A stretch of 64,000 nt of DNA, taken from NCBI GenBank assembly GCA_035559535.1, contig DATMBG010000045.1, forward strand, positions 1-64,000, read 5' to 3'. The translations under genes were made by a program, and so were the position numbers. Position 1 is the stretch's first letter. Each line of letters starts with the position of its first letter. The DNA comes from Candidatus Limnocylindrales bacterium. GTDB taxonomy: Bacteria > Moduliflexota > Moduliflexia > Moduliflexales > JAUQPW01. The notes beneath the pieces were generated by a model. That model was not told the origin of the DNA. It ran no database searches and was given only the letters and a program-made list of their open reading frames with translations. Of the stretch, positions 1-64,000 are shown piece after piece.

Positions 1-1033
1 TTAACCGGTTATTTTCTCTGGATTTTAATCCCTATTCCTCCCCTCCTAAGGGATAAATTCTACCTCTTAAATGTCAGATTTTTTTACGATTTGGGTTATT
101 GGAGTCCTTCTCGGAAAGATCATCCTTCCACCTGGAATCCCTCTGGAAAAGATAAAAAGGTTAAGAAAATTAATATCTTTCCGGCTACTGCTGGAATTCG
201 ATGTTCAAGGATTCTCCTTGTGGTATGATTTCTGCAACTGCTTTTACAGGGTAAACGGACGGGTAGACTCAGTAACCGAAGAAGGGTATTTTTGGTGTAT
301 CAGGCTGGTTGTCTGTTCAATAGCTTGAGTTGATTCAGGAATTGCCATTTGCCCGTTCGGGAGCGTGGGCATTTGCCCCCTGACCTTCCCCGCTTTGCAG
401 GGGAAGGAACTTTGAAGTGAAGTTCCCTCTTCCCCCCACCCCTTCCCTCCCCATGGACGGGGAGGGAAGGGGTGGGGGCGGGGGGATTTCCCTGCGGGTG
501 GTTATGTATTACCTATATCTCTTGGAAAGCTTTGAGAAAAAAGACTTTCGACAAATCTGTTGAGGAGATCTGAAAGAGGGTTAGACAAAGTGAGAAAATA
601 AAATCAAGGAAAGTCAATTCCAGTCTTGCTTTCCCGATTCTCGCTCGTCCATTTTTTACCCTACAGATCAAGCTTTCCCAGACTTAATGGGTAGCGCATA
701 GTCTCCCAGGGAAGGAAGGTAAGGCAGATGCTTATGCTCCAGTAAGGCATTTCCCATTTAACCCCATCTGGTTGATTTGGTTAATTTCGGTTAAGTTTCT
801 TCTATAACGGGTCGTTGGGTTATTGTGAAGGTTACTGGCATGTAAGTGAAAGGGACGGAGTCTAAGCATGGATCAGATCTGGTATAAGCGATGGGCGGGT
901 CGCCCCGACTCTTACCACCTTCCCAATTTTCTTCTGTTTGCTCATTCACCCTTTATAGGCAAATCAGGTAAACAAACAAAATCTCATAAAAGGAATCCCA
1001 TTAACTGCTCAGGGATAACGAAAGGTAAGCCAT
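1..1033. other. Gene-poor left flank
   Basis: No open frame here has a recognisable domain or a good ribosome binding site. The frames at 71-328 and 868-1089 have compositions unlike real proteins, and the second runs into the start of the flavoprotein gene. The stretch holds a G/C-rich palindrome at 432-477 preceded by other repeat-like text at about 340-420. It probably carries the promoter for the downstream genes, but I cannot point to a convincing -35/-10 pair. Confidence 0.5.
432..477. repeat. Family A palindromic repeat (CCCTCCCC-GTGGAC-GGGGAGGG)
   Basis: A 46-base near-perfect inverted repeat centred on CATGGACG, with arms of the form CACCCCTTCCCTCCCC and its complement. Closely related copies lie at 4447-4491, 36648-36711 and 41941-41982, all between genes, so this is a dispersed repeat and not only a local terminator. 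Confidence 0.8.
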
Positions 1034-2908
1034 ATGTCAGAAGTATCAATTATTGGGGCCGGTCCGGCAGGACTAACTGCAGCCTATGAACTTTCGAAAT
1101 TAGGTCTAAAATCCACTGTAATCGAAGCCGACCATCAAGTCGGTGGGCTTTCTCGGACTGTAACCTATCGAGGTTATCGATTTGATATCGGTGGGCATCG
1201 GTTTTTCTCTAAAGTTCCCCTGATCAACGAGTTATGGCAGGAGATATTGGGTGAAGACTTCCTGGTCCGACCGCGGCTTTCACGTATCCACTACAATGGG
1301 CACTTTTTTGATTATCCCCTGAAAGCGTTCAATGCGTTAGCTGGATTGGGACCGGTAGAGGCCTTCCTGGTGGGTTTAAGTTATACAAAAGCCAAACTGT
1401 TTCCTTCAGAAGAAGAAACCACATTCGAACAATGGGTATCCAACCGATTCGGACATCGCCTTTACCGAATTTTCTTTAAAACCTATACTGAAAAAGTCTG
1501 GGGTATTCCCTGTACGGAAATTTCGGCAGATTGGGCCGCACAGCGTATTAAGAACCTGTCCTTGAGCGAAGCGATTCGGAATGCCCTATTTGGCTCTGGT
1601 CGTACGAAGAACGGACAGATTATTACAACCCTCATCGACAACTTTTACTATCCACGGCTCGGACCGGGGATGATGTGGGAGCGTTGTAGGGAGTTACTGG
1701 CGGCACGGGGTCATGAAACAATCCAGGAGACCCGGGTTGAAAAGATACGCCATCGTCATGGGCGTGTAGAATGCATCTACGGAAAAACATTCTCCGGGAA
1801 ATTGCTGGAGTTTGGCGGAGACCATTTCCTGTCCACCATGCCACTTCGGGAGCTTATGCAAGCCCTGGATCCTGCTCCACCGGAGGAGGTTTTACAGGCT
1901 GCAAAGAATCTCCGTTATCGAGATTATCTAACGGTGGTGCTGATTGTCCGGCGAGAATCCGTCTTCCCGGATAATTGGATCTACATCCACACGCCGGGCG
2001 TCAAGATGGGACGAATCCAGAATTACAAAAACTGGAGTCCCGACATGGTTCCCGATCCAACCCGAACCTCTTTAGGTCTTGAGTACTTCCTATGGGACAA
2101 AGACGAGGAATGGAACTGGTCCGATGACCGTCTCATTGAATTGGGAATCCGGGAGTGTGCCCAGATCGGACTCATTGATCCCACCGAGGTAGAAGATGGT
2201 ACGGTGGTTCGAATGAAGAAGGCCTACCCCGTTTATGATCAAAAATACCACGAGAACTTAGCCATCCTCCGTCAGTATTTGGAAACCTTCTCTAACCTTC
2301 AAACCATCGGTCGAAACGGTTTACATCGCTACAACAACCAGGACCACTCCATGTTGACAGGAATCTATGCAGCACGGAACATTGTAGGTGAAAAATATGA
2401 CGTCTGGTCGGTGAATACCGAAATGGAATATCACGAGGAAAGCCGGGTTGAGAAGGCGGAGATCTCGAAGAAAAAGGTTTTCTCAAAAGTGGGGGATACA
2501 ACCCTGGGAGATCGTCAGGTCCCGACTCGAATAGTTCCGGCAACGACAACCCCTCCTATTTCACCCGATGAAATCATTGAAGCAGTATTTGCAAAATTAG
2601 ATCCGCTGGCCTTGGGTACCGCCGTAGGGATAGTTTCTGGGTTGAGTCTTTTCCTGGCAACTATTATACTTTTATTAAAGGGTGGCTCCGTGATCGGACC
2701 GAATCTGTCCTTGCTGCGTCATTACTTCCCTGGATTCCGGGTTACCTGGTCAGGCGCGTTTGTCGGTCTGGTCGAAGCCGGAGTAGGAGGATTTACATTA
2801 GGCTATCTTATAGCCTGGTTGAGAAATTGGGGAATGAGAGCTTACGCTTTTCTGCTTAAGAAACGAGCCGAGGCCGAAGCACAACGCAGGCTTCTGGATG
2901 ATGTATAA
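1034..2908 (+). CDS. FAD-dependent oxidoreductase (UDP-galactopyranose mutase/protoporphyrinogen-oxidase-like) with C-terminal two-helix membrane domain
   Basis: A 624-residue flavoprotein. The N-terminus has the dinucleotide-binding GAGPAG at residues 8-13, the acidic end of the second strand at E31, GG at 37-38 and a GGHRFF loop at 53-58, as in UDP-galactopyranose mutase and amine-oxidase-like sugar enzymes. Near the end of the catalytic part, NGLHRYNNQDHS is the C-terminal FAD contact. The family fold ends around residue 480; a linker follows, then two predicted helices at about 527-549 and 575-597. That tail closely resembles the whole of the next gene. The start ATG has an AAAGG-type site 6-10 bases upstream. 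It likely acts on a sugar nucleotide or lipid-linked sugar at the inner face of the membrane; the substrate is unknown. A second, tail-less paralogue lies at 29978-31432. Confidence 0.85.
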   Translation: MSEVSIIGAGPAGLTAAYELSKLGLKSTVIEADHQVGGLSRTVTYRGYRFDIGGHRFFSKVPLINELWQEILGEDFLVRPRLSRIHYNGHFFDYPLKAFNALAGLGPVEAFLVGLSYTKAKLFPSEEETTFEQWVSNRFGHRLYRIFFKTYTEKVWGIPCTEISADWAAQRIKNLSLSEAIRNALFGSGRTKNGQIITTLIDNFYYPRLGPGMMWERCRELLAARGHETIQETRVEKIRHRHGRVECIYGKTFSGKLLEFGGDHFLSTMPLRELMQALDPAPPEEVLQAAKNLRYRDYLTVVLIVRRESVFPDNWIYIHTPGVKMGRIQNYKNWSPDMVPDPTRTSLGLEYFLWDKDEEWNWSDDRLIELGIRECAQIGLIDPTEVEDGTVVRMKKAYPVYDQKYHENLAILRQYLETFSNLQTIGRNGLHRYNNQDHSMLTGIYAARNIVGEKYDVWSVNTEMEYHEESRVEKAEISKKKVFSKVGDTTLGDRQVPTRIVPATTTPPISPDEIIEAVFAKLDPLALGTAVGIVSGLSLFLATIILLLKGGSVIGPNLSLLRHYFPGFRVTWSGAFVGLVEAGVGGFTLGYLIAWLRNWGMRAYAFLLKKRAEAEAQRRLLDDV

Positions 2909-2923
2909 CAGGGAAAGCTAACC

Positions 2924-3229
2924 ATGACAAAACATGACGAATCTGAAGAGGTAAGCCGGGCCATTGTCAAAATCCAGGCCGGGGTACTGGCCTTTGTCTG
3001 TGCCATGATAGGCGGAATAGGATTATTTGTCATGACGGCCTGGCTACTCATTAAAGGAGGGCCCAGGGTAGGCCAGCATTTACAATTGCTGGGTCAATAT
3101 TTCCCCGGATATTCGGTTACCTGGAAAGGAAGTTTGATAGGATTTTTTTATGGAGCAATCCTGGGTGGAGTGGTAGGCTGGACTATAGGAAAGATCTATA
3201 ATAAAATCGTTGGAATTCGGCAGCGTTGA
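2924..3229 (+). CDS. Small two-helix membrane protein, homologous to the tail of the preceding flavoprotein
   Basis: A 101-residue protein with two predicted membrane helices (about residues 20-42 and 68-92) separated by a conserved loop containing QYFPGYSVTWKG. The preceding protein ends in the same layout with HYFPGFRVTWSG in the loop, so the two arose by duplication, or by fusion of one copy to the flavoprotein. It begins 15 bases after the upstream stop and is likely co-translated. I know no characterised function. A plausible role is a membrane anchor or a partner that forms a heteromeric channel or scaffold with the tail of the flavoprotein (inference). Confidence 0.8.
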   Translation: MTKHDESEEVSRAIVKIQAGVLAFVCAMIGGIGLFVMTAWLLIKGGPRVGQHLQLLGQYFPGYSVTWKGSLIGFFYGAILGGVVGWTIGKIYNKIVGIRQR

Positions 3230-3300
3230 GTATTCGTTATCTACTACCCCCTTTCCTTTATTTAAGGTCATAGAACAAGGACGGTGACCTGGAACGATCG

Positions 3301-4338
3301 ATGAAGAATAACAAACCTAAAACTTTATCCGTTGTTATACCCGTCTACAATTCGCTGGATAACCTGAAACAATGTCTTGTTGCACTGGCGGAGTCCCAAT
3401 ACCATGATTTTGAGGTGTTGGTGGTAGACGATGGTTCCACAGAGCCCATCGAACCTCTGGTAACCTCCTATGGATTTAGATATTTGCGAATCGATGGACC
3501 GGGAGGACCTGCACGGGCACGAAATTACGGGGTAGCCAATGTCACCGGGCGATACGTTGTTTTCATTGATTCCGATGTATGCGTACACAAAGATACACTA
3601 GCCCGATTTGCTGAAGCCTTCGCTTCAGATCCGACCCTTGATGCCGTAGTAGGCTCCTATGATGAAGCTCCGGCCGATCCAGGTTTTCTTTCCCAATACA
3701 AGAATCTTTTCCATCATTATGTGCATCAAACCTGTAGTGGAGAGATCACTACTTTTTGGAGCGGATGTGGGGCAATACGACGCGATCTATTCATAGCCTT
3801 TGGGGGGTTTGATGAGCAGCGATATCGTCGCCCGGCCATCGAAGATATCGAGCTGGGTACCTGGTTAAGTGCCGCAGGATATCGGATTGTCCTGGATCGT
3901 CGTATTAAGGGGAAACACCTGAAACGCTGGACCTTGTGGAATCTCCTCAAGACCGATATCTTCGACCGGGGGATCCCCTGGACACGTCTAATGTTACGGG
4001 TAGGTACCCTCGCCAATACCCTTAACATTAAACCATCTCAACGCGTGAGTGTCCTGTTAGTTTATCTGGCGATGTGGTTAGCTCTGGCAGGGATATGGTG
4101 GTCGATGGCGTGGGTTGGTGCGGGATTAGCAGCACTGATCGTTACTTTCCTCAATCGTGATTTTTATCGGTACTTCGCAAAGCACTCAGGTATTTGGTTT
4201 ATGATCCGCGTGATTCCCATGCATTGGTTATATTTTATATATTGCGGGTTTTGCGTTGTGGGGGGGACCCTGCTCCACTATCTGGAGCAGATATCCCATT
4301 CTCCCCCTTCATCGGCCCGACCCCTCAAAGCAGGTTAA
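3301..4338 (+). CDS. Glycosyltransferase family 2, membrane-associated
   Basis: A 345-residue GT2 enzyme that transfers a sugar from a nucleotide donor to a glycan or lipid acceptor at the cytoplasmic membrane. The N-terminal GT-A domain shows VVIPVYN at 11-17, VDDGS at 42-46 (uracil-binding acid) and the metal-binding D90-S-D92. An AIEDIELG stretch near residue 180 fits the catalytic ED motif. Two hydrophobic segments (about 249-283 and 298-330) should anchor it. It sits between the flavoprotein pair and a UPF0104 protein, an arrangement partly repeated at 28045-31432. Acceptor and donor cannot be read from the sequence. Confidence 0.88.
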   Translation: MKNNKPKTLSVVIPVYNSLDNLKQCLVALAESQYHDFEVLVVDDGSTEPIEPLVTSYGFRYLRIDGPGGPARARNYGVANVTGRYVVFIDSDVCVHKDTLARFAEAFASDPTLDAVVGSYDEAPADPGFLSQYKNLFHHYVHQTCSGEITTFWSGCGAIRRDLFIAFGGFDEQRYRRPAIEDIELGTWLSAAGYRIVLDRRIKGKHLKRWTLWNLLKTDIFDRGIPWTRLMLRVGTLANTLNIKPSQRVSVLLVYLAMWLALAGIWWSMAWVGAGLAALIVTFLNRDFYRYFAKHSGIWFMIRVIPMHWLYFIYCGFCVVGGTLLHYLEQISHSPPSSARPLKAG

Positions 4339-4446
4339 GCAGACCAGACGTTACCCTGGGAAAGGTTATTTCCCATCAGGAAAAAGTACTACCTGGTTTA
4401 CTTAGTTTTGCTTAACTTTTAAGTGGCCCTCACTCCTGGCCCCTCG

Positions 4447-4491
4447 CCCCCTCCCTCACCCTCCCCATGGACAGGGAGGGAAGGGGTGGGG
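4447..4491. repeat. Family A palindromic repeat
   Basis: A degenerate copy of the 432-477 repeat (CTCCCCATGGACAGGGAGGG core) in the 246-base gap between two membrane-glycan genes. It is flanked by more G-rich text up to about 4512. Confidence 0.75.
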
Positions 4492-4584
4492 CGGAGAGGG
4501 GGGGGGTTGGGGGTGAAAGCAGCCCTGTGAAGTCAAAATTAAGGTAACAGGGTAGTACTTCTCTACCTCCTATTCCACCGGCTT

Positions 4585-5616
4585 ATGAATCGTTTTACTC
4601 CTCATTTCTGGATAATACTGCGGACGGTCTTGGGGATCGGTTTACTCTACTATGTACTTTCAACAACCGGGATCTGGTCCTCCATCAACCGGTTAATTTC
4701 CATTCTGTGGCTGCTGCCGGGTTTGGTCGTTTTAACCCTGTTCGGGGCAACGGTGGAAGCTAAACGACTGGGATATCTCTTTAGATCCCAGGGAATTTGT
4801 CTCCCATTCGGTAAAGGATACCAACTGGTTACCGTGGGTACTTTTTTTAACTTTTGTATACCGGGGGGGACAGGAGGGGATGTTATGAAATTATATTACT
4901 TGACCCTGGAAAACCCCGGTCGTGGCATTGAAGTTGCCACGATTTTATTCATTGACCGTGCGGTAGCTTTATTTTCTCTCCTGTTCCTGATAGTTGGATT
5001 GGCCCTCTTCAACAGACAATTTGTGAAGGACTATCTACTTATCCAATGGCTTGTGATCGTTGCAGGGATCGGCATGATAGGGATACTGGTTGGAATTATC
5101 CTTTCCTGCTCCCTACGCACCCGGATCGGTAAACTCTCTTACCCCCTCCTGACCCGAATCCGAATACCTTTCTTCTGTTATTTAGAGCGCGCCTTTAAGG
5201 TACTTTCTGCATTTCGGGATTATAAGGGAGTTCTCCTGGGCGCTGCATTTATTTCTCTCTGTGGCCATCTGGCACTTACCGGCATGTTTTTGTTGGTCGG
5301 AAGAGAGTTCTTTCCCCAGGTCTCCGGTCTTACCGTCGGTTTATTAGCCCTGCTCGGCATGCTGGTCAATGCGCTACCCATAACTCCAGGTGGACTGGGA
5401 GTCGGTGAAGCTGCCTTTAACGGATTGTTCGGGTTACTGGGTTATATGGGCGGGGCCCAATTGATGCTGGCCTGGCGTCTCGGCACCATTCCCCTCTGTC
5501 TTATAGGTTGTGGACTCTATATCTGGGGCGTTCAGAGGGAGGGTCATCCCATCCGGCAGGCCCGTCAAATATCCCTGTTTAGATCCTCACCGGAAGAAGT
5601 GAATAGCAAGTCATGA
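4585..5616 (+). CDS. Flippase-like integral membrane protein (UPF0104 / LPG-synthase TM family)
   Basis: A 343-residue polytopic protein with roughly eight hydrophobic segments. Two hallmarks of the UPF0104 / lysylphosphatidylglycerol-synthase TM family are visible: NFCIPGGTGGDVMK around residues 91-105 and ITPGGLGVGEAAF around 268-281. Members without the soluble aminoacyl-transfer domain, as here, are widespread in glycan clusters and are often proposed to move or hold lipid-linked intermediates; that role is not proven. A paralogue at 28959-29981 also lies beside a flavoprotein and a GT2 gene, which hints at a recurring functional unit. Confidence 0.85.
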   Translation: MNRFTPHFWIILRTVLGIGLLYYVLSTTGIWSSINRLISILWLLPGLVVLTLFGATVEAKRLGYLFRSQGICLPFGKGYQLVTVGTFFNFCIPGGTGGDVMKLYYLTLENPGRGIEVATILFIDRAVALFSLLFLIVGLALFNRQFVKDYLLIQWLVIVAGIGMIGILVGIILSCSLRTRIGKLSYPLLTRIRIPFFCYLERAFKVLSAFRDYKGVLLGAAFISLCGHLALTGMFLLVGREFFPQVSGLTVGLLALLGMLVNALPITPGGLGVGEAAFNGLFGLLGYMGGAQLMLAWRLGTIPLCLIGCGLYIWGVQREGHPIRQARQISLFRSSPEEVNSKS

Positions 5617-5683
5617 AGAGTCAGTACCTTATCTCTTCTATTCCTCAGCATCAAGATATCCTCCTGGAAGAGGGTTAAGGGCC

Positions 5684-6817
5684 ATGGACAAATACACCGA
5701 TGACTATGAAAGGGAATTTGCACACCGGCTCGGGGTCTCCTATGCCATTACTTTCGGATATGCACGGCATGCCCTGACGAGTATCCTCATGGTTTCGGGT
5801 TTAAAGCCCCAGGATGAGATTATCCTTTCCCCTTTGACCTGCAGGGTCGTCCCTCTGGCTCTACTTTCGTTAAATCTTAAACCGGTCTATGTAGATATCT
5901 CAGCGGATACGTTAAATCTCGACCCACGGCAGGTTGAATCGGCCATGGGAAAGGCCACTCGAGGAATACTTTTCCAGCATACTTATGGTCATTCAACCGG
6001 AATTGAAGCGGTCAGGGAAATTGCCCTCCAAAACCAAATCCCGGTGTTTGAGGATTGCGCCCAATGCTTACCGTATCGTACAAAGGGTCGGTATCCTGGA
6101 AGTTGGGGACAGGCCGCCATATTTAGCAATAATTTACTCAAACCGCTTCCTGCCGGAAGTGGAGGGGTAGCTGTCACCAACGATCCTGAGCTTGCAAGAA
6201 AAATCCGAGAAATTCAAAGGGATCTACCCCGGCCCGGTAAATTTGCCGATATCCGACTCCGTGCAGAAATTTGGTTTCAAAAATACCTCCTTCGACCGGC
6301 ATGGTACTGGCCACTCTTTAATCTTTATCGAAAAATCAACCCGGGTTATAAAGTACGCCCGGTCCAGGTAGAAATAACCCATGAAATAACCCATAAAGCC
6401 TATCGGGCCAGTCGTTATCAAATGCAGGAGGGACGGCGCTGGTTGTATAAGATTGAATCCAATGCAGCCCATCGCCACCTTTGTTGTACCGAATACAGTC
6501 GGGCTCTCAGGGGTCTTAAACACTTAATCCTCCCCATAGCCGAGACGTCTCAACCTTTATATTACTTTCCGGTCTTGGTCGAAAACAAGGAGGCTCTGCT
6601 CAGACAGGCTCGTAGAAAGCATATCGAACTCATCGCCTGGCCCCTCAGAACCCCGATCTATCCCATCGAGAACGAGCCAGATCTCCTGGCTTACGGCTAT
6701 AGACCTGGTACCTGTCCGGTTGCTGAAGATGTGGCCACTAAATTAATCGGTTTACCTACGCATAGCAGGATTACGGCTGAGGATCGGAACCGAATCATCG
6801 CTTTGCTAAGGAATTAG
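5684..6817 (+). CDS. DegT/DnrJ/EryC1/StrS-type PLP aminotransferase
   Basis: A 377-residue fold-type I PLP enzyme of the sugar aminotransferase family. The phosphate and ring contacts are visible: FEDCAQ at 122-127 with D124 as pyridine-nitrogen partner, and SNNLLKPLPAGSGG with K153 in the place of the Schiff-base lysine (family form: TKxLxxGEGG). Family members convert keto-sugar nucleotides to amino sugars. The usual GEGG is GSGG here, so substrate choice could differ. The next gene follows after 8 bases. The initial ATG is preceded by an AAGAGGG stretch at suitable distance. Confidence 0.85.
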   Translation: MDKYTDDYEREFAHRLGVSYAITFGYARHALTSILMVSGLKPQDEIILSPLTCRVVPLALLSLNLKPVYVDISADTLNLDPRQVESAMGKATRGILFQHTYGHSTGIEAVREIALQNQIPVFEDCAQCLPYRTKGRYPGSWGQAAIFSNNLLKPLPAGSGGVAVTNDPELARKIREIQRDLPRPGKFADIRLRAEIWFQKYLLRPAWYWPLFNLYRKINPGYKVRPVQVEITHEITHKAYRASRYQMQEGRRWLYKIESNAAHRHLCCTEYSRALRGLKHLILPIAETSQPLYYFPVLVENKEALLRQARRKHIELIAWPLRTPIYPIENEPDLLAYGYRPGTCPVAEDVATKLIGLPTHSRITAEDRNRIIALLRN

Positions 6818-6825
6818 AACGATTC

Positions 6826-7941
6826 ATGCTAAACCATCTTCCTGGAAGTCTGAATTCAGAGATACCAGAAGTTACTTCATCCCAAACTCAACCCCTGGCT
6901 TATCCCCTGCGGGAAGCAGATGCCGAACGCTGGACACGTTTTGTTACCGAACATCCCGAAGCTAATCTCTATCATACCCTTCTCTGGCGGGATATCATTG
7001 GGGAAATCTTTGGGCATCAACCTTTCTACTTGCTGTGTGAGTCGGAAGGAAACCTAACGGGTATCCTTCCCCTGTTTCTGGTCAGGTTTCCCTTCTTGGG
7101 GTCCAAGCTCATTTCAATCCCCTATGACATCGGTTCTGGAGGAGCTCTGGTGAGCGATGAGGCATCGGAGCTGGCCCTTGTGGAACAGGCCATAAAGCTG
7201 GCGCGAGAAATGCAGGTTAATTACCTGGAGTTGCGTTATGGATCTTCACGTCCGGCATTGGCCCGGCTCCAGTTGGTACAGAGCGAGCCGGTATTGATCT
7301 CGGAAATGGAACTGGATAATGAGGAACAAGTATTGGCCTGTCTAAAGGAAGACCACCGTAAGGCAATTCGTAAGGCGCAAAATCGAGGAGTCATAGTCCG
7401 GGAAGCCAGGAGTTTAGAGGATTTCCGTACATTCTATCAGATCTATCTACAAGTTTTTCATGATTTTGGGACCCCTCCCTACGGGGCCCATTATTTTCCA
7501 ACGTTATGGAAGCGCTTACACGGATCTGGGTCTGCTCGCCTGCTCCTGGCCTATGTCCATCAGCGTTGTGTGGGCGGCCTCCTCCTTTTCTGCTGGGGTA
7601 AGAATTTGATCAGTAAGTTTGCCGCCTGCCTTCCTGAGGCGGTTCCTTTACGAGCATATGTGGCACTCTACTGGCGGGCGATTCAACTTGGCCTGGAACT
7701 CGGCTATAGAAAATTGAGCTGGGGAACTTCGTCTCGAAACCAGACGGGATTGATTGAGTTTAAAGAACGATGGGGTGCGCGAACCCGCCCGGCCGTAATT
7801 TATCACCTGCCCGTCAGGGGAAAGGCTCCATCCCTGGAAAAATATTATGACTCAGAAGGACTGGCCCGACAACTCTGGAGAAAACTCCCCCTGAAGGTAA
7901 CTCCCTCTATAGGGGGACTTATCAATCGCTGGTTTTGCTAA
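6826..7941 (+). CDS. FemAB-like GNAT-fold acyltransferase
   Basis: A 371-residue protein resembling the FemAB-related proteins found in exopolysaccharide and exosortase loci: two tandem GNAT-like halves, the first with HPEANLYHTLLWRDII near residue 46, the second with DHRKAIRKAQNRGV near 180 and a C-terminal KLSWGTSS...GLIEFKERWG block around residues 290-315. Characterised Fem proteins use aminoacyl-tRNA to add residues to peptidoglycan; the clade in glycan clusters is uncharacterised and may acylate a sugar amine. That would fit the aminotransferase immediately upstream (inference). Confidence 0.8.
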   Translation: MLNHLPGSLNSEIPEVTSSQTQPLAYPLREADAERWTRFVTEHPEANLYHTLLWRDIIGEIFGHQPFYLLCESEGNLTGILPLFLVRFPFLGSKLISIPYDIGSGGALVSDEASELALVEQAIKLAREMQVNYLELRYGSSRPALARLQLVQSEPVLISEMELDNEEQVLACLKEDHRKAIRKAQNRGVIVREARSLEDFRTFYQIYLQVFHDFGTPPYGAHYFPTLWKRLHGSGSARLLLAYVHQRCVGGLLLFCWGKNLISKFAACLPEAVPLRAYVALYWRAIQLGLELGYRKLSWGTSSRNQTGLIEFKERWGARTRPAVIYHLPVRGKAPSLEKYYDSEGLARQLWRKLPLKVTPSIGGLINRWFC

Positions 7942-8009
7942 AGAAAGATCCCCGTCCATGAGAAAATGAAAATTGCTTATTTCCTATCATCTAGAAGGAT
8001 GGAGGTTTC

Positions 8010-8426
8010 ATGGCACTTTTATCCATAAACGACATTAAAGTAGGAGACTCGTACTCGGAAGAGGTCCTGTTCGATGAAGAAACGATCGCTCGTTTTATCA
8101 CTTTAACCCAAGATACGGCCAGAATCCACACTAACAAAACTTTCTCCGAACAGAAAGGGTTTGATAACCTGGTTATCCATGGTTTTTTACTGTCCATCCA
8201 GTTTTCCCGTATTTTAGGAATGGAAATTCCAGGCGAAAATACCGTTATCGGTTCCATTGAATTAAACTTTCATGCACCGGTTTATGTAGGAGATACCGTT
8301 AAGTACACCGTAACAGTAAAAAGAATTTTGCACCCCCTGGGAACCATTTTACTGGACTTAAAAATCCAAAAACTCAACGGAACGACCTGTGTAGAAGGTA
8401 AGGCAACGTGCGTTTTTAAGAAATAA
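8010..8426 (+). CDS. MaoC-like dehydratase / (R)-specific enoyl hydratase
   Basis: A single hot-dog domain of 138 residues, the usual length of monofunctional MaoC-like hydratases. The hydratase-2 signature is present as D35-x4-H40 in QDTARIHTNKTF, followed by NLVIHGFL. Such enzymes add water across enoyl-thioesters on CoA or ACP. Its place 12 bases before a methyltransferase, and two genes before FkbH-like and ACP genes, suggests it acts on an ACP- or CoA-bound acyl group used to decorate the glycan (inference). An AAGGATGGAGG-like site precedes the ATG. Confidence 0.85.
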   Translation: MALLSINDIKVGDSYSEEVLFDEETIARFITLTQDTARIHTNKTFSEQKGFDNLVIHGFLLSIQFSRILGMEIPGENTVIGSIELNFHAPVYVGDTVKYTVTVKRILHPLGTILLDLKIQKLNGTTCVEGKATCVFKK

Positions 8427-8437
8427 AAGAGGTCTTT

Positions 8438-9331
8438 ATGAATTTAAATTCTTTAGAATTATTCAAAAAAATATTTTTTAAAAATGCTTTGATGTTTAAA
8501 AAGACCTTTCTGGAAGTTCAGTCCGAATTCGGTCCTTCCTGGGAATTAGAGTTTGATATCCATCTAGAAAAGCTATTCGGAAATGATGAAGAGGCTTATA
8601 AAAATGCCGTTCGCGGATACACCAAATTCGCCATTGATGCCATGCGGCTACAACAACTCTTCAATAAGAAATTGAAATATGAAGAGGTAACTTACCAGGA
8701 AGCCTATCAAAAAGTCTATATGAATGAAGATTACATGATGCACCTATACCTGCCGGGAATCTTCATTTCGCATTTCTTGTGGCGGCACCATCATCGGCAA
8801 TTCCTTTACTATAAGAAGAATTTTCTACCCTTATTAGATACTCAGGACGATAAAAGATTCTATGAAGTAGGCACCGGAACAGGTTTTTACACCGTTCAAA
8901 TATTTAGATATGATCGAAATTTCCACGGATACGGAATTGATATAAGCCCCTATTCAAGGCAATTTACCATGAACAATATAAAAGGTTGGGGATACGCAAA
9001 CTCTTTTACCCCCATGGATATCAATATCATCGGCGCAGACCTGGAACCCCTACCTTGTATCCAGGTCGTTGAGGTTTTAGAGCATCTCAGCGATCCCCAA
9101 CTTTTCTTGAATCATTTAAGAAAACTCCTAAAGCCAGAGGGTTATGGTTTTATTACGGCAGCCTTGACCGCACCCAATGCAGATCACATATATCTGTATT
9201 GGACTCCCGACGACGTCATAAAACAACTTGTTTCGGCGGGCTTTAAGGTCCTGGATTACATCGAAGAACGGGCCTATGAGGGCCAACCCGGAGAGATCGT
9301 TCCTAAAGTAGCCGCTTTTATTGTTTCCTGA
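8438..9331 (+). CDS. Class I SAM-dependent methyltransferase
   Basis: A 297-residue protein. The SAM-binding motif is FYEVGTGTGFY at about residues 145-155, followed by an acidic second strand in YGIDISPYS and the VVEVLEHLSDP strand typical of class I methyltransferases. The first 130 residues are helical and not part of the core fold, possibly a substrate-recognition region. AT content rises a little here relative to neighbours. The methylated substrate may be a sugar or the ACP-linked acyl unit made by surrounding genes. Confidence 0.82.
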   Translation: MNLNSLELFKKIFFKNALMFKKTFLEVQSEFGPSWELEFDIHLEKLFGNDEEAYKNAVRGYTKFAIDAMRLQQLFNKKLKYEEVTYQEAYQKVYMNEDYMMHLYLPGIFISHFLWRHHHRQFLYYKKNFLPLLDTQDDKRFYEVGTGTGFYTVQIFRYDRNFHGYGIDISPYSRQFTMNNIKGWGYANSFTPMDINIIGADLEPLPCIQVVEVLEHLSDPQLFLNHLRKLLKPEGYGFITAALTAPNADHIYLYWTPDDVIKQLVSAGFKVLDYIEERAYEGQPGEIVPKVAAFIVS

Positions 9332-9408
9332 TCCTTAATAAAAGGAAAATGTTTTCTTGACTTGAAAAGTAAAAATTCATTAAAAACTTAACTCAAAGGA
9401 TCCTGTCT

Positions 9409-11187
9409 ATGAAGACCCTGTCCTATTCTCAAATTCAAGAAGAACTGAGTCCTGAGAAACTGGCTCCTTTGCCGCCCCTGAACATAACTATTTTACGCAA
9501 TATTACCCTGGAACCTATAGAACCCTACTTACGTTATCTGGGTTATCAAATGGGATTCAACGTTCGGACCCGGTTTGGTGGATATGATCGGATTTTTCAA
9601 GAAGCTGCGGGGGAACAAAAGGATCTGTTAAATGAGGAAACCGATTGTGTTCTTATCTTTCTGAAACTAGAAACCTTATCCTGGAGCCTGGCCAGAAGTT
9701 TTCCCGGTCTGAGCCTGGAGCAGATTGAGGTCGAAAAAGAAAGGATCCAAGATTTCTTTGTGAAGGTTTTGACAGGTATCCGCAAACAAACTTCGGGCAT
9801 GATCCTGTGGCATGGTTTTGAGCTTCCGGTATACCCGGCTTTAGGGATTATAGACCCTCAGCGAAAAGCTGGACAAACCGCCCTTATTCAGGATTTAAAC
9901 CAATTTTTGCGGGATACCCTCCAACAGCAGCCCAATGCTTATTTTGTGGATTTGAACACCTGCCTGATCCGGATAGGCGCCAGGAACTTTTATGATCTTC
10001 GATACTGGCATATCGGTAAAGCTCCCTACTCTCGGGAAGCCCTGCAGGAGATAGCCCGGGAGGTATTTAAATATCTTCGGCCCCTTAAAGGTAAAAGCAA
10101 AAAATGTCTGGTTCTGGATTGTGATCATGTTCTCTGGGGTGGAACCATCGGCGAAGATGGGCTTGCGGGCATCAAGCTCGGTAAAACTTATCCCGGCTCT
10201 GCTTATTATGAGTTTCAACAAGAGATTTTAAATCTCTATCATCGCGGCGTTATTCTCGCGCTTTGCAGTAAAAACAATGAAGAAGAGGTATGGGAAGTAT
10301 TCCAAAAGCATCCGGAGATGGTCCTTCAAAAGGAGCATATTGCTACGGCCCAGATTAACTGGCGGGATAAGGCCACCAACCTTCAGCAGATTGCTGCAGA
10401 TTTAAACATCGGTCTGGATAGTCTCGTTTTTATGGACGATAGTGACTTTGAAATCCATCTGATCCGTCAGACCCTTCCCGAAGTGACCGTTATCCCATTA
10501 CCTCGGGATCGAGCCATTGAATATCGGGAGATCCTGGCTTCCTGTGGGTTATTTGAGACCTTAGCCCTCTCAGAAGAAGATCGTAACCGCGGGATGATGT
10601 ACAGGGCTGAAGCCGCTCGTAAGCAGCTTCAAAGGGAAAGTATAAATTTAGAGAGCTATTATGCTTCCCTGGAGATGGTTTTAGAGATTCGCTTTGCAGA
10701 TGAGTTTTCCATCCCTCGCATTGCGCAATTGACCCAGAAAACCAATCAATTTAACCTTACCACCCGGCGTTATTCCGATGCAGATATTCAACGATTGAGT
10801 GAAAGCGATTCTGCCGATGTAATTTATTTAAGGCTTCGAGATCGATTTGGAGATTCCGGCATCGTAGGGGTTTGTATTCTAAAATATGAAGCAGATCAGG
10901 CGATCCTGGATAGTTTCCTACTCTCGTGTCGAGTACTGGGAAGAGGGGTTGAGGAGGCTTTTCTTATTCAGTGTTTGAAACGGGCTAAGTTGAAAGGAAG
11001 TAAAGTCGCGATGGGTGAGTATCGGCCGACCGCTAAGAACGGTCAGGTCAAGGATTTCTATCTGAATCAGGCTTTTAAACCCGTCGGAGTGGCTGATCAG
11101 GTTTACTCCTTTCAAATGGATTTGACGACCTTCACACGGTGCGAATCTCAATTCTTCAAACACATCGATTCTGAGATCGATAAGTAG
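9409..11187 (+). CDS. FkbH-like protein (HAD-IIIC phosphatase with C-terminal acyltransferase domain)
   Basis: A 592-residue protein of the FkbH/OzmB type. FkbH proteins take a phosphoglycerate unit from 1,3-bisphosphoglycerate, remove phosphate and load glyceryl onto an ACP. Visible parts: an N-terminal region of about 225 residues; a HAD core with D237-C-D239 in LVLDCDHVLWGG (usually DLDNTLWGG), the LCSKN motif near 285 and FMDDSDFE near 343; and a C-terminal GNAT-like domain (about 430-590) containing LTQKTNQFNLTTRR. The ACP gene follows 47 bases downstream, which is the expected partner. In a glycan locus this suggests glycerate or glycerate-derived decoration instead of polyketide extension (inference). 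Confidence 0.88.
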   Translation: MKTLSYSQIQEELSPEKLAPLPPLNITILRNITLEPIEPYLRYLGYQMGFNVRTRFGGYDRIFQEAAGEQKDLLNEETDCVLIFLKLETLSWSLARSFPGLSLEQIEVEKERIQDFFVKVLTGIRKQTSGMILWHGFELPVYPALGIIDPQRKAGQTALIQDLNQFLRDTLQQQPNAYFVDLNTCLIRIGARNFYDLRYWHIGKAPYSREALQEIAREVFKYLRPLKGKSKKCLVLDCDHVLWGGTIGEDGLAGIKLGKTYPGSAYYEFQQEILNLYHRGVILALCSKNNEEEVWEVFQKHPEMVLQKEHIATAQINWRDKATNLQQIAADLNIGLDSLVFMDDSDFEIHLIRQTLPEVTVIPLPRDRAIEYREILASCGLFETLALSEEDRNRGMMYRAEAARKQLQRESINLESYYASLEMVLEIRFADEFSIPRIAQLTQKTNQFNLTTRRYSDADIQRLSESDSADVIYLRLRDRFGDSGIVGVCILKYEADQAILDSFLLSCRVLGRGVEEAFLIQCLKRAKLKGSKVAMGEYRPTAKNGQVKDFYLNQAFKPVGVADQVYSFQMDLTTFTRCESQFFKHIDSEIDK

Positions 11188-11234
11188 TCGAAAAACCCTA
11201 GAGTATAAGAACCTGTTGAGGAAGGATAGGAAAA

Positions 11235-11486
11235 ATGAAAGAAAGAGTGTTTCAGATAGTGAGTCAGGTTTTAGGACTCCCCCTAGATCAGATCCATGAA
11301 CAATCCTCTCCGGAAAATATTGAAGCATGGGATTCCCTGAAGCATATGAACCTGATACTGGCTTTGGAAGAAGAATTCGGAGTCCAATTTACCGATGAGA
11401 AAATCGTAGAGATGTTAAGCGTAAAACTGATTATGGAAGCCGTAGAAGAACTTTTACCCCAGGTAAAAAATGATTCCCAACGTTAA
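11235..11486 (+). CDS. Acyl carrier protein
   Basis: An 83-residue acidic protein with the phosphopantetheine site D33-S34-L35 in EAWDSLKHMNL and the ALEEEFGVQF helix typical of ACPs. No phosphopantetheinyl transferase is seen in the window, so a housekeeping one must activate it. Its stop overlaps the start of the acyltransferase gene by 17 bases, implying coupled translation. The FkbH-like protein is the likely loader and the hexapeptide acyltransferase a possible unloader. Confidence 0.9.
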   Translation: MKERVFQIVSQVLGLPLDQIHEQSSPENIEAWDSLKHMNLILALEEEFGVQFTDEKIVEMLSVKLIMEAVEELLPQVKNDSQR

Positions 11487-12084
11487 ACACATAATATCCC
11501 ACTATAGCCTCAAGGAGTTTTTGATCCGGGGTGCAGAGGAATATATCTGGTGGATTATCCGGAATTGGCCGGGGTTTGAAGGTGTTGTTCTCAGATACCT
11601 GTTCCTTAAATGCACGACGAAAAGGCTGGCCGGATTTTGTTGGATCAGCCGGGGTTGTACCATTGTAAACAGTTATGGGTTATCTATAGGAAAAAACTTT
11701 GCGACGAATCAGAATGTGCTCATCGATGCGCTAGGCGGTATTGAAATCGGAGATAATACCGGTATAGGTCCGAATTGCGTGATTATAGCCCAGGAGCACT
11801 CCATGCTCAGCAAAGAGGGTTATGCCAGTAGACAGGCTTATAGAAGGAAATCTATTAAGATTGGATCTAATGTGTGGATCGGTTCAAACTGCTTTATCAA
11901 AGCGGGAGTGACCATTGGGGATCATGCTGTGATCGGAGCCTGTTCCAATGTTATCACCGATGTACCGGCAAACGGAAGAGTGATCGGTTCCCCGGCGAGA
12001 CCCTACGTGGAAGTGATGCGAGAATTCCTGTCAAAGAAAGACTCGATTTACGGGATCCAACCCGATCATGATGGAAAGAAATAA
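11470..12084 (+). CDS. Hexapeptide-repeat (left-handed beta-helix) acyltransferase
   Basis: A 204-residue protein with isoleucine-rich hexapeptide turns (GLSIGKN, GIEIGDN, SIKIGSN, GVTIGDH, AVIGACS) of the CatB/NodL/WcaF class. The family's catalytic histidine is probably the H in IIAQEHSML, residue 100. C-terminal NGRVIGSPARP is the usual closing element. It overlaps the ACP gene by 17 bases and the next GT39 gene by 17 bases, so all three are translationally linked. CoA is the usual donor in this family; the tight linkage to an ACP raises the possibility of an ACP-bound donor (inference). Confidence 0.85.
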   Translation: MIPNVKHIISHYSLKEFLIRGAEEYIWWIIRNWPGFEGVVLRYLFLKCTTKRLAGFCWISRGCTIVNSYGLSIGKNFATNQNVLIDALGGIEIGDNTGIGPNCVIIAQEHSMLSKEGYASRQAYRRKSIKIGSNVWIGSNCFIKAGVTIGDHAVIGACSNVITDVPANGRVIGSPARPYVEVMREFLSKKDSIYGIQPDHDGKK

Positions 12085-13642
12085 ATTTTTCCCACAGCTC
12101 AATGCGAGTCAACTCAATTCCTTTTGGAAACTAGACAACTGGCAGACGTGGGCCTGCTTCCAGGTCTTGCTATACGGGATAGTTGGATTCATAGGTTGGA
12201 ATCGAACACTTATTCCCGATGAGATCCGACCGTTACTACTGGCGGCTAAACCCCTTAAAGAGCAGTTAGAGTTTGCCCGCCTGGATCTGGTCCAGACTCC
12301 CCTTTCGTACCTCTTCCAACGCCTGTGGCTTAATATCTTTGGACATACCGATGGTGCGGCAAAGGCATCGGCCTTATGGATAGGCAGTTTAACCCTTGTT
12401 CTGTTCACCTATCTGGCCAGTCAAATAACCTCCCATTGGCGACTGACTGCGTTCCTGTTTTCGGTACCTTATCTTCGAATAGGTAGTGCGGTGAATCTGG
12501 TTCGAATGTACGGTTTGCTGGTATTATTGGCAGTAGTAGCCATCTTGATTTGGGAGCAATGGCGGAAACAACCCCATACTTCCAGGTTAATGGCCTGGGC
12601 CTTGGTGATGACTCTAATGGCCTATACCCACGGATCTGGGCTACTCTTGTTACCGGCATTTGTCATTATAAACTGGCTTTATGGACCCCGTCGGTGGACA
12701 TTTCTGATGGCTGCGATACTTCCTTGCCTGGCTCTCCTGCCCTGGGTCGCTTATGTGTTCCCTGTTTATCAATCCCGTGGAATCGAAGCCAATGTGATTG
12801 CCATACGCAAGGACCCGACCATCGTCCTGGGAGAACTTCCCTTTTTCTTTCTATCCGGTGAGGATCCAGGGGGTGGAACTCCCTTACCACCCTTACATGC
12901 ACAGGCCTTACGACCCACCCTCAAGATAGCTGCGGGATTCCTGCACCTGATATTATTGTTTCTGGCAGGGCGAAAGATTTATCAACTTTGGCCTCCCCGT
13001 CGGAGTGGAGAGGATACGGCTCGATGGTTTTGGATTTCTGTATTACTCTGTGGAACCCCTATTACCCTCCTCTATGGCCTCTCTCTGGGGTTCACACCGG
13101 TCTTACACGCCCGATATGTACTGGTAGGATTAACGGGATATTGGCTATTGCTGGTGTTTTTAGGTTATTTCGATGGTCGTGTAAATAAGATTATACTCAT
13201 GGGTATTTTTCTCCCGTGGGTCCTGGCAAGCATCCTTCTCACGCTTAAACAGAATATGACCCCTTCGCCGGCACGTCAGGGTACTTTACTTGTGGCTCGG
13301 GAAATGGGAGATTCAGATTTGATCCTTTGCGACAAACATATGCCTTTGGGCTGGCAGGTCTACTGGGAATGGACACGACGGCTAGGTCGCTCTGACCATG
13401 TTGAAATTCTCCCGTCCCGTATGGCAACCTGGTTACAACCTATCCTTCCCTGGAAGGAGCTAGATAAACTCGACCTTGAAGGTGTGGATCGTATATGGTT
13501 CTTCTATTCCGGTCCAAGGTTTGTAACCTCAGTCACGGAGTTTCTTGGAGACCATGGGTTCGTCCTCGATAACCAATATAAGGCAAAATTTCCTTTTCTG
13601 TTGGTTTTCAAAAAACCCGGACAGGTCTCCAGTTATAGATAA
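12068..13642 (+). CDS. GT39-type (PMT/ArnT-like) membrane glycosyltransferase
   Basis: A 524-residue polytopic protein with about eleven hydrophobic segments. The first extracytoplasmic loop has D51-E52 in TLIPDEIRP, the acid pair expected in GT-C enzymes of the PMT/ArnT class, which use polyprenyl-phosphate sugars outside the membrane. A further RMYGLL at about residue 142 and a soluble C-terminal tail follow the family layout. It starts inside the acyltransferase gene (17-base overlap); the adjacent ATG at 12071 is equally possible. Polyprenyl-phosphate sugar could be supplied by the GT2 enzymes at 22283, 28045, 57621 or 58390. Confidence 0.8.
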   Translation: MMERNKFFPQLNASQLNSFWKLDNWQTWACFQVLLYGIVGFIGWNRTLIPDEIRPLLLAAKPLKEQLEFARLDLVQTPLSYLFQRLWLNIFGHTDGAAKASALWIGSLTLVLFTYLASQITSHWRLTAFLFSVPYLRIGSAVNLVRMYGLLVLLAVVAILIWEQWRKQPHTSRLMAWALVMTLMAYTHGSGLLLLPAFVIINWLYGPRRWTFLMAAILPCLALLPWVAYVFPVYQSRGIEANVIAIRKDPTIVLGELPFFFLSGEDPGGGTPLPPLHAQALRPTLKIAAGFLHLILLFLAGRKIYQLWPPRRSGEDTARWFWISVLLCGTPITLLYGLSLGFTPVLHARYVLVGLTGYWLLLVFLGYFDGRVNKIILMGIFLPWVLASILLTLKQNMTPSPARQGTLLVAREMGDSDLILCDKHMPLGWQVYWEWTRRLGRSDHVEILPSRMATWLQPILPWKELDKLDLEGVDRIWFFYSGPRFVTSVTEFLGDHGFVLDNQYKAKFPFLLVFKKPGQVSSYR

Positions 13643-13727
13643 ATCAGATTCTGGCCTATTGCAATTACACTACCTTATTGATTTTTGAAAATAAGTACAT
13701 ACCCTAATAACCATTCCACTAAGGCAT

Positions 13728-13750
13728 ATCTGTCTGCCGACAGACAGGTA
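13728..13750. repeat. Short palindrome (CTGTCTGCCGACAGACAG type)
   Basis: A perfect inverted repeat around CTGTCTG-CCGA-CAGACAG in the 241-base gap before the epimerase gene. A related palindrome (ATCTGCCTG-CCAA-CAGGCAGAT) lies at 35234-35255. Neither is followed by a T-run, so they look like dispersed repeats and not intrinsic terminators. Confidence 0.6.
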
Positions 13751-13883
13751 GGTTACAACAAATCATTAAGAACCTGCAACTTTCGGCTGGCAGTTGGGTC
13801 CAGTTCTACAGAAGGGTTAAGAAGATCCCGTAACTTTGAACTGGATTTCCCATCTGTGGGTTTTCTAATGGGGAGGGGGAACC

Positions 13884-14837
13884 ATGGCAAATATTCTTGT
13901 TACCGGCTCTAAAGGGACCCTGGGTCGACCCCTGGTCCGCGAGTTAAGACGACGCGGGCATAACGTTTGGGGTTGCGACCTGCAACATCAACCGGATCAG
14001 CAATACTACCGTGCAGATGTAGCCAATTATCGACAATTGGAGCGCGTTTTCGAGCAGCGATATGATTACGTCTATCATTTAGCGGCTGAATTCGGGCGTA
14101 TTAACGGAGAAGAGTACTATGATACGCTCTGGCAAACCAATGTAATCGGAACCCGTAATATCCTGGAATTACAGCGTAAACATGGATTTAAACTTATCTT
14201 TGCAAGTTCTTCAGAAATTTATGGAGACCGCCATCAAGATATTCTGCATGAAAATATTCCCCTTCACCATTCCATCATTCAACATAACGATTACGCCACT
14301 ACAAAATGGGTCAATGAGATCCAAATTATGAATTTCGAGAAGCGCTACGGGAACCCCTGTGTGCGTCTCCGTTTTTTCAACGCTTACGGTCCTGGTGAGT
14401 ATTATCATAACTACAGAAGTGTAGTTTGCCTCTTTGTTTACCGGGCTTTACACGGATTACCCTATCAGGTCTATGAAGGTTACCACAGGGTCTTCATGTA
14501 CATCGATGATTTTATCCCCACCCTGGCCAAGGTTTGTGATAATTTTATCCCAGGGGAAGTATATAATATCGGGGGGGAGGAGTTTCGTAGCGTTCGTGAA
14601 TTGAGTGATTTGATTCTCCGATATCTGGGTAAAGATGATAGTCTGGTCACTTACCTACCGGAAGATAAACACAACGTACAGAATAAGCGCCCAGATATCA
14701 CGAAAGCTAAAAAGGATTTTGGTCATAATCCCAAAACCACCCTCGAGGAAGGAGTACCCAAGACTATTGAATGGATGAAACAGGTCTATAAGGTAGGAGA
14801 TAGAAGCGATCTACCCTGGGAGTTAGTACATTCATGA
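13884..14837 (+). CDS. NAD-dependent sugar-nucleotide epimerase/dehydratase (extended SDR)
   Basis: A 317-residue extended short-chain dehydrogenase. It has the NAD motif GSKGTLG at 8-14, S109/S110 in FASSSEIYG and the catalytic pair Y137-x3-K141 in DYATTK, then RFFNAYGPGE and RVFMYIDDF near the sugar-binding half. This is the pattern of UDP-glucose-4-epimerase/GDP-mannose-dehydratase relatives; the exact reaction is open. A GGGAGGGGG stretch 3-12 bases upstream of the ATG is a strong ribosome site. It starts a block with a deacetylase and a two-domain oxidoreductase. Confidence 0.87.
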   Translation: MANILVTGSKGTLGRPLVRELRRRGHNVWGCDLQHQPDQQYYRADVANYRQLERVFEQRYDYVYHLAAEFGRINGEEYYDTLWQTNVIGTRNILELQRKHGFKLIFASSSEIYGDRHQDILHENIPLHHSIIQHNDYATTKWVNEIQIMNFEKRYGNPCVRLRFFNAYGPGEYYHNYRSVVCLFVYRALHGLPYQVYEGYHRVFMYIDDFIPTLAKVCDNFIPGEVYNIGGEEFRSVRELSDLILRYLGKDDSLVTYLPEDKHNVQNKRPDITKAKKDFGHNPKTTLEEGVPKTIEWMKQVYKVGDRSDLPWELVHS

Positions 14838-14876
14838 ATATGAACTGGTTCTCCTCCAAGACTAACAACTCTTGCT

Positions 14877-15812
14877 ATGATTAGACTAACAACAGATGTG
14901 ACTTTGGCTCTTAAGGCTAACCAAAATTTGAGTAAGCCTCCTGCAATGATACATTTGGATCTGGATGGGGGAACCCAGATTTATCGCATCCATGGGTGGT
15001 CTTATGAAGCCCAAGATGATCCGCTTTTTGAGACGGGTCTACAACAGGCTCTGGATTTTTTTGACAAAGTCAAAGTGCGGGCCACACTATTTGTTATTGC
15101 CGAAGACCTGAACCATCCTGGTAAGTGTGGGTTGATTAAAGAAGCTGTGAAACGAGGTCACGAAATAGCTTCCCATTCGTTTACCCATCGAAAATTAACC
15201 ACTCTTGTTTTCGAGGAAAAACGTCGTGAGATTTTTGAGAGTCGGGAACGGATTATGACCGGGTTGGGCGTCGAAGTCTTCGGGTTTCGAGCACCTGACT
15301 TCGATATTGATCGGGAGGTACTGGAACTGGTGGATAGGGCTGGATACCTTTATGACTCGTCGCTATTTTCAGATGTCCGGTTTGCCCGGAAGGTTGGGGT
15401 TACCGGGTTAAGCAGGTTGCCCCATCGTCCACTGGAGAATAGATCACTTGTAGAATTACCTTTGCCCGGGTATGCCCCTCTTCCTTTACCCTTTCATCCC
15501 TGCTATAGCTTAGTTTTGGGTACGTGGTATTTCCGTTTAGGTTTACGAAAATTCCGACGAACGGGTACCCCCCTGGTATTATTATTTCACCTGACAGATT
15601 TTGCAGATCCTCTTCCAACCCATCGATTAACCGGCTGGAAATCCAGGTTATTCACGTTATCCCATATGAAGGGTGAGCCCAAGCGCCACCGGTGTGAAGA
15701 AATGTTAGAAATCGTCCGCCGTGAATACACGTTTGTTGATACCCGGGCTCTGGTCCAGAATGTGACAACTGCTCCACCGGGAGCGCAGGCGTCTTGCTTG
15801 CAAAATGGCTAA
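14877..15812 (+). CDS. Polysaccharide deacetylase (NodB homology, CE4)
   Basis: A 311-residue CE4 protein. Metal and catalytic residues are visible: D28/D30 in IHLDLDGG, H100 and H104 in HSFTH, and RAPDFDID at 138-145. There is no signal peptide, so it probably acts on a cytoplasmic lipid-linked glycan, as do CE4 proteins of exopolysaccharide and exosortase loci. The ATG at 14946, just before IHLDLDGG, is an alternative start. The last 13 or so residues (APPGAQASCLQNG) are encoded by a dispersed DNA repeat and are probably a recent C-terminal change. Confidence 0.83.
   Translation: MIRLTTDVTLALKANQNLSKPPAMIHLDLDGGTQIYRIHGWSYEAQDDPLFETGLQQALDFFDKVKVRATLFVIAEDLNHPGKCGLIKEAVKRGHEIASHSFTHRKLTTLVFEEKRREIFESRERIMTGLGVEVFGFRAPDFDIDREVLELVDRAGYLYDSSLFSDVRFARKVGVTGLSRLPHRPLENRSLVELPLPGYAPLPLPFHPCYSLVLGTWYFRLGLRKFRRTGTPLVLLFHLTDFADPLPTHRLTGWKSRLFTLSHMKGEPKRHRCEEMLEIVRREYTFVDTRALVQNVTTAPPGAQASCLQNG
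15778..15802. repeat. Repeat-like GGGAGCGCAGGCGTCTTGC sequence at the 3' end of the deacetylase gene
   Basis: GGGAGCGCAGGCGTCTTGCT resembles the dispersed bacterial repeat with an AGGCG..CGCCT-like core that is usually intergenic. Here it is read through and codes GAQASCL before the stop. A weaker relative (GGGAATGCAAGCGCCTCAC) lies at 22001-22020. The call rests on recognising the motif by eye. Confidence 0.5.
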
Positions 15813-15821
15813 CAGACAAAG

Positions 15822-18002
15822 ATGAAAATCGTTGTGCAGAATCTCAAGAACGGAAAACTTCAGGTAGACGAAGTTCCTCCGCCAGCTTTACAACCGGGCG
15901 GTATTTTGGTTCGTGTTCGGAGATCCCTTATCAGCCTGGGTACGGAAAGAGCCATCATGGCCCTCGCCAACAAAGGGCCCATCGGAAAGGCCTTGGACCG
16001 TCCAGATCTCGCGCGTAAAGTTCTCAACAAGGCCAGGCAAGAGGGTTACTGGAATACCTATCAGGTGGTAAAAAATCTCATCAGCTCGCCGATTCCGTTG
16101 GGGTATTCCTGCGCGGGAGAAGTAATTGAAGCGGGTAAGGAAGCCATCGGGTTCCATGTCGGAGATCGGGTAGCCTGCGCCGGGCTTAATTACGCAAACC
16201 ATGCAGAAGTTAACTACATACCTCGTAATCTGGCGGTCAAAATCCCGGAGGGATTATCCTATGATGAGGCCTGCTTTGTAACCCTTGGTGCGATTGCCCT
16301 GCAAGGGGTGCGACTGGCAGAAATCGAGCTGGGAGAGAAGGTCGTAGTGATGGGGCTTGGTCTGGTGGGTCAGATCGCTGCCCAGTTGGCCCGGTGCGCC
16401 GGTGCAACGGTGCTTGCCACAGACCTTGATCCCTATAAAGTCGAGCTGGCAGCCAGGTTAGGAGCCCACAGGACGGTGGGAGATCCTAAGAATCTGGTCA
16501 GCGCCGTTGCGGAGTTTACCGGCGGACAAGGGGCCGATGCGGTGTTGATCTGTGCAGCTACGAAGTCGGATGAACCTGTTCGACAGGCCGCGGAAATTTC
16601 TCGACTTAAAGGTCGGGTCATTATAATCGGAGATGTGGGAATGCACATCGAACGTCGCCCCTATTATGAAAAAGAGCTTAAAATGGTTGTAAGCCGTTCC
16701 TACGGTCCCGGGCGATACGATCCGGCTTATGAGATCCACGGCCTGGATTATCCCCTTCCGTATGTTCGATGGACAGAAGGGCGTAATATGTCGGCGTTTC
16801 TGGAGTTGGTAGCCAGAAACGATGTCAAAATCGGCCCTCTGATTACCCATAGATTTCCCATCGATGAAGCCGAATCGGCTTATCAACTGGTAACGGGAGA
16901 AAAACAAGAGTCGGCCATCGCCATTGTACTCGAGTACCCGGGTGAATCCTCGAAGCCTTCGCGTATAACCCTACCTTCTTACTCATCTCGCCCTATCGGG
17001 CGTCCGATTCGTATCGGGGTCATCGGTGCCGGGCAATTTGCAAAGGGGATTTTACTACCTGCCTTCGCCCGCCAAAAATCCGTACGATTCCACGCGTTTT
17101 GTACGTCATCGGGGTTTACCAGCAAGAGTGTGGCAGAATATTACGGTGCAGGCTATTGCACCAGTGACCCAACCGACATTATCCAGGATAAAGAAATCGA
17201 CGCCGTGGTTATTGCAACCCGACACAACCTGCATGCTCCGTTGACCCTCGACGCCCTGCGGGCCGGAAAGGCTGTTTTTGTTGAGAAACCCCTTGCACTC
17301 ACACCGGAATCCTTAGCCGAAATCTGCCGGGTGGTACGATCCCTGGAAAGGCCACGCCTGATGGTCGGATTCAATCGCCGCTTTGCCCCTTTAGCCGTTC
17401 AATGCAAGGAGTTTTTCGCTTCCTGTAAGGAACCTGTATTTGTGATGTATCGTATTAATGCGGGGTCTCTCCCCAAAGATAGCTGGGTTTCCGATCCGGT
17501 GGAGGGAGGAGGTCGTATTCTGGGTGAAGTGTGTCACTTTGTAGATACCATCTGCTTCTTAACGGGAGCTTTACCCCAACGTATTTTTGCCGAACCCTTG
17601 ATCTCTTTAACCCATCCCACCTCAGATCGAGATAGTATTACCATCACACTACATCTGTCCAATCATTCCATCGGAGTGATCCATTATCTGGCTAACGGAG
17701 ACCCCACCGTTTCAAAGGAATACCTGGAAATGTTTGGCGGGCAGCGCACGGCGATCCTGGATAATTATCGAAGTCTCTCACTGCACGCCGGAAACCGCCG
17801 TCGTCGGCATCGCTTATTTAATCAAGCCAAGGGTCATAGGGAAGAGGTATCTGCCTTTATAAAAGCCCTGGAAACAGGAAGTCCCATGCCCATAGATTTT
17901 GAAACCCTTGTCGCGGTTACGCAAACGACCTTTCTCATCCATCGGAGTCTGGATACCGGAAACCCTATAGACTATCAATTACCAACGACCAATTCAACCT
18001 AA
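15822..18002 (+). CDS. Bi-domain oxidoreductase: MDR alcohol-dehydrogenase-like half fused to Gfo/Idh/MocA half
   Basis: A 726-residue fusion. Residues 1 to about 370 are a medium-chain dehydrogenase-like domain with the NAD motif in VVVMGLGLVGQ near 173-183. Residues from about 390 are a Gfo/Idh/MocA oxidoreductase with GVIGAGQFAKG near 402 and EKP at 488-490, whose lysine is the usual catalytic residue. This two-domain type is known from surface-polysaccharide clusters, commonly next to heparinase-like proteins as here. It probably oxidises or reduces a sugar nucleotide in two coupled steps; the reaction is not established. It begins 9 bases after the deacetylase stop. Confidence 0.87.
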   Translation: MKIVVQNLKNGKLQVDEVPPPALQPGGILVRVRRSLISLGTERAIMALANKGPIGKALDRPDLARKVLNKARQEGYWNTYQVVKNLISSPIPLGYSCAGEVIEAGKEAIGFHVGDRVACAGLNYANHAEVNYIPRNLAVKIPEGLSYDEACFVTLGAIALQGVRLAEIELGEKVVVMGLGLVGQIAAQLARCAGATVLATDLDPYKVELAARLGAHRTVGDPKNLVSAVAEFTGGQGADAVLICAATKSDEPVRQAAEISRLKGRVIIIGDVGMHIERRPYYEKELKMVVSRSYGPGRYDPAYEIHGLDYPLPYVRWTEGRNMSAFLELVARNDVKIGPLITHRFPIDEAESAYQLVTGEKQESAIAIVLEYPGESSKPSRITLPSYSSRPIGRPIRIGVIGAGQFAKGILLPAFARQKSVRFHAFCTSSGFTSKSVAEYYGAGYCTSDPTDIIQDKEIDAVVIATRHNLHAPLTLDALRAGKAVFVEKPLALTPESLAEICRVVRSLERPRLMVGFNRRFAPLAVQCKEFFASCKEPVFVMYRINAGSLPKDSWVSDPVEGGGRILGEVCHFVDTICFLTGALPQRIFAEPLISLTHPTSDRDSITITLHLSNHSIGVIHYLANGDPTVSKEYLEMFGGQRTAILDNYRSLSLHAGNRRRRHRLFNQAKGHREEVSAFIKALETGSPMPIDFETLVAVTQTTFLIHRSLDTGNPIDYQLPTTNST

Positions 18003-18016
18003 CAAGAAGCCTGTGA

Positions 18017-18232
18017 AAATTACCTGCGAACAGACCTGCAATAAGCGCAAATCGCGTTAAACTTTACCGGAAGTCCTATACGTATGTTTATGATGCACGA
18101 CCCATTCTGGAAGAGGATCCCAGTGTATTTTTTGATGTAGTTCATTTTAATGAAGATGGACATAGAAGAATTGCCCAGGGTCTTTGTGAGTTTATTATAG
18201 CCCACAGTTTCTTACCTAATAATAAGATATGA
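18017..18232 (+). pseudogene. Remnant of an SGNH/GDSL-hydrolase gene (C-terminal fragment)
   Basis: An open frame of 71 codons follows a TGA at 18014-18016 and has no ATG. Its translation includes DVVHFNEDGHRRIAQ, the block V signature (D-x-x-H) of SGNH hydrolases, then the normal C-terminal helix and a stop at 18230-18232. The GDS nucleophile block, the oxyanion blocks and the start are gone. The stop overlaps the ATG of the next gene (ATGA), which indicates that an intact gene once stood here in the operon. Full-length relatives are at 31452 and 34051. Confidence 0.7.
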
Positions 18233-19908
18233 ACCGTCACCCTTCGGCTTCTGAAATTTACTTTACTTCTATCCTTGAGCAGGCCCCCCATGTACTCAGT
18301 TTGATGGATCGTGAACCCTTAAGTCCAACTGCCGGCTGTTGTGATCGTACCTATTGGGCCTGGAAGTTTGTAGACTTCCCGGGGGCTCGTTTCCAGGAAG
18401 CGTTATGCGTTTTAAGTTTTTTATATTCAACCCCTTTGGAAAATAACCCCTATTTTCATAATGCAAAACTGCTGAACTGGATCGGTCTGGGAATGCGTTT
18501 CTGGTCGGCCATTCAACATTCCGATGGAAGTTTCGATGAGGCCTACCCATTGGAACGTTCTTTAGCCGCTACGGCTTTTACAACTTTTTACCTGGGAGAA
18601 GCCCTTGAATTTACTAGAAATGATTTGCCGAAGGACCTTCAAGCCCAGCTACGACAGACCATGGTGCGGGCAGGTCAATGGTTGATCAAAAATGATGAAA
18701 CCCATGGTTTTCTCTCGAATCACCTTTCCGCTGCTGCTGCCGCTCTGTATCATGTTTACCGGATTACAGGGGAGGAGATCTTCGAACAACGGAGTCAATA
18801 CTTTATCGAAAAAATCCTGAGTCGACAGTCCCGGGAGGGTTGGTACGAAGAATATGGAGGGGCCGATCCAGGATACCAAACCCATGGGAGTTTCTACTTA
18901 GTGCGCCACTGGCAACTGAGCCAGAATAAAGATCTGGCAGAATCTCTAGGTCGTTCGATGACCTTCCTGGCCCATTTTGTGCATCCAGATGGGAGTCTGG
19001 GAGGGGAATATGCCAGTCGTAATACCCAGACTTATTACCCCGCTGCTTTTGAGATGTTTGCAGCCTACCATCCCATAGCCGCCTGGATAGCTGAGACCAT
19101 GCGACCTTCAGTAGTCAATGGGGCGGCAGTGAGCTTGAGAAGTGTGGATAGTTACAACTATTTTCCTTTTCTTAATAATTTCGTCTTTGCCTATCTGGCC
19201 TGTGTCGATAAGAATCGTATTCCCCTCCAGCCGGAAGAACCATCCCGTCAACCGGGGCTTGTCTGGTTCCCGGAGGCAGGAATCGCCCGTATTCGCCGGA
19301 AACGCTATGATGCCTATATCGGAATAGCCAAGGGAGGAGTCATAAAGGTTTTCGATCGTTTCCATAAAAAGCTGGTTTATAGCGATTGTGGGTATATCGG
19401 TCGACTCCATACCGGACAGCTTTTTTCTACCCAGTGCGAAGATCCTCACCGGATCTTTTCCGTCGAGCCGGACAAAATCGAGGTCAAAGGCATATTCTTC
19501 GAGATCTCCAGACCCACCATGGGACCTTTCAGGTTTGTGGCTTTCCGCCTGTTTACCTTATCTTTTGGGCGTTTGACCGGTTTAGGCCGATGGCTCAAGA
19601 GGTATTTGGTGAAGGCACTGATTTATCGCAAACGCCCACTAAAGATTCAGTTCAGACGGATCATAAAATTTGACGAAACCAGGGTGGATGTTTACGATGA
19701 AATTTCCGGACCGGATGGCGAGTATGTTGAGAATTTACAATGGGGAGAAGTATTTACCACCATCCATATGGGCTCGTCCCGCTACTTCATTAACCATGAA
19801 TTGGGGGAAGGGTCTGGATTGAACTCCGACAGGCTCCGGGAGATTAATCCAAAGCAAATTGGATCGGGTATAAAATTGCAACGCAGGATTAATTTCCCCG
19901 AGGATTAA
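18229..19908 (+). CDS. Heparinase-like alpha/alpha-toroid protein
   Basis: A 559-residue protein without signal peptide or membrane helix. Residues about 60-330 are helical-hairpin repeats of an alpha/alpha toroid with conserved aromatic and acidic stretches (HSDGSFDEAYPLERS, DETHGFLSNHLSAAA, GWYEEYGGADPGYQTH). The second half (about 340-559) looks beta-rich, as in heparinase II/III-like polysaccharide lyases. Similar proteins are regular neighbours of the bi-domain oxidoreductase in glycan loci, where cleavage or binding of the lipid-linked glycan is suspected. No experimental role is known to me. Confidence 0.72.
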   Translation: MNRHPSASEIYFTSILEQAPHVLSLMDREPLSPTAGCCDRTYWAWKFVDFPGARFQEALCVLSFLYSTPLENNPYFHNAKLLNWIGLGMRFWSAIQHSDGSFDEAYPLERSLAATAFTTFYLGEALEFTRNDLPKDLQAQLRQTMVRAGQWLIKNDETHGFLSNHLSAAAAALYHVYRITGEEIFEQRSQYFIEKILSRQSREGWYEEYGGADPGYQTHGSFYLVRHWQLSQNKDLAESLGRSMTFLAHFVHPDGSLGGEYASRNTQTYYPAAFEMFAAYHPIAAWIAETMRPSVVNGAAVSLRSVDSYNYFPFLNNFVFAYLACVDKNRIPLQPEEPSRQPGLVWFPEAGIARIRRKRYDAYIGIAKGGVIKVFDRFHKKLVYSDCGYIGRLHTGQLFSTQCEDPHRIFSVEPDKIEVKGIFFEISRPTMGPFRFVAFRLFTLSFGRLTGLGRWLKRYLVKALIYRKRPLKIQFRRIIKFDETRVDVYDEISGPDGEYVENLQWGEVFTTIHMGSSRYFINHELGEGSGLNSDRLREINPKQIGSGIKLQRRINFPED

Positions 19909-19990
19909 GTGTGGGAGTGTGGGAATGCGAGAGTATGGGAGTATGGGAGAGTATACCCCCATACTCCCATACCCCCACACTCCCATACTT
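19909..19990. repeat. Family C repeat (GGGAGTATGGGAGTATGGGAG ... CTCCCATACTCCCATAC)
   Basis: Runs of GGGAGTATG units followed by the complementary CCCATACTC units form a long imperfect hairpin that fills the gap between the toroid gene and asnB. The distal text CACACTCCCATACTTAA is shared with the copy at 50515-50608; a third, more diverged copy is at 32526-32631. Confidence 0.8.
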
Positions 19991-20025
19991 AAAAACACAC
20001 TCTCCTATAACGGATCAGGGACAAA

Positions 20026-21969
20026 ATGTGCGGACTTTGTGGGTATGTTGGAATTAAAGAAGAAGGTCTTTTGGAAAGTATGACGGAGGCTTTACGCCAC
20101 CGGGGACCTGACAGTGTGGGTTACTTTAAGGCCGATGGGGTAGGCTTGGGGCATCGTAGATTAAGTATCATCGATGTGGCGGGGGGGCATCAACCCATGG
20201 AGAATGAAGATGGGTCCCTGGTCCTGGTCTATAATGGGGAGATTTATAATTATCAACCTCTCCGTGAAGAATTGTTACGGCGAGGGCATATCTTTCGAAC
20301 GAAATCGGATTCTGAAGTCATTTTGCACCTTTATGAGGAATCAGGACCGGAATGCCTACAACGATTGAATGGAATCTTTGCCATTGCCATTTATGACAAG
20401 AAAAAACGGCAACTGTTTCTGGCCCGGGATCGATTCGGTGTAAAACCGCTCTATTACCTGCACCTACCGGGCCGCTGTTTTTTGTTTGCCTCTGAGTTCA
20501 AATCAATTCTGCGTTATAAGGGGTTTGAACCTACCCTGAATCCCCAGGCCATTCATGAATATCTGACCCTTCGTTATGTGCCGGGTCCTGGTGGAATGTT
20601 TACAGAACTCCGGAAACTTCCGGCTGCACATTATGCCATCGTTCAGAACGGACAGGTCACCTTAAAGCAGTACTGGCAACCCGAACTATTCGGGGGACCT
20701 TTCAAAGGTACAGAAGAAGAATATCTGGAAGGTTTTGCCGAGCATTTTGAACGAAGTGTTCGCATGCAGTTAATTTCAGAAGTCCCATTGGGGGTCTATT
20801 TAAGTGGAGGATTAGATTCCAGCGCAATTACAGCGGTAACGGCCCGGCTGGTTTCAAAACCGGTTCGTACATTTACCGTAGGCTTTAACTATGAGCATGA
20901 TGAGCTGGCTGAGGCGGCTGAAACCGCCAGACTTCTGGGATGCGAACACACCGAAATTGCCTGTCGGATCTCGGATATCGAATTACTCCCTAAGATTATT
21001 TATCATCTGGATGAACCCATTGGAGATCCCATCGTCATTCCCATGTATCAACTGGCGCGTGAAGCAAAAAGGCAGGTTACAGTTATCTTGGCCGGTGAAG
21101 GAGCCGATGAAATACTGGGGGGATATCTGTTCCATAAAGCACTCCTGGCCGGTCATCAAATGACCCGTATTATCCCAGGCCCTATCCGGCGTGCCCTTCT
21201 ACCCCCGGTCCTGTCCATGATCCCGGCTGGATTACTTAACTTAGCCTTCAGCTACCCGGCCAGTTTAGGCCGACGAGGTAAACTTAAGGTCCTGGATTTT
21301 CTTAACCTTTTAGAACCCTGGCAATTACCAGAAGCTTATAGCCATCTTATCTCCCTGTTTGATGCACGGGATACGGTGGAACTTTACACGGAAGATTTTA
21401 AAAAATCCATTCCTTTTTTTCCCAAGACTCCAGACAGAGCTAAACCCTTCTCTGAGAGAGATCTAGAGGTTTTGGACAGCCCGGCGCCTTATCTGAACCG
21501 TATTATCCACCTGCAGTTTTCCCACTGGTTGCCCGATGATATTCTTATGAAGCAGGATAAGATGTCTATGGCCCACGGTATCGAAGCCCGTGTTCCTTTT
21601 TTAGACCATGAATTGGTCGAGTATGTGCTCCGGTTACCTCCGTGGTTAAAAATTCGTTTGGGGAAATCCAAGTATATCTTGAGGCAATACGCCCGGCGAA
21701 TTTTACCGAAAAAAATCACATCTCGCCGGAAAATGCCCTTTTATGTCCCTATAGAGAAATATTTTTCCGAACCTAAATTCCAAGAGCTCATGTACGATAC
21801 TCTTTCCGAGAGGTCAATCCGTATCCGCGGCATCCTACGACCGGAAGCCGTTTCGAAACTTCGTCAAGCCATGCATCGCGGTGAATTCGTGTTTGTCAAA
21901 CAAGTATTTAGCCTTATCGTCCTGGAGCTCTGGTTCCGAATAGCTGTGGACCGTCAAGGTAGTACCTAA
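20026..21969 (+). CDS. asnB: Asparagine synthase (glutamine-hydrolysing)
   Basis: A 647-residue class II amidotransferase. The N-terminal nucleophile is C2 (MCGLCGYVG), the glutaminase domain has RHRGPDS and NGEIYNY, and the synthetase domain carries the PP-loop SGGLDSS at 260-266. This is normal AsnB length and order. In sugar clusters such proteins often amidate a uronic acid or another carboxyl group instead of aspartate, so the cluster-specific substrate is open. It is separated from neighbours by repeats on both sides. Confidence 0.92.
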   Translation: MCGLCGYVGIKEEGLLESMTEALRHRGPDSVGYFKADGVGLGHRRLSIIDVAGGHQPMENEDGSLVLVYNGEIYNYQPLREELLRRGHIFRTKSDSEVILHLYEESGPECLQRLNGIFAIAIYDKKKRQLFLARDRFGVKPLYYLHLPGRCFLFASEFKSILRYKGFEPTLNPQAIHEYLTLRYVPGPGGMFTELRKLPAAHYAIVQNGQVTLKQYWQPELFGGPFKGTEEEYLEGFAEHFERSVRMQLISEVPLGVYLSGGLDSSAITAVTARLVSKPVRTFTVGFNYEHDELAEAAETARLLGCEHTEIACRISDIELLPKIIYHLDEPIGDPIVIPMYQLAREAKRQVTVILAGEGADEILGGYLFHKALLAGHQMTRIIPGPIRRALLPPVLSMIPAGLLNLAFSYPASLGRRGKLKVLDFLNLLEPWQLPEAYSHLISLFDARDTVELYTEDFKKSIPFFPKTPDRAKPFSERDLEVLDSPAPYLNRIIHLQFSHWLPDDILMKQDKMSMAHGIEARVPFLDHELVEYVLRLPPWLKIRLGKSKYILRQYARRILPKKITSRRKMPFYVPIEKYFSEPKFQELMYDTLSERSIRIRGILRPEAVSKLRQAMHRGEFVFVKQVFSLIVLELWFRIAVDRQGST

Positions 21970-22149
21970 ACCCTTTAGAAAGGAGCTTAGAAGTCAGACC
22001 TGGGAATGCAAGCGCCTCACTTTAAGTTGGTGAGTAGTGAATAGCGAATAGCAAGTACCTCACTCCCCTTCCCTTTCTAAGGTAGGTTTTTTCTAACTTA
22101 CCCTTAAAAGGAGGGGAAAGAGGGTATAGGCGCCAGGATAAGGTAGAAA

Positions 22150-22176
22150 TACAGGCGCAATGCCTTGCGCCCCTAC
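22150..22176. repeat. Family B palindromic repeat (GGGCGCAATGCCTTGCGCCC)
   Basis: ACAGGCGCAATGCCTTGCGC plus CCCTAC: a 27-base palindromic unit, nearly identical to the one at 23344-23372 and related in form (GTAGGGGCG ... CGCCCCTAC) to 28007-28035, 29314-29341 and 53973-54005. Confidence 0.8.
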
Positions 22177-22203
22177 TTAACTGGGAGTGCAGGTGTTTCA
22201 CCT

Positions 22204-22250
22204 CTATCCCCCATCCCCCCCTTCCCCCGCGAGCGGGGGAAGGGGGATAG
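22204..22250. repeat. G/C-rich hairpin
   Basis: An inverted repeat CTATCCCC ... CCCCCGCGAGCGGGGG ... GGGGATAG between asnB and the GT2 gene. There is no T-run after it, so it is called a repeat and not a terminator. Confidence 0.65.
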
Positions 22251-22282
22251 GGCTTTCTGACTTCTGACTTCTGATTCTGGCT

Positions 22283-23260
22283 ATGGATATTTCGGTTATT
22301 TGCCCGTTTTACAATGAAGTAGAAATTATTGAGCAGGCTATCCAGCAACTCCTGGATCAACTCAAACTATTGGACGGAGAATGGGAGTTGATCCTTGTTA
22401 ATGATGGCTCCACGGACAATTCAGGTCAGATTGCCCAACAAATCGCCAAAGATTGCCCGAATTTGCGTGTACTGGGTTATCCTTATAACCGCGGTCGTGG
22501 TTATGCCTTGCGAACGGGAATTGCAGCAGCCCGGGGTAACATTATCATAACCACCGAAATAGACCTGTCCTGGGGTGAAACCATCATCCAGGATCTCATC
22601 GGAGCAATGCGGAAATGGCCGGATGCCGACATGATTGTGGCCAGCCCGAATTTACCAGGAGGCGGTTATAAGAATGTTCCTTTTAAACGGGTATGGCTCA
22701 GTCGGGTCGGTAATCGCATCATCCGAGCTTGTATGGCCAATGCCGCCACTATGAATACGGGTATGACCCGTGCCTATCGCCGGGAAGCAATCCAATCCCT
22801 GCCGCTCTATGAAGATGGTAAAGAATTCCATCTGGAAGTCATGTTGAAAGCAATTGCATTTGGGTTTAAAATTCGGGAGATACCGGCCATCCTGGAATGG
22901 AAGGAATATAAGTATCGGGGTCGGCGTATTGAGCGGAAGAGTTCCTCAAAAGTAAACAAACTGATCGTCTCCCATAGCCTGTTTAGTGTTCTCGCCAATC
23001 CTGTACGATATGTCTGGGCCATGAGTTTAATCTCTATGCTCTTGGGAATTATCTCCTTTATCGGTGCTGTGATTCTCTTCTATTTGAAGATGGTATCGGC
23101 CTATACAGCTCTGATGAGCTTCTCTCTTATGATTCTGGCCATTCTCTTATTCGTTCTGGGGGTTGTGGTCAAACAAGGCAATATGATTCAACGCGAACTC
23201 TGGATATTACAGCGTTACCAGCTCAGTCTCCTTCATGACCGGGATAAGGACCCTGTTTGA
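22283..23260 (+). CDS. GT2 glycosyltransferase, polyprenyl-phosphate sugar synthase type (DPM1/GtrB-like)
   Basis: A 325-residue protein: GT-A domain with ICPFYNE, VNDGSTDNS near residue 44 and an EIDLSWGE motif in the DXD position near 94, then two membrane helices in the last 85 residues. This layout fits enzymes that move a sugar from a nucleotide to polyprenyl phosphate. The gene precedes two large GT39-type enzymes that would use such carriers. The DXD aspartate pair is E-I-D here, a mild deviation. Confidence 0.85.
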   Translation: MDISVICPFYNEVEIIEQAIQQLLDQLKLLDGEWELILVNDGSTDNSGQIAQQIAKDCPNLRVLGYPYNRGRGYALRTGIAAARGNIIITTEIDLSWGETIIQDLIGAMRKWPDADMIVASPNLPGGGYKNVPFKRVWLSRVGNRIIRACMANAATMNTGMTRAYRREAIQSLPLYEDGKEFHLEVMLKAIAFGFKIREIPAILEWKEYKYRGRRIERKSSSKVNKLIVSHSLFSVLANPVRYVWAMSLISMLLGIISFIGAVILFYLKMVSAYTALMSFSLMILAILLFVLGVVVKQGNMIQRELWILQRYQLSLLHDRDKDPV

Positions 23261-23343
23261 GACGCGGAGTTCTGAGACACGGGGATACGGGGAATTCTGT
23301 CTCCGCGTCTCAGCTATAACCCTTCGTGGATAACCCAAATCAA

Positions 23344-23372
23344 TGTACGGGCGCAATGCCTTGCGCCCCTAC
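23344..23372. repeat. Family B palindromic repeat
   Basis: TGTACGGGCGCAATGCCTTG followed by CGCCCCTAC, in the 132-base gap before the GT39-glycosidase fusion gene. Its core is the same as in the copy at 22150-22176. Confidence 0.8.
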
Positions 23373-23392
23373 TACGTGTTTACCAACACCTT

Positions 23393-26362
23393 ATGGATCG
23401 TTATTTGCTTCTGATCGCCGTTTTGGCCTTGATACTCTATTTACCAGGTGTCTGGTGGGGCGCACCCCATGCCACGGGGCCGGATCGAGTACACTCCTGG
23501 GGGGTGGACGATGAAACACCTTTAGGTCCCCTTGCAGAGGTTCATAATATTATTCGGCCCAAGCCTGATCGTAACCTCGGCTATCCCCTGATGTACTCTT
23601 TCTTGGTTGTAATCGCCTACTCACCCTATCTCCTTTATCTAGGGCTGACAAATAAACTCACCACCCTTACGGCCGTATATCCTTATGGTTTGTCAGACCC
23701 CATAAGCACTTTGAAGATACTCAGTGGGATTGCCCATTTTGTTTCGATGTTAATGGGTGTCGGAACGGTTGTAGCAGCCTATGATATAGGTCGTACAGTA
23801 TGGGATCGGCGGGTAGGGGTTCTTGCCGCCTTATTCGCTATGACAGTATTTCCCATGTTTTACTATGCTCGCACCGGTAACGTGGACGTACCGACCTTGT
23901 TTTTCATTGCACTGGCTACGGCGGCCTTTACCCGATGCCTTATCTATGGCCTTACGGTTCGGCGAGCCATAAGCCTGGGTATTTTTGTTGGCTTTGCTCT
24001 GGGGACCAAAGAATCCGCAGCCGGAGCCTTTCTGGCAATGCCGCCGGTCCTGTTGCTTCTCCATGGACAAGACGCAAAGAAGTTAGGGGGAGGATGGTCC
24101 TGGGCTTTCTGGAAGGCGCCCCTTGCCGGACTCCTGGCAGCCGTTTTAGCTTTGGGTATTGGAAGTGGTCTTTTTGTAGATCCGGAACGATACTTTGCAC
24201 ATGTAAAGTATCTTAATAAACGTGTGGAAGACCTTTCCACGGGAGACCATCCGGTCGCTCTCACCTACCCTTATACCCTGGAAGGAAATCTCCAATACGC
24301 CAGGCAGATGGGTAAATACCTCGTCGATATCATGACACTACCCGGGCTTGTATTGGCTACTTTGAGCGTCTTATGGGTTCTAGGACGTGAGCCGAAGGCT
24401 GCCTTGCTGGCTTTACCGGCCTGTTCCTACCTGCTTTTTATGTTCCTGTCAGTACGATCGGCCCAGATGCGTTATTTACTACCTATGGGATTTTTACTGG
24501 CTTTTTTCCCGGCGCGAACGGTGGTACACACCTGGAATTCTTCATCGCCTGTGACCCGACTGATCTTTACGCTCTTTGCAGGAGGAATTCTCTTCACAGG
24601 ACTTCTACGAGGAATAGAATTGACCTATGAAATGATCTATGATTCCCGTTATGCGGCAGGAGCATGGTTAGAGTCACGTACAGAACCCGGCGATCTTATC
24701 CATTACTTTGGATCCTCTCAAAAGAATCCCCCCCTCAAACCCGGAGTTATCATGAAGGCGGCCATCGGCTACTATGGCATGGATGTACGACCCCGGGTTG
24801 ACGAAAAAGCCGTACAGGAGATCCTCCAGGAGTGGAAAGAAAAAAGACCCAAGTTCATTATCATAATGCCAGACCATACGAGTCCACCGGGAGTTCCTTA
24901 TAGTCATACCTGTCCTCCTCAAATTTACGAAGGCTTGCTCAACGGTACCCTGGGTTATCAACAGGTCGCTTATTTCCAGACCCCGCCTTTGTTCCCATGG
25001 CTCCACCGACCTCCCCTGGATTATCCCACAGTCAACCCACCCATCCGTATTTTTCTTCGGGAAGATACAGATCATACCATTAAGTTAAATCCAACCGTAA
25101 CCTACCAAACCATCACAGGTTGGGAAGTCACAACGATTAAATCGGGTTTCTTCATACCCCATAGTCCGATGCATAAATATAAAGACAGGATATATGATCT
25201 GGCTGTCAATGAATTGGGCATTAACCGCGTGCGCTTAGAGATAACCAGCGGGCTTGAAAATCCTGTAGATTATGGGGCCGAACACGTAGCCGGACGTATG
25301 TCTTATAAAGACTGGGCAAAGGTCCGTTATCAGGTCATAAATGATAACGAGGATCCCTTTGTCATTAACCCAAACGGATTTCATTTCACGGAATTAGATG
25401 CCCGGGTGGATAATATGGTGCTTCCTCTAAAACAGAGGTTAGAAGACAGGGGAGAAAAACTCTACATTAATCTTACCTATGTTGACTTCGGACCTTCCAA
25501 ATTTAAACATAAAGATTTTCCGGAAGAATATGCCGAATTTATCTTAGCAACCTTTTTGCATCTTCAGGATAAATACGGCTGGGTACCCGATGCCGTAGAA
25601 GTAACCCTGGAACCTGAAAACTCTCACTGGTCTGGAAAACAAATAGGTCAGGCCATGGTAGCGGCAGGTAATCGCCTTAAAGCTTATGGTTTCCATCCTA
25701 AATTCATTGCTCCCTCAAATACCAATATGGCAAAGGCCATTACCTGGTTCGATGAAATGATGCGCGTGCCTGGGGTCCGGGCTTATTTATCTGAGTTTTC
25801 CTATCATCGCTACGGTGGCGTGTCAGATACCAATCTTTATACCATCGCCGGCAGAGCAGAACAATATAAGATTAATACCGCCATGCTGGAACATATTGGA
25901 AGCGGATACGAGGATCTTCATAAAGATCTAAAAATAGGAAGAAATTCAGCCTGGGGCCAATATACCTTAGCGGGACCCGGCGAAGATGCCGGAGGCCGTT
26001 ATTTTTGGGTTGATACGAGCAATCCCGATCATCCCATTGTAAATCTGGGAAGCCGGGCCAGGTTCTTGCGCCAGTATTTTAAATATATTCGAAGCGGTGC
26101 CGTGAGAATACAGGCAACAACTTACAGCAACATCTTCGATCCCCTGGCTTTTATTAATACCGATGGTAAATATGTAGTAGTGGTTAAAGCCACCGCCGGA
26201 GGTTCTTTTTCTATTCAAGGGTTGCCCGCCGGTACTTATGGCATTAAGTATACCACTTTCAATCAGTATGATGTAGACTGGCCCGATACTACCATTACAG
26301 ATAATCAAACGGTTCAGGCAAGTATTCCTGAACCCGGGGTCATCACCGTATATGCCAAATAA
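23393..26362 (+). CDS. Fusion of GT39-type membrane glycosyltransferase with extracytoplasmic glycoside-hydrolase-like (clan GH-A, GH30/GH39-type) domain
   Basis: A 989-residue protein. Residues 1-430 hold about ten membrane segments with D39-D40-E41 in the first outer loop (WGVDDETP), as in PMT/ArnT enzymes; 430-560 is the soluble tail usual for that family. From about 565 a new domain begins with TYQTITGWEVT, which resembles the opening strand of GH30-type barrels. It continues with VEVTLEPEN, where E740 occupies the acid/base position (family form NEP), YLSEFSYHRYGG, and AMLEHIGSG, where E833 is a candidate nucleophile. The last 90 residues look like a beta sandwich. The barrel would face outside the membrane. 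Both glutamates are present, so hydrolase or transglycosidase activity is possible. The family assignment of the second domain is by motif only. Confidence 0.8.
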   Translation: MDRYLLLIAVLALILYLPGVWWGAPHATGPDRVHSWGVDDETPLGPLAEVHNIIRPKPDRNLGYPLMYSFLVVIAYSPYLLYLGLTNKLTTLTAVYPYGLSDPISTLKILSGIAHFVSMLMGVGTVVAAYDIGRTVWDRRVGVLAALFAMTVFPMFYYARTGNVDVPTLFFIALATAAFTRCLIYGLTVRRAISLGIFVGFALGTKESAAGAFLAMPPVLLLLHGQDAKKLGGGWSWAFWKAPLAGLLAAVLALGIGSGLFVDPERYFAHVKYLNKRVEDLSTGDHPVALTYPYTLEGNLQYARQMGKYLVDIMTLPGLVLATLSVLWVLGREPKAALLALPACSYLLFMFLSVRSAQMRYLLPMGFLLAFFPARTVVHTWNSSSPVTRLIFTLFAGGILFTGLLRGIELTYEMIYDSRYAAGAWLESRTEPGDLIHYFGSSQKNPPLKPGVIMKAAIGYYGMDVRPRVDEKAVQEILQEWKEKRPKFIIIMPDHTSPPGVPYSHTCPPQIYEGLLNGTLGYQQVAYFQTPPLFPWLHRPPLDYPTVNPPIRIFLREDTDHTIKLNPTVTYQTITGWEVTTIKSGFFIPHSPMHKYKDRIYDLAVNELGINRVRLEITSGLENPVDYGAEHVAGRMSYKDWAKVRYQVINDNEDPFVINPNGFHFTELDARVDNMVLPLKQRLEDRGEKLYINLTYVDFGPSKFKHKDFPEEYAEFILATFLHLQDKYGWVPDAVEVTLEPENSHWSGKQIGQAMVAAGNRLKAYGFHPKFIAPSNTNMAKAITWFDEMMRVPGVRAYLSEFSYHRYGGVSDTNLYTIAGRAEQYKINTAMLEHIGSGYEDLHKDLKIGRNSAWGQYTLAGPGEDAGGRYFWVDTSNPDHPIVNLGSRARFLRQYFKYIRSGAVRIQATTYSNIFDPLAFINTDGKYVVVVKATAGGSFSIQGLPAGTYGIKYTTFNQYDVDWPDTTITDNQTVQASIPEPGVITVYAK

Positions 26363-26452
26363 CGGGTCATCGTTCCCCCTCGCCATGGTGGGAGATTAGT
26401 CGAGAACCTGGTCTCAAGATGGTGAAGGAAAATAAACAAAATCCAACAAACT

Positions 26453-27925
26453 ATGAAAAGTAAACAACCGATCATGGCAAAGTCCGGTGTTATCGTAATT
26501 CTTCTCACGTTGATAGGTCTGACATTACGCTTCATAAACCTGAATCAGGGACTCTGGTATGATGAAATCATAGCTCTGGTCCGGTTTATCCGGTTACCTC
26601 TGCGAGATCTTCTAACCACGTATACTTCAGAAAATCAACACATGCTTTACTCGGTACTCGCCCATCTCTCCATTGTAGAGTTTGGTGAACATATCTGGTC
26701 TCTTCGCTTACCGGCAGTTGTTTTTGGGGTTGCCAGTATCCCGGCACTTTATCTTTTGGGAAAAACCATAACCAGCAGATGGGAAGCCTTACTGGCCACC
26801 GCCCTGATGACGGTTTCTTATCACCATGTCTGGTTTTCCCAAAATGCACGGGGATATACAGGACTTCTTTTCTGGACTCTCGTGGGTACTTATCTTTTCC
26901 TTCGAGGTTTGCAACAGAATCGGATCAACCTCTGGATCGGATATGGGATAGCCATGGCCTTGGGAATTTATACGCATCTCACCATGGTTTTTGTACTCCT
27001 GAGTCATGCCATTGTTTTCGTTTGGCAGCTTTACTCCGATAAGAATAAAGGGGAACTGGTAAAGACCGATTTGAAAATGCCCTTAATAGGATTTGGTTTA
27101 ACCGGACTCTTCACAGCACTCCTGTATGCACCGATTTTACCTCAAATGGTTGCCCATTTTGGAGGTGGTGGAACCATTCCATCTCAGTGGACAGAGGTTT
27201 TTTGGGCTATATCCGAAGCAATTCGTGGTTTAAAAGTTGGTTTTGCCAAAGGAGTTCTGGGGGTTTTAGGACTCTTAGTAGCCGGTTTTTTCTTTACTTG
27301 TGGGCTTTGGAGTTATGCAAAAGAGAATCGAAAGGTATTTGCCCTGCTGGTTCTTCCAGGGCTTCTGGGGGCTGTTCCGCTAACACTCCTGGAGCATAAC
27401 ATCTGGCCGCGATTCTTTTTTTACACTCTGGGCTTTATCCTTCTTATCGCCGTTCGTGGAGCCATGGTCGTGGGGAAATTAATCGCGGGACTACAGGTCG
27501 GTCAGAATAGTGAAATTTATGGCATGAAAATTGGATCAACCATCATTGGTCTTCTCATCGGGTTATCCCTAGCTTCATTACCCTTTGCCTATCAATATCC
27601 CAAACAGGATTATGAAGGAGCCATGAACTTTGTCGAGAAAGTAAGAAAGCCTTCGGATCTCGTGGTAACGGTGGGATTAGCCGCCGTTGTATATGAGGAG
27701 TATTATAAAAAAAATTGGGAAGTCATTACCACCGTCGAGCAGCTAAATCAAATTCGCGCACAGGCCCCGGAGACGTGGTTAATTTATGCCTTTCCCATCT
27801 TTGTAGAATCTCGATACCCCGAAGTTATGGCCGCCATTTTTAAAGATTTCACCCCGGTTAAAATATTTCCGGGTACCCTGGGAGGGGGGGAAATTTACGT
27901 TTGCAAATCCAATAAGGCTAGCTAA
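26453..27925 (+). CDS. GT39-type membrane glycosyltransferase
   Basis: A 490-residue polytopic protein with the classic PMT/ArnT first-loop motif LWYDE (D37-E38), about ten hydrophobic segments and a short soluble tail. Such enzymes attach sugars from polyprenyl phosphate to protein, lipid or glycan acceptors on the outer face of the membrane. The start at 26453 gives a short basic leader before helix 1; the in-frame ATG at 26474 is possible. It sits 90 bases after the fusion gene. Confidence 0.85.
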   Translation: MKSKQPIMAKSGVIVILLTLIGLTLRFINLNQGLWYDEIIALVRFIRLPLRDLLTTYTSENQHMLYSVLAHLSIVEFGEHIWSLRLPAVVFGVASIPALYLLGKTITSRWEALLATALMTVSYHHVWFSQNARGYTGLLFWTLVGTYLFLRGLQQNRINLWIGYGIAMALGIYTHLTMVFVLLSHAIVFVWQLYSDKNKGELVKTDLKMPLIGFGLTGLFTALLYAPILPQMVAHFGGGGTIPSQWTEVFWAISEAIRGLKVGFAKGVLGVLGLLVAGFFFTCGLWSYAKENRKVFALLVLPGLLGAVPLTLLEHNIWPRFFFYTLGFILLIAVRGAMVVGKLIAGLQVGQNSEIYGMKIGSTIIGLLIGLSLASLPFAYQYPKQDYEGAMNFVEKVRKPSDLVVTVGLAAVVYEEYYKKNWEVITTVEQLNQIRAQAPETWLIYAFPIFVESRYPEVMAAIFKDFTPVKIFPGTLGGGEIYVCKSNKAS

Positions 27926-28006
27926 AGTATTTTAAGTGTACTAAAGTGCCTGAAGTTAAAGAAACTTCCAAGGCTTTGGCTCATTCAGGCACTTTAATTT
28001 ACCTTT

Positions 28007-28035
28007 GTAGGGGCACGGCGGCGCCGTGCTCCTAC
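28007..28035. repeat. Family B palindromic repeat (GTAGGGGCACGGCGGCGCCGTGCTCCTAC)
   Basis: A 29-base palindrome of the family B form, ten bases upstream of the ATG at 28045. An in-frame GTG at 27946 would make translation pass through this repeat and give a composition unlike GT2 N-termini. This is the main reason for choosing the later start of the next gene. Confidence 0.8.
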
Positions 28036-28044
28036 TCCATAATT

Positions 28045-28950
28045 ATGCAAGAAGATTCTCTGAAAAGTAAAAATTCTGATCAGGAAGCTACGGTCTGTAT
28101 TGTGATTCCTGCTTATAATGAGGAGAAAGCGATTGCAGAGCAGATTCAGAAAGTTCGGTCTGTTATGGGCCAGACAGACTGGCATTACCAGATTATTGTC
28201 GTGGATGATGGATCAACGGATCGTACGGCAGAGGAAGCAAGCAAGTACGAGGTACAACTGATTCGACTTCCCAGGAACCGAGGGTATGGGGCTGCGCTTA
28301 AGGCTGGTATTTCGGCTGCCAGGTCCGATTATATTGTTATTATCGATGCAGATGGTACTTATCCCGCCGAGGCGATTCCGGAACTCCTGGCCAAGGTTCC
28401 CGAATATGATATGGTCGTTGGAGCAAGGATAGGCCCCAATGCCCAGATCCCCTCCCTTCGAAAACCGGCTAAATGGTTCCTGACAAAACTGGCCAGTTAT
28501 TTGGCGGAACAACCTATACCCGATCTTAATTCAGGTCTGCGGGTTATGAAGAAGGCCGTAGTAGAGCAGTTTTATTACATCTTGCCCTCGGGTTTTTCGT
28601 TTACAACCACCATTACCCTGGCTCTTCTCTGTAATGATTACCTGGTATACTACCACCCCATTGAATATTATCGCCGGGTCGGACAATCCAAGATCCGACC
28701 CGTCGATACATACCACTTTTCACTTCTTATCGTACGAACCATTGTTTATTTCAATCCCTTACGGGTCTTTCTACCCCTGGGCTTGATACTTTTTTTGATC
28801 GGAGTTGCCAAGTTTATTTATGATCTGTTTCTTGAAAATCTATCTGAAACGGCTGTAACAGGATTTTTAGGAGCCTTCATTGTTTGGGCCTTAGGCCTTC
28901 TGGCGGATCAAATCGCAAAAGTCGGACTTGGTTCAAGGTTGAAACGATAA
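28045..28950 (+). CDS. GT2 glycosyltransferase, polyprenyl-phosphate sugar synthase type
   Basis: A 301-residue protein if started at the ATG 28045. A GTG at 27946 extends the frame but reads through a palindromic repeat. Motifs: CIVIPAYNEE, VDDGSTDRT, and the metal site IDADGTYP. Two C-terminal membrane helices follow YHPIEYYRRVG, as in DPM1-like synthases. It is followed after 8 bases by a UPF0104 protein and then a flavoprotein, mirroring the set at 1034-5616. Confidence 0.85.
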   Translation: MQEDSLKSKNSDQEATVCIVIPAYNEEKAIAEQIQKVRSVMGQTDWHYQIIVVDDGSTDRTAEEASKYEVQLIRLPRNRGYGAALKAGISAARSDYIVIIDADGTYPAEAIPELLAKVPEYDMVVGARIGPNAQIPSLRKPAKWFLTKLASYLAEQPIPDLNSGLRVMKKAVVEQFYYILPSGFSFTTTITLALLCNDYLVYYHPIEYYRRVGQSKIRPVDTYHFSLLIVRTIVYFNPLRVFLPLGLILFLIGVAKFIYDLFLENLSETAVTGFLGAFIVWALGLLADQIAKVGLGSRLKR

Positions 28951-28958
28951 AACTTAAT

Positions 28959-29981
28959 ATGGGTGCTTTTCCTTCCAAAATATGGCAGAAACCTTCCACC
29001 CGAATTATTATAAGCTTATCCCTTCTTGGGTTTTTGTTGGTAAAGTTGCCCCTTTCCGACCTCTGGCAGGCTATTCGGCAGGTTTCGCCCGGGCTATGGA
29101 TATTTTCAATTCTGGTGTTTATGATGGGACATGTGCTGGGGGTGGTTAAATGGAGTCTTTTGATTAACATGGGAAAAAACAAGCTCCCTTTCCTCGTTGC
29201 GGCCCGTTGTTACTTTGCCGGACTGTTTGCAAATCTTTGTCTGCCTTCAATTGCAGGAGGAGACATTGTTCGTGCCGCTATGGCCATGGGATTTCCCAAT
29301 GGAAAGGCAGAAAGTAGGGGCGGGAGGCCCCCCGCCCGTACAGAAGCCGTTCTTTTGGGAAGTGTTTTAGACCGATTTTTGGATATAGCTTCTCTGGCGT
29401 TTCTGATGTTTTTGGGTATCTGGTCAGCACCCGGAGCCGTAACAACGGAAGATCGTAGGGTCCTTTCCTGGGCTTTATTTTTCCTGTTCGGCTTTGCCCT
29501 TTGCACTCTGCTTTTCCTCCTCCTTCCACTCCCGAAAAGCATACCTGTTCGACTGGGCTTATGGATTACTCGCTGTCGTCAAATCATCCGGCACTTACTC
29601 AAAAATCCGGAGCGAGCTCTGGTCGGATTCGGTATAGCGACCTGTGTTCAAGGAGCCTTTGTTCTGTTAGCTGCCACTTTGGGAGCAGCCTGTGGCATTC
29701 ACCTGGCCAGATCGATTTGGTTTCTCATCTGGCCTTTGTCGAAACTGGTGGCTTCGCTGCCCATCAGTATGGGTGGTCTGGGTGTTCGTGAGATAGCCCT
29801 TGTAACCCTGTTGGGGCGATTTGGGATCCCGGCCTCCAGTTCTGTAGGATTAGGTCTACTCTGGCAAACCATTCTGGTCGCCGGAGGGGGAATGGGGGGG
29901 CTCCTCTACCTTCTCCTGAAGAGAAATACTTCAAGGTCAGATGTTCGGGCGGCCTGGCGTATCTCCCATAAAAAAATATGA
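28959..29981 (+). CDS. Flippase-like membrane protein (UPF0104 family) carrying an in-frame palindromic insert
   Basis: A 340-residue polytopic protein from the ATG at 28959; a start at 28884 would overlap the previous gene by 67 bases and is less likely. It has the family motifs LPSIAGGDIVRA and ISMGGLGVREIAL. Compared with the paralogue at 4585, the loop after GGDIVRA is about ten residues longer. Exactly there the DNA is a family B palindrome (29314-29341) coding SRGGRPPAR. The insert keeps the frame, so the protein is probably still made. The next gene overlaps its stop by 4 bases. Confidence 0.83.
   Translation: MGAFPSKIWQKPSTRIIISLSLLGFLLVKLPLSDLWQAIRQVSPGLWIFSILVFMMGHVLGVVKWSLLINMGKNKLPFLVAARCYFAGLFANLCLPSIAGGDIVRAAMAMGFPNGKAESRGGRPPARTEAVLLGSVLDRFLDIASLAFLMFLGIWSAPGAVTTEDRRVLSWALFFLFGFALCTLLFLLLPLPKSIPVRLGLWITRCRQIIRHLLKNPERALVGFGIATCVQGAFVLLAATLGAACGIHLARSIWFLIWPLSKLVASLPISMGGLGVREIALVTLLGRFGIPASSSVGLGLLWQTILVAGGGMGGLLYLLLKRNTSRSDVRAAWRISHKKI
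29314..29341. repeat. Family B palindrome inserted inside a coding sequence
   Basis: GTAGGGGCGGGAGGCCCCCC plus GCCCGTAC is a 28-base palindrome in the UPF0104 gene. A CAGAA pentamer stands on both sides (29308-29312 and 29341-29345), 33 bases apart, as a target-site duplication would. Removing one 33-base unit restores the loop length of the paralogue to within one residue and keeps the frame. Confidence 0.75.
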
Positions 29982-31432
29982 CAAAGCCAAAACCTCAGAT
30001 CGTTATCTTAGGGGCCGGACCTGCCGGGTTAGGGGCTGCATTCCAGTTAGCACGACACAAAAAAGCCCGGGTTACGGTATTGGAACAACGGGATCGGGTG
30101 GGTGGAAATGCAGGGAGTTTCGAAGTGGAAGGATTGTATCTGGATTACGGAAGTCACCGCCTTCATCCGGCCTGTAACCCGGCGATACTCCAAGACCTTC
30201 AACAGTTACTGGGAAATGATTTGTTGCTTCGACCTCGACACGGTCGTATCCGTCTAAAAAACAGATGGATTCACTTTCCCCTTAAACCCCTGGATCTTCT
30301 TATGAAGCTGCCACTCAGATTTGCTCTGGGTGTCCTGACCGATGCGTCCCTGAAAATCCTGCCTCCCTCAAAGGAAAAATCCGATCGGGATGAAACATTT
30401 GCTTCCCTGCTGGAGGGTCAGTTGGGTAAAACCATCTGTCGGGATTTCTACTTCCCCTATGCCCGCAAGATCTGGGGAATAGCTCCCGAGGAAATATCCG
30501 ATGTTCAGGCCCGGCGAAGGATTGCTGCAAACTCTTTGGGAAAGATGTTTAAGAAAGTTTTTTCAAAGTTACTAGGGAACTCCTCCCCATCCACGGGGCG
30601 GGAAGGTAATCGTCCATACTTCTACTATCCCAGACGGGGTTACGGCCAGATATCCGAAGCCCTCTCCCGGGCAGCTATCCGGGAAGGGGCCGAAATTATC
30701 CTCACCGCCAGGGTACAGGAGGTATACCGGGAAGGGGATCGGGTTAAGGCCGTTACCTATAAAGACCCTTTGACCCGGCATACTTTACAGGCTGATTACG
30801 TCTGGTCTACCCTTCCTCTAAATATACTTATCCAAAGCCTGCAACCCAGGCCCGAGGAGGAGGTCATTCTGGCCGCCAAAAAAATCAGGTTTAGAGCGAT
30901 GATCCTTATCTATCTGGTGCTGGAACAGGATCGATTCAGTGAATTCGATGCCCACTATTTTCCAGAACCGGAAATTCCTATTACGCGGATTTCTGAACCT
31001 AAAAATTATAACAACGCGGTGGAACCTGTTGGTCTGACAGCTTTATGTGCCGAATTACCCTGTGAAACCTCCCAGGAGGTTTGGGGGATGAAAGATGAAG
31101 ACCTGGGTCGAATGGTCCTGGAAGCCTTGAGTACCGCAAAGATACCTGTTACGGCTCCTATCCGGCAGGTATTCACACGTCGAATTCAACATGCCTATCC
31201 CATCTATCAAAAAGGTTTTGAAAGGTATTTTCAACTTCTGGATCATTACCTTGAGGGCATCGGAGGCTTATTAACCTTTGGCCGTCAAGGATTGTTTGCC
31301 CATGATAATACCCACCATGCCTTATACATGGCTTACTCCGCCGTGGATTGTCTAAATGAACAGGGTGATTTTGACCAGGAAAAATGGCGAAGGTATCGAA
31401 ATATTTTTGAAACCCACGTGGTAGAGGATTAA
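29978..31432 (+). CDS. FAD-dependent sugar oxidoreductase (UDP-galactopyranose-mutase/amine-oxidase-like)
   Basis: A 484-residue paralogue of the first flavoprotein but without the membrane tail. GAGPAG sits at 12-17, followed by VLEQRDRVGGNAG and DYGSHRLHP, then FYYPRRGYGQI and a C-terminal FGRQGLFAHDNTHHAL where FAD closes. It begins in the stop of the UPF0104 gene (ATGA). The stretch coding GNSSPSTGREG (30571-30606) contains a 25-base segment matching the core of the family A repeat at 22 of 25 positions, but the loop is no longer than in the paralogue. The substrate is unknown. Confidence 0.85.
   Translation: MTKPKPQIVILGAGPAGLGAAFQLARHKKARVTVLEQRDRVGGNAGSFEVEGLYLDYGSHRLHPACNPAILQDLQQLLGNDLLLRPRHGRIRLKNRWIHFPLKPLDLLMKLPLRFALGVLTDASLKILPPSKEKSDRDETFASLLEGQLGKTICRDFYFPYARKIWGIAPEEISDVQARRRIAANSLGKMFKKVFSKLLGNSSPSTGREGNRPYFYYPRRGYGQISEALSRAAIREGAEIILTARVQEVYREGDRVKAVTYKDPLTRHTLQADYVWSTLPLNILIQSLQPRPEEEVILAAKKIRFRAMILIYLVLEQDRFSEFDAHYFPEPEIPITRISEPKNYNNAVEPVGLTALCAELPCETSQEVWGMKDEDLGRMVLEALSTAKIPVTAPIRQVFTRRIQHAYPIYQKGFERYFQLLDHYLEGIGGLLTFGRQGLFAHDNTHHALYMAYSAVDCLNEQGDFDQEKWRRYRNIFETHVVED
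30582..30606. repeat. Family A repeat core inside the flavoprotein gene
   Basis: CCTCCCCATCCACGGGGCGG plus GAAGG matches the 25-base core of the 432-477 repeat with three differences. It lies within codons for a surface loop between SKLLG and FYYPR. It may be a decayed in-frame insertion or coincidence; loop lengths in the two paralogues do not differ. Confidence 0.4.
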
Positions 31433-31451
31433 AAATAGAGGGGAAAGTGAA

Positions 31452-32525
31452 ATGAAAACCTCGCAAATTCTTAAGGATTTGTTGGCAAAAGTAAGTCTGG
31501 CTCTCATGAGTCTGATAATTTTTTTTATTGTCTTAGAACTGGGATTCCGTGGAATCGAAGGGTTAAGCAACTGGATGCACAAGTCCTCTAAACCCTGGGC
31601 TATCTATGATGAAGACCTTTTATACCGACCACGACCTGACTATGAAGATCTTAACTCAGATGGATTGAGAAATAGACCCATTGATCCTGTAAAAACAAAA
31701 TTTAGACTTTTAATCCTGGGGGATTCCATCCCTTTTTATGGGGATAACCCTGAAGATACTTACGTGGGACGACTAGAAACTAACCTCCATAAAGACCCTG
31801 ATCTTGTACCCATAGAGACCATCAATGCCGGAATAAAGGGTTATACCAATTACCAGGAACTTGTTTATTTAAAAAAATACGGATTAAAATTCAATCCCGA
31901 TCTTATAGGCGTAAGTTTTTGTTTAAATGACCTTCATAAATTTCTCCACCAGTTTAAGGTTGAAAATGGGGAAATTGTGAGTGATACCTATGAGTTTACA
32001 GAAGAAGCCGTTCATTCGGTGGACAGTACGGCTTACCAGCTTGCACGCAAAAGTCATTTTCTTGTATGGTTACGGCATAAGCTCAGTATATTTGAGAGTC
32101 TCATCGAACTGAAAACGCAGGAAGGCTTCACCTTTGATTATCGACCGGATTTTAGAACAGCCTGGAAGGATGAATCGTGGCCTCCCATTGAAAACCAACT
32201 GAAGGAGATGGTAGAACTCGGCAAGACCCATGGTTTTCGTGTATTTTTGGTTGTATTTCCGTTTGGTGAGCAGCTCCGGGAAGACTATCTGGCGCGAGAC
32301 CGGGCTTACGTAACCAAACCCCAACAGAAGTTGAAAGCAATTTGTGAACGGCTGGGTATCCCTATGCTAGATTTATTTCCGGATATAGATCGAAAAAAAC
32401 ACCTCCTGGAAGATCAGATTCATTTAACCCGAGAGGGAAGAGAACTGGTGGCCGAGAAAATAGCCCTGTTTCTTAAAAGGGAGCAATTGGTTCCAACCCG
32501 TTCTATGATTTCCCAACAAAAATAG
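31452..32525 (+). CDS. Membrane-anchored SGNH/GDSL hydrolase (possible O-acetyl/acyl esterase or transferase)
   Basis: A 357-residue protein with one N-terminal membrane helix (about 11-32) and a large periplasmic domain. SGNH blocks are all present: ILGDSIP (nucleophile serine), NAGIKGY, SFCLNDLH and the terminal D-x-x-H in LEDQIHLTREG. Such proteins in exopolysaccharide loci remove or transfer acyl groups on the nascent glycan, as with AlgX/AlgJ relatives. The gene starts 19 bases after the flavoprotein stop with an AGGGGAAAG site upstream of the ATG. Confidence 0.85.
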   Translation: MKTSQILKDLLAKVSLALMSLIIFFIVLELGFRGIEGLSNWMHKSSKPWAIYDEDLLYRPRPDYEDLNSDGLRNRPIDPVKTKFRLLILGDSIPFYGDNPEDTYVGRLETNLHKDPDLVPIETINAGIKGYTNYQELVYLKKYGLKFNPDLIGVSFCLNDLHKFLHQFKVENGEIVSDTYEFTEEAVHSVDSTAYQLARKSHFLVWLRHKLSIFESLIELKTQEGFTFDYRPDFRTAWKDESWPPIENQLKEMVELGKTHGFRVFLVVFPFGEQLREDYLARDRAYVTKPQQKLKAICERLGIPMLDLFPDIDRKKHLLEDQIHLTREGRELVAEKIALFLKREQLVPTRSMISQQK

Positions 32526-32631
32526 GAAGTAGGGGAGTAGGGGAGTATGGGGATGTGGGAGTGTGGAGGTAGGGGAGTATGGGGGTGTAGGAGTATAGGA
32601 GAATATACTTCCCTACTCCCATACTCCTATC
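32526..32631. repeat. Family C repeat, diverged
   Basis: Tandem-like GTAGGGGAGTATGGGG units pass into the complementary CCCTACTCCCATACTCC, forming a long imperfect hairpin. It is the most diverged of the three copies and fills the whole gap between the SGNH and dehydrogenase genes. Confidence 0.75.
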
Positions 32632-32653
32632 TGGGAAGCAAAAATTTTTCATC

Positions 32654-33667
32654 ATGCGATTTGGACTTATTGGATGTGGTGGAATTGGCTCATTACGGGC
32701 AGCAGCATTAAAGCAGGTGCCGGAATTCCGGCTAGAAGCCGTCAGTGATATTGATCTGGATCGAGCCCGAATGGTTTCTATCCATTACGGTGGGATAGTA
32801 GTACCCGACTGGCGCTCTCTGGTTCATCGGGAGGAAGTGGAGGCCGTCATTATCTCAACTCCTCCGCACTTCCATGCCGAGATGTGCAGGGAAGCACTGA
32901 AAGCGGGTAAGCATGTACTCTGTGAGAAGCCCCTGGCCCGGACCCCCGATGAATGTCAGAGTATTCTCGAAGTAGAAAAGCAGAGTGGTCGGTTCCTGGC
33001 CACAGGATTTAATTATCGATTCTATCCCTCTATTCAGAAAGCGCGCAAGCTTCTGGACAGCGGAATAATCGGTACGCTGGATCATATCCGTAGTTATACC
33101 GGATATTCTGCTGCAGAACACAATCAATCCTGGTTGCATGAGAGCGAAATTATGGGAGGGGGGGCCTTTCGGGATAATGGCATTCATCTCATCGACCTGA
33201 CTTGCTATTTCCTTGGGGAAGTGGCAGAAGTCAAGGGATTTGCTACCAATGGGGTATGGGAGTTCAAGGGCTGTGAAGATAATGGCTTTGCCCTTCTTCG
33301 CAGTACCACCGGAAAAATCGCCTCTCTCCAGGCAAGCTGGACGGAATGGAGAGGATATCGTCTTTCAATTGAAATTTACGGAACCCGAGGCTGTATTCGG
33401 ACCCGATGTTTCCCTATGTTAACTCAAGTTCTTTGGTCCCCGGAACGTGGGGGGCCTATACGGCGAAAAACTTACTTCTTTCCTCTAACTTTTATCCAGG
33501 AACATCTTCGCTCGTACCGTTGGATCGTGATTCGGAGCTTTATTCAGGAGTTTCAAGCCTTTTCCCGGGCGATCCGGGGTGAACGAACAGAATTAGCCAC
33601 CGGTTATGATGGTTTAAGAGCCGTGGAGATAGCCTATGCAGCATCTCGTACTTTCCTGGAAGGTTAA
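32654..33667 (+). CDS. Gfo/Idh/MocA-family oxidoreductase
   Basis: A 337-residue NAD(P)-dependent dehydrogenase with GLIGCGGIGS in the Rossmann fold (glycines at 7, 9 and 12) and the catalytic lysine in EKP at 91-93. The C-terminal alpha/beta domain includes GGGAFRDNGIHLIDL, with the conserved D and H of the family. It probably oxidises or reduces a sugar or sugar nucleotide for this glycan; it resembles the second half of the 15822 fusion at motif level. The start is close to a family C repeat; no clear ribosome site is seen. Confidence 0.88.
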   Translation: MRFGLIGCGGIGSLRAAALKQVPEFRLEAVSDIDLDRARMVSIHYGGIVVPDWRSLVHREEVEAVIISTPPHFHAEMCREALKAGKHVLCEKPLARTPDECQSILEVEKQSGRFLATGFNYRFYPSIQKARKLLDSGIIGTLDHIRSYTGYSAAEHNQSWLHESEIMGGGAFRDNGIHLIDLTCYFLGEVAEVKGFATNGVWEFKGCEDNGFALLRSTTGKIASLQASWTEWRGYRLSIEIYGTRGCIRTRCFPMLTQVLWSPERGGPIRRKTYFFPLTFIQEHLRSYRWIVIRSFIQEFQAFSRAIRGERTELATGYDGLRAVEIAYAASRTFLEG

Positions 33668-33798
33668 TTCTAAATTTTTTAGACTTTTCAGCCGGATGGT
33701 AAGAAAAACTATGCCTTGTAAAGTTAATTTTGATAAATCCTTAAAAGCTCCGTAAGTACTATTCCTTATGGTGATTCCATCACCCTCGGCTCCGATAA

Positions 33799-33940
33799 GC
33801 GCCGGGATAAGGATGTTAGCTCCGGTGGGGCGATCTCTTTAACAAGGCGCTGCCAGGGAGCTTAAAAAATTCTAAATTTCTGAATTCTCCGGCGAAAGTT
33901 GAGGGCTACCAATTGTTTGCCCCCTGACGGGGCTTTTCAG
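33799..33940 (+). repeat. Family D long repeat, copy 1
   Basis: Starts AGCGCCGGGATAAGGA, passes GGGGCGATCTCTTTAACA and AAAAAATTCTAAATTTCTGA, and ends CCCTGACGGGGCTTTTCAG. The same order of blocks occurs at 35490-35643 and, on the other strand, at 42242-42460 and 44349-44450. It contains several small hairpins and no open frame. Confidence 0.75.
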
Positions 33941-33946
33941 CCCCTA

Positions 33947-34002
33947 CCTCACCCCCTGTCCCCCTCTCCTCAAGCTTGAGGAGAGGGGGACAGGGGGTGA
34001 GG
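33947..34002. repeat. Perfect 56-base palindrome
   Basis: Two 28-base arms that are exact reverse complements with no spacer, meeting at AAGCTT; the left arm starts CCTCACCCCCTGTCCCC. Perfect palindromes of this length are unstable unless recently formed or maintained. Similar but imperfect hairpins lie near 35454-35487. Confidence 0.85.
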
Positions 34003-34050
34003 GGGGTGATGCAGACGTCGCGCTCCCAGTTAAGTCTTATTTTGGCGCGT

Positions 34051-35202
34051 ATGCCCACCAACGAAGAGGGAAAAAAACGGACCGGTCAGAGGCTCTGGTT
34101 ACAATGGCCGGGGTGGTTTCTTTGGAGTAGTGGAATTGCCTTGCTGGGACTTGAACTTATTGCCAGGGTGTGGGTTGCCTGGTACTGGCCTGCAGAGAAA
34201 GTATTCCAACTTACACATCATACGGAAAATCGGGGCCGCTTTACCAGCCATCCCATCCTGGGATATATGCTGAAACCGAATTTTCATTCTGGTCGATTCT
34301 CACATAACAGCTATGGTTTTCGGGGTCCTTCCTTTTCCATTGAAAAACCACCTAGGACCTTGCGAATTGTACTGATGGGTGCATCAACCGTCTATGGAGT
34401 TGCTGTGAGTGATGAAGAAACCTCTGCCGTTCAATTGGAAAACCGCCTGCATACTTTACTTCCAGGTCGTCGAGTTGAGGTATTGAATGCCGGTGTACCT
34501 GGCTGGAACTCCAGAGAAACCTTAATTAATCTCCGTTTGCGGGTACTAACTCTACATCCAAATATCGTAGTGATTGTCGATGGTCGAAACGAAGTGTTTC
34601 CTCAGCTATTTAACAATTACCAGGAGGACTATAGTCACTATCGTAAGGTAGGGTATCAATTCCGTAATAGCAACTATACCTATAAATTACTCTTTCGGGT
34701 CTCGCATCTCTTTATGCTTGTTGCAACATCGGGCCGGGGACGCTTAGGATTCTCTCAACGTGAGGAAAACCCGGCCTATGGATCCATCAGATATGAAAAT
34801 CTTCCCACAGATGAGGAATTATTGCAAAATGCAAGGGATTATCGGCGAACCGAAACCTTCCGTCGTAATCTTGAGCAGGAGATTCAACTGACAAACGAAC
34901 AAGGTGGTAGGGTTATCCTTTCTACCATCCCTTTTTATCCAAAAGGATATAGCTCCGATGTCCTAAGAGGAAACCGACAAACGTTACCGGTGATTTCTAA
35001 CTGGGTGGTCGGGAACAATGAAATTACGAGAATGGTTGCCAGGAAGTGGGGAGTTGCTCTGGTAGATGCCAATACAACCCTTTCACGACCGGAATTCCTC
35101 GTGGATGACTGCCATTTTAACCCAACAGGAGAACAGGCCTTTGCAGATTTGATCCTGGATGCCATTAAATCCATCCTGGCAACGCATCAAACCTTCTTCT
35201 GA
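34051..35202 (+). CDS. Membrane-anchored SGNH-hydrolase-family protein
   Basis: A 383-residue protein from ATG 34051. The frame is open back to a TTG at 33976, but that segment is repeat DNA. One N-terminal membrane helix (about 22-42) precedes an SGNH domain with VLMGASTVYG, NAGVPGW, VDGRNEV and the terminal VDDCHFNPTGE (D-x-x-H). In block I the usual GDS is GAS: the serine is kept but the neighbouring aspartate is not. Activity is likely but not certain. It resembles the 31452 protein in layout, suggesting two acyl-editing steps. Confidence 0.78.
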   Translation: MPTNEEGKKRTGQRLWLQWPGWFLWSSGIALLGLELIARVWVAWYWPAEKVFQLTHHTENRGRFTSHPILGYMLKPNFHSGRFSHNSYGFRGPSFSIEKPPRTLRIVLMGASTVYGVAVSDEETSAVQLENRLHTLLPGRRVEVLNAGVPGWNSRETLINLRLRVLTLHPNIVVIVDGRNEVFPQLFNNYQEDYSHYRKVGYQFRNSNYTYKLLFRVSHLFMLVATSGRGRLGFSQREENPAYGSIRYENLPTDEELLQNARDYRRTETFRRNLEQEIQLTNEQGGRVILSTIPFYPKGYSSDVLRGNRQTLPVISNWVVGNNEITRMVARKWGVALVDANTTLSRPEFLVDDCHFNPTGEQAFADLILDAIKSILATHQTFF

Positions 35203-35233
35203 ATCCCGTGCATCATAAATCCGGCAGGTAGCT

Positions 35234-35255
35234 ATCTGCCTGCCAACAGGCAGAT
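35234..35255. repeat. Short palindrome (ATCTGCCTG-CCAA-CAGGCAGAT)
   Basis: A perfect short inverted repeat just after the SGNH gene, related to the one at 13728-13750. Confidence 0.6.
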
Positions 35256-35339
35256 AAGAACCACCCGATATGACAGGAATTGCCGGTTTATATTCTGTAC
35301 AAAACGCTATTTACTCTCTGCCTTCACCCCCGGCCCCTC

Positions 35340-35420
35340 TCTCCTCTTCCCCCGCTCGCGGGGGAATTCCCCACGTGGACGGGGGGGGGGAAGGGAAGGG
35401 GTGGGGGCGGAGAGGGGCGC
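35340..35420. repeat. Composite G/C repeat related to family A
   Basis: CTTCCCCCGCTCGCGGGGGA is followed by CCCCACGTGGACGGGG and GGGAAGGGGTGGGGGCGGAG. It looks like a family A element into which a second small hairpin has been placed, or two overlapping copies. Confidence 0.6.
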
Positions 35421-35489
35421 GAGAGGATCTTTGGGCCGGTTTCTGATAAACCCCCTCTCCGGAAGCTTCGGGAGAGGGGATTAGGGGGC

Positions 35490-35643
35490 CTACACGCCAG
35501 GATAAGAAGGTTAGCCCCAGCGGGGCGACCCGTTTCACAGGCCGCTCCTTCGGAGCTGAAAAAATTCTGAATGACTGAATCCCCCGACTTGCGTCGAGGG
35601 CTACCCACGGTTCGCCCCTGACGGGGCTTTTCAGCTTAACCTG
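35490..35643 (+). repeat. Family D long repeat, copy 2
   Basis: The best-preserved copy: CTACACGCCAGGATAAGAAG, then GGGGCGACCCGTTTCACAGG, CTCCTTCGGAGCTG, TTCTGAATGACTGAATCCCC, GTCGAGGGCTACCC and CTGACGGGGCTTTTCAGC. Used here as the reference for the other three copies. Confidence 0.78.
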
Positions 35644-35813
35644 GCACCTATGCTCCAACTCCCCTCTCCCGCAGCGTGGGAGAGAGGTCGGGGGTGAGGA
35701 CCACTTAAAAGTTAAGCAAAACCAAGTACTACAAGTTGGAATGAACAGGAATGATGTTTCGTGCCGGTTTATTTCTGAGAATAGGATCTAAATTACAATT
35801 TAAGTAGAAGGAG

Positions 35814-36548
35814 ATGAAACGGAGAACTTTATATCAAATTCATAAATGGTTGGGAATTACGGGAGGTTTGTTCCTTTTAGTACAGGCCGTGAGTGGTATT
35901 TCCTTGATTTTACCTTCTCTATCACCGATGTGGTCGCCGCGTGAATGGACGCTAAAACCGACAGATCTCCAGGATATTACCATATCCCCTACGGAGGCTG
36001 TGGCTACGGTTCTGGCCAACCTTCCTGGGACCTCTCCGGAAGTGGAAAGGGTTACCTTAAAGCGGATCTTAAATTTAATCGTCTATGAGGTCTCGATGAA
36101 AGCTTATGGCCCCCGAATCGTTGACGCCCGATCCGGTCAAATATTTACCATGACCCCTGAGCTTGCCGAGCAGATCGCCCGAGACGCTTTTCCTTCAGAG
36201 AGCCGGGTTTATCGAATCGAGCGTATCGATCGGCATGACTTTTCTTATATTGCAGGACCATTACCAGTGTACCGAATTGCCTTCGAGGAGGATCCCTCTG
36301 TTCTTTATCATGTTTCGATGACCGATGGAAAAGTCGTTCGCAGAGATCGCCTAAATCGGATGAGGGCCATCATCGAAAGGTTCCACTTTTTCGAGGAATT
36401 TAAATTTATTACGGAAGAGAAGAAAATCCTGAAAATTCTACCGTCTCTGCTGGCTGCAACAGGAATCCTGGCCATCGGAGTTGGTTACTATCTGGCTTTA
36501 CCCAGGCGCTGGAGAATTGATGAAAAGACCAGGGGATCAGACGGATGA
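35814..36548 (+). CDS. PepSY-domain membrane protein
   Basis: A 244-residue protein starting RTLYQIHKWLGI, the first helix of PepSY-associated membrane proteins, whose histidine is a family hallmark. A periplasmic region of about 165 residues with PepSY-like repeats follows (SPTEAVATVLANLPG, TPELAEQIARDAFP), then a final helix around 212-232. Relatives take part in iron/haem reduction or peptidase inhibition; a link to glycan synthesis is not known. The AAGGAG site directly abuts the ATG (no spacer), which is unusual. It stands alone between repeat-rich gaps and may be an unrelated guest gene. Confidence 0.82.
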   Translation: MKRRTLYQIHKWLGITGGLFLLVQAVSGISLILPSLSPMWSPREWTLKPTDLQDITISPTEAVATVLANLPGTSPEVERVTLKRILNLIVYEVSMKAYGPRIVDARSGQIFTMTPELAEQIARDAFPSESRVYRIERIDRHDFSYIAGPLPVYRIAFEEDPSVLYHVSMTDGKVVRRDRLNRMRAIIERFHFFEEFKFITEEKKILKILPSLLAATGILAIGVGYYLALPRRWRIDEKTRGSDG

Positions 36549-36647
36549 ACGAATCCTTGACGCTCCGAGGAGAGGACTTTGAGTATCGAGGCTGGAGGGT
36601 AGAGTTCGAACACTGAAAAGGGATGAGCTACTCGATTTGATTATATG

Positions 36648-36711
36648 GCCCCCACCCCTTCCCTCCCCGTGGACGGGGAGGGTGAGGGAGGGGGAGAAGG
36701 GCCGGGGATGA
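36648..36711. repeat. Family A palindromic repeat
   Basis: CCCCACCCCTTCCCTCCCCG is followed by TGGACGGGGAGGG and a G-rich tail, in the 225-base gap before the next GT2 gene. Confidence 0.78.
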
Positions 36712-36773
36712 GGGCAAAATGATTATTCAAATTTAACTATACAAAGCACTCCTCTTCCTGGCTAAGAAAAATC

Positions 36774-37745
36774 ATGAAAAACAAAAATTCTTCCGAATTC
36801 AAGTCGGCTCCGACCAGACCTGAATTAACGGTAGTTGTAGTTATTTTACAAGGAAAAAGCTACCTCATTCGTTGTCTAAAGGCATTAACCCGGCAAACAG
36901 GCGTACCGGTGTTTGAGATCCTTGTACCTCACGATGAAAGTCTGGGAGATATAACGACGCTCCGTGCAGAATTTCCTGAGGTACAGTTCTTGACCCTCGA
37001 AGGACATCGTACCTATGCAGAACTTCGGGCGCTGGGCTTCCATCATGCACGGGGAAGGATCATAGCACTGACCGAGGACCACTGTATTCCAGACCCGGAC
37101 TGGTGTGCCCGGATTCTAGAAACCCACCGGGGTCCCTATGCCGCCGTAGGAGGAGCCGTTGATAAGGAAAAACCGGATACGACCCTCAACTGGGCTATCT
37201 ACCTCTGTGATTTCAGTCGTTATACGAATCCGGTACCTGAGGGCCCTTCAGCTTATCTTACCGACTGTAATGTAGCCTATAAGCGTGAAGACTTAGAAGC
37301 GATTGCTTCGGTATGGGCCACTGAATTTCATGAAACATCTGTAAATTGGACCCTGCAGGCGAAGGGTAAGGTACTCTGGCTATCTCCTAAAATCCTCGTA
37401 CGCCAGCAACGTAGTTTAACCTTTCATAGAGCAATCCGAGAACGCTACGCCTTCGGTCGTCTCTTCGCCAGTACGCGCGTGGCTTCAATGACTCTGCTTC
37501 AGCGTTTATCCTATGCGGTTTGCTCTATTCCCTTACCCCTTCTCCTGACGGGGCGTGTGATGTTCCATGTTCTCCGTAAACGCCGATACCTGGATGAATT
37601 TATCCGGGCCCTTCCGATGATTGGATTTATGACGACCGTCTGGTCCTGGGGTGAGTTGGTAGGATATCTGACGGGTCGACCTGGAGATTCATTGACTCCC
37701 CTAACCCAGGGAACAAGAAAGGCCGTCGAAGAACCTACAAGATAA
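36774..37745 (+). CDS. Glycosyltransferase family 2, membrane-associated
   Basis: A 323-residue GT2-like protein. The opening TVVVVILQGKSYL replaces the usual IPxYN, VPHDESLGD stands for the DDGS region, and TEDHCIPDPDW for the DXD region near residue 101; these are the variants seen in some polysaccharide GT2s. Two hydrophobic segments near 240-290 should anchor it. A conserved LTDCNVAYKRE acceptor-site motif follows. It lies before a zinc-ribbon methyltransferase and the Wzx-like flippase. Catalysis seems likely though the acid motifs are diverged. Confidence 0.78.
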   Translation: MKNKNSSEFKSAPTRPELTVVVVILQGKSYLIRCLKALTRQTGVPVFEILVPHDESLGDITTLRAEFPEVQFLTLEGHRTYAELRALGFHHARGRIIALTEDHCIPDPDWCARILETHRGPYAAVGGAVDKEKPDTTLNWAIYLCDFSRYTNPVPEGPSAYLTDCNVAYKREDLEAIASVWATEFHETSVNWTLQAKGKVLWLSPKILVRQQRSLTFHRAIRERYAFGRLFASTRVASMTLLQRLSYAVCSIPLPLLLTGRVMFHVLRKRRYLDEFIRALPMIGFMTTVWSWGELVGYLTGRPGDSLTPLTQGTRKAVEEPTR

Positions 37746-37808
37746 GAAGATTTGGCTATAAAATCTTCGAGATTTTGAAAAACTTTAGAAGTTTACAGAG
37801 AGGCTTTA

Positions 37809-38834
37809 ATGATCTTCAAAGGAATAGAAATCTTTTGTCCCCTTTGCAAAGGGGATCTGAAAGAAGTGGGTGATAGACAGAAGGAATTGCGTTGTGAGCC
37901 TTGTAACAGGCAGTATCCGGTTATTTTAGAAATTCCAGACCTGCGCATTTTTCCAGATCCTTATATCGACCTGGAAGCGGATCGAGCCAAAGGCCTTCGG
38001 GTAGCCGAGCGGTTCAATGACCTGGACTTCTCCGGATTGATTGATTTCTATTACAGCATGACCTCGGTGGTACCCCCTCACCATGCACGTCAGTATAAGC
38101 GAGGACTTATGGCGGGAGTAGCCCGAGCAAAAGCGGCCCTGGCGGCCTGGGAGAGCCAGTCGGGTACTTACCCTGAAACCTCACCTGCCAGCCTGCTGGA
38201 AATCGGTTGTGGAACGGCTCCTTTATTGGTAGCTGCAGCACCTCAATTCACCCGGTTAGTCGGAGTCGATATTGCTTTTCGCTGGCTGGTGGTGGGAAAG
38301 AAGCGGTTAAGCGAAGCCGGTTTAGATATTCCCCTCCTGTGTGCCTGTGCCGAAGCGTTGCCCTTTTCAGATGCCGTATTTGACCGTGTAGCAGGGGATT
38401 CCGTAATCGAAAATGTACGAGATCAAACCCAAACCTTAAAAGAAGTCTATCGTGTCCTGAAACCGGGTGGGAGATTATTCCTGACCACCCCTAACCGTTT
38501 CAGCTTAGGACCAGATCCCCACACCGGACTCTGGGCCGGAGGATTCCTACCCCGACGCTGGACCGATGCCTATGTCCGTCGGCAGGGAGGAATCCCCCCG
38601 CAGAGAAATCTCCTCTCCCTCTGGAGGTTATCCCGATTGCTGGATAGGACAGGATTTAAACGTCACCAAATTTTCTTACCCTATGTCCCCGAAGGTCAGC
38701 GTGTCCACTTCTCGGTATGGATGAATCGATGGATCGATTTATACCATATAGCCCGACAACTGCCGGTGAGTCGTCATCTGCTTTATGTGCTGGGACCTTT
38801 ATTCTATGCGGTATGTAAGAAAGAGGAGAGATAA
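37809..38834 (+). CDS. Class I methyltransferase with N-terminal zinc ribbon
   Basis: A 341-residue protein. The N-terminus has C10-x2-C13 and C29-x2-C32, a Trm112-like zinc ribbon common in methyltransferases of glycan and lipid loci. The SAM-binding motif LLEIGCGTAPL is near residue 127, followed by VGVDIAF, LPFSDAVFD and LKPGGRLFLTTPNR. The last 80 residues are hydrophobic or helical and may contact the membrane. Substrate unknown; a glycan or lipid-linked sugar is plausible from position. Confidence 0.85.
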   Translation: MIFKGIEIFCPLCKGDLKEVGDRQKELRCEPCNRQYPVILEIPDLRIFPDPYIDLEADRAKGLRVAERFNDLDFSGLIDFYYSMTSVVPPHHARQYKRGLMAGVARAKAALAAWESQSGTYPETSPASLLEIGCGTAPLLVAAAPQFTRLVGVDIAFRWLVVGKKRLSEAGLDIPLLCACAEALPFSDAVFDRVAGDSVIENVRDQTQTLKEVYRVLKPGGRLFLTTPNRFSLGPDPHTGLWAGGFLPRRWTDAYVRRQGGIPPQRNLLSLWRLSRLLDRTGFKRHQIFLPYVPEGQRVHFSVWMNRWIDLYHIARQLPVSRHLLYVLGPLFYAVCKKEER

Positions 38835-38922
38835 AGCCCGGTGCAGTCCTTATACCGCTCCAGAAATTTGCGTGATTTTATTCATTTAAATTGTCGATTA
38901 CGGCTAAAAGAATACTCCACCC

Positions 38923-40350
38923 ATGGGTCATCAAACCTTTAAAACTCCTAATCTGGCCATAAATTTTATCATCTTATCCGGAGGGGAACTCCTCGGTAAG
39001 ATTCTCACCATGGTGGCATTTGCCTATCTGGCTCGGGTACTGGGACCGGATGCTTTTGGTATCGTTGAGTTTGCCATAGCAGTGGCTTTTGTTTTCAGTC
39101 TGCTCGTGGATGGAGGTTTCGATAAGTATGGGGCAGTTGAAGTTGCTAAGGACAAGAACATCGTAATCTACTTCACCGCATCTATCCTTACGGCACGGTT
39201 TCTACTATCTCTGGGAGCCTTTATCGTATTGGCAATTCTGGTTGGCATCATTGATAAACCATGGTTGGTAAAACAAGTGGTTCTGCTCTACGGTTTAACC
39301 CTGTTCGGAATACCGGGACTTCTGAAATGGGTTTTTCAGGCTTATGACCAGATGCAGTGGGTGGCTATAACTTCCCTGGTACGGCAATTCATTTTTACGG
39401 CCGGGGTCTTTCTATTCATTCGTAAACCGGAACAGACCTGGGCTGTAGCCCTGATCGAAGTGGTTGCCACCGGCAGTGCCGTTGCCTTCAATCTCGGTCT
39501 CTTTCGATACTATTTTGGCCCACTCCGACTCCATTTTGATATTAGCTTTATGGGCTCCCTCTTTCGGCAGACTCTACCCATCTGCCTGAGTCAGATGATG
39601 ATGGCACTTAAACTTTATCTTTCTACTCTCTTCCTTGGAATGTTGATGGACAGTAAGGAGGTTGGTTGGTTCGGTTCTGCTCACCGAATTGTATTAGCCC
39701 TAAATACCTTTGGAGCCCTTTATCTCTTTAACCTGCTCCCTTCCATTGCCCGTTGTGCCCATCAACCCTCTGAAACCTTGCAGCGCCTCATGGGGACCTC
39801 TCTTCAGGTCACGACCTGGGCAACCGGGTTTCTGAGTACAATGGTGACCCTCTTTGCGAGTCAACTGATACCCGTTGTTTACGGAATCCAATATCAGCGG
39901 GGAATCTATATCCTTCAAGTACTCATCTGGTTTGTTCCGGTTTCCCTGGTAAGCAGCCACTACCGCTACGCACTCGTTGGATTGGGTAAACAGAACCTGG
40001 ATTTCCTCAGTACCACACTAGGGACCGGTGCCGGGGCGATTTTTAACCTCTTACTTATTCCACGATACGGATCCCTGGGAGCTGCATGGACTATGTTAAG
40101 CTCGGAAGCCTTAACTGGAGTCCTGGCGTATTATTTCGTACATCATAAAATTATGCCTATACCGATCTGGCCTCACTTACTTAAACCCCTACTTGCCGGG
40201 GCTATAATGATAATCCTGCTTCCCCTGTTACCTGCCTTTAATTTCTGGATAGGATGTGGTACAGCGGTGGTATTATACGGGGTGGTGCTGCTTTTTTTAC
40301 AACCGGGTTTGGTCACCGATATCCGTACACGGACCCTGGGAAGCAGGTAA
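38923..40350 (+). CDS. Wzx-like oligosaccharide flippase (MOP/PST family)
   Basis: A 475-residue protein with 12-14 hydrophobic segments and no soluble domain. The start NFIILSGGELLGKILTMVAF and the LARVLGPDAFGIVEFA that follows are the first helix pair of PST-type flippases. It would turn undecaprenyl-pyrophosphate-linked repeat units to the periplasmic face. It is the only clear Wzx-type gene in the window; the two UPF0104 proteins are different families. Confidence 0.88.
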   Translation: MGHQTFKTPNLAINFIILSGGELLGKILTMVAFAYLARVLGPDAFGIVEFAIAVAFVFSLLVDGGFDKYGAVEVAKDKNIVIYFTASILTARFLLSLGAFIVLAILVGIIDKPWLVKQVVLLYGLTLFGIPGLLKWVFQAYDQMQWVAITSLVRQFIFTAGVFLFIRKPEQTWAVALIEVVATGSAVAFNLGLFRYYFGPLRLHFDISFMGSLFRQTLPICLSQMMMALKLYLSTLFLGMLMDSKEVGWFGSAHRIVLALNTFGALYLFNLLPSIARCAHQPSETLQRLMGTSLQVTTWATGFLSTMVTLFASQLIPVVYGIQYQRGIYILQVLIWFVPVSLVSSHYRYALVGLGKQNLDFLSTTLGTGAGAIFNLLLIPRYGSLGAAWTMLSSEALTGVLAYYFVHHKIMPIPIWPHLLKPLLAGAIMIILLPLLPAFNFWIGCGTAVVLYGVVLLFLQPGLVTDIRTRTLGSR

Positions 40351-40369
40351 AGTAACTTAAACGGGGGAC

Positions 40370-41923
40370 ATGGCGATGAACTTAACAAATTTATCACTGC
40401 GAGCTATACAAATTCGACTTTTTTTGACCTGCTGGATGATCTTTGTTTTACACTTTGCAACGGATTTTGTGCGGGAACATTATCTGGTTTTGAGTATCGT
40501 CGATGATTTTTCCTTTCGGCTCGATAAATATGCAGATCTTCATCCGGATATTTTCGTAATACCCGGTCGGGGTGCCTATCACGGCGCTAACCCCGGGGCT
40601 TCTATGATAGGAGCCATCCCCTACTTTATATTTAAACCCATCATTCATCGGATCGCCCACTATGATCCCAAGGCAGCGCCACGACCTCCCTCTGGAGAGG
40701 AGATATCTGCCGAATACAAAGATCCTCGACCCTTGCGGGTTAAATTCTACAAGCAGGTTCGGGAAAGGGGTCTGGATAAGCTATTCGGACTTGTAGGTTT
40801 TGTAACAATGGCCTTTGCTATGGCACCTCTTTCGGCCCTCGGTGCCGTCACGATGTTCAACACCTTGGGCAAATTAGGCCTTTCAAATCAGCTCTCCCTG
40901 GGAATGTCCCTACTCTATGCTCTGGGGACCCCCATCTTTTTTAGAACCGGCTACCTTAATCAGAACCTCATGGTGGGTATCTTCGCATTCATGGCCTTCA
41001 GTCTCCTTTGGCAACCGGAGCAAAGAAACCCCTCCAGGGTCCGATCCCGATATATCCTTGCAGGACTTCTCGGAGGTCTGGCTTTTCTCTGTGATTATAG
41101 TGGTGGAATCGCTTTGTTTTTAGTGGGTTGTTATGGCCTCCTGCGACGCAGGGACTCGGTCTCCTTCCCACAGGCTTTCAAAGACTCTCTTTGGTATGCG
41201 GTCGGTGCTGTAGGACCTGTAGCTCTGCTCTGGTTTTATCAGTGGAGTTGTTTTGGAAACCCCTTCTACCCGCCACAACACCATATGGCTCCCAAGGAAT
41301 GGATGGACGTTGGCTATAAAGGGGTTGGATGGCCTACCAAAGAACTTACCTGGAGACTTTTGTTTGATCCCCAATTTGGATTGTTTATAGCTTCTCCAAT
41401 TTTATTACTTGCTTTTTTTGCTCCCGTTCTGACTCGCTTTAAGAAAAATATCCTCCCGGCCCGGGAAACCTGGTTTGCCCTGATCTTTTTTGTAACCTTT
41501 TTGCTGTTCTTCGGAAGCGTTCAATACACCCGACTTCAATGGAACACGGGAATCCGCTATATAATCCCGGTAATCCCCTTTCTCTTTTTACTCACGGTTG
41601 CCGTCCTGATACGAATGCCCCGGATATGGGTCTATACCTTTGCCGTCCTCGCCTTTGCAGAATCCTGGTGTATGAGTATGGTCCGCAACCAGAGTTTCCA
41701 GACAGGCATTTTGGATTCGGTTATTCAGGTCTTCCTCCAGGGTTTTCAACTGCCCTGGCTGACGACCCTGTCTAAAATGGCAGCCCAATATGCCCCATTT
41801 TTGGAAAACGGTGGCGTGTCCCCCCTTCCTTTATTTGTGTTATGGGGATCCCTGATTTATGGTATCTGGCGGTTTAAACTCCCCAGCGAAAAGGTCCAAA
41901 AACTAGACGCCTCCGAAAGATAA
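40370..41923 (+). CDS. Polytopic GT-C-like membrane protein
   Basis: A 517-residue protein with about ten to eleven membrane segments. The first outer loop contains SIVDDFSFRLDKY (D45-D46), a position where GT-C enzymes carry catalytic acids, and later SIRxx-like outer loops include YYPPQHHMAP-type aromatic text. It resembles uncharacterised GT39-neighbour proteins but I cannot assign a family with certainty. It starts 19 bases after the flippase stop; the ATG at 40376 is an alternative. Expected role: sugar transfer outside the membrane from a polyprenyl-phosphate donor (inference). Confidence 0.7.
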   Translation: MAMNLTNLSLRAIQIRLFLTCWMIFVLHFATDFVREHYLVLSIVDDFSFRLDKYADLHPDIFVIPGRGAYHGANPGASMIGAIPYFIFKPIIHRIAHYDPKAAPRPPSGEEISAEYKDPRPLRVKFYKQVRERGLDKLFGLVGFVTMAFAMAPLSALGAVTMFNTLGKLGLSNQLSLGMSLLYALGTPIFFRTGYLNQNLMVGIFAFMAFSLLWQPEQRNPSRVRSRYILAGLLGGLAFLCDYSGGIALFLVGCYGLLRRRDSVSFPQAFKDSLWYAVGAVGPVALLWFYQWSCFGNPFYPPQHHMAPKEWMDVGYKGVGWPTKELTWRLLFDPQFGLFIASPILLLAFFAPVLTRFKKNILPARETWFALIFFVTFLLFFGSVQYTRLQWNTGIRYIIPVIPFLFLLTVAVLIRMPRIWVYTFAVLAFAESWCMSMVRNQSFQTGILDSVIQVFLQGFQLPWLTTLSKMAAQYAPFLENGGVSPLPLFVLWGSLIYGIWRFKLPSEKVQKLDASER

Positions 41924-41940
41924 GAATCCTTCCCCTCGCT

Positions 41941-41982
41941 CCCTCCCCTTCCCTCCCCGTGGACGGGGAGGGAAGGGGAGGG
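41941..41982. repeat. Family A palindromic repeat, perfect copy
   Basis: Two 20-base arms (left CCCTCCCCTTCCCTCCCCGT) that are exact reverse complements around a GG centre. It is the most perfect member of family A in the window. Confidence 0.85.
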
Positions 41983-42241
41983 ACTATTTAGACAAAATCA
42001 TCGGATAATAAATCTCTTTCAATTCAAAAAGGGTACTTTTTACGAAAAGGTATAGGCTTTGCGTAAAATCAATTTAAAACAGCAGATTCATCACAAGAGC
42101 CGTTAGAATCGCAATAGCCTGGTATATCCTATGAATAAAAATACTTACTCTCTGTTATTAGTACCTTTTGTAAAATTGCGTCGTTCTCGGCCCTCACCCC
42201 CGGCCCCTCTCCCACGCTGTGGGAGAAGGGAGGCCATTTTA

Positions 42242-42460
42242 AGGTTAAGCTGAAAAGTCCCATCGGGGGGGGGAACAACGGGTAGCCCCCGACTTACGTC
42301 AGGGGATCCAGTCATCCAGAATTTTCTTCAAGCTCCGAAGGAAGCCCCCCCCACTCCTCTATATCCCCCCGTACATGGGGGGAAGGGGGGCGGGGGAATT
42401 GAGGAGTGGTCTGTTAAACAGGTCGCCCTGCCGGGGCTGATTTTCTTATCCTGGCCCGTA
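42242..42460 (-). repeat. Family D long repeat, copy 3 (inverted, interrupted)
   Basis: Read on the - strand this matches the 35490-35643 copy block by block: CCAGGATAAG, GGGCGACCTGTTTAACAG, CTTCCTTCGGAGCTTG, TTCTGGATGACTGGATCCCC, GTCGGGGGCTACC and GGGACTTTTCAGC. Between the ACAG block and the CTTCCTTCGGAG block lies an extra palindromic element (42351-42409 plus adjoining C/G) absent from the other copies. Confidence 0.75.
42351..42409. repeat. Palindromic element nested inside a family D repeat
   Basis: CCACTCCTC at the left end and GAGGAGTGG at the right end are exact complements; the middle is a G/C hairpin around CCCCCCGTACATGGGGGG. It interrupts an inverted family D copy at a point where copy 2 is continuous. 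Confidence 0.75.
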
Positions 42461-42850
42461 GGGGGGCCGGGAGTGAGGGAGAGAGAAGTCATGTAGGTTT
42501 AAGCAAATCGGGATTCTATACGAGGGGCAAACGATACGCCGGAGAGATTAAATACCTTTATTGTAAGATGATTAAGTTTGACTCCGAGGGAGTTACTTCT
42601 TTTTTGACGATTCCGCTAAGAGGCTGAGTTCCTGACTGGGATACAGGTCGTGTTCTCATTCAAAAGGCATGGAAATATACCGTTCAGGGGTAGGCAACAA
42701 CCGGCATGGGCCTGTCAGGCTTGGAAGAAGTTCAGCTTATCTGTCTGGGGAATCAGCGGGGAATGGATAGGAAGAATCTTCCATGAAGCCAGGCCGAGGC
42801 CCATGAGGGTAATAGAAGAAACGTATAACCTAAAAAAGGGGGTATAAAAG

Positions 42851-44215
42851 ATGAGAGTTCTTTTGGTAAATCCGTTCCAGGTAAACCTGGTAAATAAGAA
42901 GGGCCGTATTTATAATCGAACCTGGACGCCATTGGATCTGGCCAATTGTGCTGCAATACTGGAAAAAGAGGGTATAGAGGTTGCCATCCTGGACGCCAAT
43001 GCTGAACAAATCGGTCCCCAAGAAGTGGCCAGGCAGGCTATGGGGTATGATAAAGTCTTCATTACTTCGACCAGTCTCGATCGCTGGCAGTGCCCTCAAT
43101 TGGACATCAATCCGTTCTTGAAAACTGTACATACACTAAACCAGGTAGTACCTGAAGTATACGTCATGGGAAGCCATGGAACCGTCAAACCGGTAGAAAT
43201 GTTACAGGAGACTCGAGCTCGGGCGGTTATCCGTGGAGAACCCGAACGAACCGTCCTCGACCTGTGCAAGAATACAAACCTTTCCCAGGTTCTTGGAATT
43301 ACTTACAAAAATGGGGATCAGATCCTATCCAACTCAAATCAAAAGCCGGTTAATCTCAACGAACTGCCTCTACCGGCTTTTCATTTGTTACCCATGAAGC
43401 GTTACTATTATGAAGTGATGGGACCTAATTTCTCTTTATTTGAAATGTCCCGAGGATGTGCTTCTGAATGCACTTTTTGCCTGCTAGAAACCTACGGAGC
43501 CGGGGTACGTCGAAAATATACTGAGAAACTGATCCAAGAAGTTGAGTACGGAATCAAGAACTTCGGAATACGTAATGCCTATTTTATAGACCTGGAATTT
43601 ACTGTTCTCCGCAGACAAGTTATGGAATTCTGCAAGTATCTGATAAAGCAAAATTACCAGTTTAACTGGTGCTGCCAAACTCGATTCGATCTGGTAGATG
43701 AAGAGTTGCTGGACCACATGAAACGGGCCGGCTGTCGACTGATCCACTTCGGCGTCGAAGCAGGGAGCGATAAGACCCTGGAAATTGTGAACAAAGGGAT
43801 TACCATAAAGGCCATTCGGGAAGGAATGAAAAAAGTTAAAAAGGTCGGGATTGAAACGGCCTGCTTTTTCATGATCGGATTCCCTGAATCCGATTATCAA
43901 GATATGCAAGACATTATAAACTTCGCGCTTGAGCTGGGTCCGGATTATCCTCTTTTCCATATCGCAGCCCCTTATCCTGGAACCAAACTCTATGAGCAGG
44001 TCAAGAACGATCCCCACGTTCGTTATAGCGATGAGAGTCTTTTTCCGGAAGCTGTGGTAGGACGCTTTACCTTAGAAGAGCTTAAAGCCATGACCCGCAA
44101 GGCCTATCTCCGGTATTACCTGCGACCGTCCTATGTTTTTTCCCGACTTCGGAAGGGTCAGTTTCATATTCTGGGGAATCAGTTTAAACTCTTTTGGTCG
44201 TTTGTCATGTCTTAA
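42851..44215 (+). CDS. B12-binding-type radical SAM protein
   Basis: A 454-residue protein. Residues 1-160 form a Rossmann domain like those of B12-dependent radical SAM enzymes (MRVLLVNPF, NCAAILEKEGIEVAILDAN), but I do not see the D-x-H-x-x-G cobalamin motif. The radical SAM core has C203-x3-C207-x2-C210 in SRGCASECTFC, then GVEAGSDKTLEIVNKG and FMIGFPESD. Such proteins methylate or rearrange unactivated carbons, for example on lipids or sugars. It is flanked by two long gene-free gaps, so it may be transcribed on its own. A GGGGG site precedes the ATG. Confidence 0.87.
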   Translation: MRVLLVNPFQVNLVNKKGRIYNRTWTPLDLANCAAILEKEGIEVAILDANAEQIGPQEVARQAMGYDKVFITSTSLDRWQCPQLDINPFLKTVHTLNQVVPEVYVMGSHGTVKPVEMLQETRARAVIRGEPERTVLDLCKNTNLSQVLGITYKNGDQILSNSNQKPVNLNELPLPAFHLLPMKRYYYEVMGPNFSLFEMSRGCASECTFCLLETYGAGVRRKYTEKLIQEVEYGIKNFGIRNAYFIDLEFTVLRRQVMEFCKYLIKQNYQFNWCCQTRFDLVDEELLDHMKRAGCRLIHFGVEAGSDKTLEIVNKGITIKAIREGMKKVKKVGIETACFFMIGFPESDYQDMQDIINFALELGPDYPLFHIAAPYPGTKLYEQVKNDPHVRYSDESLFPEAVVGRFTLEELKAMTRKAYLRYYLRPSYVFSRLRKGQFHILGNQFKLFWSFVMS

Positions 44216-44348
44216 GAAGAGCATCCCTGAGCTTAGGAAATATTTATCCTGTAATCGGTCGAGGGCAAATCCTTGGGAGCAAGCAACGGATTGATGTGAA
44301 GGGCCGTCCTTGGAAAACCTCAGAACGAATGGACATATGGGTCAGGTC

Positions 44349-44450
44349 AAGCTGAAAAGTCCCATCAGGAACAAACAGTTGGTAACCTCCCATGAAAGTC
44401 GAGGGATAAAGTATCAGAATTTTTCCACCTCTGCAAAGGAGGGTACCTCC
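44349..44450 (-). repeat. Family D long repeat, copy 4 (inverted, partial)
   Basis: On the - strand: CCTTTGCAGAGGTGGAAAAA, TTCTGATACTTTATCCCTCG, GAGGTTACCAACTGTTTG, TGATGGGACTTTTCAGCTTG. It matches the right half of copies 1 and 2; the left half (GATAAG to ACAG block) is missing or too diverged to see. Confidence 0.68.
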
Positions 44451-44591
44451 TAAACGGATACAGGCGCAAAGGTACGTAACTGTAACCATTTCATGCGAAA
44501 ATCGCCCTACGATTTTCATGTTTTGTGGCGACCCAACAGGCCTTGATCGTTTAGTAGGTTGAACGTCTCGTTTGACAATAGGAGTCGCTTT

Positions 44592-44751
44592 CCCCCCTCC
44601 AGGGGCAAGGCTGTTAAGTTCTCAAGTATTTCGGGAAGTCTTTGACATTTTTGATAAAGTGAGTCCCAGAGAAGCACCTTAGATTCGTGCTCATCCAAAG
44701 AGACTTATCCGTACTTCTCAGAGAACTTAACAGCCCTGCCCTCCAGGGGGG
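44592..44751. repeat. MITE-like element with ~31-base imperfect terminal inverted repeats
   Basis: The left end (CCCCCTCCAGGGGCAAGGCT then GTTAAGTTCTC) and right end (GAGAACTTAACAGCCCTGCC then CTCCAGGGGG) are reverse complements at most positions, enclosing about 97 bases with no frame. The size and ends suit a miniature inverted-repeat element or a long hairpin RNA. Only one copy is seen in the window. Confidence 0.5.
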
Positions 44752-45022
44752 ACTTCAGTAAGAGCGCTGTATCAGTCCCCCCTGGAGGGGGGGATGGGGG
44801 GGGTGTTCAAACAGAAAAAAGTAACACCTACTAAGTTGTTACAGTGACCAACGGCACCTTTTACCTTGACTTTTATATAGTACCTGGGATAAATTCTTTT
44901 TTTTAAGTCAACGATCATAAACAACTCTAAGCTTTCTAGCATGGTTTTCGTGGGAATGTAGAAGCATTTAAAACCGGCCCCTATCGGACCATGTAGAAAT
45001 TTACAACTAAAAAACAATACAG

Positions 45023-45028
45023 AGGAGG
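45023..45028 (+). promoter_or_regulatory. Strong ribosome binding site for the small membrane protein
   Basis: AGGAGG lies ten bases upstream of the ATG at 45039. It is one of the best Shine-Dalgarno matches in the window and is the main support that this 63-codon frame is a real gene. Confidence 0.7.
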
Positions 45029-45038
45029 ACTTATCATC

Positions 45039-45230
45039 ATGGTTTTACCTACTTTAATATCCCATACCAGATCGGATCAAATTCTCCCCTTTATCCTTTA
45101 CATCGGACCAGATCAATTTCTACCCCTGGCTTCAGCTTTGGGAGCCATAGTCGGTGTCTTATTAATGTGGTGGCACCGTTTTGCCGACCTGGTCCGCAGG
45201 GCCTGGCAATTTTTCACCAAAAAGCAATAA
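45039..45230 (+). CDS. Small single-span membrane protein
   Basis: A 63-residue protein: a polar N-terminus with LYIGPDQFLPL, one hydrophobic helix at about 26-46 (LASALGAIVGVLLMWW), then a basic amphipathic tail (RFADLVRRAWQFFTKKQ). A consensus ribosome site stands ten bases upstream. It precedes two alkaline-phosphatase-superfamily genes; the gap is 91 bases. I recall similar short proteins beside such phosphodiesterases but cannot verify a named family. It may be a membrane tether or regulator for them (inference). Confidence 0.68.
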   Translation: MVLPTLISHTRSDQILPFILYIGPDQFLPLASALGAIVGVLLMWWHRFADLVRRAWQFFTKKQ

Positions 45231-45321
45231 TCTTCGGTCTGGTGTAATCTAAGGTCTTACTGGTTTGCAATTAAGCGAGTAACAGGTTACTGCGAAGTAG
45301 TATTAACGGCTCTGAGGAAAG

Positions 45322-47169
45322 ATGATCAAAAAAGTTATTGTTATCGGGCTTGATGGGTTTGAACCTAAGATCGTAGAATCCATGCTCGCTGCCGGAGAAT
45401 TACCGAACCTGGAGAAATTAAGAAGTCAAGGGGGGTACTCACGGGTTCGCACGACGTATCCGGCTCAAACGCCTGTAGCGTGGTCCACATTTGCCACCGG
45501 TACCAATCCAGGTGGTCATGGAATCTTTGACTTTGTTCGTCGAGATCCTAAAACTTACCTTCCCAATTTCTCCCTCAATCGATATGAACAGAAAAATGCC
45601 TACTTACCCCCTAAGGTGGTGAACCTGCGACGGGGTGTACCGCTATGGGAGCTCCTGTCGGCAGCCGGGATTCCCTCGATCCTGATACGTTTCCCCTGTA
45701 CGTATCCCCCGGATCATATTCGGGGACGGATGTTGGCAGGCATGGGTGTGCCGGATCTACGAGGCGGATTAGGAACCTCAACGTTTTATACTTCCGCCGA
45801 GAACGTGCAGGCCCAGGAAAGTGAGAATGTAATAAAAGTCCAGAGGAATGGAACCGGTCCCTTGACCACCTATCTTATAGGACCCCGTAACCCCAAAACC
45901 CGGTCAAACTTTCAGTTCGAAATCACCATCCGTCTCGAACCCTCTGCAAAGAAGATTATCCTTCAATCCGAGGGACAACCAAAAATACTGGAGGTCTATG
46001 AAGGAAAATGGAGTGATTGGCTTAAAGTAAAGTTCAAAACCGGGTTATTGCAGGGGATACGGGGTATGGTTCGTTTTTATTTGATTCACATAGACCCGGT
46101 GTTTGAACTCTATGCTTCACCGGTCAACTTCGACCCGGAAGGACCCTTATTCCCCATCAGTTCTCCTCCCGAGTATGCCAGGGAGTTGGCCAACAGGTTG
46201 GGAACGTTCTATACTACCGGAATGGTGGAAGATCATGGAGGATTAAACAACGGACGCTTTGACGAAATCGCCTACCTGATGCAGTGTGAAGAGGTACTAC
46301 GGGAACGCGAAAAGATGATGCTCTATGAACTGGAGCGTTTGGAAGAAGGATGGTTTTTTTGTTTGTTTGACACCCCTGACCGTGTTCAACACATGTTTTG
46401 GCGATTCAATGAAAGCGGGCATCCGGCTAATCGAAAGGATGTAACGGCTGACATGAAACAGGTCCTCTCGGAGCACTATCGCGCCTGTGACGCCGTGGTT
46501 GGAAAGGCACTCCAATACGTTGATGATCAAACCCTGTTCATCGTACTCAGTGATCACGGTATGAACAGCTTTCAGCGGGGAATTCATCTGAATACCTGGT
46601 TGTATGACCATGGCTTTTTGGCTTTGCGTAATGGAATTAAACCGGGGAAAGAGGCTGGTGATTTCTTCCGTCATGTGGACTGGGATCACACAAAAGCCTA
46701 TGCGCTGGGTCTGGGAGGTATTTACTTGAATCTGAAGGGGCGAGAAGAAAAGGGGATTGTAGAGGCCCAGGAAGCAGATACCGTGAAGTCTGCTATTATC
46801 CAGGGGCTTACGGGCCTGGGAGATCCGGTTCGAGGAAAAGTGGGCATACGGAGTGTTGTAACCCGAGAGCAGGTCTATAGCGGCCCCTATGCTTCGGAAT
46901 CTCCGGATCTTTTGGTTAACTTTGCCGAGGGTTATCGGGTATCCTGGGTTACGGCACTGGGTGGAATACCTGAAGGACATTTCGAAGATAATACAAAAAA
47001 ATGGGGAGGAGATCATATTATCGATCCCTGTCTGGTTCCTGGGGTATTGTTTATGAACCGGGCGTTTCGTGGGGAAAATGCAAGTCTCATGGATCTGGCT
47101 CCCACCATCCTTGCAGCCTTGGGAGTTCCCAAAGGCCCGGCCATGGAAGGAGAATCTCTGTTGATATGA
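45322..47169 (+). CDS. Alkaline-phosphatase-superfamily phosphodiesterase (NPP-like), complete active site
   Basis: A 615-residue type I phosphodiesterase/nucleotide pyrophosphatase relative without signal peptide. Metal and nucleophile positions are intact: D11 in VIGLDGFEP, T50 in TYPAQTPVAWSTFATG, D-x3-H in DTPDRVQHMFW, D-H in LSDHGMNSF, and the third-histidine region in GGDHIIDP. It should cleave phosphate mono- or diesters; proteins of this type in glycan loci have no settled substrate. Its stop overlaps the start of a paralogue by 4 bases. Confidence 0.87.
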   Translation: MIKKVIVIGLDGFEPKIVESMLAAGELPNLEKLRSQGGYSRVRTTYPAQTPVAWSTFATGTNPGGHGIFDFVRRDPKTYLPNFSLNRYEQKNAYLPPKVVNLRRGVPLWELLSAAGIPSILIRFPCTYPPDHIRGRMLAGMGVPDLRGGLGTSTFYTSAENVQAQESENVIKVQRNGTGPLTTYLIGPRNPKTRSNFQFEITIRLEPSAKKIILQSEGQPKILEVYEGKWSDWLKVKFKTGLLQGIRGMVRFYLIHIDPVFELYASPVNFDPEGPLFPISSPPEYARELANRLGTFYTTGMVEDHGGLNNGRFDEIAYLMQCEEVLREREKMMLYELERLEEGWFFCLFDTPDRVQHMFWRFNESGHPANRKDVTADMKQVLSEHYRACDAVVGKALQYVDDQTLFIVLSDHGMNSFQRGIHLNTWLYDHGFLALRNGIKPGKEAGDFFRHVDWDHTKAYALGLGGIYLNLKGREEKGIVEAQEADTVKSAIIQGLTGLGDPVRGKVGIRSVVTREQVYSGPYASESPDLLVNFAEGYRVSWVTALGGIPEGHFEDNTKKWGGDHIIDPCLVPGVLFMNRAFRGENASLMDLAPTILAALGVPKGPAMEGESLLI

Positions 47170-48623
47170 AAATTTTAGTTATCGGCCTCGATGGGGCTAC
47201 CCCTGAAGTGTTATTCGGAGATGAACGCCTGGATAATTTCCGTCGTTTAATGGAAGCGGGCTGTTATGGTCGCCTGGAGACTGTTATTCCACCCCATAGA
47301 ATCCCGGCCTGGATGTGTATGGCTACCGGCCAGGACCCCGGCTCGTTGGGAACCTGGGGGCTTCAGAAGCCTACCGATAGCTCTCCTAATAATCTGGAAC
47401 CCGTTACCTCAAAACCCATATCGGAACCTTCCATCTGGAACCAGATAGCCCGGGAGGGGAAGCGAACCTGCCTTATCGGAGTACCCCTATGGGATCCACC
47501 CCAAGAGGGAAAGGGTGTTTGGGTAAGTTGTCCTTTACCCCATAAGGGGATTTATACCTATCCGGCGTCGGTAAACGAGCAGATTAGAAAACTGATAGGC
47601 TCCTATCCGGCGGATGTTAAACATTCTCGTTTTTATAAAAAAGACCAGCTCCTGGAGGAGATTTACACCATGAGTCGCAAACATTTCCAGGTGGTCCGAT
47701 ACTTTTTGCAGAACACAGATTGGGATTATTTTCAATGGGTCGAGATCGGACCGGACCGTTTGCAGCATGGTTTTTGGAGATTCCATGATCCACAACCTCC
47801 GCTCCATGAGCCGGGTAATCCCTATCAGGAAGTCATTCGTGATTACTATCTTTACCTGGATCACGAACTGGGAGCCATCCTGGATCTCCTGAGTGAGGAT
47901 ACCCTCATTTTGGTGATTTCGTGTTATGGTGTAAAACGGCTGGAGGGTGGCTTCTGTCTGAATGAGTGGTTGGTAAGGGAAGGCTTACTTGTGCTCAATG
48001 AATATCCCCAAGAGATTACCGCCTTTAACCAGCTCAGTGTGAATTGGGAAAAGACCCTGGTTTGTGGTGAGGGGGGGTATGCGGCAGGTTTATTCTTTAA
48101 CGTAAAAGGACGGGAACCTCGGGGGACTCTCTCCGAAGCGAATTATGAGAAATTCCGGGATGAAATCAGGAGGAAACTCAAAGCTATCTCAAACGACCAG
48201 GGTAAATCCCTGGAAGCAGTTGTCCTTAAGCCGGAAGAGATTTACACAAAGGTAAGGCCTGGAGTTCCTGACCTGTTGGTTCAGTTTGGTGGCTTTTCCT
48301 GGCGTGTGGTGGACAGTGTAGGACACCAGACCCTTTACCTTCAAGGCAATGATCCCCATCTGGATGACTGTAATCATGGGCAATTTGGGAGCTTTATTTT
48401 AGTAGCACCAGATAATCCTCTCCAGGGTGAAATTGAGAAAGTACGCTTACCAGATATGGCACCAACCCTGTTAGAGTTGGGAGGATATTCTGTGCCTTCC
48501 TCCATGCAGGGAAAATCTCTGCGGGCCAATAAGGTATCTAACGCAATAACTGACGAAGGTTTTTCAGCCGAGGAGGAAGAGATCATTCGGGAACGGTTAA
48601 GTGGATTGGGTTACATTGGATAA
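47166..48623 (+). CDS. Alkaline-phosphatase-superfamily protein, probable pseudoenzyme
   Basis: A 485-residue paralogue of the preceding protein. The ATG at 47166 overlaps the upstream stop (ATGA); an earlier in-frame start at 47001 would run 169 bases into that gene and is rejected. D9 in VIGLDGATP, PDRLQHGFW and a CNHGQF histidine are kept. But the nucleophile stretch TPVAW has become RIPAW (threonine lost), and the metal pair LSDHGM has become ISCYGV (both ligands lost). Two metals and the nucleophile cannot be in place, so it is probably non-catalytic: a partner, a sensor or a binding protein for the first enzyme. The open frame and codon use look normal. Confidence 0.85.
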   Translation: MKILVIGLDGATPEVLFGDERLDNFRRLMEAGCYGRLETVIPPHRIPAWMCMATGQDPGSLGTWGLQKPTDSSPNNLEPVTSKPISEPSIWNQIAREGKRTCLIGVPLWDPPQEGKGVWVSCPLPHKGIYTYPASVNEQIRKLIGSYPADVKHSRFYKKDQLLEEIYTMSRKHFQVVRYFLQNTDWDYFQWVEIGPDRLQHGFWRFHDPQPPLHEPGNPYQEVIRDYYLYLDHELGAILDLLSEDTLILVISCYGVKRLEGGFCLNEWLVREGLLVLNEYPQEITAFNQLSVNWEKTLVCGEGGYAAGLFFNVKGREPRGTLSEANYEKFRDEIRRKLKAISNDQGKSLEAVVLKPEEIYTKVRPGVPDLLVQFGGFSWRVVDSVGHQTLYLQGNDPHLDDCNHGQFGSFILVAPDNPLQGEIEKVRLPDMAPTLLELGGYSVPSSMQGKSLRANKVSNAITDEGFSAEEEEIIRERLSGLGYIG

Positions 48624-48672
48624 ATCCATCGGGAAAAATCTTCCTCGGGTCTTACAGGAGACAGATCATAGG

Positions 48673-50493
48673 ATGATGACTCAAGAGAAGAAATCGGTTC
48701 TATCTACCCCCTCTATAGCGCCCGGCAAACTTTTACTTTTGGCAGCCTGGTTTGCATTGGCTACCGGTTTGGGAGAGATTTCGATCCGGGCGGTTCAGAA
48801 ATTCTTCCTGCACCAGCGTATCTACGTAAGCCCACAGGTCGTCTGGATGGCTCCTCTGGCCGATCTGGTTCTCTTTCTACTTTCGGGATCCATCCTCCTC
48901 CTTGTGGCCCGGTTCTGGCCCAGGGCAACCTCTCCGAAGATTGTTGTTTTTATCTTTGCCCTTCTCGGTTTTTCAGGCCCATTGTTATGGTTCCCGAAAC
49001 TGCATATCCTTGCGGCTCTTCTGCTGGCCATCGGCCTTTCTGTGCAAACGGCTCGTCTCCTTGAAAAACATATCTCGACCTTTTACCTCTTCAGCCGGTA
49101 CACCCTGGGAGGAATGTTGGCTGTCGTAATGGCATTGGCCGTTGGTATCAATGAGTGGCAGGTCTTAATAGAGCGTAATGCCCTGGCAAAACTCCCCCCG
49201 GCTCCTCCAGGTACTCCCAATGTCTTATTGATTGTATTGGACACCGTAAGGGCCTCAAGTCTCAGTCTATATGGTTATAATCGACCTACGACCCCCTCCT
49301 TAGAGAAGTTGGCCAAAACCGGTGTGGTCTTTGAAAAGGCCTTTGCAACTTCATCCTGGACCCTTCCTTCCCATGCCAGCCTGTTCACGGCCCGTTATCC
49401 CCATGAGGTTTCGGCAGACTGGCTGAAACCCCTGGATGCGACTTACCCTGTATTGGCTGAAGTTTTCCAGACTTATGGATATGTTACCGCCGGGTTTGTT
49501 GCCAACCTGTTGTATGGAACCTACGAGACGGGCCTTGCCCGCGGCTTTATTCACTACGAAGATTATCCTATATCTCCGGAGATGGTTATTAAGAGTTCGT
49601 GGCTGGCCCGGATCTTTGTAGACAAGCTGAAATTGATCAAAGGAGATACCGATAAACTCGTCTATAAATGGGCCGAAGAAATCAATGAAGATTTTCTGTC
49701 CTGGCTTTCCTGCCATAATTCACGACCCTTTTTCGTCTTTCTCAACTACATGGATGCCCACGCACCCTATCTGCCCCCTAAACCCTTTGATACCCTGTTT
49801 GGACCTAAAAGGCCTCGACCGGATAAATCGGTACGGAGAACCTGGTCTCCTCAGGAGATCCAGGTGGAGAGGGATGCCTATGAGGGTTGTATCGCTTATC
49901 TGGACCATCAACTGGGCTTACTCTTCGACGAATTGCAAAAACGGGGGATACTGGAAAACACTTTAATCGTTATTACCTCCGATCACGGGGAGCAGTTCGG
50001 AGAGCATGGTCTCTTTGATCACGGTAATAGCCTCTACCGGCCGTCGTTACAGGTTCCTCTATTTATTTCCTTCCCGGGACGTGTACCGGCCGGAAGGCGT
50101 GTTCATGAGGCCGTAACCCTGCGGGATATTCCGGCTACTATCCTGGACCTGGTCAAACCGGAAGCCAGCTCTCGCTTTCCCGGACATTCATTGGCTCGAT
50201 ATTGGAAGGGAACCGATAATTCCCACAGTTCCTCTTCTGCTTTACTTTCTGAAATCAGTAAATGCATTAACATGCCCGCATGGCTGCCGGCCTGTAAAGG
50301 AGATATGAAATCACTGGTGACCGATGGTATGCACTATATCAGGAACGGAGATGGTCGTGAAGAACTTTATGATCTTGAAAACGATCCGGCAGAAGAACAA
50401 GATCTTGCTAATTCTGAAGAAGGCCGTCAAAGGCTTGAGGAATTCAGAAGATCCCTTGAAACTATTCTCAGGTCTGACCGATTCCAGAGATAG
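48673..50493 (+). CDS. Sulfatase-family membrane protein without formylglycine motif (paralogue 1)
   Basis: A 606-residue protein from ATG 48673 (AGGAG 11-15 bases upstream); the frame is open back to a GTG at 48601 inside the previous gene. The first 170 residues have four membrane helices; then a sulfatase fold begins with NVLLIVLDTVRA. The place of the formylglycine cysteine or serine is T in WTLPSHASLFTARYP (codon 49360-49362), and the CxPxR arginine is H. Metal ligands remain in ITSDHGEQFGEHG and DHGNSLY. It is therefore more like a phosphodiesterase or phosphotransferase than a true sulfatase. The catalytic domain should lie outside the membrane. Confidence 0.83.
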   Translation: MMTQEKKSVLSTPSIAPGKLLLLAAWFALATGLGEISIRAVQKFFLHQRIYVSPQVVWMAPLADLVLFLLSGSILLLVARFWPRATSPKIVVFIFALLGFSGPLLWFPKLHILAALLLAIGLSVQTARLLEKHISTFYLFSRYTLGGMLAVVMALAVGINEWQVLIERNALAKLPPAPPGTPNVLLIVLDTVRASSLSLYGYNRPTTPSLEKLAKTGVVFEKAFATSSWTLPSHASLFTARYPHEVSADWLKPLDATYPVLAEVFQTYGYVTAGFVANLLYGTYETGLARGFIHYEDYPISPEMVIKSSWLARIFVDKLKLIKGDTDKLVYKWAEEINEDFLSWLSCHNSRPFFVFLNYMDAHAPYLPPKPFDTLFGPKRPRPDKSVRRTWSPQEIQVERDAYEGCIAYLDHQLGLLFDELQKRGILENTLIVITSDHGEQFGEHGLFDHGNSLYRPSLQVPLFISFPGRVPAGRRVHEAVTLRDIPATILDLVKPEASSRFPGHSLARYWKGTDNSHSSSSALLSEISKCINMPAWLPACKGDMKSLVTDGMHYIRNGDGREELYDLENDPAEEQDLANSEEGRQRLEEFRRSLETILRSDRFQR

Positions 50494-50514
50494 GGAGGCG
50501 GAGATACGGAGAAG

Positions 50515-50608
50515 TATGGGAGTATGGGAGTATGGGAGTATGGGAGAATTTACACCCACACTTCCACACTCCCATACTTAAGAACACACTCCCATACCCC
50601 CATACTTA
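50515..50608. repeat. Family C repeat
   Basis: GGGAGTATGGGAGTATGGGA units followed by CACTCCCATACTTAAGAACA and CACTCCCATACCCCCATACT. It ends about ten bases before the GTG start of the next gene, so any original ribosome site there has been replaced by repeat sequence. Confidence 0.82.
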
Positions 50609-50617
50609 AATGCCCCC

Positions 50618-52444
50618 GTGTTAGGATTTTCACTATTGATAGCCATCTGGTTTGGGCTCCTTACCGGTCTACTGGAGGTCGTCCTGCGAACGGTTCAAGG
50701 GTTCTATGTAAGTCGGACCCGGGAAGTAAGTCATGATTTTATCTGGATGTGCCCCCTGGCTAACGCTGGGATCCTTTTTCTCCTGGGACTGGTCATTTTT
50801 TTTGTTAGTCGGTTCTGGCCAAAGCTCAATCTCCTACGTCTTACCATTTTTTTATCCGCACTCTGGGGTTTTATGGACCTGATCATTCTCTACCCAAAGA
50901 TTCATCATTACGCAGCCTTATTGCTTGCTGCGGGTCTGGCTACGCAAACTTTACGCCTGATCTCCCCCCATATGCTTTCTTTTCAGAAGTTAGTTCGTCG
51001 GACCCTACCCTGGATGGGATTGCTGGTCGGAATGCTGGCAATAAGTGTCCAGGGAAAACAGATCCTTGCGGAACGGAGGGCTCTTGCCGATCTGACCCCT
51101 GCTCCTCCCTATGCGCCTAATGTGCTATTCATTACCCTGGATACCGTTCGGGCCAGGAATTTGAGCGTTTATGGTTACTCCCGACCCACTACGCCTCAGT
51201 TGGAGCAGTTAGCCAAAATGGGAGTGGTCTTCGAACGGGCCTTATCCACAGCCCCGTGGACCCTCCCCTCCCATGCCAGTATGTTCACCGGGCGCTTTCC
51301 CGGGGAATTATCTGCCGATTGGTTAACGCCGCTGGATTCAACCTATCCTACCCTGGCCGAATTCTTTAGGGCACGGGGGTATTTGACGGCGGGATTTGTA
51401 GGTAATACCGGCTATTGTAGCTATGAACACGGCCTTGATCGTGGTTTTATACACTATGAAGACTACCGAATATCTCTGGGGCAAACTGTCGCCAGCTCCA
51501 TGTTGACACGAACCATTGCAGATAACTTTAGACTCCGTAGAATTCTTCGTAATGATGAACACCTGAATCGCCAACCGGCCGATCAGATAAATGAGAAGGT
51601 GTTACGTTGGTTTTCCCATAAAGAGCAACGACCCTTTTTCGTGTTCATTAATTATTATGATGCCCATGAACCCTATCTCCCCCCTCCACCCTATGATAAG
51701 ATGTTCGGACCGGGACGGAAGTACGGAAAGTTTAGTCCGTTACATCGTCATAATTGGGAACCTGCGGTCATGCATCGGAAATTATCTCCAGAAGAGGTCC
51801 AGGAAGAAATAGATGCCTATGACGGGGCCATCGCTTACATAGATCATCAGCTTGGGCAGCTTCTCAATGAACTCGGGAGAAAAGGACTGTTGGAGAATAC
51901 GTTGATAATTATTACCTCGGATCACGGTGAAGAATTTGGGGAACATGGGATTTTCGACCACGGCAACAGTCTCTATCTCCCGACGGTGCATGTACCTTTA
52001 CTCATCGTCTTTCCATCCAAAGTGCCTGCAGGCAAGCGTATCCATGAACCGGTTTCCCTTCGGGATCTCGCGGCCACCGTCGTGGACCTGACCAGACTCG
52101 GCGGAGACCCTCACTTCCCGGGTAAATCCCTGGCACGATACTGGAATATGCCAGCTCAAGCTCCCGGCTTAGAGGAAACTCCCCTACTCTCTGAGGTATC
52201 TCGGGTGACCGGTCGTCCGACCTGGTTTCCGGTTAGCCGGGGAGATGTGAAAGCCCTGATATTTAATGGAATGCGCTACATTAAGAATGGGGATGGGGTG
52301 GAAGAACTTTACGATTTTGAAAATGATCCCTGGGAACAACGAAACCTGGCCAACCTGGAAGAGAGTTCCCAAATCCTTAACCAGTTTAGAGCCCTTCTGG
52401 AGAAGATTCTTAAATCCGAAGCCCGAAGTCAGAATTCCGGATGA
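50618..52444 (+). CDS. Sulfatase-family membrane protein without formylglycine motif (paralogue 2)
   Basis: A 608-residue protein clearly duplicated from the previous one: the same four N-terminal helices, VLFITLDTVRARNLSVYGYS, WTLPSHASMFTGRFP (threonine codon 51260-51262), ITSDHGEEFGEHG and the same C-terminal YIKNGDGVEELYDFENDP. The only in-frame start near the expected N-terminus is GTG at 50618, directly after a family C repeat and without a ribosome site. The N-terminus aligns about 20 residues into paralogue 1, so a few leading residues were probably lost or rewritten by the repeat. Confidence 0.8.
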   Translation: MLGFSLLIAIWFGLLTGLLEVVLRTVQGFYVSRTREVSHDFIWMCPLANAGILFLLGLVIFFVSRFWPKLNLLRLTIFLSALWGFMDLIILYPKIHHYAALLLAAGLATQTLRLISPHMLSFQKLVRRTLPWMGLLVGMLAISVQGKQILAERRALADLTPAPPYAPNVLFITLDTVRARNLSVYGYSRPTTPQLEQLAKMGVVFERALSTAPWTLPSHASMFTGRFPGELSADWLTPLDSTYPTLAEFFRARGYLTAGFVGNTGYCSYEHGLDRGFIHYEDYRISLGQTVASSMLTRTIADNFRLRRILRNDEHLNRQPADQINEKVLRWFSHKEQRPFFVFINYYDAHEPYLPPPPYDKMFGPGRKYGKFSPLHRHNWEPAVMHRKLSPEEVQEEIDAYDGAIAYIDHQLGQLLNELGRKGLLENTLIIITSDHGEEFGEHGIFDHGNSLYLPTVHVPLLIVFPSKVPAGKRIHEPVSLRDLAATVVDLTRLGGDPHFPGKSLARYWNMPAQAPGLEETPLLSEVSRVTGRPTWFPVSRGDVKALIFNGMRYIKNGDGVEELYDFENDPWEQRNLANLEESSQILNQFRALLEKILKSEARSQNSG

Positions 52445-52597
52445 TATGGGATTCTCAAGAAACTTATCCTTTTGGGTTTTTTCATACATCAACCCATTAA
52501 ACTGAACCCTGAGACCCCGAGAAGCTATAAAGTTTGCAGGCTTTGACGAGGCTTTAAGAACGGTAAAAGTAAGGGTTTGAAAGGCTCCCGAGTGCCT

Positions 52598-53947
52598 ATG
52601 AAAGATTCCCCTAGAACATATCAACGACTGACTCTAGTAATCCTTTTGCTTACTCTGGCAGGATCTGGGGTAGGGATAGCGGTACCCGCCGGTTCCGGTT
52701 GGGATTTCGGTAATTTCTATGATACGGGTAGGCGGGTTGTTGCCGGACAGATCCAGGATATATACCATGCAGAACGCCTTATCGGCGGAGAACCTCCCCA
52801 CGGGAAGATGCGTTTTTGGGGAACTCCAATATCTGCCTGGCTTTATGCCCCGCTGGGTTATCTTTCTCCCACCTGGGCTTTGATCGCTTTTAAAATTCAG
52901 AATACCCTTGCCTATTTTATTGCCTTAGGGTTGTTGTATTTTCATAATCGGAGGTTCGTGGGAAATCCTTATTCTTCCACTTTTGATAAAATTCAGTATG
53001 AGCTGGTACAGGCCAGGTTTGTGGCTGTATTTGCTTTCCTGAGTTTGATTTATCAACCCTTCTGGACGGTCTATCGGGTGGGTGGACAGACCACCCCAAC
53101 CCTGTTTTTATTGTTCACTCTGGCCCTCCTGAGTCATACCCAGCTACACCTTTTTTTATCTGCTTTATTTTTAATTCTCGCCTGTCTGATTAAACCCAGT
53201 TTTATTACCGCCCTGATCTTTCTGACCTGTATATCCGGACTTCGATTCTTTGGCTATGTGGTTGCTATATTCTCCCTGATCGGTCTTACTTCTCTCTCCA
53301 CAATGGGATGGAACCTTCACAAAGAATTTCTGATCCTTATGGGCGAAGGGACCCGGAAACTTTCTTCCTGGTTCTATAACAGTTCTTTGTATGTAACCCT
53401 CGACAATTTCAAGATATTCTTACCACCGCAACCCGATTCTTCGTTTCGTTCCATTATTTTCACCCTCTGTTTATTTGGGCTAAAAGCCATCGTCGTCGGC
53501 ACGTTTATTTATCTAATTATTCAAAGCCGTTCTCAAAAATGGTTTCCCACCGCAAGAAGGCACTTCGATTTCCTTATGGCGGTTTCTTTCAGTCTTCTGA
53601 TCTCTCAAGTTGTCTTTGAGCATTACCTGGCACCCCTTTTTCTGTTGCTTATCTATGTGGTGGCTTCCCATCGGTCTTTCAGTCCCGGAGCTATGACTTT
53701 AATCGGCCTTATCTTCCTGTTAGCTGTTGGACAAAACTTGATTTTGATTGATTTTCTTCGTACCCACTTTAAGTGGGACTCTCCTGTAGAACTTCTGCTC
53801 ACAGGTCTCTTTAAGAGTGGGCCTCTTCTTTTAACCCTGATCTTTCTGTGGAAATACTCCAGGGAGTTATTTCAAAGTTATGCTACACAGGCGTGGGCGA
53901 ATTATACCAGATCCGGTAGACGGATCTTTTTGAGCCTGATCCCTTAA
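52598..53947 (+). CDS. GT87-type (mannosyltransferase-like) membrane glycosyltransferase
   Basis: A 449-residue polytopic protein from ATG 52598; a TTG at 52577 adds seven residues. The N-terminal helix is followed by WDFGNFYDTGRRVVAGQIQD, the characteristic first outer loop of GT87 (DUF2029) enzymes, with the aspartate as likely catalytic base. GT87 proteins such as mycobacterial PimE use polyprenyl-phosphate mannose. About ten helices follow. The donor may come from one of the DPM-like enzymes in this locus. Confidence 0.82.
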   Translation: MKDSPRTYQRLTLVILLLTLAGSGVGIAVPAGSGWDFGNFYDTGRRVVAGQIQDIYHAERLIGGEPPHGKMRFWGTPISAWLYAPLGYLSPTWALIAFKIQNTLAYFIALGLLYFHNRRFVGNPYSSTFDKIQYELVQARFVAVFAFLSLIYQPFWTVYRVGGQTTPTLFLLFTLALLSHTQLHLFLSALFLILACLIKPSFITALIFLTCISGLRFFGYVVAIFSLIGLTSLSTMGWNLHKEFLILMGEGTRKLSSWFYNSSLYVTLDNFKIFLPPQPDSSFRSIIFTLCLFGLKAIVVGTFIYLIIQSRSQKWFPTARRHFDFLMAVSFSLLISQVVFEHYLAPLFLLLIYVVASHRSFSPGAMTLIGLIFLLAVGQNLILIDFLRTHFKWDSPVELLLTGLFKSGPLLLTLIFLWKYSRELFQSYATQAWANYTRSGRRIFLSLIP

Positions 53948-53972
53948 CTCCGTTCCTGTAAGAAGGAAGACA

Positions 53973-54005
53973 GGTAGGAGCGAAGGGCCCTTCGCCCCTG
54001 CTCCT
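53973..54005. repeat. Family B palindromic repeat, variant
   Basis: GTAGGAGCGAAGGGCCCTTC is followed by GCCCCTGCTCC, a palindrome centred on GGGCCC with the same GTAGG ... CCTAC-like ends as the other family B copies, slightly decayed. Confidence 0.7.
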
Positions 54006-54082
54006 CAAGGGTGTAAGCGTTTCATCTACATGGGGAAGGGAGTTAAGGGGAGGAGTTGCCCGAAGGGAAACGGTGACAAGTT

Positions 54083-56137
54083 ATGAAAACGCTGGGTTCC
54101 GAAAACCTATCCGGTCAGACTAAAGTAAAAGTGGTTCTCTTCTCAGGGGGTAGAGGATCGAGGGTTCTTTCAAAGCAACTCATTAACAATCCCCAAGTCA
54201 GGTTGACCCTTGCCATCAATGGTTATGATGACGGGGCCTCGACCGGTGAAGTCAGAAGATTTCTGGGTGATAGTCTTGGCCCTTCGGATTTTAGAAAGAA
54301 TGCTTCCCGAATGGCCGGCGAGCTCCAGTCTTGTAGTCGTGGACTTATTGAAATCCTCGATCTCCGATTCCCGGTGGGTTATTCGATGAATGAGGCCCTT
54401 AACTCATTTCGGATCCTCGGCGGTCAATCGATTTCCGGCGGAGATTTGGGTTCTATACGCTCTGAGTTCCAGGCTAAATTGGTAGCCCTACTCGCAGATA
54501 TAGATGAAATCTCCAGGAAAGCACTCGTTAGAAAACTTTCTTACTTCGAGGAAGAACTCCTGAGAACCCAACATCCTTTTTCTTTTTCCGATTGTAGTAT
54601 CGGAAATCTGGTCTTTGCAGGATGTTTTTTAGAAATGGGACGAAACTTTAATGCAGCCATAGAGGATTACTGTAATCTTTTAAATCTTCCTCCTGGTTTA
54701 ATCGAAAATGTAACCGATGGGGCCAATGCTTATCTTGTGGCTTTGGATGATCACCATCGGGTTCTGGCAAGTGAAGCGGATATTGTCAACGCGAACCGAC
54801 GCAACCACATCAAAGATATCTATCTGCTCCATCGCCCCCTTACTGAGGTAGAGCAGAACTGGTTAAAGTCGGCTTCAGCCGATGAGATTAAGCGTTTCCT
54901 TGAAAAACAATCTAAGACCCTGACACCTAATCCTCGTTTACTCAAGCGGATCGCAGAAGCCGATCTGATTATTTACTCGCCTGGAACCCAACATTCAAGC
55001 CTCTTTCCTTCCTATATGACACCCGGACTTGGCACCGCGATTGCAAAAAATCTTAAAGCGATCAAGCTGCTGATTACAAACCTCCAGGAAGATGCCGAGA
55101 TCCCGGACAGCAGTGCCGTGGATATTATTAATAAAGCCGTTTATTATCTGAAGGAGAAGAATCTATTGCCAATTCCGACCCCTTGTTTGATTACCCACTA
55201 TGTAATCAACGATCCAAATCACCAGGATCAAGAGACTCCCTATATCCCATTGGGTCGGCTTGAAACTTTGGAAGATCCACGTCTGGTTCGAATTGGAAAC
55301 TACGAAGAAGGAGTTACCGGGCGACACAATGCAGCCAAAATACTTACACCTTTTATTGAGTCGTTTCTCCAAAAAAGAGGACCCTGGAAGATGGCCGTTC
55401 TGTTTCTGGATACTTACTCTCTCAATAAAATCACCCAAACTTTACTGGAAATGCTGAGGGGAGGTATTCAGGACCTGCCTGCCGAAATCATGGTATTCTA
55501 TCAGAGTCAGGAGTTCTTAAGTCCTGATTTTGTCTCTTCACTCCCCTTCGGGGTCTATAACCTTTCTTCCGAATCCCCGGAAGCACCCTTCTCAAAGGTT
55601 CTTAAAGATCCGCGATTTGATTATATCGTCTTGTTTGAATCTTCCGGGATGTACAAAGGCGAGGATATTGTAAACCTCGTTTCGCTCTTGACCCACGGTC
55701 GATTAGATGCCGTATGGGGAAGTCGACGACTTTCCGTTAGTGATATCCATCAATCCTACAAACTCCGTTATCGTCATAACTTAGTTCTGGGTGCTCTAAG
55801 TTATATAGGGAGCCATATTTTAAGTCTTGCCTATCTATTACTTTATGGACGTTATATTTCGGACACCCTTTCAGGTGTCAGAGCCATCAAAGCTTCTTAT
55901 TTACGTACCGATGGGATCGATTTAAAACACAAATATGTCAATCAACACATCCTTTCCATGCTCTTACGCGACCGGGCTGCAATCTTTGAAACTCCGATTC
56001 AATTTTTTCCTATCTCTCCCGAGAAGGTCCGGCGTACCACGGTACTGGATGGGATTCAGTCTCTCCTCACCATTTTGAAATGGAGGTTTAAGTCGTTAAA
56101 ACGTCCTCAGGAGCCGGGAGAAACAAAAGATATATAA
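54083..56137 (+). CDS. CofD/YvcK-like protein fused to a degenerate GT2-like domain
   Basis: A 684-residue protein. Residues 15-430 match the CofD/YvcK fold: SGGRGS at 21-26 (family GGTGxS), DDGASTGEVRRFLG at 49-62 (family DDGGSTGxLR), GPSDFRKN at 66-73 and SIGN at 172-175. YvcK binds UDP-sugars; CofD transfers a phosphoryl-lactyl unit. Residues about 432-684 look like a DPM-type GT2 domain (DAVWGSRRL, SDTLSGVRAI near 593), but the metal-binding D-x-D is ESS (519-521) and the N-terminal DDGS is absent, so this half is probably not catalytic. The next genes are a HAD phosphatase, a GlmU-like nucleotidyltransferase and two GT2s. Confidence 0.8.
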   Translation: MKTLGSENLSGQTKVKVVLFSGGRGSRVLSKQLINNPQVRLTLAINGYDDGASTGEVRRFLGDSLGPSDFRKNASRMAGELQSCSRGLIEILDLRFPVGYSMNEALNSFRILGGQSISGGDLGSIRSEFQAKLVALLADIDEISRKALVRKLSYFEEELLRTQHPFSFSDCSIGNLVFAGCFLEMGRNFNAAIEDYCNLLNLPPGLIENVTDGANAYLVALDDHHRVLASEADIVNANRRNHIKDIYLLHRPLTEVEQNWLKSASADEIKRFLEKQSKTLTPNPRLLKRIAEADLIIYSPGTQHSSLFPSYMTPGLGTAIAKNLKAIKLLITNLQEDAEIPDSSAVDIINKAVYYLKEKNLLPIPTPCLITHYVINDPNHQDQETPYIPLGRLETLEDPRLVRIGNYEEGVTGRHNAAKILTPFIESFLQKRGPWKMAVLFLDTYSLNKITQTLLEMLRGGIQDLPAEIMVFYQSQEFLSPDFVSSLPFGVYNLSSESPEAPFSKVLKDPRFDYIVLFESSGMYKGEDIVNLVSLLTHGRLDAVWGSRRLSVSDIHQSYKLRYRHNLVLGALSYIGSHILSLAYLLLYGRYISDTLSGVRAIKASYLRTDGIDLKHKYVNQHILSMLLRDRAAIFETPIQFFPISPEKVRRTTVLDGIQSLLTILKWRFKSLKRPQEPGETKDI

Positions 56138-56237
56138 AGCAAAGAGGTTTCTTTAAATAAACCCGATTTCAGGTTTGAAATTCCCGGCTGAGAAAGGGAG
56201 TTCCGGGTTTATTCAAGGAAACCACCGGAATGATAGA

Positions 56238-56888
56238 ATGAGGTATTGTTTTGATCTGTTCATTTTTGATATGGATGGCGTCCTGGCAGATACTTCCCCT
56301 TGCCACCGTCGAGCTTATGAGGACTTATGGCGCAGGATTGGGATCCGGGGTCCCGAGTATGAAACCATTGCAGGCCGAAAGACCTGCGATGTCATTAAAG
56401 AATTTACTGCGGGGTTAAAACCTTCTCCAGAACAGATCCAGGAATGGATTTTGTTTAAGCAATTACAGGCACGCCGGTATTTCTCTGCGGAGGTCATTAC
56501 CTATCCAGATACCGTTCGGGCTTTAACCACCCTTGCAAAATATAAAGCCCGTCTGGCCCTTGGAACCTCCGCTTCAAGGGATTCGACCCGGATGATCCTG
56601 AACCGGTTAGGGATCAGCGACCTCTTCTCTATCCTGGTTACCGGAGATGATGTAAAACACGGAAAACCATCCCCCGAGATCTACTTAAAAATTATCCAGA
56701 AAGCTGAGATCAGCCCCCACAAAACCCTGATTGTTGAAGATAGCCCCTCTGGACTTGAAGCAGCCATTGCCTCAACAGCTTATGCAGCTTCGGTAAGGAC
56801 CGGAAAAAAGATCGAGCATCCCAAATTTATCGGGAGCTTTTCGGATCTTTGTGAATTACTATCGAAATCAGGAATCGAGGTGCCATGA
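56238..56888 (+). CDS. HAD-family phosphatase/phosphomutase (beta-phosphoglucomutase-like)
   Basis: A 216-residue protein from ATG 56238; the frame is open to a TTG at 56175, but the HAD motif follows the ATG directly. Motif I is D11-M-D13 in FIFDMDGVL, motif II LGTSASRDS, motif III the lysine of HGKPSPEIYL, motif IV VEDSPSGLEAA: all four are present. The helical cap fits subfamily IA enzymes that act on sugar phosphates. It shares 4 bases (ATGA) with the nucleotidyltransferase gene, which points to a joint sugar-phosphate to sugar-nucleotide step. Confidence 0.86.
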   Translation: MRYCFDLFIFDMDGVLADTSPCHRRAYEDLWRRIGIRGPEYETIAGRKTCDVIKEFTAGLKPSPEQIQEWILFKQLQARRYFSAEVITYPDTVRALTTLAKYKARLALGTSASRDSTRMILNRLGISDLFSILVTGDDVKHGKPSPEIYLKIIQKAEISPHKTLIVEDSPSGLEAAIASTAYAASVRTGKKIEHPKFIGSFSDLCELLSKSGIEVP

Positions 56889-57661
56889 ATCGTTTAATGA
56901 TCATTCCGGCCGCGGGTCTTGGCTCGCGTTTAAAGTCACCTCTGCCCAAAGTCCTTTTCCCGGTCAATGGAAAACCCATGATCGATTACTTGTTCGATCT
57001 ATATGCCTCTGTGATGGAATATTTTATTTTGGTTCTCCACCCTTCCTTTGAGAAGGAGGTACGAAATCACTGTGCTAATTATCCATTTCCCATCGGGTAT
57101 GAGCTTCAAAACTCCCCCACAGGAATGCTCGATGCAATCCTTATCCCAAAGGAACAGGTGCGAAAACTTGAACCGACCCGCATCTGGATTACCTGGTGTG
57201 ATCAGATCGCCGTTCAACCGGAAACGGTCATGAACCTGGTAGAGTTATCACACCAGGATCCTGAAGCAGCTTTAATTTTTCCGACTCTGCTACAAAGGAA
57301 GCCCTACGTCCATTTCGTTCGTAATGATTGGGGTGAAATTATCCAGGTCCTCCATCGCCGTGAAGGGGATGGGCTGCCCGAAGTGGGGGAAAGTGACCTG
57401 GGACTTTTTTGTTTATCCCGTAAAGCTTACCTGGATTTACTGGTCAAGTTCTCCTATGATATAAAAACAGGAGCGGTAACCCAAGAGAGAAATTTCCTGC
57501 CGTTTATCCCCTGGCTGAAGGGTCGGGGCCGAGTCCGAACGTTTTCCGGTTGTAACGAAATCGAATCTGTAGGCATCAATACGCCGGAGGATTTACATCG
57601 GGTAGAAAATTATTTACGCCGTGAAAGAAAAAGTCCTTTCCATTATTATTCCCGCTTATAA
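56885..57661 (+). CDS. GlmU-N/MobA-type nucleotidyltransferase
   Basis: A 258-residue sugar-phosphate nucleotidyltransferase-like protein. [20 protein letters not shown] (8-27) is the nucleotide loop seen in GlmU (family form AAGxGTRMxSxxPKVL), with the GKPMIDY continuation, and [10 protein letters not shown] is the metal-aspartate strand. [10 protein letters not shown] near 238 is the C-terminal GlmU-like motif. No acetyltransferase half is present. It probably activates a sugar-1-phosphate as a UDP- or other nucleotide-sugar for the adjacent CofD/YvcK-like protein or GT2s (inference). Confidence 0.83.
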
Positions 57662-58352
57662 CGAAGAACCCTTTATCGGGAAGCTATTAGAAAAGGTGAT
57701 GGCTGTGGATCTTTCCCGGCTTGGAATTACTAAAGAGATTATAGTGATCAACGACCATTCAACAGATCGTACCGCCGAAATTGTGAGCGGATTTAAAGAA
57801 GTCATTTTAAAGACCCTGCCGGAAAACAGTGGAAAGGGAGCGGCTGTCAGAACCGGAATAGCCCTGGCAACAGGGGATTATATCATTATACAGGATGCCG
57901 ATCTCGAATACGATCCCAACGACTACCTTCCCATGCTTAAGGTTCTCTTAGAGGATAAAGGGGATGTCGTATACGGCAGTCGCTATCTGAAATATCCTGA
58001 CCGTAGTAAGCTGATAAACCTGCTTACCGGTAAGCATCCTGGACAGTCCTGGGCCGCATATCTGGGGGGCCAGAGTCTGAGTTTTATAGCACTTTTCTAT
58101 ACCGGACACTATCTTACCGATACTGTAACCGCTCTGAAATTGTTTAAACGGGATATCATTAAATCTCTAGAGCTTGAGACCTCAGGGTTCGAACTGGACC
58201 ATGAAATTTCTTCAAAAATCCTGGCCCGAGGTTATATTATTAAAGAAGTTCCCATTAGCTACTTTCCACGAAGTAAAAAAGAGGGTAAAAAGATCGGCCT
58301 CAGGGACTGGTTTATCGCCTGGAAAACATTTGCCAGGTATCGAAAAGGGTAA
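57621..58352 (+). CDS. GT2 glycosyltransferase, polyprenyl-phosphate sugar synthase type (no membrane helices)
   Basis: A 243-residue DPM1-like protein starting at a GTG that lies 41 bases inside the nucleotidyltransferase gene. It has [20 protein letters not shown] and the metal site QDADLEYDP, then [10 protein letters not shown] and [15 protein letters not shown]. There is no C-terminal membrane domain, as in eukaryotic DPM1 and some bacterial forms. The 41-base overlap suggests co-production with the nucleotide sugar it may use. Confidence 0.86.
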
Positions 58353-58389
58353 ATAATCCTTTAGAAAGGTATCCATTCAGTTAAATTTT

Positions 58390-59103
58390 ATGTTATCCAT
58401 CGTTCTTCCCGCATATAATGAAGAGAAGCGAATTCCAGGCTCTCTTCAGAAAATGATCCAGTATTTAAATAATTCAGATTATCTTTACGAGATTATCGTT
58501 GTAGATGATGGGAGTACAGACCATACGTTGGAGGTAGCTACCGCCGCAGCTACAGCCTGTAAGAATTTCAAGATTATCCAAAATAAAACCAATCGAGGAA
58601 AAGGCTACGCGGTGAAAACAGGCGTTCTCCAATCTAAGGGAGAGATTATTTTATTTTCCGATACCGATCTTTCCACACCCATAGAGGAATTACCCAAGTT
58701 GCTCAAATACCTCCAGGAAGGGTATGACATAGCCATTGGTTCAAGGGCACTTCCAGAATCTGAAGTTCGACTGCATCAAGCCAGGGGAAGAGAAGGGATG
58801 GGAAGGATCTTTAATTTTTTGGTCCAGGCTCTGGTTATAGAAGGGATCCGGGATACCCAGTGCGGATTTAAATGTTTTAAACGCCAGGCCGCGGAAGCTA
58901 TCTTTCAAAAGCAACGTCTTAACGGGTTTAGCTTCGATGTAGAAATTCTTTATCTGGCCAGAAAATTGGGCTATCGGATCGCAGAGGTACCTGTCGTGTG
59001 GTTGAATTCAAAGGAAACTAAAGTTTCGATTTTGAGGGATCCTCTCTATATGCTCATGGATTTACTGAAGATCCGATACTTTGACTTTATGGGGCTATAC
59101 TGA
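58390..59103 (+). CDS. GT2 glycosyltransferase, dolichyl-phosphate glucose/mannose synthase-like
   Basis: A 237-residue DPM/ALG5-like enzyme: SIVLPAYNEEKRI, VDDGSTDHT, FSDTDLSTP in the DXD position, DTQCGFKCFKRQAA and GFSFDVEILYLARKLGY, a combination typical of the bacterial polyprenyl-phosphate glucose synthase subgroup. It lacks C-terminal helices. It is the fourth polyprenyl-phosphate sugar synthase candidate of the locus and lies next to a large membrane protein. Confidence 0.87.
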   Translation: MLSIVLPAYNEEKRIPGSLQKMIQYLNNSDYLYEIIVVDDGSTDHTLEVATAAATACKNFKIIQNKTNRGKGYAVKTGVLQSKGEIILFSDTDLSTPIEELPKLLKYLQEGYDIAIGSRALPESEVRLHQARGREGMGRIFNFLVQALVIEGIRDTQCGFKCFKRQAAEAIFQKQRLNGFSFDVEILYLARKLGYRIAEVPVVWLNSKETKVSILRDPLYMLMDLLKIRYFDFMGLY

Positions 59104-59208
59104 TTTCCTATCTGGTCTGACGGGACCCTTCGCCGGATAAGAGGGATCAAGAACCTGAAAGGAATAAAGCCGGATTAATCGGCGAAATTAAATGCTTACA
59201 AAATCTGT

Positions 59209-62200
59209 ATGCTCTCATTTCCAGAGATTCCTAAAAATTTGGAAGCTTCCCATCAAAATGAAGCCGTCCGGGATTCTTCTCTCCATTTGATGAAGTTTTG
59301 GCTTGCAATTCTTTCAGTCATAGGGGTTTGGCTTGGGATCTTACTTTGGATTCATGCCCATAATCCGCGCCTCCTCCCCTCCTGGCACGGGTTTCTACAT
59401 ACGGCCATTGCCATGCGATTTACAGACGGATCGTTTCCTCCAGAGAATCCCTTCTTTGCCGGTGAAAAACTCCCCTACTACTGGGCATACCAGTACTTCG
59501 GTTTTATAGTAGCCCGAATTTTAAAAACCGATCTCCTTCATGCCTTTCGGTTTATAGCCCTGTCCAGTCTGGCCGTTTTAGTTATTTTCTCCGGATTAAC
59601 CGGATATAAATATTTTCGATCTATCGGAGCCGGCCTTTTGATCGGTTACCTTGCTGTGGCTGGAGCTAATCCCTTCGGACCGCTGATTGCGTTAGCTAAA
59701 CATTGGATAAAAGCTGCTCCTTTGATCAGCCCGGTATCCTCACAAACTCCCGTCGAGACCCTTTTTGTTACGAACCGAATGGCCGATGATTGGATGACCC
59801 AACCCCTCTTACCCGCCCTGTATATCTCCAGTGAATGGTGGCATGGACAGAATATCGTCTGGTTTATAGATATTTCTGCACGGGCTCCCGCTTTATCGTT
59901 GGTTTTTGTACTTCTCTTCCTTCTTTTGAGCCCCCGGCTAAAATTTGGAAAAATACTCCTTATAACTTTACTGGCCGCTCTTATAACGGCTTTTAACCCC
60001 ATCACCGGATTTGTAGTGTCTGGAAGCCTTCTGGGGGCCTCTCTGATAATACTCTGTCTGACGGCTTTAAAGCGTTCCCACTTCGGTTACAAGTTTAAAA
60101 AGCAGCCCCTCGTCCTGTCCCTCCTCTGCCTTACAGGTACCCTTCTGGCTGCACCTACCTACTATCATTTGTTTCTCCTTAACAAGGGAACTCTAAGCCT
60201 GACCTCTTCTTACTCTGTTTTTTATCTCTTTTTAAAATTGGCTGCCCTCTCGGCCAATTTTTTGATCCTGGTTTCCCTGGCGATTCTGGGTAGCTGGAAA
60301 TCATCTTATCGAGAAGGAATAGGACTCTGGACCCTGACCCTGGCCGGAATTCTTCTGTTACTTGTCGTTCCCCTTATTATTCTCTGGCCTCACAACGAGC
60401 ATAACCTGACCAACGCTGCCGCATGTCTCCTTGCCGTTCCGGCAGTTGCCTGGATAACCTGCCTGCCCAAGCGAAAAGAAGAAAGGATTTCTAAAGGATC
60501 TCTTTTTCTTTTACTCCTGGGGGTTCTCTTTCTACCTACAACCTTCTGTACCCTTCTTTCCTACACCGGAAGGCCCCCTCTTCCCCTTGGATTTCGGGGT
60601 CAAACCCTGCAGAGACTACCCGAAGAGGGTCCCCTCGAAAATTTATATGCCTGGATAAGGAATCAAACCCCTTCCGATGCCGTATTCCTTTGTGATCCCA
60701 ATGAACCTGTTAAAATGTCTGGAAACGTAGCCGAACTTCCGGCCTTTACCGCGAGAACTCTTTTCATAGATCTCCCCGGCTATCTTACTTCTCAGTACAA
60801 AGATGCGAACTTCAGGACTACGCTGGCCGGCAATGCAGCAAAGGGCTACCCTTTGACACCTCCTCAACGTAATTATCTCCGTCATCTGCAAAGACCTCTT
60901 TACCTGATTACCTATCATGCCGACCAGGAAGATCTTTTGAATCGGCTGATTCAACAAAACGGTGGGCCTATCTTTCGTCAAGATTTTGTAGCCGTGTTCA
61001 AAATCACCCTGGATCCGATAGAATTTCAACCTTCCAAGGCAGGATTTCAACCTTTGCAGTTTGATTTAGCTTTCTCGACCTATCTGGGAGGTTCACAATT
61101 TGAACACATCCGTGGGATTACTACAGATAGCTCCGGTAACATATATGTTACCGGTGGTACAACTTCCCCGGACTTTCCGGTTACAAACGGTGTCTATCAG
61201 ACCACCCTTAATCCTGCTAAACCAGATTCCCCCGATATTTCGCCCATGGATGTTTTCGTAACCAAATTAGATCCCGGCGGCAAAATCATCTGGTCTACTT
61301 TCCTGGGTGGCCCCAATTACGATCGAGCTTATGCCATTGCGGTAGATAACCAAGACTATGTCTATGTAGCAGGTCGGGCCGGTAAAGGTTTTCCGGTTAC
61401 CCGGGGAGCCTTTCAAACGTCCTTTCAAGGGGGGCAAGAAGCGCCTTTTTATGGCCCTCAAGATGGTTTCATCTGTAAACTGACTCCTGATGGTTCTAAA
61501 CTTGTTTTCTGCAGTTACTTTGGAACCCCAGACCCTTCCATTATTCGAGATATAGCGGTTGATCCAAAGGGAGATATTTACCTGGCATCGGGTTATTCCT
61601 CAGGCCGTTATCCTAAAGAAGTTCACAAGGTCTTTAATAATAAGCCCCATGGGGATCATGATGCTGTTATAGCCAAGATCCATTCCGATGGCTCCCGGGT
61701 ACTCTGGGCTACCTATCTGGGAGGTTCGGATTGGGAGAGTAACGAGAACTCTGTCCGTTTGGATGGAGCCGGGAATCCCTATGTTCTGTTAACAACCAGG
61801 TCGACCGATATGCCGGTCACCGAGAACGCCTATGGAAAGACGTATGCCGGCCATGGGGATCTCTATGTGGCGAAACTCACACCCGATGAAGGGAAATTAG
61901 TCTGGGGTACCTACCTGGGGGGACCTGAAAACGAATCCACCGAAACCCATGAATTCGCCGTAGATGCTGAAGGTAATGCTTACATTGCAGCTCCAACCAA
62001 GTCCCCCGACTTTCCCACCACTCCCGGAGCTTTTCAAAGAAAATATGAGGGGGGCCCCAATGAAATATTCGTGGCTAAAATTTCACCAGATGGTTCACAA
62101 CTTTTGGCCAGTACTCTCCTGGGGGGAAAGGATAGAGATAGACCGGAAGGTGTGGCGGTGGATACAGCCGGTAATGTCTACTTTACCGGTACAACCACCT

Positions 62201-62493
62201 CCAATAACTTTCCGGTAACAAGGGATGCTTTTCAACCTAATTTAATAGGAGACCGAAATGCCTTTGCGGTAGTGCTTTCCGCAGATTTCAGTCGGTTGCT
62301 CTACGCCACCTACCTGGGAGGCGGCGGAGGAGAATTGGGTCGAGCGGCCACGGTGGATTCCCATGGTAATTTCTATATAGCCGGTCAAACAGATTCAAAG
62401 AACTGGCCGGTCCATAACGCTTTTCAGCCTGCTTACAGTGGTAACATAGATGGATTTATAGCCGGATTTAAACCAAACACTCAGAAAAACTAA
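59209..62493 (+). CDS. Membrane GT-C/DUF2298-like protein fused to SBBP-repeat beta-propeller
   Basis: A 1094-residue protein. Residues 30-470 have about ten to eleven membrane helices; the first outer loop FPPENPFFAGEKLPYYWAYQ (76-95) is the type found in DUF2298-like GT-C proteins. A soluble region at 470-615 follows. From residue 622 there are seven repeats of about 60-80 residues starting FSTYLGG, WSTFLGG, FCSYFGT, WATYLGG, WGTYLGG, ASTLLGG and YATYLGG, each followed by a DxxGNxYVxG-type strand: SBBP repeats, which form a seven-bladed propeller. It is probably outside the cytoplasm, where it could bind the glycan product. No ribosome site is obvious; the ATG at 59290 is a possible alternative start. 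Confidence 0.83.
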   Translation: MLSFPEIPKNLEASHQNEAVRDSSLHLMKFWLAILSVIGVWLGILLWIHAHNPRLLPSWHGFLHTAIAMRFTDGSFPPENPFFAGEKLPYYWAYQYFGFIVARILKTDLLHAFRFIALSSLAVLVIFSGLTGYKYFRSIGAGLLIGYLAVAGANPFGPLIALAKHWIKAAPLISPVSSQTPVETLFVTNRMADDWMTQPLLPALYISSEWWHGQNIVWFIDISARAPALSLVFVLLFLLLSPRLKFGKILLITLLAALITAFNPITGFVVSGSLLGASLIILCLTALKRSHFGYKFKKQPLVLSLLCLTGTLLAAPTYYHLFLLNKGTLSLTSSYSVFYLFLKLAALSANFLILVSLAILGSWKSSYREGIGLWTLTLAGILLLLVVPLIILWPHNEHNLTNAAACLLAVPAVAWITCLPKRKEERISKGSLFLLLLGVLFLPTTFCTLLSYTGRPPLPLGFRGQTLQRLPEEGPLENLYAWIRNQTPSDAVFLCDPNEPVKMSGNVAELPAFTARTLFIDLPGYLTSQYKDANFRTTLAGNAAKGYPLTPPQRNYLRHLQRPLYLITYHADQEDLLNRLIQQNGGPIFRQDFVAVFKITLDPIEFQPSKAGFQPLQFDLAFSTYLGGSQFEHIRGITTDSSGNIYVTGGTTSPDFPVTNGVYQTTLNPAKPDSPDISPMDVFVTKLDPGGKIIWSTFLGGPNYDRAYAIAVDNQDYVYVAGRAGKGFPVTRGAFQTSFQGGQEAPFYGPQDGFICKLTPDGSKLVFCSYFGTPDPSIIRDIAVDPKGDIYLASGYSSGRYPKEVHKVFNNKPHGDHDAVIAKIHSDGSRVLWATYLGGSDWESNENSVRLDGAGNPYVLLTTRSTDMPVTENAYGKTYAGHGDLYVAKLTPDEGKLVWGTYLGGPENESTETHEFAVDAEGNAYIAAPTKSPDFPTTPGAFQRKYEGGPNEIFVAKISPDGSQLLASTLLGGKDRDRPEGVAVDTAGNVYFTGTTTSNNFPVTRDAFQPNLIGDRNAFAVVLSADFSRLLYATYLGGGGGELGRAATVDSHGNFYIAGQTDSKNWPVHNAFQPAYSGNIDGFIAGFKPNTQKN

Positions 62494-62537
62494 AGCGTGT
62501 TCTTCTAAAAGAAAATCAAAATAGAAAATTGCCTTCT

Positions 62538-63716
62538 ATGCATATAGGAGTTGATGCGACCTGTTGGCAAAACACGCGGGGCTATGGCCGTCATGCCCGT
62601 GCTCTGCTGAGTACCCTCGTTCGCCTGGATACCGAAAATCGCTATACCTTTGTCCTGGATTCGGCTGAAAATGAAAAAGTATTACCATCTGGAGTCGAAG
62701 TCAGGGTGGCAAAAACAACGACTCCTACGGCTATTGCAGCCTCTGCTAGGGGGCATCGCTCTTTACGAGACCTGTGGCAGATGAGTCGAACCCTGTCCAG
62801 TTCCGATTTTGATTTGTTACTGTTTCCTACCATCTATAGTTATGTTCCGATACTCAGCCGGGCCAAAAAAATAGTCATGATCCATGACATCATCCCGGAG
62901 ACCTTTCCCCAACTTACCTTACCTGGCTTTACCTCGCGACTCTTCTGGAAGACAAAGACTGCCCTCGGTCGCTGGCAGGCAGATGCCATCGTCACGGTTT
63001 CTGACTACTCCCGTCAAGGGATTATAAAGCATTTCAATATCCCCCCTGAGAAGGTTTTCGTGGTCGGTGAAGCCAGTGATCCTATTTTTCGGGTACTGGA
63101 TAATCCCATCCCTACTCCCTATCTTATCTCATTGGGCATAACACCTTATGGTCGCCATGTGGTGTATGTGGGGGGTTTTGGTCCGCACAAAAACCTAGAA
63201 ACCCTGGTTACAGTATTTGCAAAACTTTCACGCTATCTCACTTTCTCAGATATTCGTCTGGTTCTGGTAGGGGAGTATCAAAAGGAAGTTTTTTATAGTT
63301 CTTTTGAAACCATTCGGCGACGGGTTGAGGAGCTGGGAATTACCCATCGGGTTCTCTTTACCGGATATCTCTCCGATGAAGAGCTGGTTGTTTTACTGAA
63401 CCTTTCCACCGTGCTGGTATTACCTTCCCTCATCGAGGGTTTTGGACTCCCGGCTATTGAAGCAGCGGCCTGCGGTTGCCCGGTTATTGCAACAACCGCC
63501 AGTCCCTTACCTGATCTTTTAGGTACAGCAGGTCTTTATATCGATCCCCAGAGACCGGAAGAATTGGAGGAAGCTCTTATTCGGGTCCTGGAATCGGAGA
63601 GTTTGCGGCGACAGATGCGGGGAAAAGGACTCATGGCTGTCCGTCAGCTCACCTGGGAAATAGCAGCCCGACAGATGATGAGTCTTTTACACGCTATGGG
63701 TAAAGAGTATCCATGA
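62538..63716 (+). CDS. Glycosyltransferase family 4
   Basis: A 392-residue GT-B enzyme from ATG 62538 (a TTG at 62529 adds three residues). The N-terminal MHIGVDATCWQNTRGYGRHA and the donor-site EGFGLPAIEAAACGCPVIA of the second Rossmann domain are typical of GT4. It has no membrane helix, so it acts on lipid-linked sugars at the cytoplasmic face. Its stop overlaps the next gene (ATGA). Confidence 0.9.
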   Translation: MHIGVDATCWQNTRGYGRHARALLSTLVRLDTENRYTFVLDSAENEKVLPSGVEVRVAKTTTPTAIAASARGHRSLRDLWQMSRTLSSSDFDLLLFPTIYSYVPILSRAKKIVMIHDIIPETFPQLTLPGFTSRLFWKTKTALGRWQADAIVTVSDYSRQGIIKHFNIPPEKVFVVGEASDPIFRVLDNPIPTPYLISLGITPYGRHVVYVGGFGPHKNLETLVTVFAKLSRYLTFSDIRLVLVGEYQKEVFYSSFETIRRRVEELGITHRVLFTGYLSDEELVVLLNLSTVLVLPSLIEGFGLPAIEAAACGCPVIATTASPLPDLLGTAGLYIDPQRPEELEEALIRVLESESLRRQMRGKGLMAVRQLTWEIAARQMMSLLHAMGKEYP

Positions 63717-64000
63717 ATCGTCCCCTTAATTTCTTACACCTCACAACCTTTTATCCACCTTATAGTTTCGGGGGAGATGCCATGTATATCTACCGCCTGG
63801 CCCATGCCCTTGGAGAGGAGGGACATCAGGTTGATGTCATTCACTGCATCGATTCTTATCACCTGCTACACCCCGGAGAGCCTAAAATTAAATTTGCCGA
63901 TCATCCCAACGTAACAATCCATGGTCTGCGAAGCGGATACCGGTGGCTTTCACCCCTCCTCACCCAACAAACCGGTCGACCCTTCCTAAAGCAAAAGCGG
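63713..64000 (+). CDS. Glycosyltransferase family 4, N-terminal fragment (runs off the window)
   Basis: 96 codons are visible, still open at the right edge. They include FYPPYSFGGDAMYIYRLAHA followed by LGEEGHQVDVIHC, the acceptor-domain start of GT4 enzymes. It begins in the stop codon of the previous GT4 gene (ATGA), so the operon continues beyond the window. Confidence 0.82.
   Translation, partial: MNRPLNFLHLTTFYPPYSFGGDAMYIYRLAHALGEEGHQVDVIHCIDSYHLLHPGEPKIKFADHPNVTIHGLRSGYRWLSPLLTQQTGRPFLKQKR

Follow-up and report, generated by a model that had tools for sequence, protein, structure and literature searches.

A predicted GT-C glycosyltransferase with a GH30-like domain at its C-terminus in a polysaccharide-synthesis locus of a Moduliflexota bacterium

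The window analyzed here, a stretch of 64,000 nucleotides from contig DATMBG010000045.1, contains an open reading frame that almost certainly encodes a GT-C glycosyltransferase carrying a C-terminal GH30-type domain (Table 1). The frame starts with ATG and comprises 989 codons with zero internal stops on the forward strand, exactly as located, sized, and framed in the initial annotation; residues D39, D40, E41, E740, and E833 also lie at the positions given there. The GT-C/PMT_2 glycosyltransferase occupies residues 1 to approximately 560 and is followed by a predicted GH30-type barrel and β-sandwich (residues ~561–989). The proposed union of a GT-C enzyme and a clan GH-A barrel on a single chain is thus supported, by the Pfam PMT_2 match and by GH30 kinship.

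Table 1. Features of the fusion gene and its neighbors (window coordinates).
Feature	Coordinates	Strand	Basis
Complete fusion gene, 989 aa + stop	23393..26362	+	Reading frame; counterpart L008:3511-6480
GT-C membrane domain, residues 1–408, ~11 TM segments and a juxtamembrane helix	23393..24616	+	PMT_2 at residues 115–224
D39-D40, conserved acidic motif, first extracytoplasmic loop	23507..23512	+	GT homologue alignment
D165, invariant among aligned GT homologues	23885..23887	+	Alignment
K206, invariant among aligned GT homologues	24008..24010	+	Alignment
Soluble C-terminal part of GT, residues 409–560	24617..25072	+	Unfused homologues stop shortly past matching NPPIRIFLRED
GH30-like domain, residues 561–989, predicted (β/α)8 barrel and β-sandwich, without own signal peptide	25073..26359	+	Sequence kinship and predicted fold
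GH30 β-sandwich signature PF17189, residues 902–931	26096..26185	+	Pfam
F699, aligned with conserved β3 Trp of the −1 subsite	25487..25489	+	Alignment
L739, replaces Asn preceding the acid/base of other GH30 enzymes	25607..25609	+	Alignment
E740, aligned with GH30 acid/base Glu, directly after predicted β4	25610..25612	+	Alignment, model
E833, aligned with GH30 nucleophile Glu, inside predicted β7	25889..25891	+	Alignment, model
Y857, aligned with conserved β8 Trp platform of the −1 subsite	25961..25963	+	Alignment
Upstream GT2, resembles polyprenyl-phosphate sugar transferases (PgfS, ArnC)	22283..23260	+	Profile matches
Second PMT_2 glycosyltransferase, downstream, unfused	26453..27925	+	Pfam
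Second GT2, hydrophobic C-terminal end	27946..28950	+	ORF and Pfam

The upstream GT2 probably makes a polyprenyl-phosphate sugar donor. The genes around the fusion further encode an LPG_synthase_TM-type membrane protein, a Wzx-like Polysacc_synt protein, a polysaccharide deacetylase, an NDP-sugar epimerase, an asparagine-synthase-like protein, and FAD enzymes. On this gene content, we regard the region as a surface polysaccharide or exopolysaccharide locus. The combination of GT2 and GT-C fits the three-component scheme of extracytoplasmic glycosylation (PMC11127046), for which the donor flippase in the locus is only a tentative assignment. Three other features of the window were observed: (i) an intergenic inverted repeat, tgagacgcggag...ctccgcgtctca (23257–23315, by eye), lies just upstream of the fusion gene and may be a terminator or a mobile repeat; (ii) a 1094-aa protein (59209–62493, + strand) with a multi-TM N-terminal half (weak DUF2298) and subsequent SBBP β-propeller repeats (E 3.9e-37) gives the window another membrane protein that carries an exported domain; and (iii) four consecutive phosphodiesterase/sulfatase-like proteins, two of them with N-terminal TM segments, lie at 45322–52444 (by eye).

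The N-terminal half combines multiple TM helices with a PMT_2 profile match (PF13231, E 2.3e-9) that exceeds the curated Pfam cut-off. The family-level match is to this general model only, which spans several CAZy families, so that the GT39 label given at first is one candidate beside GT83 and others; no NCBIfam equivalog came close to its cut-off for the GT half, and a search of PDB sequences returned no relative of it. In an alignment of seven GT sequences, D165 and K206 are invariant, as is D39 in all six sequences covering that position, whereas position 40 holds D, E, or G. The motif conserved in the GT-only homologues reads W-x-x-D39-[D/E/G]40, so that D39-D40 of the originally proposed D39-D40-E41 loop motif is conserved but E41 is not. 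Our topology model, with 11 TM helices and residues 66–84 as a juxtamembrane helix, places the DD loop and the C-terminal 581 residues outside. The density of Lys and Arg (0.19 in inner loops versus 0.11 in outer loops) lends modest support to this hand-made model, in which export of the C-terminal half, as first suggested, is the most consistent predicted topology. The protein resembles PMT_2/ArnT-type GT-Cs in the acidic motif of the first outer loop, D165, K206, and the soluble C-terminal domain, and differs from them by approximately 430 additional residues, which form the GH30-like domain.

Unfused GT-C proteins from a different phylum align to residues 7–561 with 31–33% identity and stop shortly past the counterpart of YPTVNPPIRIFLRED, and the fusion protein continues straight into HTIKLNPTVTYQTITGW after the GT segment. 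This latter segment can be aligned with the beginning of the mature GH30 domain in a secreted paralogue from the same genome (L002:1063-2811, G000:C47), whose N-terminus consists of a signal peptide followed by VEILLDNTMTYQIMEGFG. The homologue ends and the paralogue alignment together indicate a complete GT-C and a complete GH30-type domain joined with almost no linker; the GH half presumably lost its signal peptide at the fusion event. No GH30-type gene was found within 6–15 kb around the GT-only homologues of the other phylum in a Rosetta-stone test.

The assembly that contains the window is a draft in 58 contigs, and the homologues from another phylum are unfused; both points would favor an assembly or annotation artefact in which a sequencing error joined two genes. 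We rejected such an artefact, whose probability we consider negligible, because a second species of the same genus carries the identical 989-residue fusion (JAUQPW010000039.1, L008; ~96–97% identity) in an independently assembled genome and in the same gene order, flanked by the same GT2 and PMT_2 genes; the lack of a signal peptide on the GH half also speaks against it. Pairwise dN/dS between the two genes was 0.13 over the full length; the GT half gave 0.167 and the GH half 0.085, with the barrel at 0.062. Constraint on the GH half is thus no weaker than on the GT half.

The C-terminal domain, initially described as clan GH-A-like, falls in GH30 according to three lines of evidence: (i) the β-sandwich signature PF17189 scored 22.7 bits against a cut-off of 22, Pfam giving no match on the barrel part, which is too diverged; (ii) phmmer against PDB sequences returned the GH30 xylanase 1NOF (E 2.5e-4) and also BT3312 (5NGK); and (iii) profile–profile comparison of the fused domain alone with GH30 relatives gave 96.8% and E 2.3e-10, the match covering the second half of the barrel and the sandwich (13 aligned relatives, one of which, L014, was read in the wrong frame). 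Kinship was thereby found over both barrel and sandwich. That this kinship exceeds chance is further supported by the secreted paralogue, which is 27–30% identical and retains NEP and TE motifs. Phylogenetically, the fused domain sits on a very long branch among GH30 relatives with a weakly supported placement; therefore, we claim no GH30 subfamily. A UDP-glucose-dehydrogenase-like gene lies downstream of the paralogue, of which Pfam detects mainly the sandwich and which may represent a new GH30 branch.

A single-sequence AF2 model of the domain was poor (pLDDT 43); all 8 of its Foldseek hits in the PDB at E<1e-3 were nevertheless GH30 enzymes, with low TM-scores. A model built with six aligned sequences reached a pLDDT of 55, which is low confidence, and a pTM of 0.56. 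Its predicted strands (local residues 20–24, 56–62, 135–141, 178–182, 243–251, 272–279, and 295–300) and the order of its strands and helices fit a (β/α)8 barrel with a short β5. The top 25 PDB hits of this model were all GH30 enzymes (TM ~0.53–0.60), followed by PslG, a match that is partly circular because four of the six rows of the alignment were GH30 domains from viral contigs. In this model, E740 (local residue 184) lies just past β4 and E833 (local residue 277) lies within β7.

A strand-by-strand alignment places E740 on the acid/base of the QNEP motif and E833 on the nucleophile of the TE motif, so that the two glutamates first singled out as candidates correspond to the GH30 catalytic pair at the predicted ends of β4 and β7. 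The GH30 residues R614 (β2) and H805-x-Y807 (β6) are also retained. By contrast, the Asn before the acid/base and the Trp residues of the −1 subsite are replaced by L739, F699, and Y857, and the Thr before the nucleophile by L832. In BT3312, the corresponding Asn237, Trp179, and Trp377 touch the −1 sugar at O2, O3, and its ring face (PMC5481569). As judged from the sequence, the site keeps the proposed catalytic pair with an altered −1 subsite; the retained Glu pair counts for little as evidence here, since only two near-identical fusion sequences are known. The domain shares with the GH30 enzymes BT3312 (5NGK), XynA (1NOF), and glucocerebrosidase (1OGS) a predicted barrel with a β-sandwich and two Glu aligned to the ends of β4 and β7, and differs from them in its identity of approximately 20% or less, in the replaced Asn, β3 Trp, and β8 Trp, in the attached GT-C, and in having no signal peptide. 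Because kinship and the catalytic pair are present, the conserved Asn and Trp of the −1 subsite are replaced, and catalysis is only predicted, we call the domain GH30-like.

These features are compatible with a membrane-tethered glycan-processing domain that acts on the polymer decorated by the GT-C half, a reading that we favor, with a probability of about one half. The upstream GT2 would synthesize a polyprenyl-phosphate sugar, which would then be flipped; the GT-C half would move this sugar onto a surface polysaccharide or exopolysaccharide under assembly outside the membrane; and the GH30-like half, positioned next to the transferase, would process the same polymer by retaining chemistry, with E740 as acid/base and E833 as nucleophile, through trimming, release, or transglycosylation. 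We infer the exported location, the sugar donor, the catalysis, and the shared substrate. The processing reading is favored by the conserved fusion with a GT-C that ends at the junction, GH30 kinship, the GH30 hits of both AF2 models, the alignment of both Glu, the retention of R614, H805, and Y807, the lower dN/dS of the barrel relative to the GT half (0.062 versus 0.167), the polysaccharide-synthesis locus, and the precedents of GT2-GH17 synthases, PslG, and three-component GT-C systems. Against it stand the Asn-to-Leu change and the change of two active-site Trp to Phe/Tyr, the pLDDT of 55 with its partly circular fold match, the existence of only two near-identical fusion sequences, and the non-catalytic sugar-binding domains on other GT-Cs of this genome. 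A more specific proposal, a two-step extracytoplasmic editor that adds a sugar from polyprenyl phosphate and also transglycosylates or cuts the same polymer via its altered −1 subsite, appears rather unlikely.

The Asn that contacts O2 and two Trp of the −1 subsite are missing, as would fit a catalytically dead or repurposed module. Such a module would bind glycan and hold or position the acceptor polymer for the transferase, as in mycobacterial EmbC, a GT-C with an exported carbohydrate-interacting C-terminal domain; that carbohydrate-binding module is a lectin-like β-sandwich (PMC3044687), whereas the fused domain has a predicted glycosidase fold. Sugar-binding domains recur on GT-Cs of this genome and order (GH2 sugar-binding/rhamnosidase-N in L056; PA14 in L059 and L065). 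Both catalytic Glu, R614, and H805-x-Y807 have been kept despite the divergence of most other positions, and the barrel is under strong purifying selection, which argue for catalysis instead. We consider a binding module, the main rival to glycan processing, possible, and somewhat improbable on balance.

Several GT-Cs of this group carry additional domains. Genomes of the genus contain 26–29 PMT_2 matches each (29 in the window's genome), and the extra domains on GT-Cs of the genus and order are of the GH2 sugar-binding/rhamnosidase-N, PA14, AglB-type, and PAP2 kinds. The fusions L056, L059, and L061 (G000) and L065 (G003) carry GH2 sugar-binding/rhamnosidase-N, PA14, or PAP2 phosphatase domains. 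Because several of these extra domains are of the binding type, the non-catalytic alternative stays alive. Across 385 genomes from 327 genera, the GH30 sandwich (PF17189) occurred in 21, and among the long frames inspected it was found within a GT-C only in the two genomes of the window's genus; the other frames below ~700 aa were too short for such a fusion or not individually inspected. None of four other long GH30 frames that were checked had a multi-TM half: three have a signal-like N-terminal hydrophobic stretch (L068 with two further weak windows near residues 572–598), and L066 has no such stretch and an N-terminal part resembling a non-coding frame. The search for the same fusion elsewhere, which had been suggested at the outset, returned only the congener from genome contigs, and the fusion was not found in the viral contigs or plasmids searched. 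GH30 domains do occur in long proteins of four predicted phage contigs (L030, L031, L032, and L052), and that of L032 adjoins a protein whose end is lysozyme- and peptidase-like, an arrangement suggestive of virion tail depolymerases.

Most GH30 enzymes are secreted hydrolases of polysaccharides, and the paralogue carries a signal peptide. The fused domain might by the same token be a degradative glycosidase that uses the GT-C merely as a membrane anchor, the halves acting on unrelated glycans. We think this improbable: the gene lies within a polysaccharide-synthesis locus and not a utilization locus, and an entire GT-C that retains its conserved residues would be expensive as an anchor.

For glycan processing beside the transferase, there are relatives in logic. 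The GT2-GH17 "Orphan"/NdvB-type glucan synthases of pseudomonads (PMC10237404), including Glt1, Glt3, and Glt7 (PMC11005184), likewise combine a membrane glycosyltransferase with an extracytoplasmic clan GH-A domain on one chain, and their GH17 domain remodels the polymer. They differ in that GT2 is a cytoplasmic sugar-nucleotide-dependent synthase and GH17 is N-terminal, whereas in the fusion the GT-C active site is predicted to be outside and the GH30-type domain is C-terminal; Pfam finds PMT_2 and GH30 domains in place of GT2 and GH17. The open-licence literature searched held no description of a GT-C/GH30 or GT39/GH30 fusion. The original remark that no enzyme with this pairing had been described therefore stands in that literature as far as GT-C and GH30 are concerned, and GT2-GH17 proteins (PMC10237404, PMC11005184) provide a described case of the same logic. 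PslG (5BX9), which ranks just below GH30 in the fold search, is similarly an inner-membrane GH-A glycosidase serving polysaccharide synthesis, and both its hydrolase activity and its inner-membrane location matter for Psl synthesis (PMC6813494); it is a separate protein of another GH family. By analogy, the fusion would resemble the GT2-GH17 synthases and PslG in having an extracytoplasmic glycosidase where the polymer is made; it is a member of neither group.

Glycosidases are frequent in polysaccharide-synthesis loci, where their roles are unclear. The covalent link between GT-C and GH30-type domain names the glycosidase's partner transferase; therefore, the effect of a biosynthetic glycosidase on its own polymer becomes testable. 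GT-C with GH30 would be a second fold pair beside GT2-GH17. If the editor proposal were true, the fusion would represent an undescribed GT-C-coupled remodeling or length-control step and a GH30 branch of new specificity.

Follow-up and report, generated by a model that had tools for sequence, protein, structure and literature searches.

Introduction

The GTAG-tagged REPs of bacteria are mobilised by RAYT (TnpAREP) (Di Nocera et al. 2013, PMC3733652; Corneloup et al. 2021, PMC8266576), and their size, copy number, GTAG end, paired stem variants and in-gene copies are all on record (PMC3733652). For the REPINs, inverted pairs of REPs, it has been proposed that the pair is the mobile unit and that singlets are immobile (Bertels and Rainey 2011, PMC3116915); how REPs spread is, according to the literature, still unsettled (PMC8266576, PMC3116915). 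The Rickettsia palindromic elements (RPE) carry CGTC ends (PMC3733652).

How does the palindromic repeat analysed here, from a 64,000-nucleotide stretch (the window) of the genome of a Candidatus Limnocylindrales bacterium, compare with these systems? With the GTAG-tagged REPs it shares a palindrome of 20-40 bp, a high copy number, GTAG at one end and complementary stem alternatives, as well as some coding-region copies and nesting in longer palindromes. There are differences too: the GTAG is unpaired there, whereas here GTA pairs with TAC and the sole mismatch, seen in 50 of 90 copies, concerns the last G, and a RAYT is associated there, whereas none was found in this genome, in which the copies are mostly singlets. 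Since the GTAG is paired for the most part and the assembly yielded no RAYT, we call the repeat a REP-like variant. It resembles the REPINs in that these are miniature, non-autonomous, REP-based elements, and some inverted pairs occur here as well; it differs from them in that here singlets are polymorphic between sister species and account for clean filled/empty pairs. The initial annotation had likened the repeat to the RPE, and the likeness extends to the outcome in proteins, both being palindromic repeats that lie in frame in protein genes, but not to the family: the ends are GTAG and [G/C]TAC here as against CGTC there, and the sequence is unrelated as far as described, so that the repeat is not an RPE. 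The cyanobacterial SDR4-SDR6, which Elhai et al. reportedly described in 2008 as mobile hairpins of 21-27 nt that show compensatory changes and are often situated within tandem repeats, can be likened to it by description only, being of other sequences and from other hosts.

The palindrome in a UPF0104 gene

The features of the window are collected in Table 1. The palindrome that the initial annotation had placed in frame inside a UPF0104 gene, with CAGAA on both sides and a 33-base period, is found exactly so at 29308-29345: the site in the host ORF reads GGCAGAA-A-GTAGGGGCGGGAGG/CCCCCCGCCCGTAC-AGAAGCC, the A at 29313 standing between the left CAGAA and the palindrome, the reading frame across it is S-RGGRPPAR-T, and the local RNA folds at -27.9 kcal/mol.

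Table 1. Coordinates of the host gene, the palindromes and related features in the window
Feature	Position	Strand	Evidence
Host gene, UPF0104 / LPG_synthase_TM (PF03706) membrane protein, 340 aa	28959..29981	+	ORF; Pfam 110.6 bits; orthologue 93% identical in sister genome G001
28-bp palindrome GTAGGGGCGGGAGGCCCCCCGCCCGTAC, GTAG end left, coding for ~10 residues (SRGGRPPART)	29314..29341	+	Absent in sister orthologue; RNA hairpin z = -3.6
Left CAGAA, pre-existing host sequence, no target duplication	29308..29312	+	Both CAGAA in palindrome-free sister
Right CAGAA, pre-existing host sequence; its C is the last palindrome base	29341..29345	+	Present in sister
Second exact copy, core GCAAGG/CATTGC, near 5' end of long ORF	23345..23372	-	Sister has a short unrelated stretch in its place
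Degenerate copy, intergenic	22149..22176	-	Flanks too diverged for defining an empty site
29-bp variant GTAGGGGCACGGCGGCGCCGTGCTCCTAC, just upstream of likely glycosyltransferase gene start (inferred from the methionine of MQEDSLK)	28007..28035	+	Sister: 18 bp vs 34
Distant PF03706 paralogue, no palindrome at corresponding loop	4585..5616	+	Pfam; GGD-to-DR spacing

The sister genome, G001, at ~92% DNA identity, is the one genome of the same genus with which the sites were compared. Its orthologue reads CAGAA-GGTCCCTCTT-CAGAA, without a palindrome and with the two CAGAA 15 bp apart. The empty site with a single CAGAA that a 5-base target duplication implies was thus looked for in the sister orthologue and two CAGAA were seen; the CAGAA pair is therefore older than the palindrome, whose arrival made no duplication. 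Relative to the sister, the host gene is longer by 18 bp (6 codons), with ~28 bp in place of ~10 bp, and a lineage-specific gain of the palindrome at this gene is well supported by the comparison.

The paralogue at 4585, which had been noted as about ten residues shorter at this loop, does have a GGD-to-DR spacing of 27 residues, compared with 38 in the host protein, but it is a distant relative, not among the matches returned by a homologue search with the host protein, and the sister carries the true orthologue, which falls short by just 6 residues. As a length reference it was replaced by the sister orthologue and ~20 homologues, in which the spacing is 32 and mostly 26-29 residues, respectively, so that these other homologues are mostly 3-6 residues shorter still. 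Judging from these alignments, the GGD-to-DR loop of UPF0104 proteins is tolerant of length change, and the host protein is the outlier.

A REP-like family amplified in one lineage

Two occurrences of the motif TAGGGGC-N6..30-GCCCSTA were found in the window, compared with 0.02 expected from shuffles, and genome-wide (5.6 Mb) the motif yields 153 strand matches against 2 for a reversed control pattern. The family comprises ~100 copies in the genome; ~101 were fetched and examined, in an assembly that is 95.8% complete. The outer arms of 60 unique 28-bp sequences are near-invariant (GTA-G-GGGC / GCCC-[G/C]-TAC), and the inner six stem pairs covary, being Watson-Crick in 90% as opposed to 54% when the halves are shuffled (maximum 61%, 1000 shuffles), with the family consensus GTAGGGGC-N6/N6'-GCCC[G/C]TAC. 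Positions 2-3 are paired with 26-27 in 98% of the unique copies, and position 1 with 28 in 80%. When 90 copies of 28 bp are oriented, position 4 of GTAN is G in 85, and in 50 it forms a G.G mismatch with position 25, which gives the hairpin a direction, a GTAG end and a GTAC end. The cores are near-uniform across copies (for example, GCAAGG, GGGAGG, GTAAGG). Most copies (71/101) are solitary, with no neighbour within 200 bp, and the other 30 have one within that distance, including some inverted pairs 41-122 bp apart. Taken together, the element is a lone copy of a REP-like hairpin that has a GTAG end and strong compensatory changes in its stem.

The sister has ~10 copies, with mostly different cores, and two order-level relatives have none. 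In a sample of 144 genomes from many families, 27 contain the outer motif, at up to 151 sites in one of them; this kind of repeat is widespread, with cores that vary between genomes. At least three palindromes are recognisable in both this genome and the sister (L075, L096, L103; probably L156 too), and the family therefore predates their split. Its recent amplification took place mostly in this lineage, with ~100 copies versus ~10 in the sister.

Several other palindromic arrangements were observed. Long G/C-rich palindromes (CCCTCTCC...GGAGAGGG) often have a GTAG palindrome nested centrally, and other copies occur without one (window 33938-34011; L006, L011, L077, L095); similar nesting is described for the REPs of Anabaena and Thermomicrobium. 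Several contigs, namely C8, C13, C29 and C43 (L004, L011, L087, L146), begin or end at or a few bases from GTAGGGGCGGGAGGC[C/T]TCCCGCCCCTAC. A hidden transposon at these contig ends with the GGGAGG palindrome was considered and rejected, the shared sequence being a long G/C-rich palindrome; the ends probably reflect breaks in the assembly where long perfect hairpins occur. Tandem arrays of an 8-base unit (TATGGGAG-like) fold back as long inverted repeats at window positions 19905-19992, 32518-32633 and 50503-50610. Finally, the host sequence flanking some copies (L009, at C12:204872; L101; L142:1029) lengthens the palindrome by 4-11 pairs, as if a larger hairpin were favoured, or created, by insertion.

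Loss of target bases at filled sites

Two DNA searches served to place the flanking sequences in G001, and the sites were compared base by base. Loss statistics come from 23 filled/empty pairs with clear flanks, all against this one sister genome, the ~92% identity of which blurs the boundaries in intergenic regions. The sister bases replaced number 5, 5, 6, 7 (six times), 8, 9, 9, 10, 10, 12, 13, 13, 13, 17, 21, 29, 30 and 46 bp (range 5-46, median 9, mode 7, never zero). Thus, cttcaacaga-[28]-tggcgggtat corresponds to cttcaacaga-GCGGG-tggcgggtat in the sister, gcagaactaa-[28]-tccaagaaaa to gcagaactaa-CTTTTAT-tccaagaaaa, and atatctgcc-[28]-aaacatcac to atatccgcc-GGAGTCA-aaacatcac. The sole apparently lossless site (L093) lies within a tandem repeat. 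In the reciprocal case (L058), which is filled in the sister and empty here, the loss is ~11 bp there too. A target duplication was found at none of the 23 sites, and the 5-base duplication suggested at the outset gives way to loss: as far as alignment to the sister can tell, target bases are shown to be lost, and not duplicated, at every clean site.

The two ends of the element might not be equivalent with respect to the target. The microhomology of the empty target with the GTAG end averages 1.38 of 3 compared with a background of 0.77, and that with the other end 0.81 (paired sign-flip p ~0.04 between the ends at 16 sites, for a signal that was sought after the fact). These weak statistics suggest that, before insertion, the target was already similar to GTA(G) at the position now taken by the GTAG end.

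Copies inside genes

Insertion in genes is tolerated inasmuch as in-frame copies exist, but the copies are roughly sevenfold depleted from genes: only 11 of 101 are found in ORFs of 150 codons or more at a depth of at least 40 codons, whereas 75% of the window positions do. That the family moves, as the initial annotation had held, is borne out by sister orthologues that lack the palindrome at the host gene and at the genes for LeuB, VWA/CoxE (VWA_CoxE), TPR and small membrane (L142) proteins. Each of the latter four is exactly 7 codons longer than its sister counterpart; the UPF0104 protein is longer by 6 codons and a 193-codon ORF by 5. Because 28 leaves a remainder of 1 when divided by 3, the frame in a gene is kept only with losses of 7, 10, 13 bp and so on, and this requirement accounts for the loss sizes in genes; intergenic sites show 5, 6, 8, 9, 12 and 17 as well. 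The copy at 28007, L084 and L139 lie upstream of likely start codons and were not counted among the firm cases; two others, L099 and L140:1467, do lie in genes and were left out of the size argument, the sister differing there by a larger rearrangement (0 and -6 codons).

The direction of change can be read most clearly in LeuB. The alignment of the sister enzyme (GNPRGIEKVDEEERGLNT) to those of Bacillus and Arabidopsis has a single gap residue, whereas the palindrome-bearing form (GNPRGIEIVGATGGSPVHEERGLNT) has 6-8 residues that are unmatched in both. Since distant LeuBs fit the sister form, the palindrome was gained here and the bases coding for KVD were lost. Outgroup polarity is firm at LeuB only; the UPF0104 homologues are consistent with it, in a loop that is variable. 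In a separate observation, a CheA/CheW-type histidine kinase gene (L081; C25, ~85373-85470) carries two in-frame palindromes 41 bp apart; the palindrome region could not be aligned to a 37%-identical paralogue, and no close orthologue of this CheA-like gene was found in the sister.

How did the palindromes move?

Searches of the 95.8% complete assembly with PF01797, NF047646 and the sister RAYT protein as query (E up to 1) found no RAYT/Y1 transposase, whereas a RAYT homologue is present in the sister, beside copies of the repeat. That gene (L062; G001 C130:86160-86810) itself has related palindrome copies in frame in its ORF (VGAGFKPAPTKPAPTKPAPTKPAPT), between the HUH and Tyr regions.

The reading that we favour, with a probability of roughly 0.7, is that a REP-like, GTAG-ended palindrome was amplified after the split from the sister and entered the host gene by overwriting ~10 bp, with a net gain of 18 bp. 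The element would have moved as a single-stranded hairpin, as IS200/IS605 elements do, through the action of an HUH transposase of the RAYT type that would cut beside a target tetranucleotide, the opposite junction then being joined imprecisely; this transposase might now be lost, be missing from the assembly or be supplied by another element. In genes, the survivors would be those events that also removed 7, 10 or 13 bp. The suggested similarity of targets to the GTAG end is what an IS200/IS605-like, RAYT-type reaction beside a tetranucleotide would predict. Insertion of IS200/IS605 elements is normally clean, beside a specific target tetranucleotide and with no target loss, and hence the bases lost here need an extra step.

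The main alternative to RAYT-type movement dispenses with the transposase altogether: a stalled 3' end (GTA) would anneal to a REP hairpin elsewhere, copy it and return a few bases downstream, skipping the lost bases. Such template switching accounts for the small target loss, the weak microhomology at the GTAG end and the lack of a detectable RAYT, and the copying of a hairpin would also keep the arms complementary; by itself, however, it leaves unexplained why the copied 28-bp unit has the same boundaries and why the same motif is associated with a RAYT gene in the sister, and we consider it rather unlikely. Could the palindromes instead be ancestral, the sister having lost them by imprecise deletion, through hairpin slippage or SbcCD cleavage, with short scars left behind? 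Net size change alone is compatible with gain and with loss, a few of the empty-site sequences look like pieces of the element (the L058 pair TAGCGCTTAAACCGG; GTTGGG at L100), and the UPF0104 loop is slightly long in the sister too (32 vs 26-29 residues). Nevertheless, LeuB of distant organisms fits the sister in residues and length, not the palindrome-bearing form, most sister sequences lack element ends beyond chance on the non-GTAG side (0.81 vs 0.77), and the numerous copies with near-uniform cores here are as recent amplification would give, all of which makes deletion improbable. A conventional MITE or a Rickettsia-type element with a 5-bp target duplication, the impression given by CAGAA on both sides with a period of 33 bp, is hardly credible: it is refuted at the host gene by the same two CAGAA in the palindrome-free sister, and none of the 23 sites has a duplication.

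Overwriting by a REP-like hairpin, our preferred reading, leads to a broader proposal that we make only tentatively, namely that a lone 28-bp REP hairpin can itself move, inserting next to a GTAG-like site by replacing a short and variable length of target (mode 7 bp), that this loss is what allows 28 bp to be in frame within genes, and that such families can expand in a lineage lacking a resident RAYT.

Implications

In-gene REPs are already known; what appears to be new here is the replacement signature for single REPs, which we have not found described. Among the open papers searched, none reported target replacement by REPs, and the letters of the repeat, searched as a text pattern, gave only unrelated matches. 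The two sister genomes provide more than 20 filled/empty sites, several of them in conserved genes, including LeuB with its ancestral sequence from outgroups. With so many sites and the ancestral form of LeuB known, the chemistry of insertion becomes directly testable in terms of the bases joined, the bases lost and the end that stays fixed. The sites also show how so small a mobile repeat adds 5-7 residues to proteins such as LeuB, and the overwriting of the target instead of its duplication is a concrete clue to the movement of the smallest bacterial mobile repeats.
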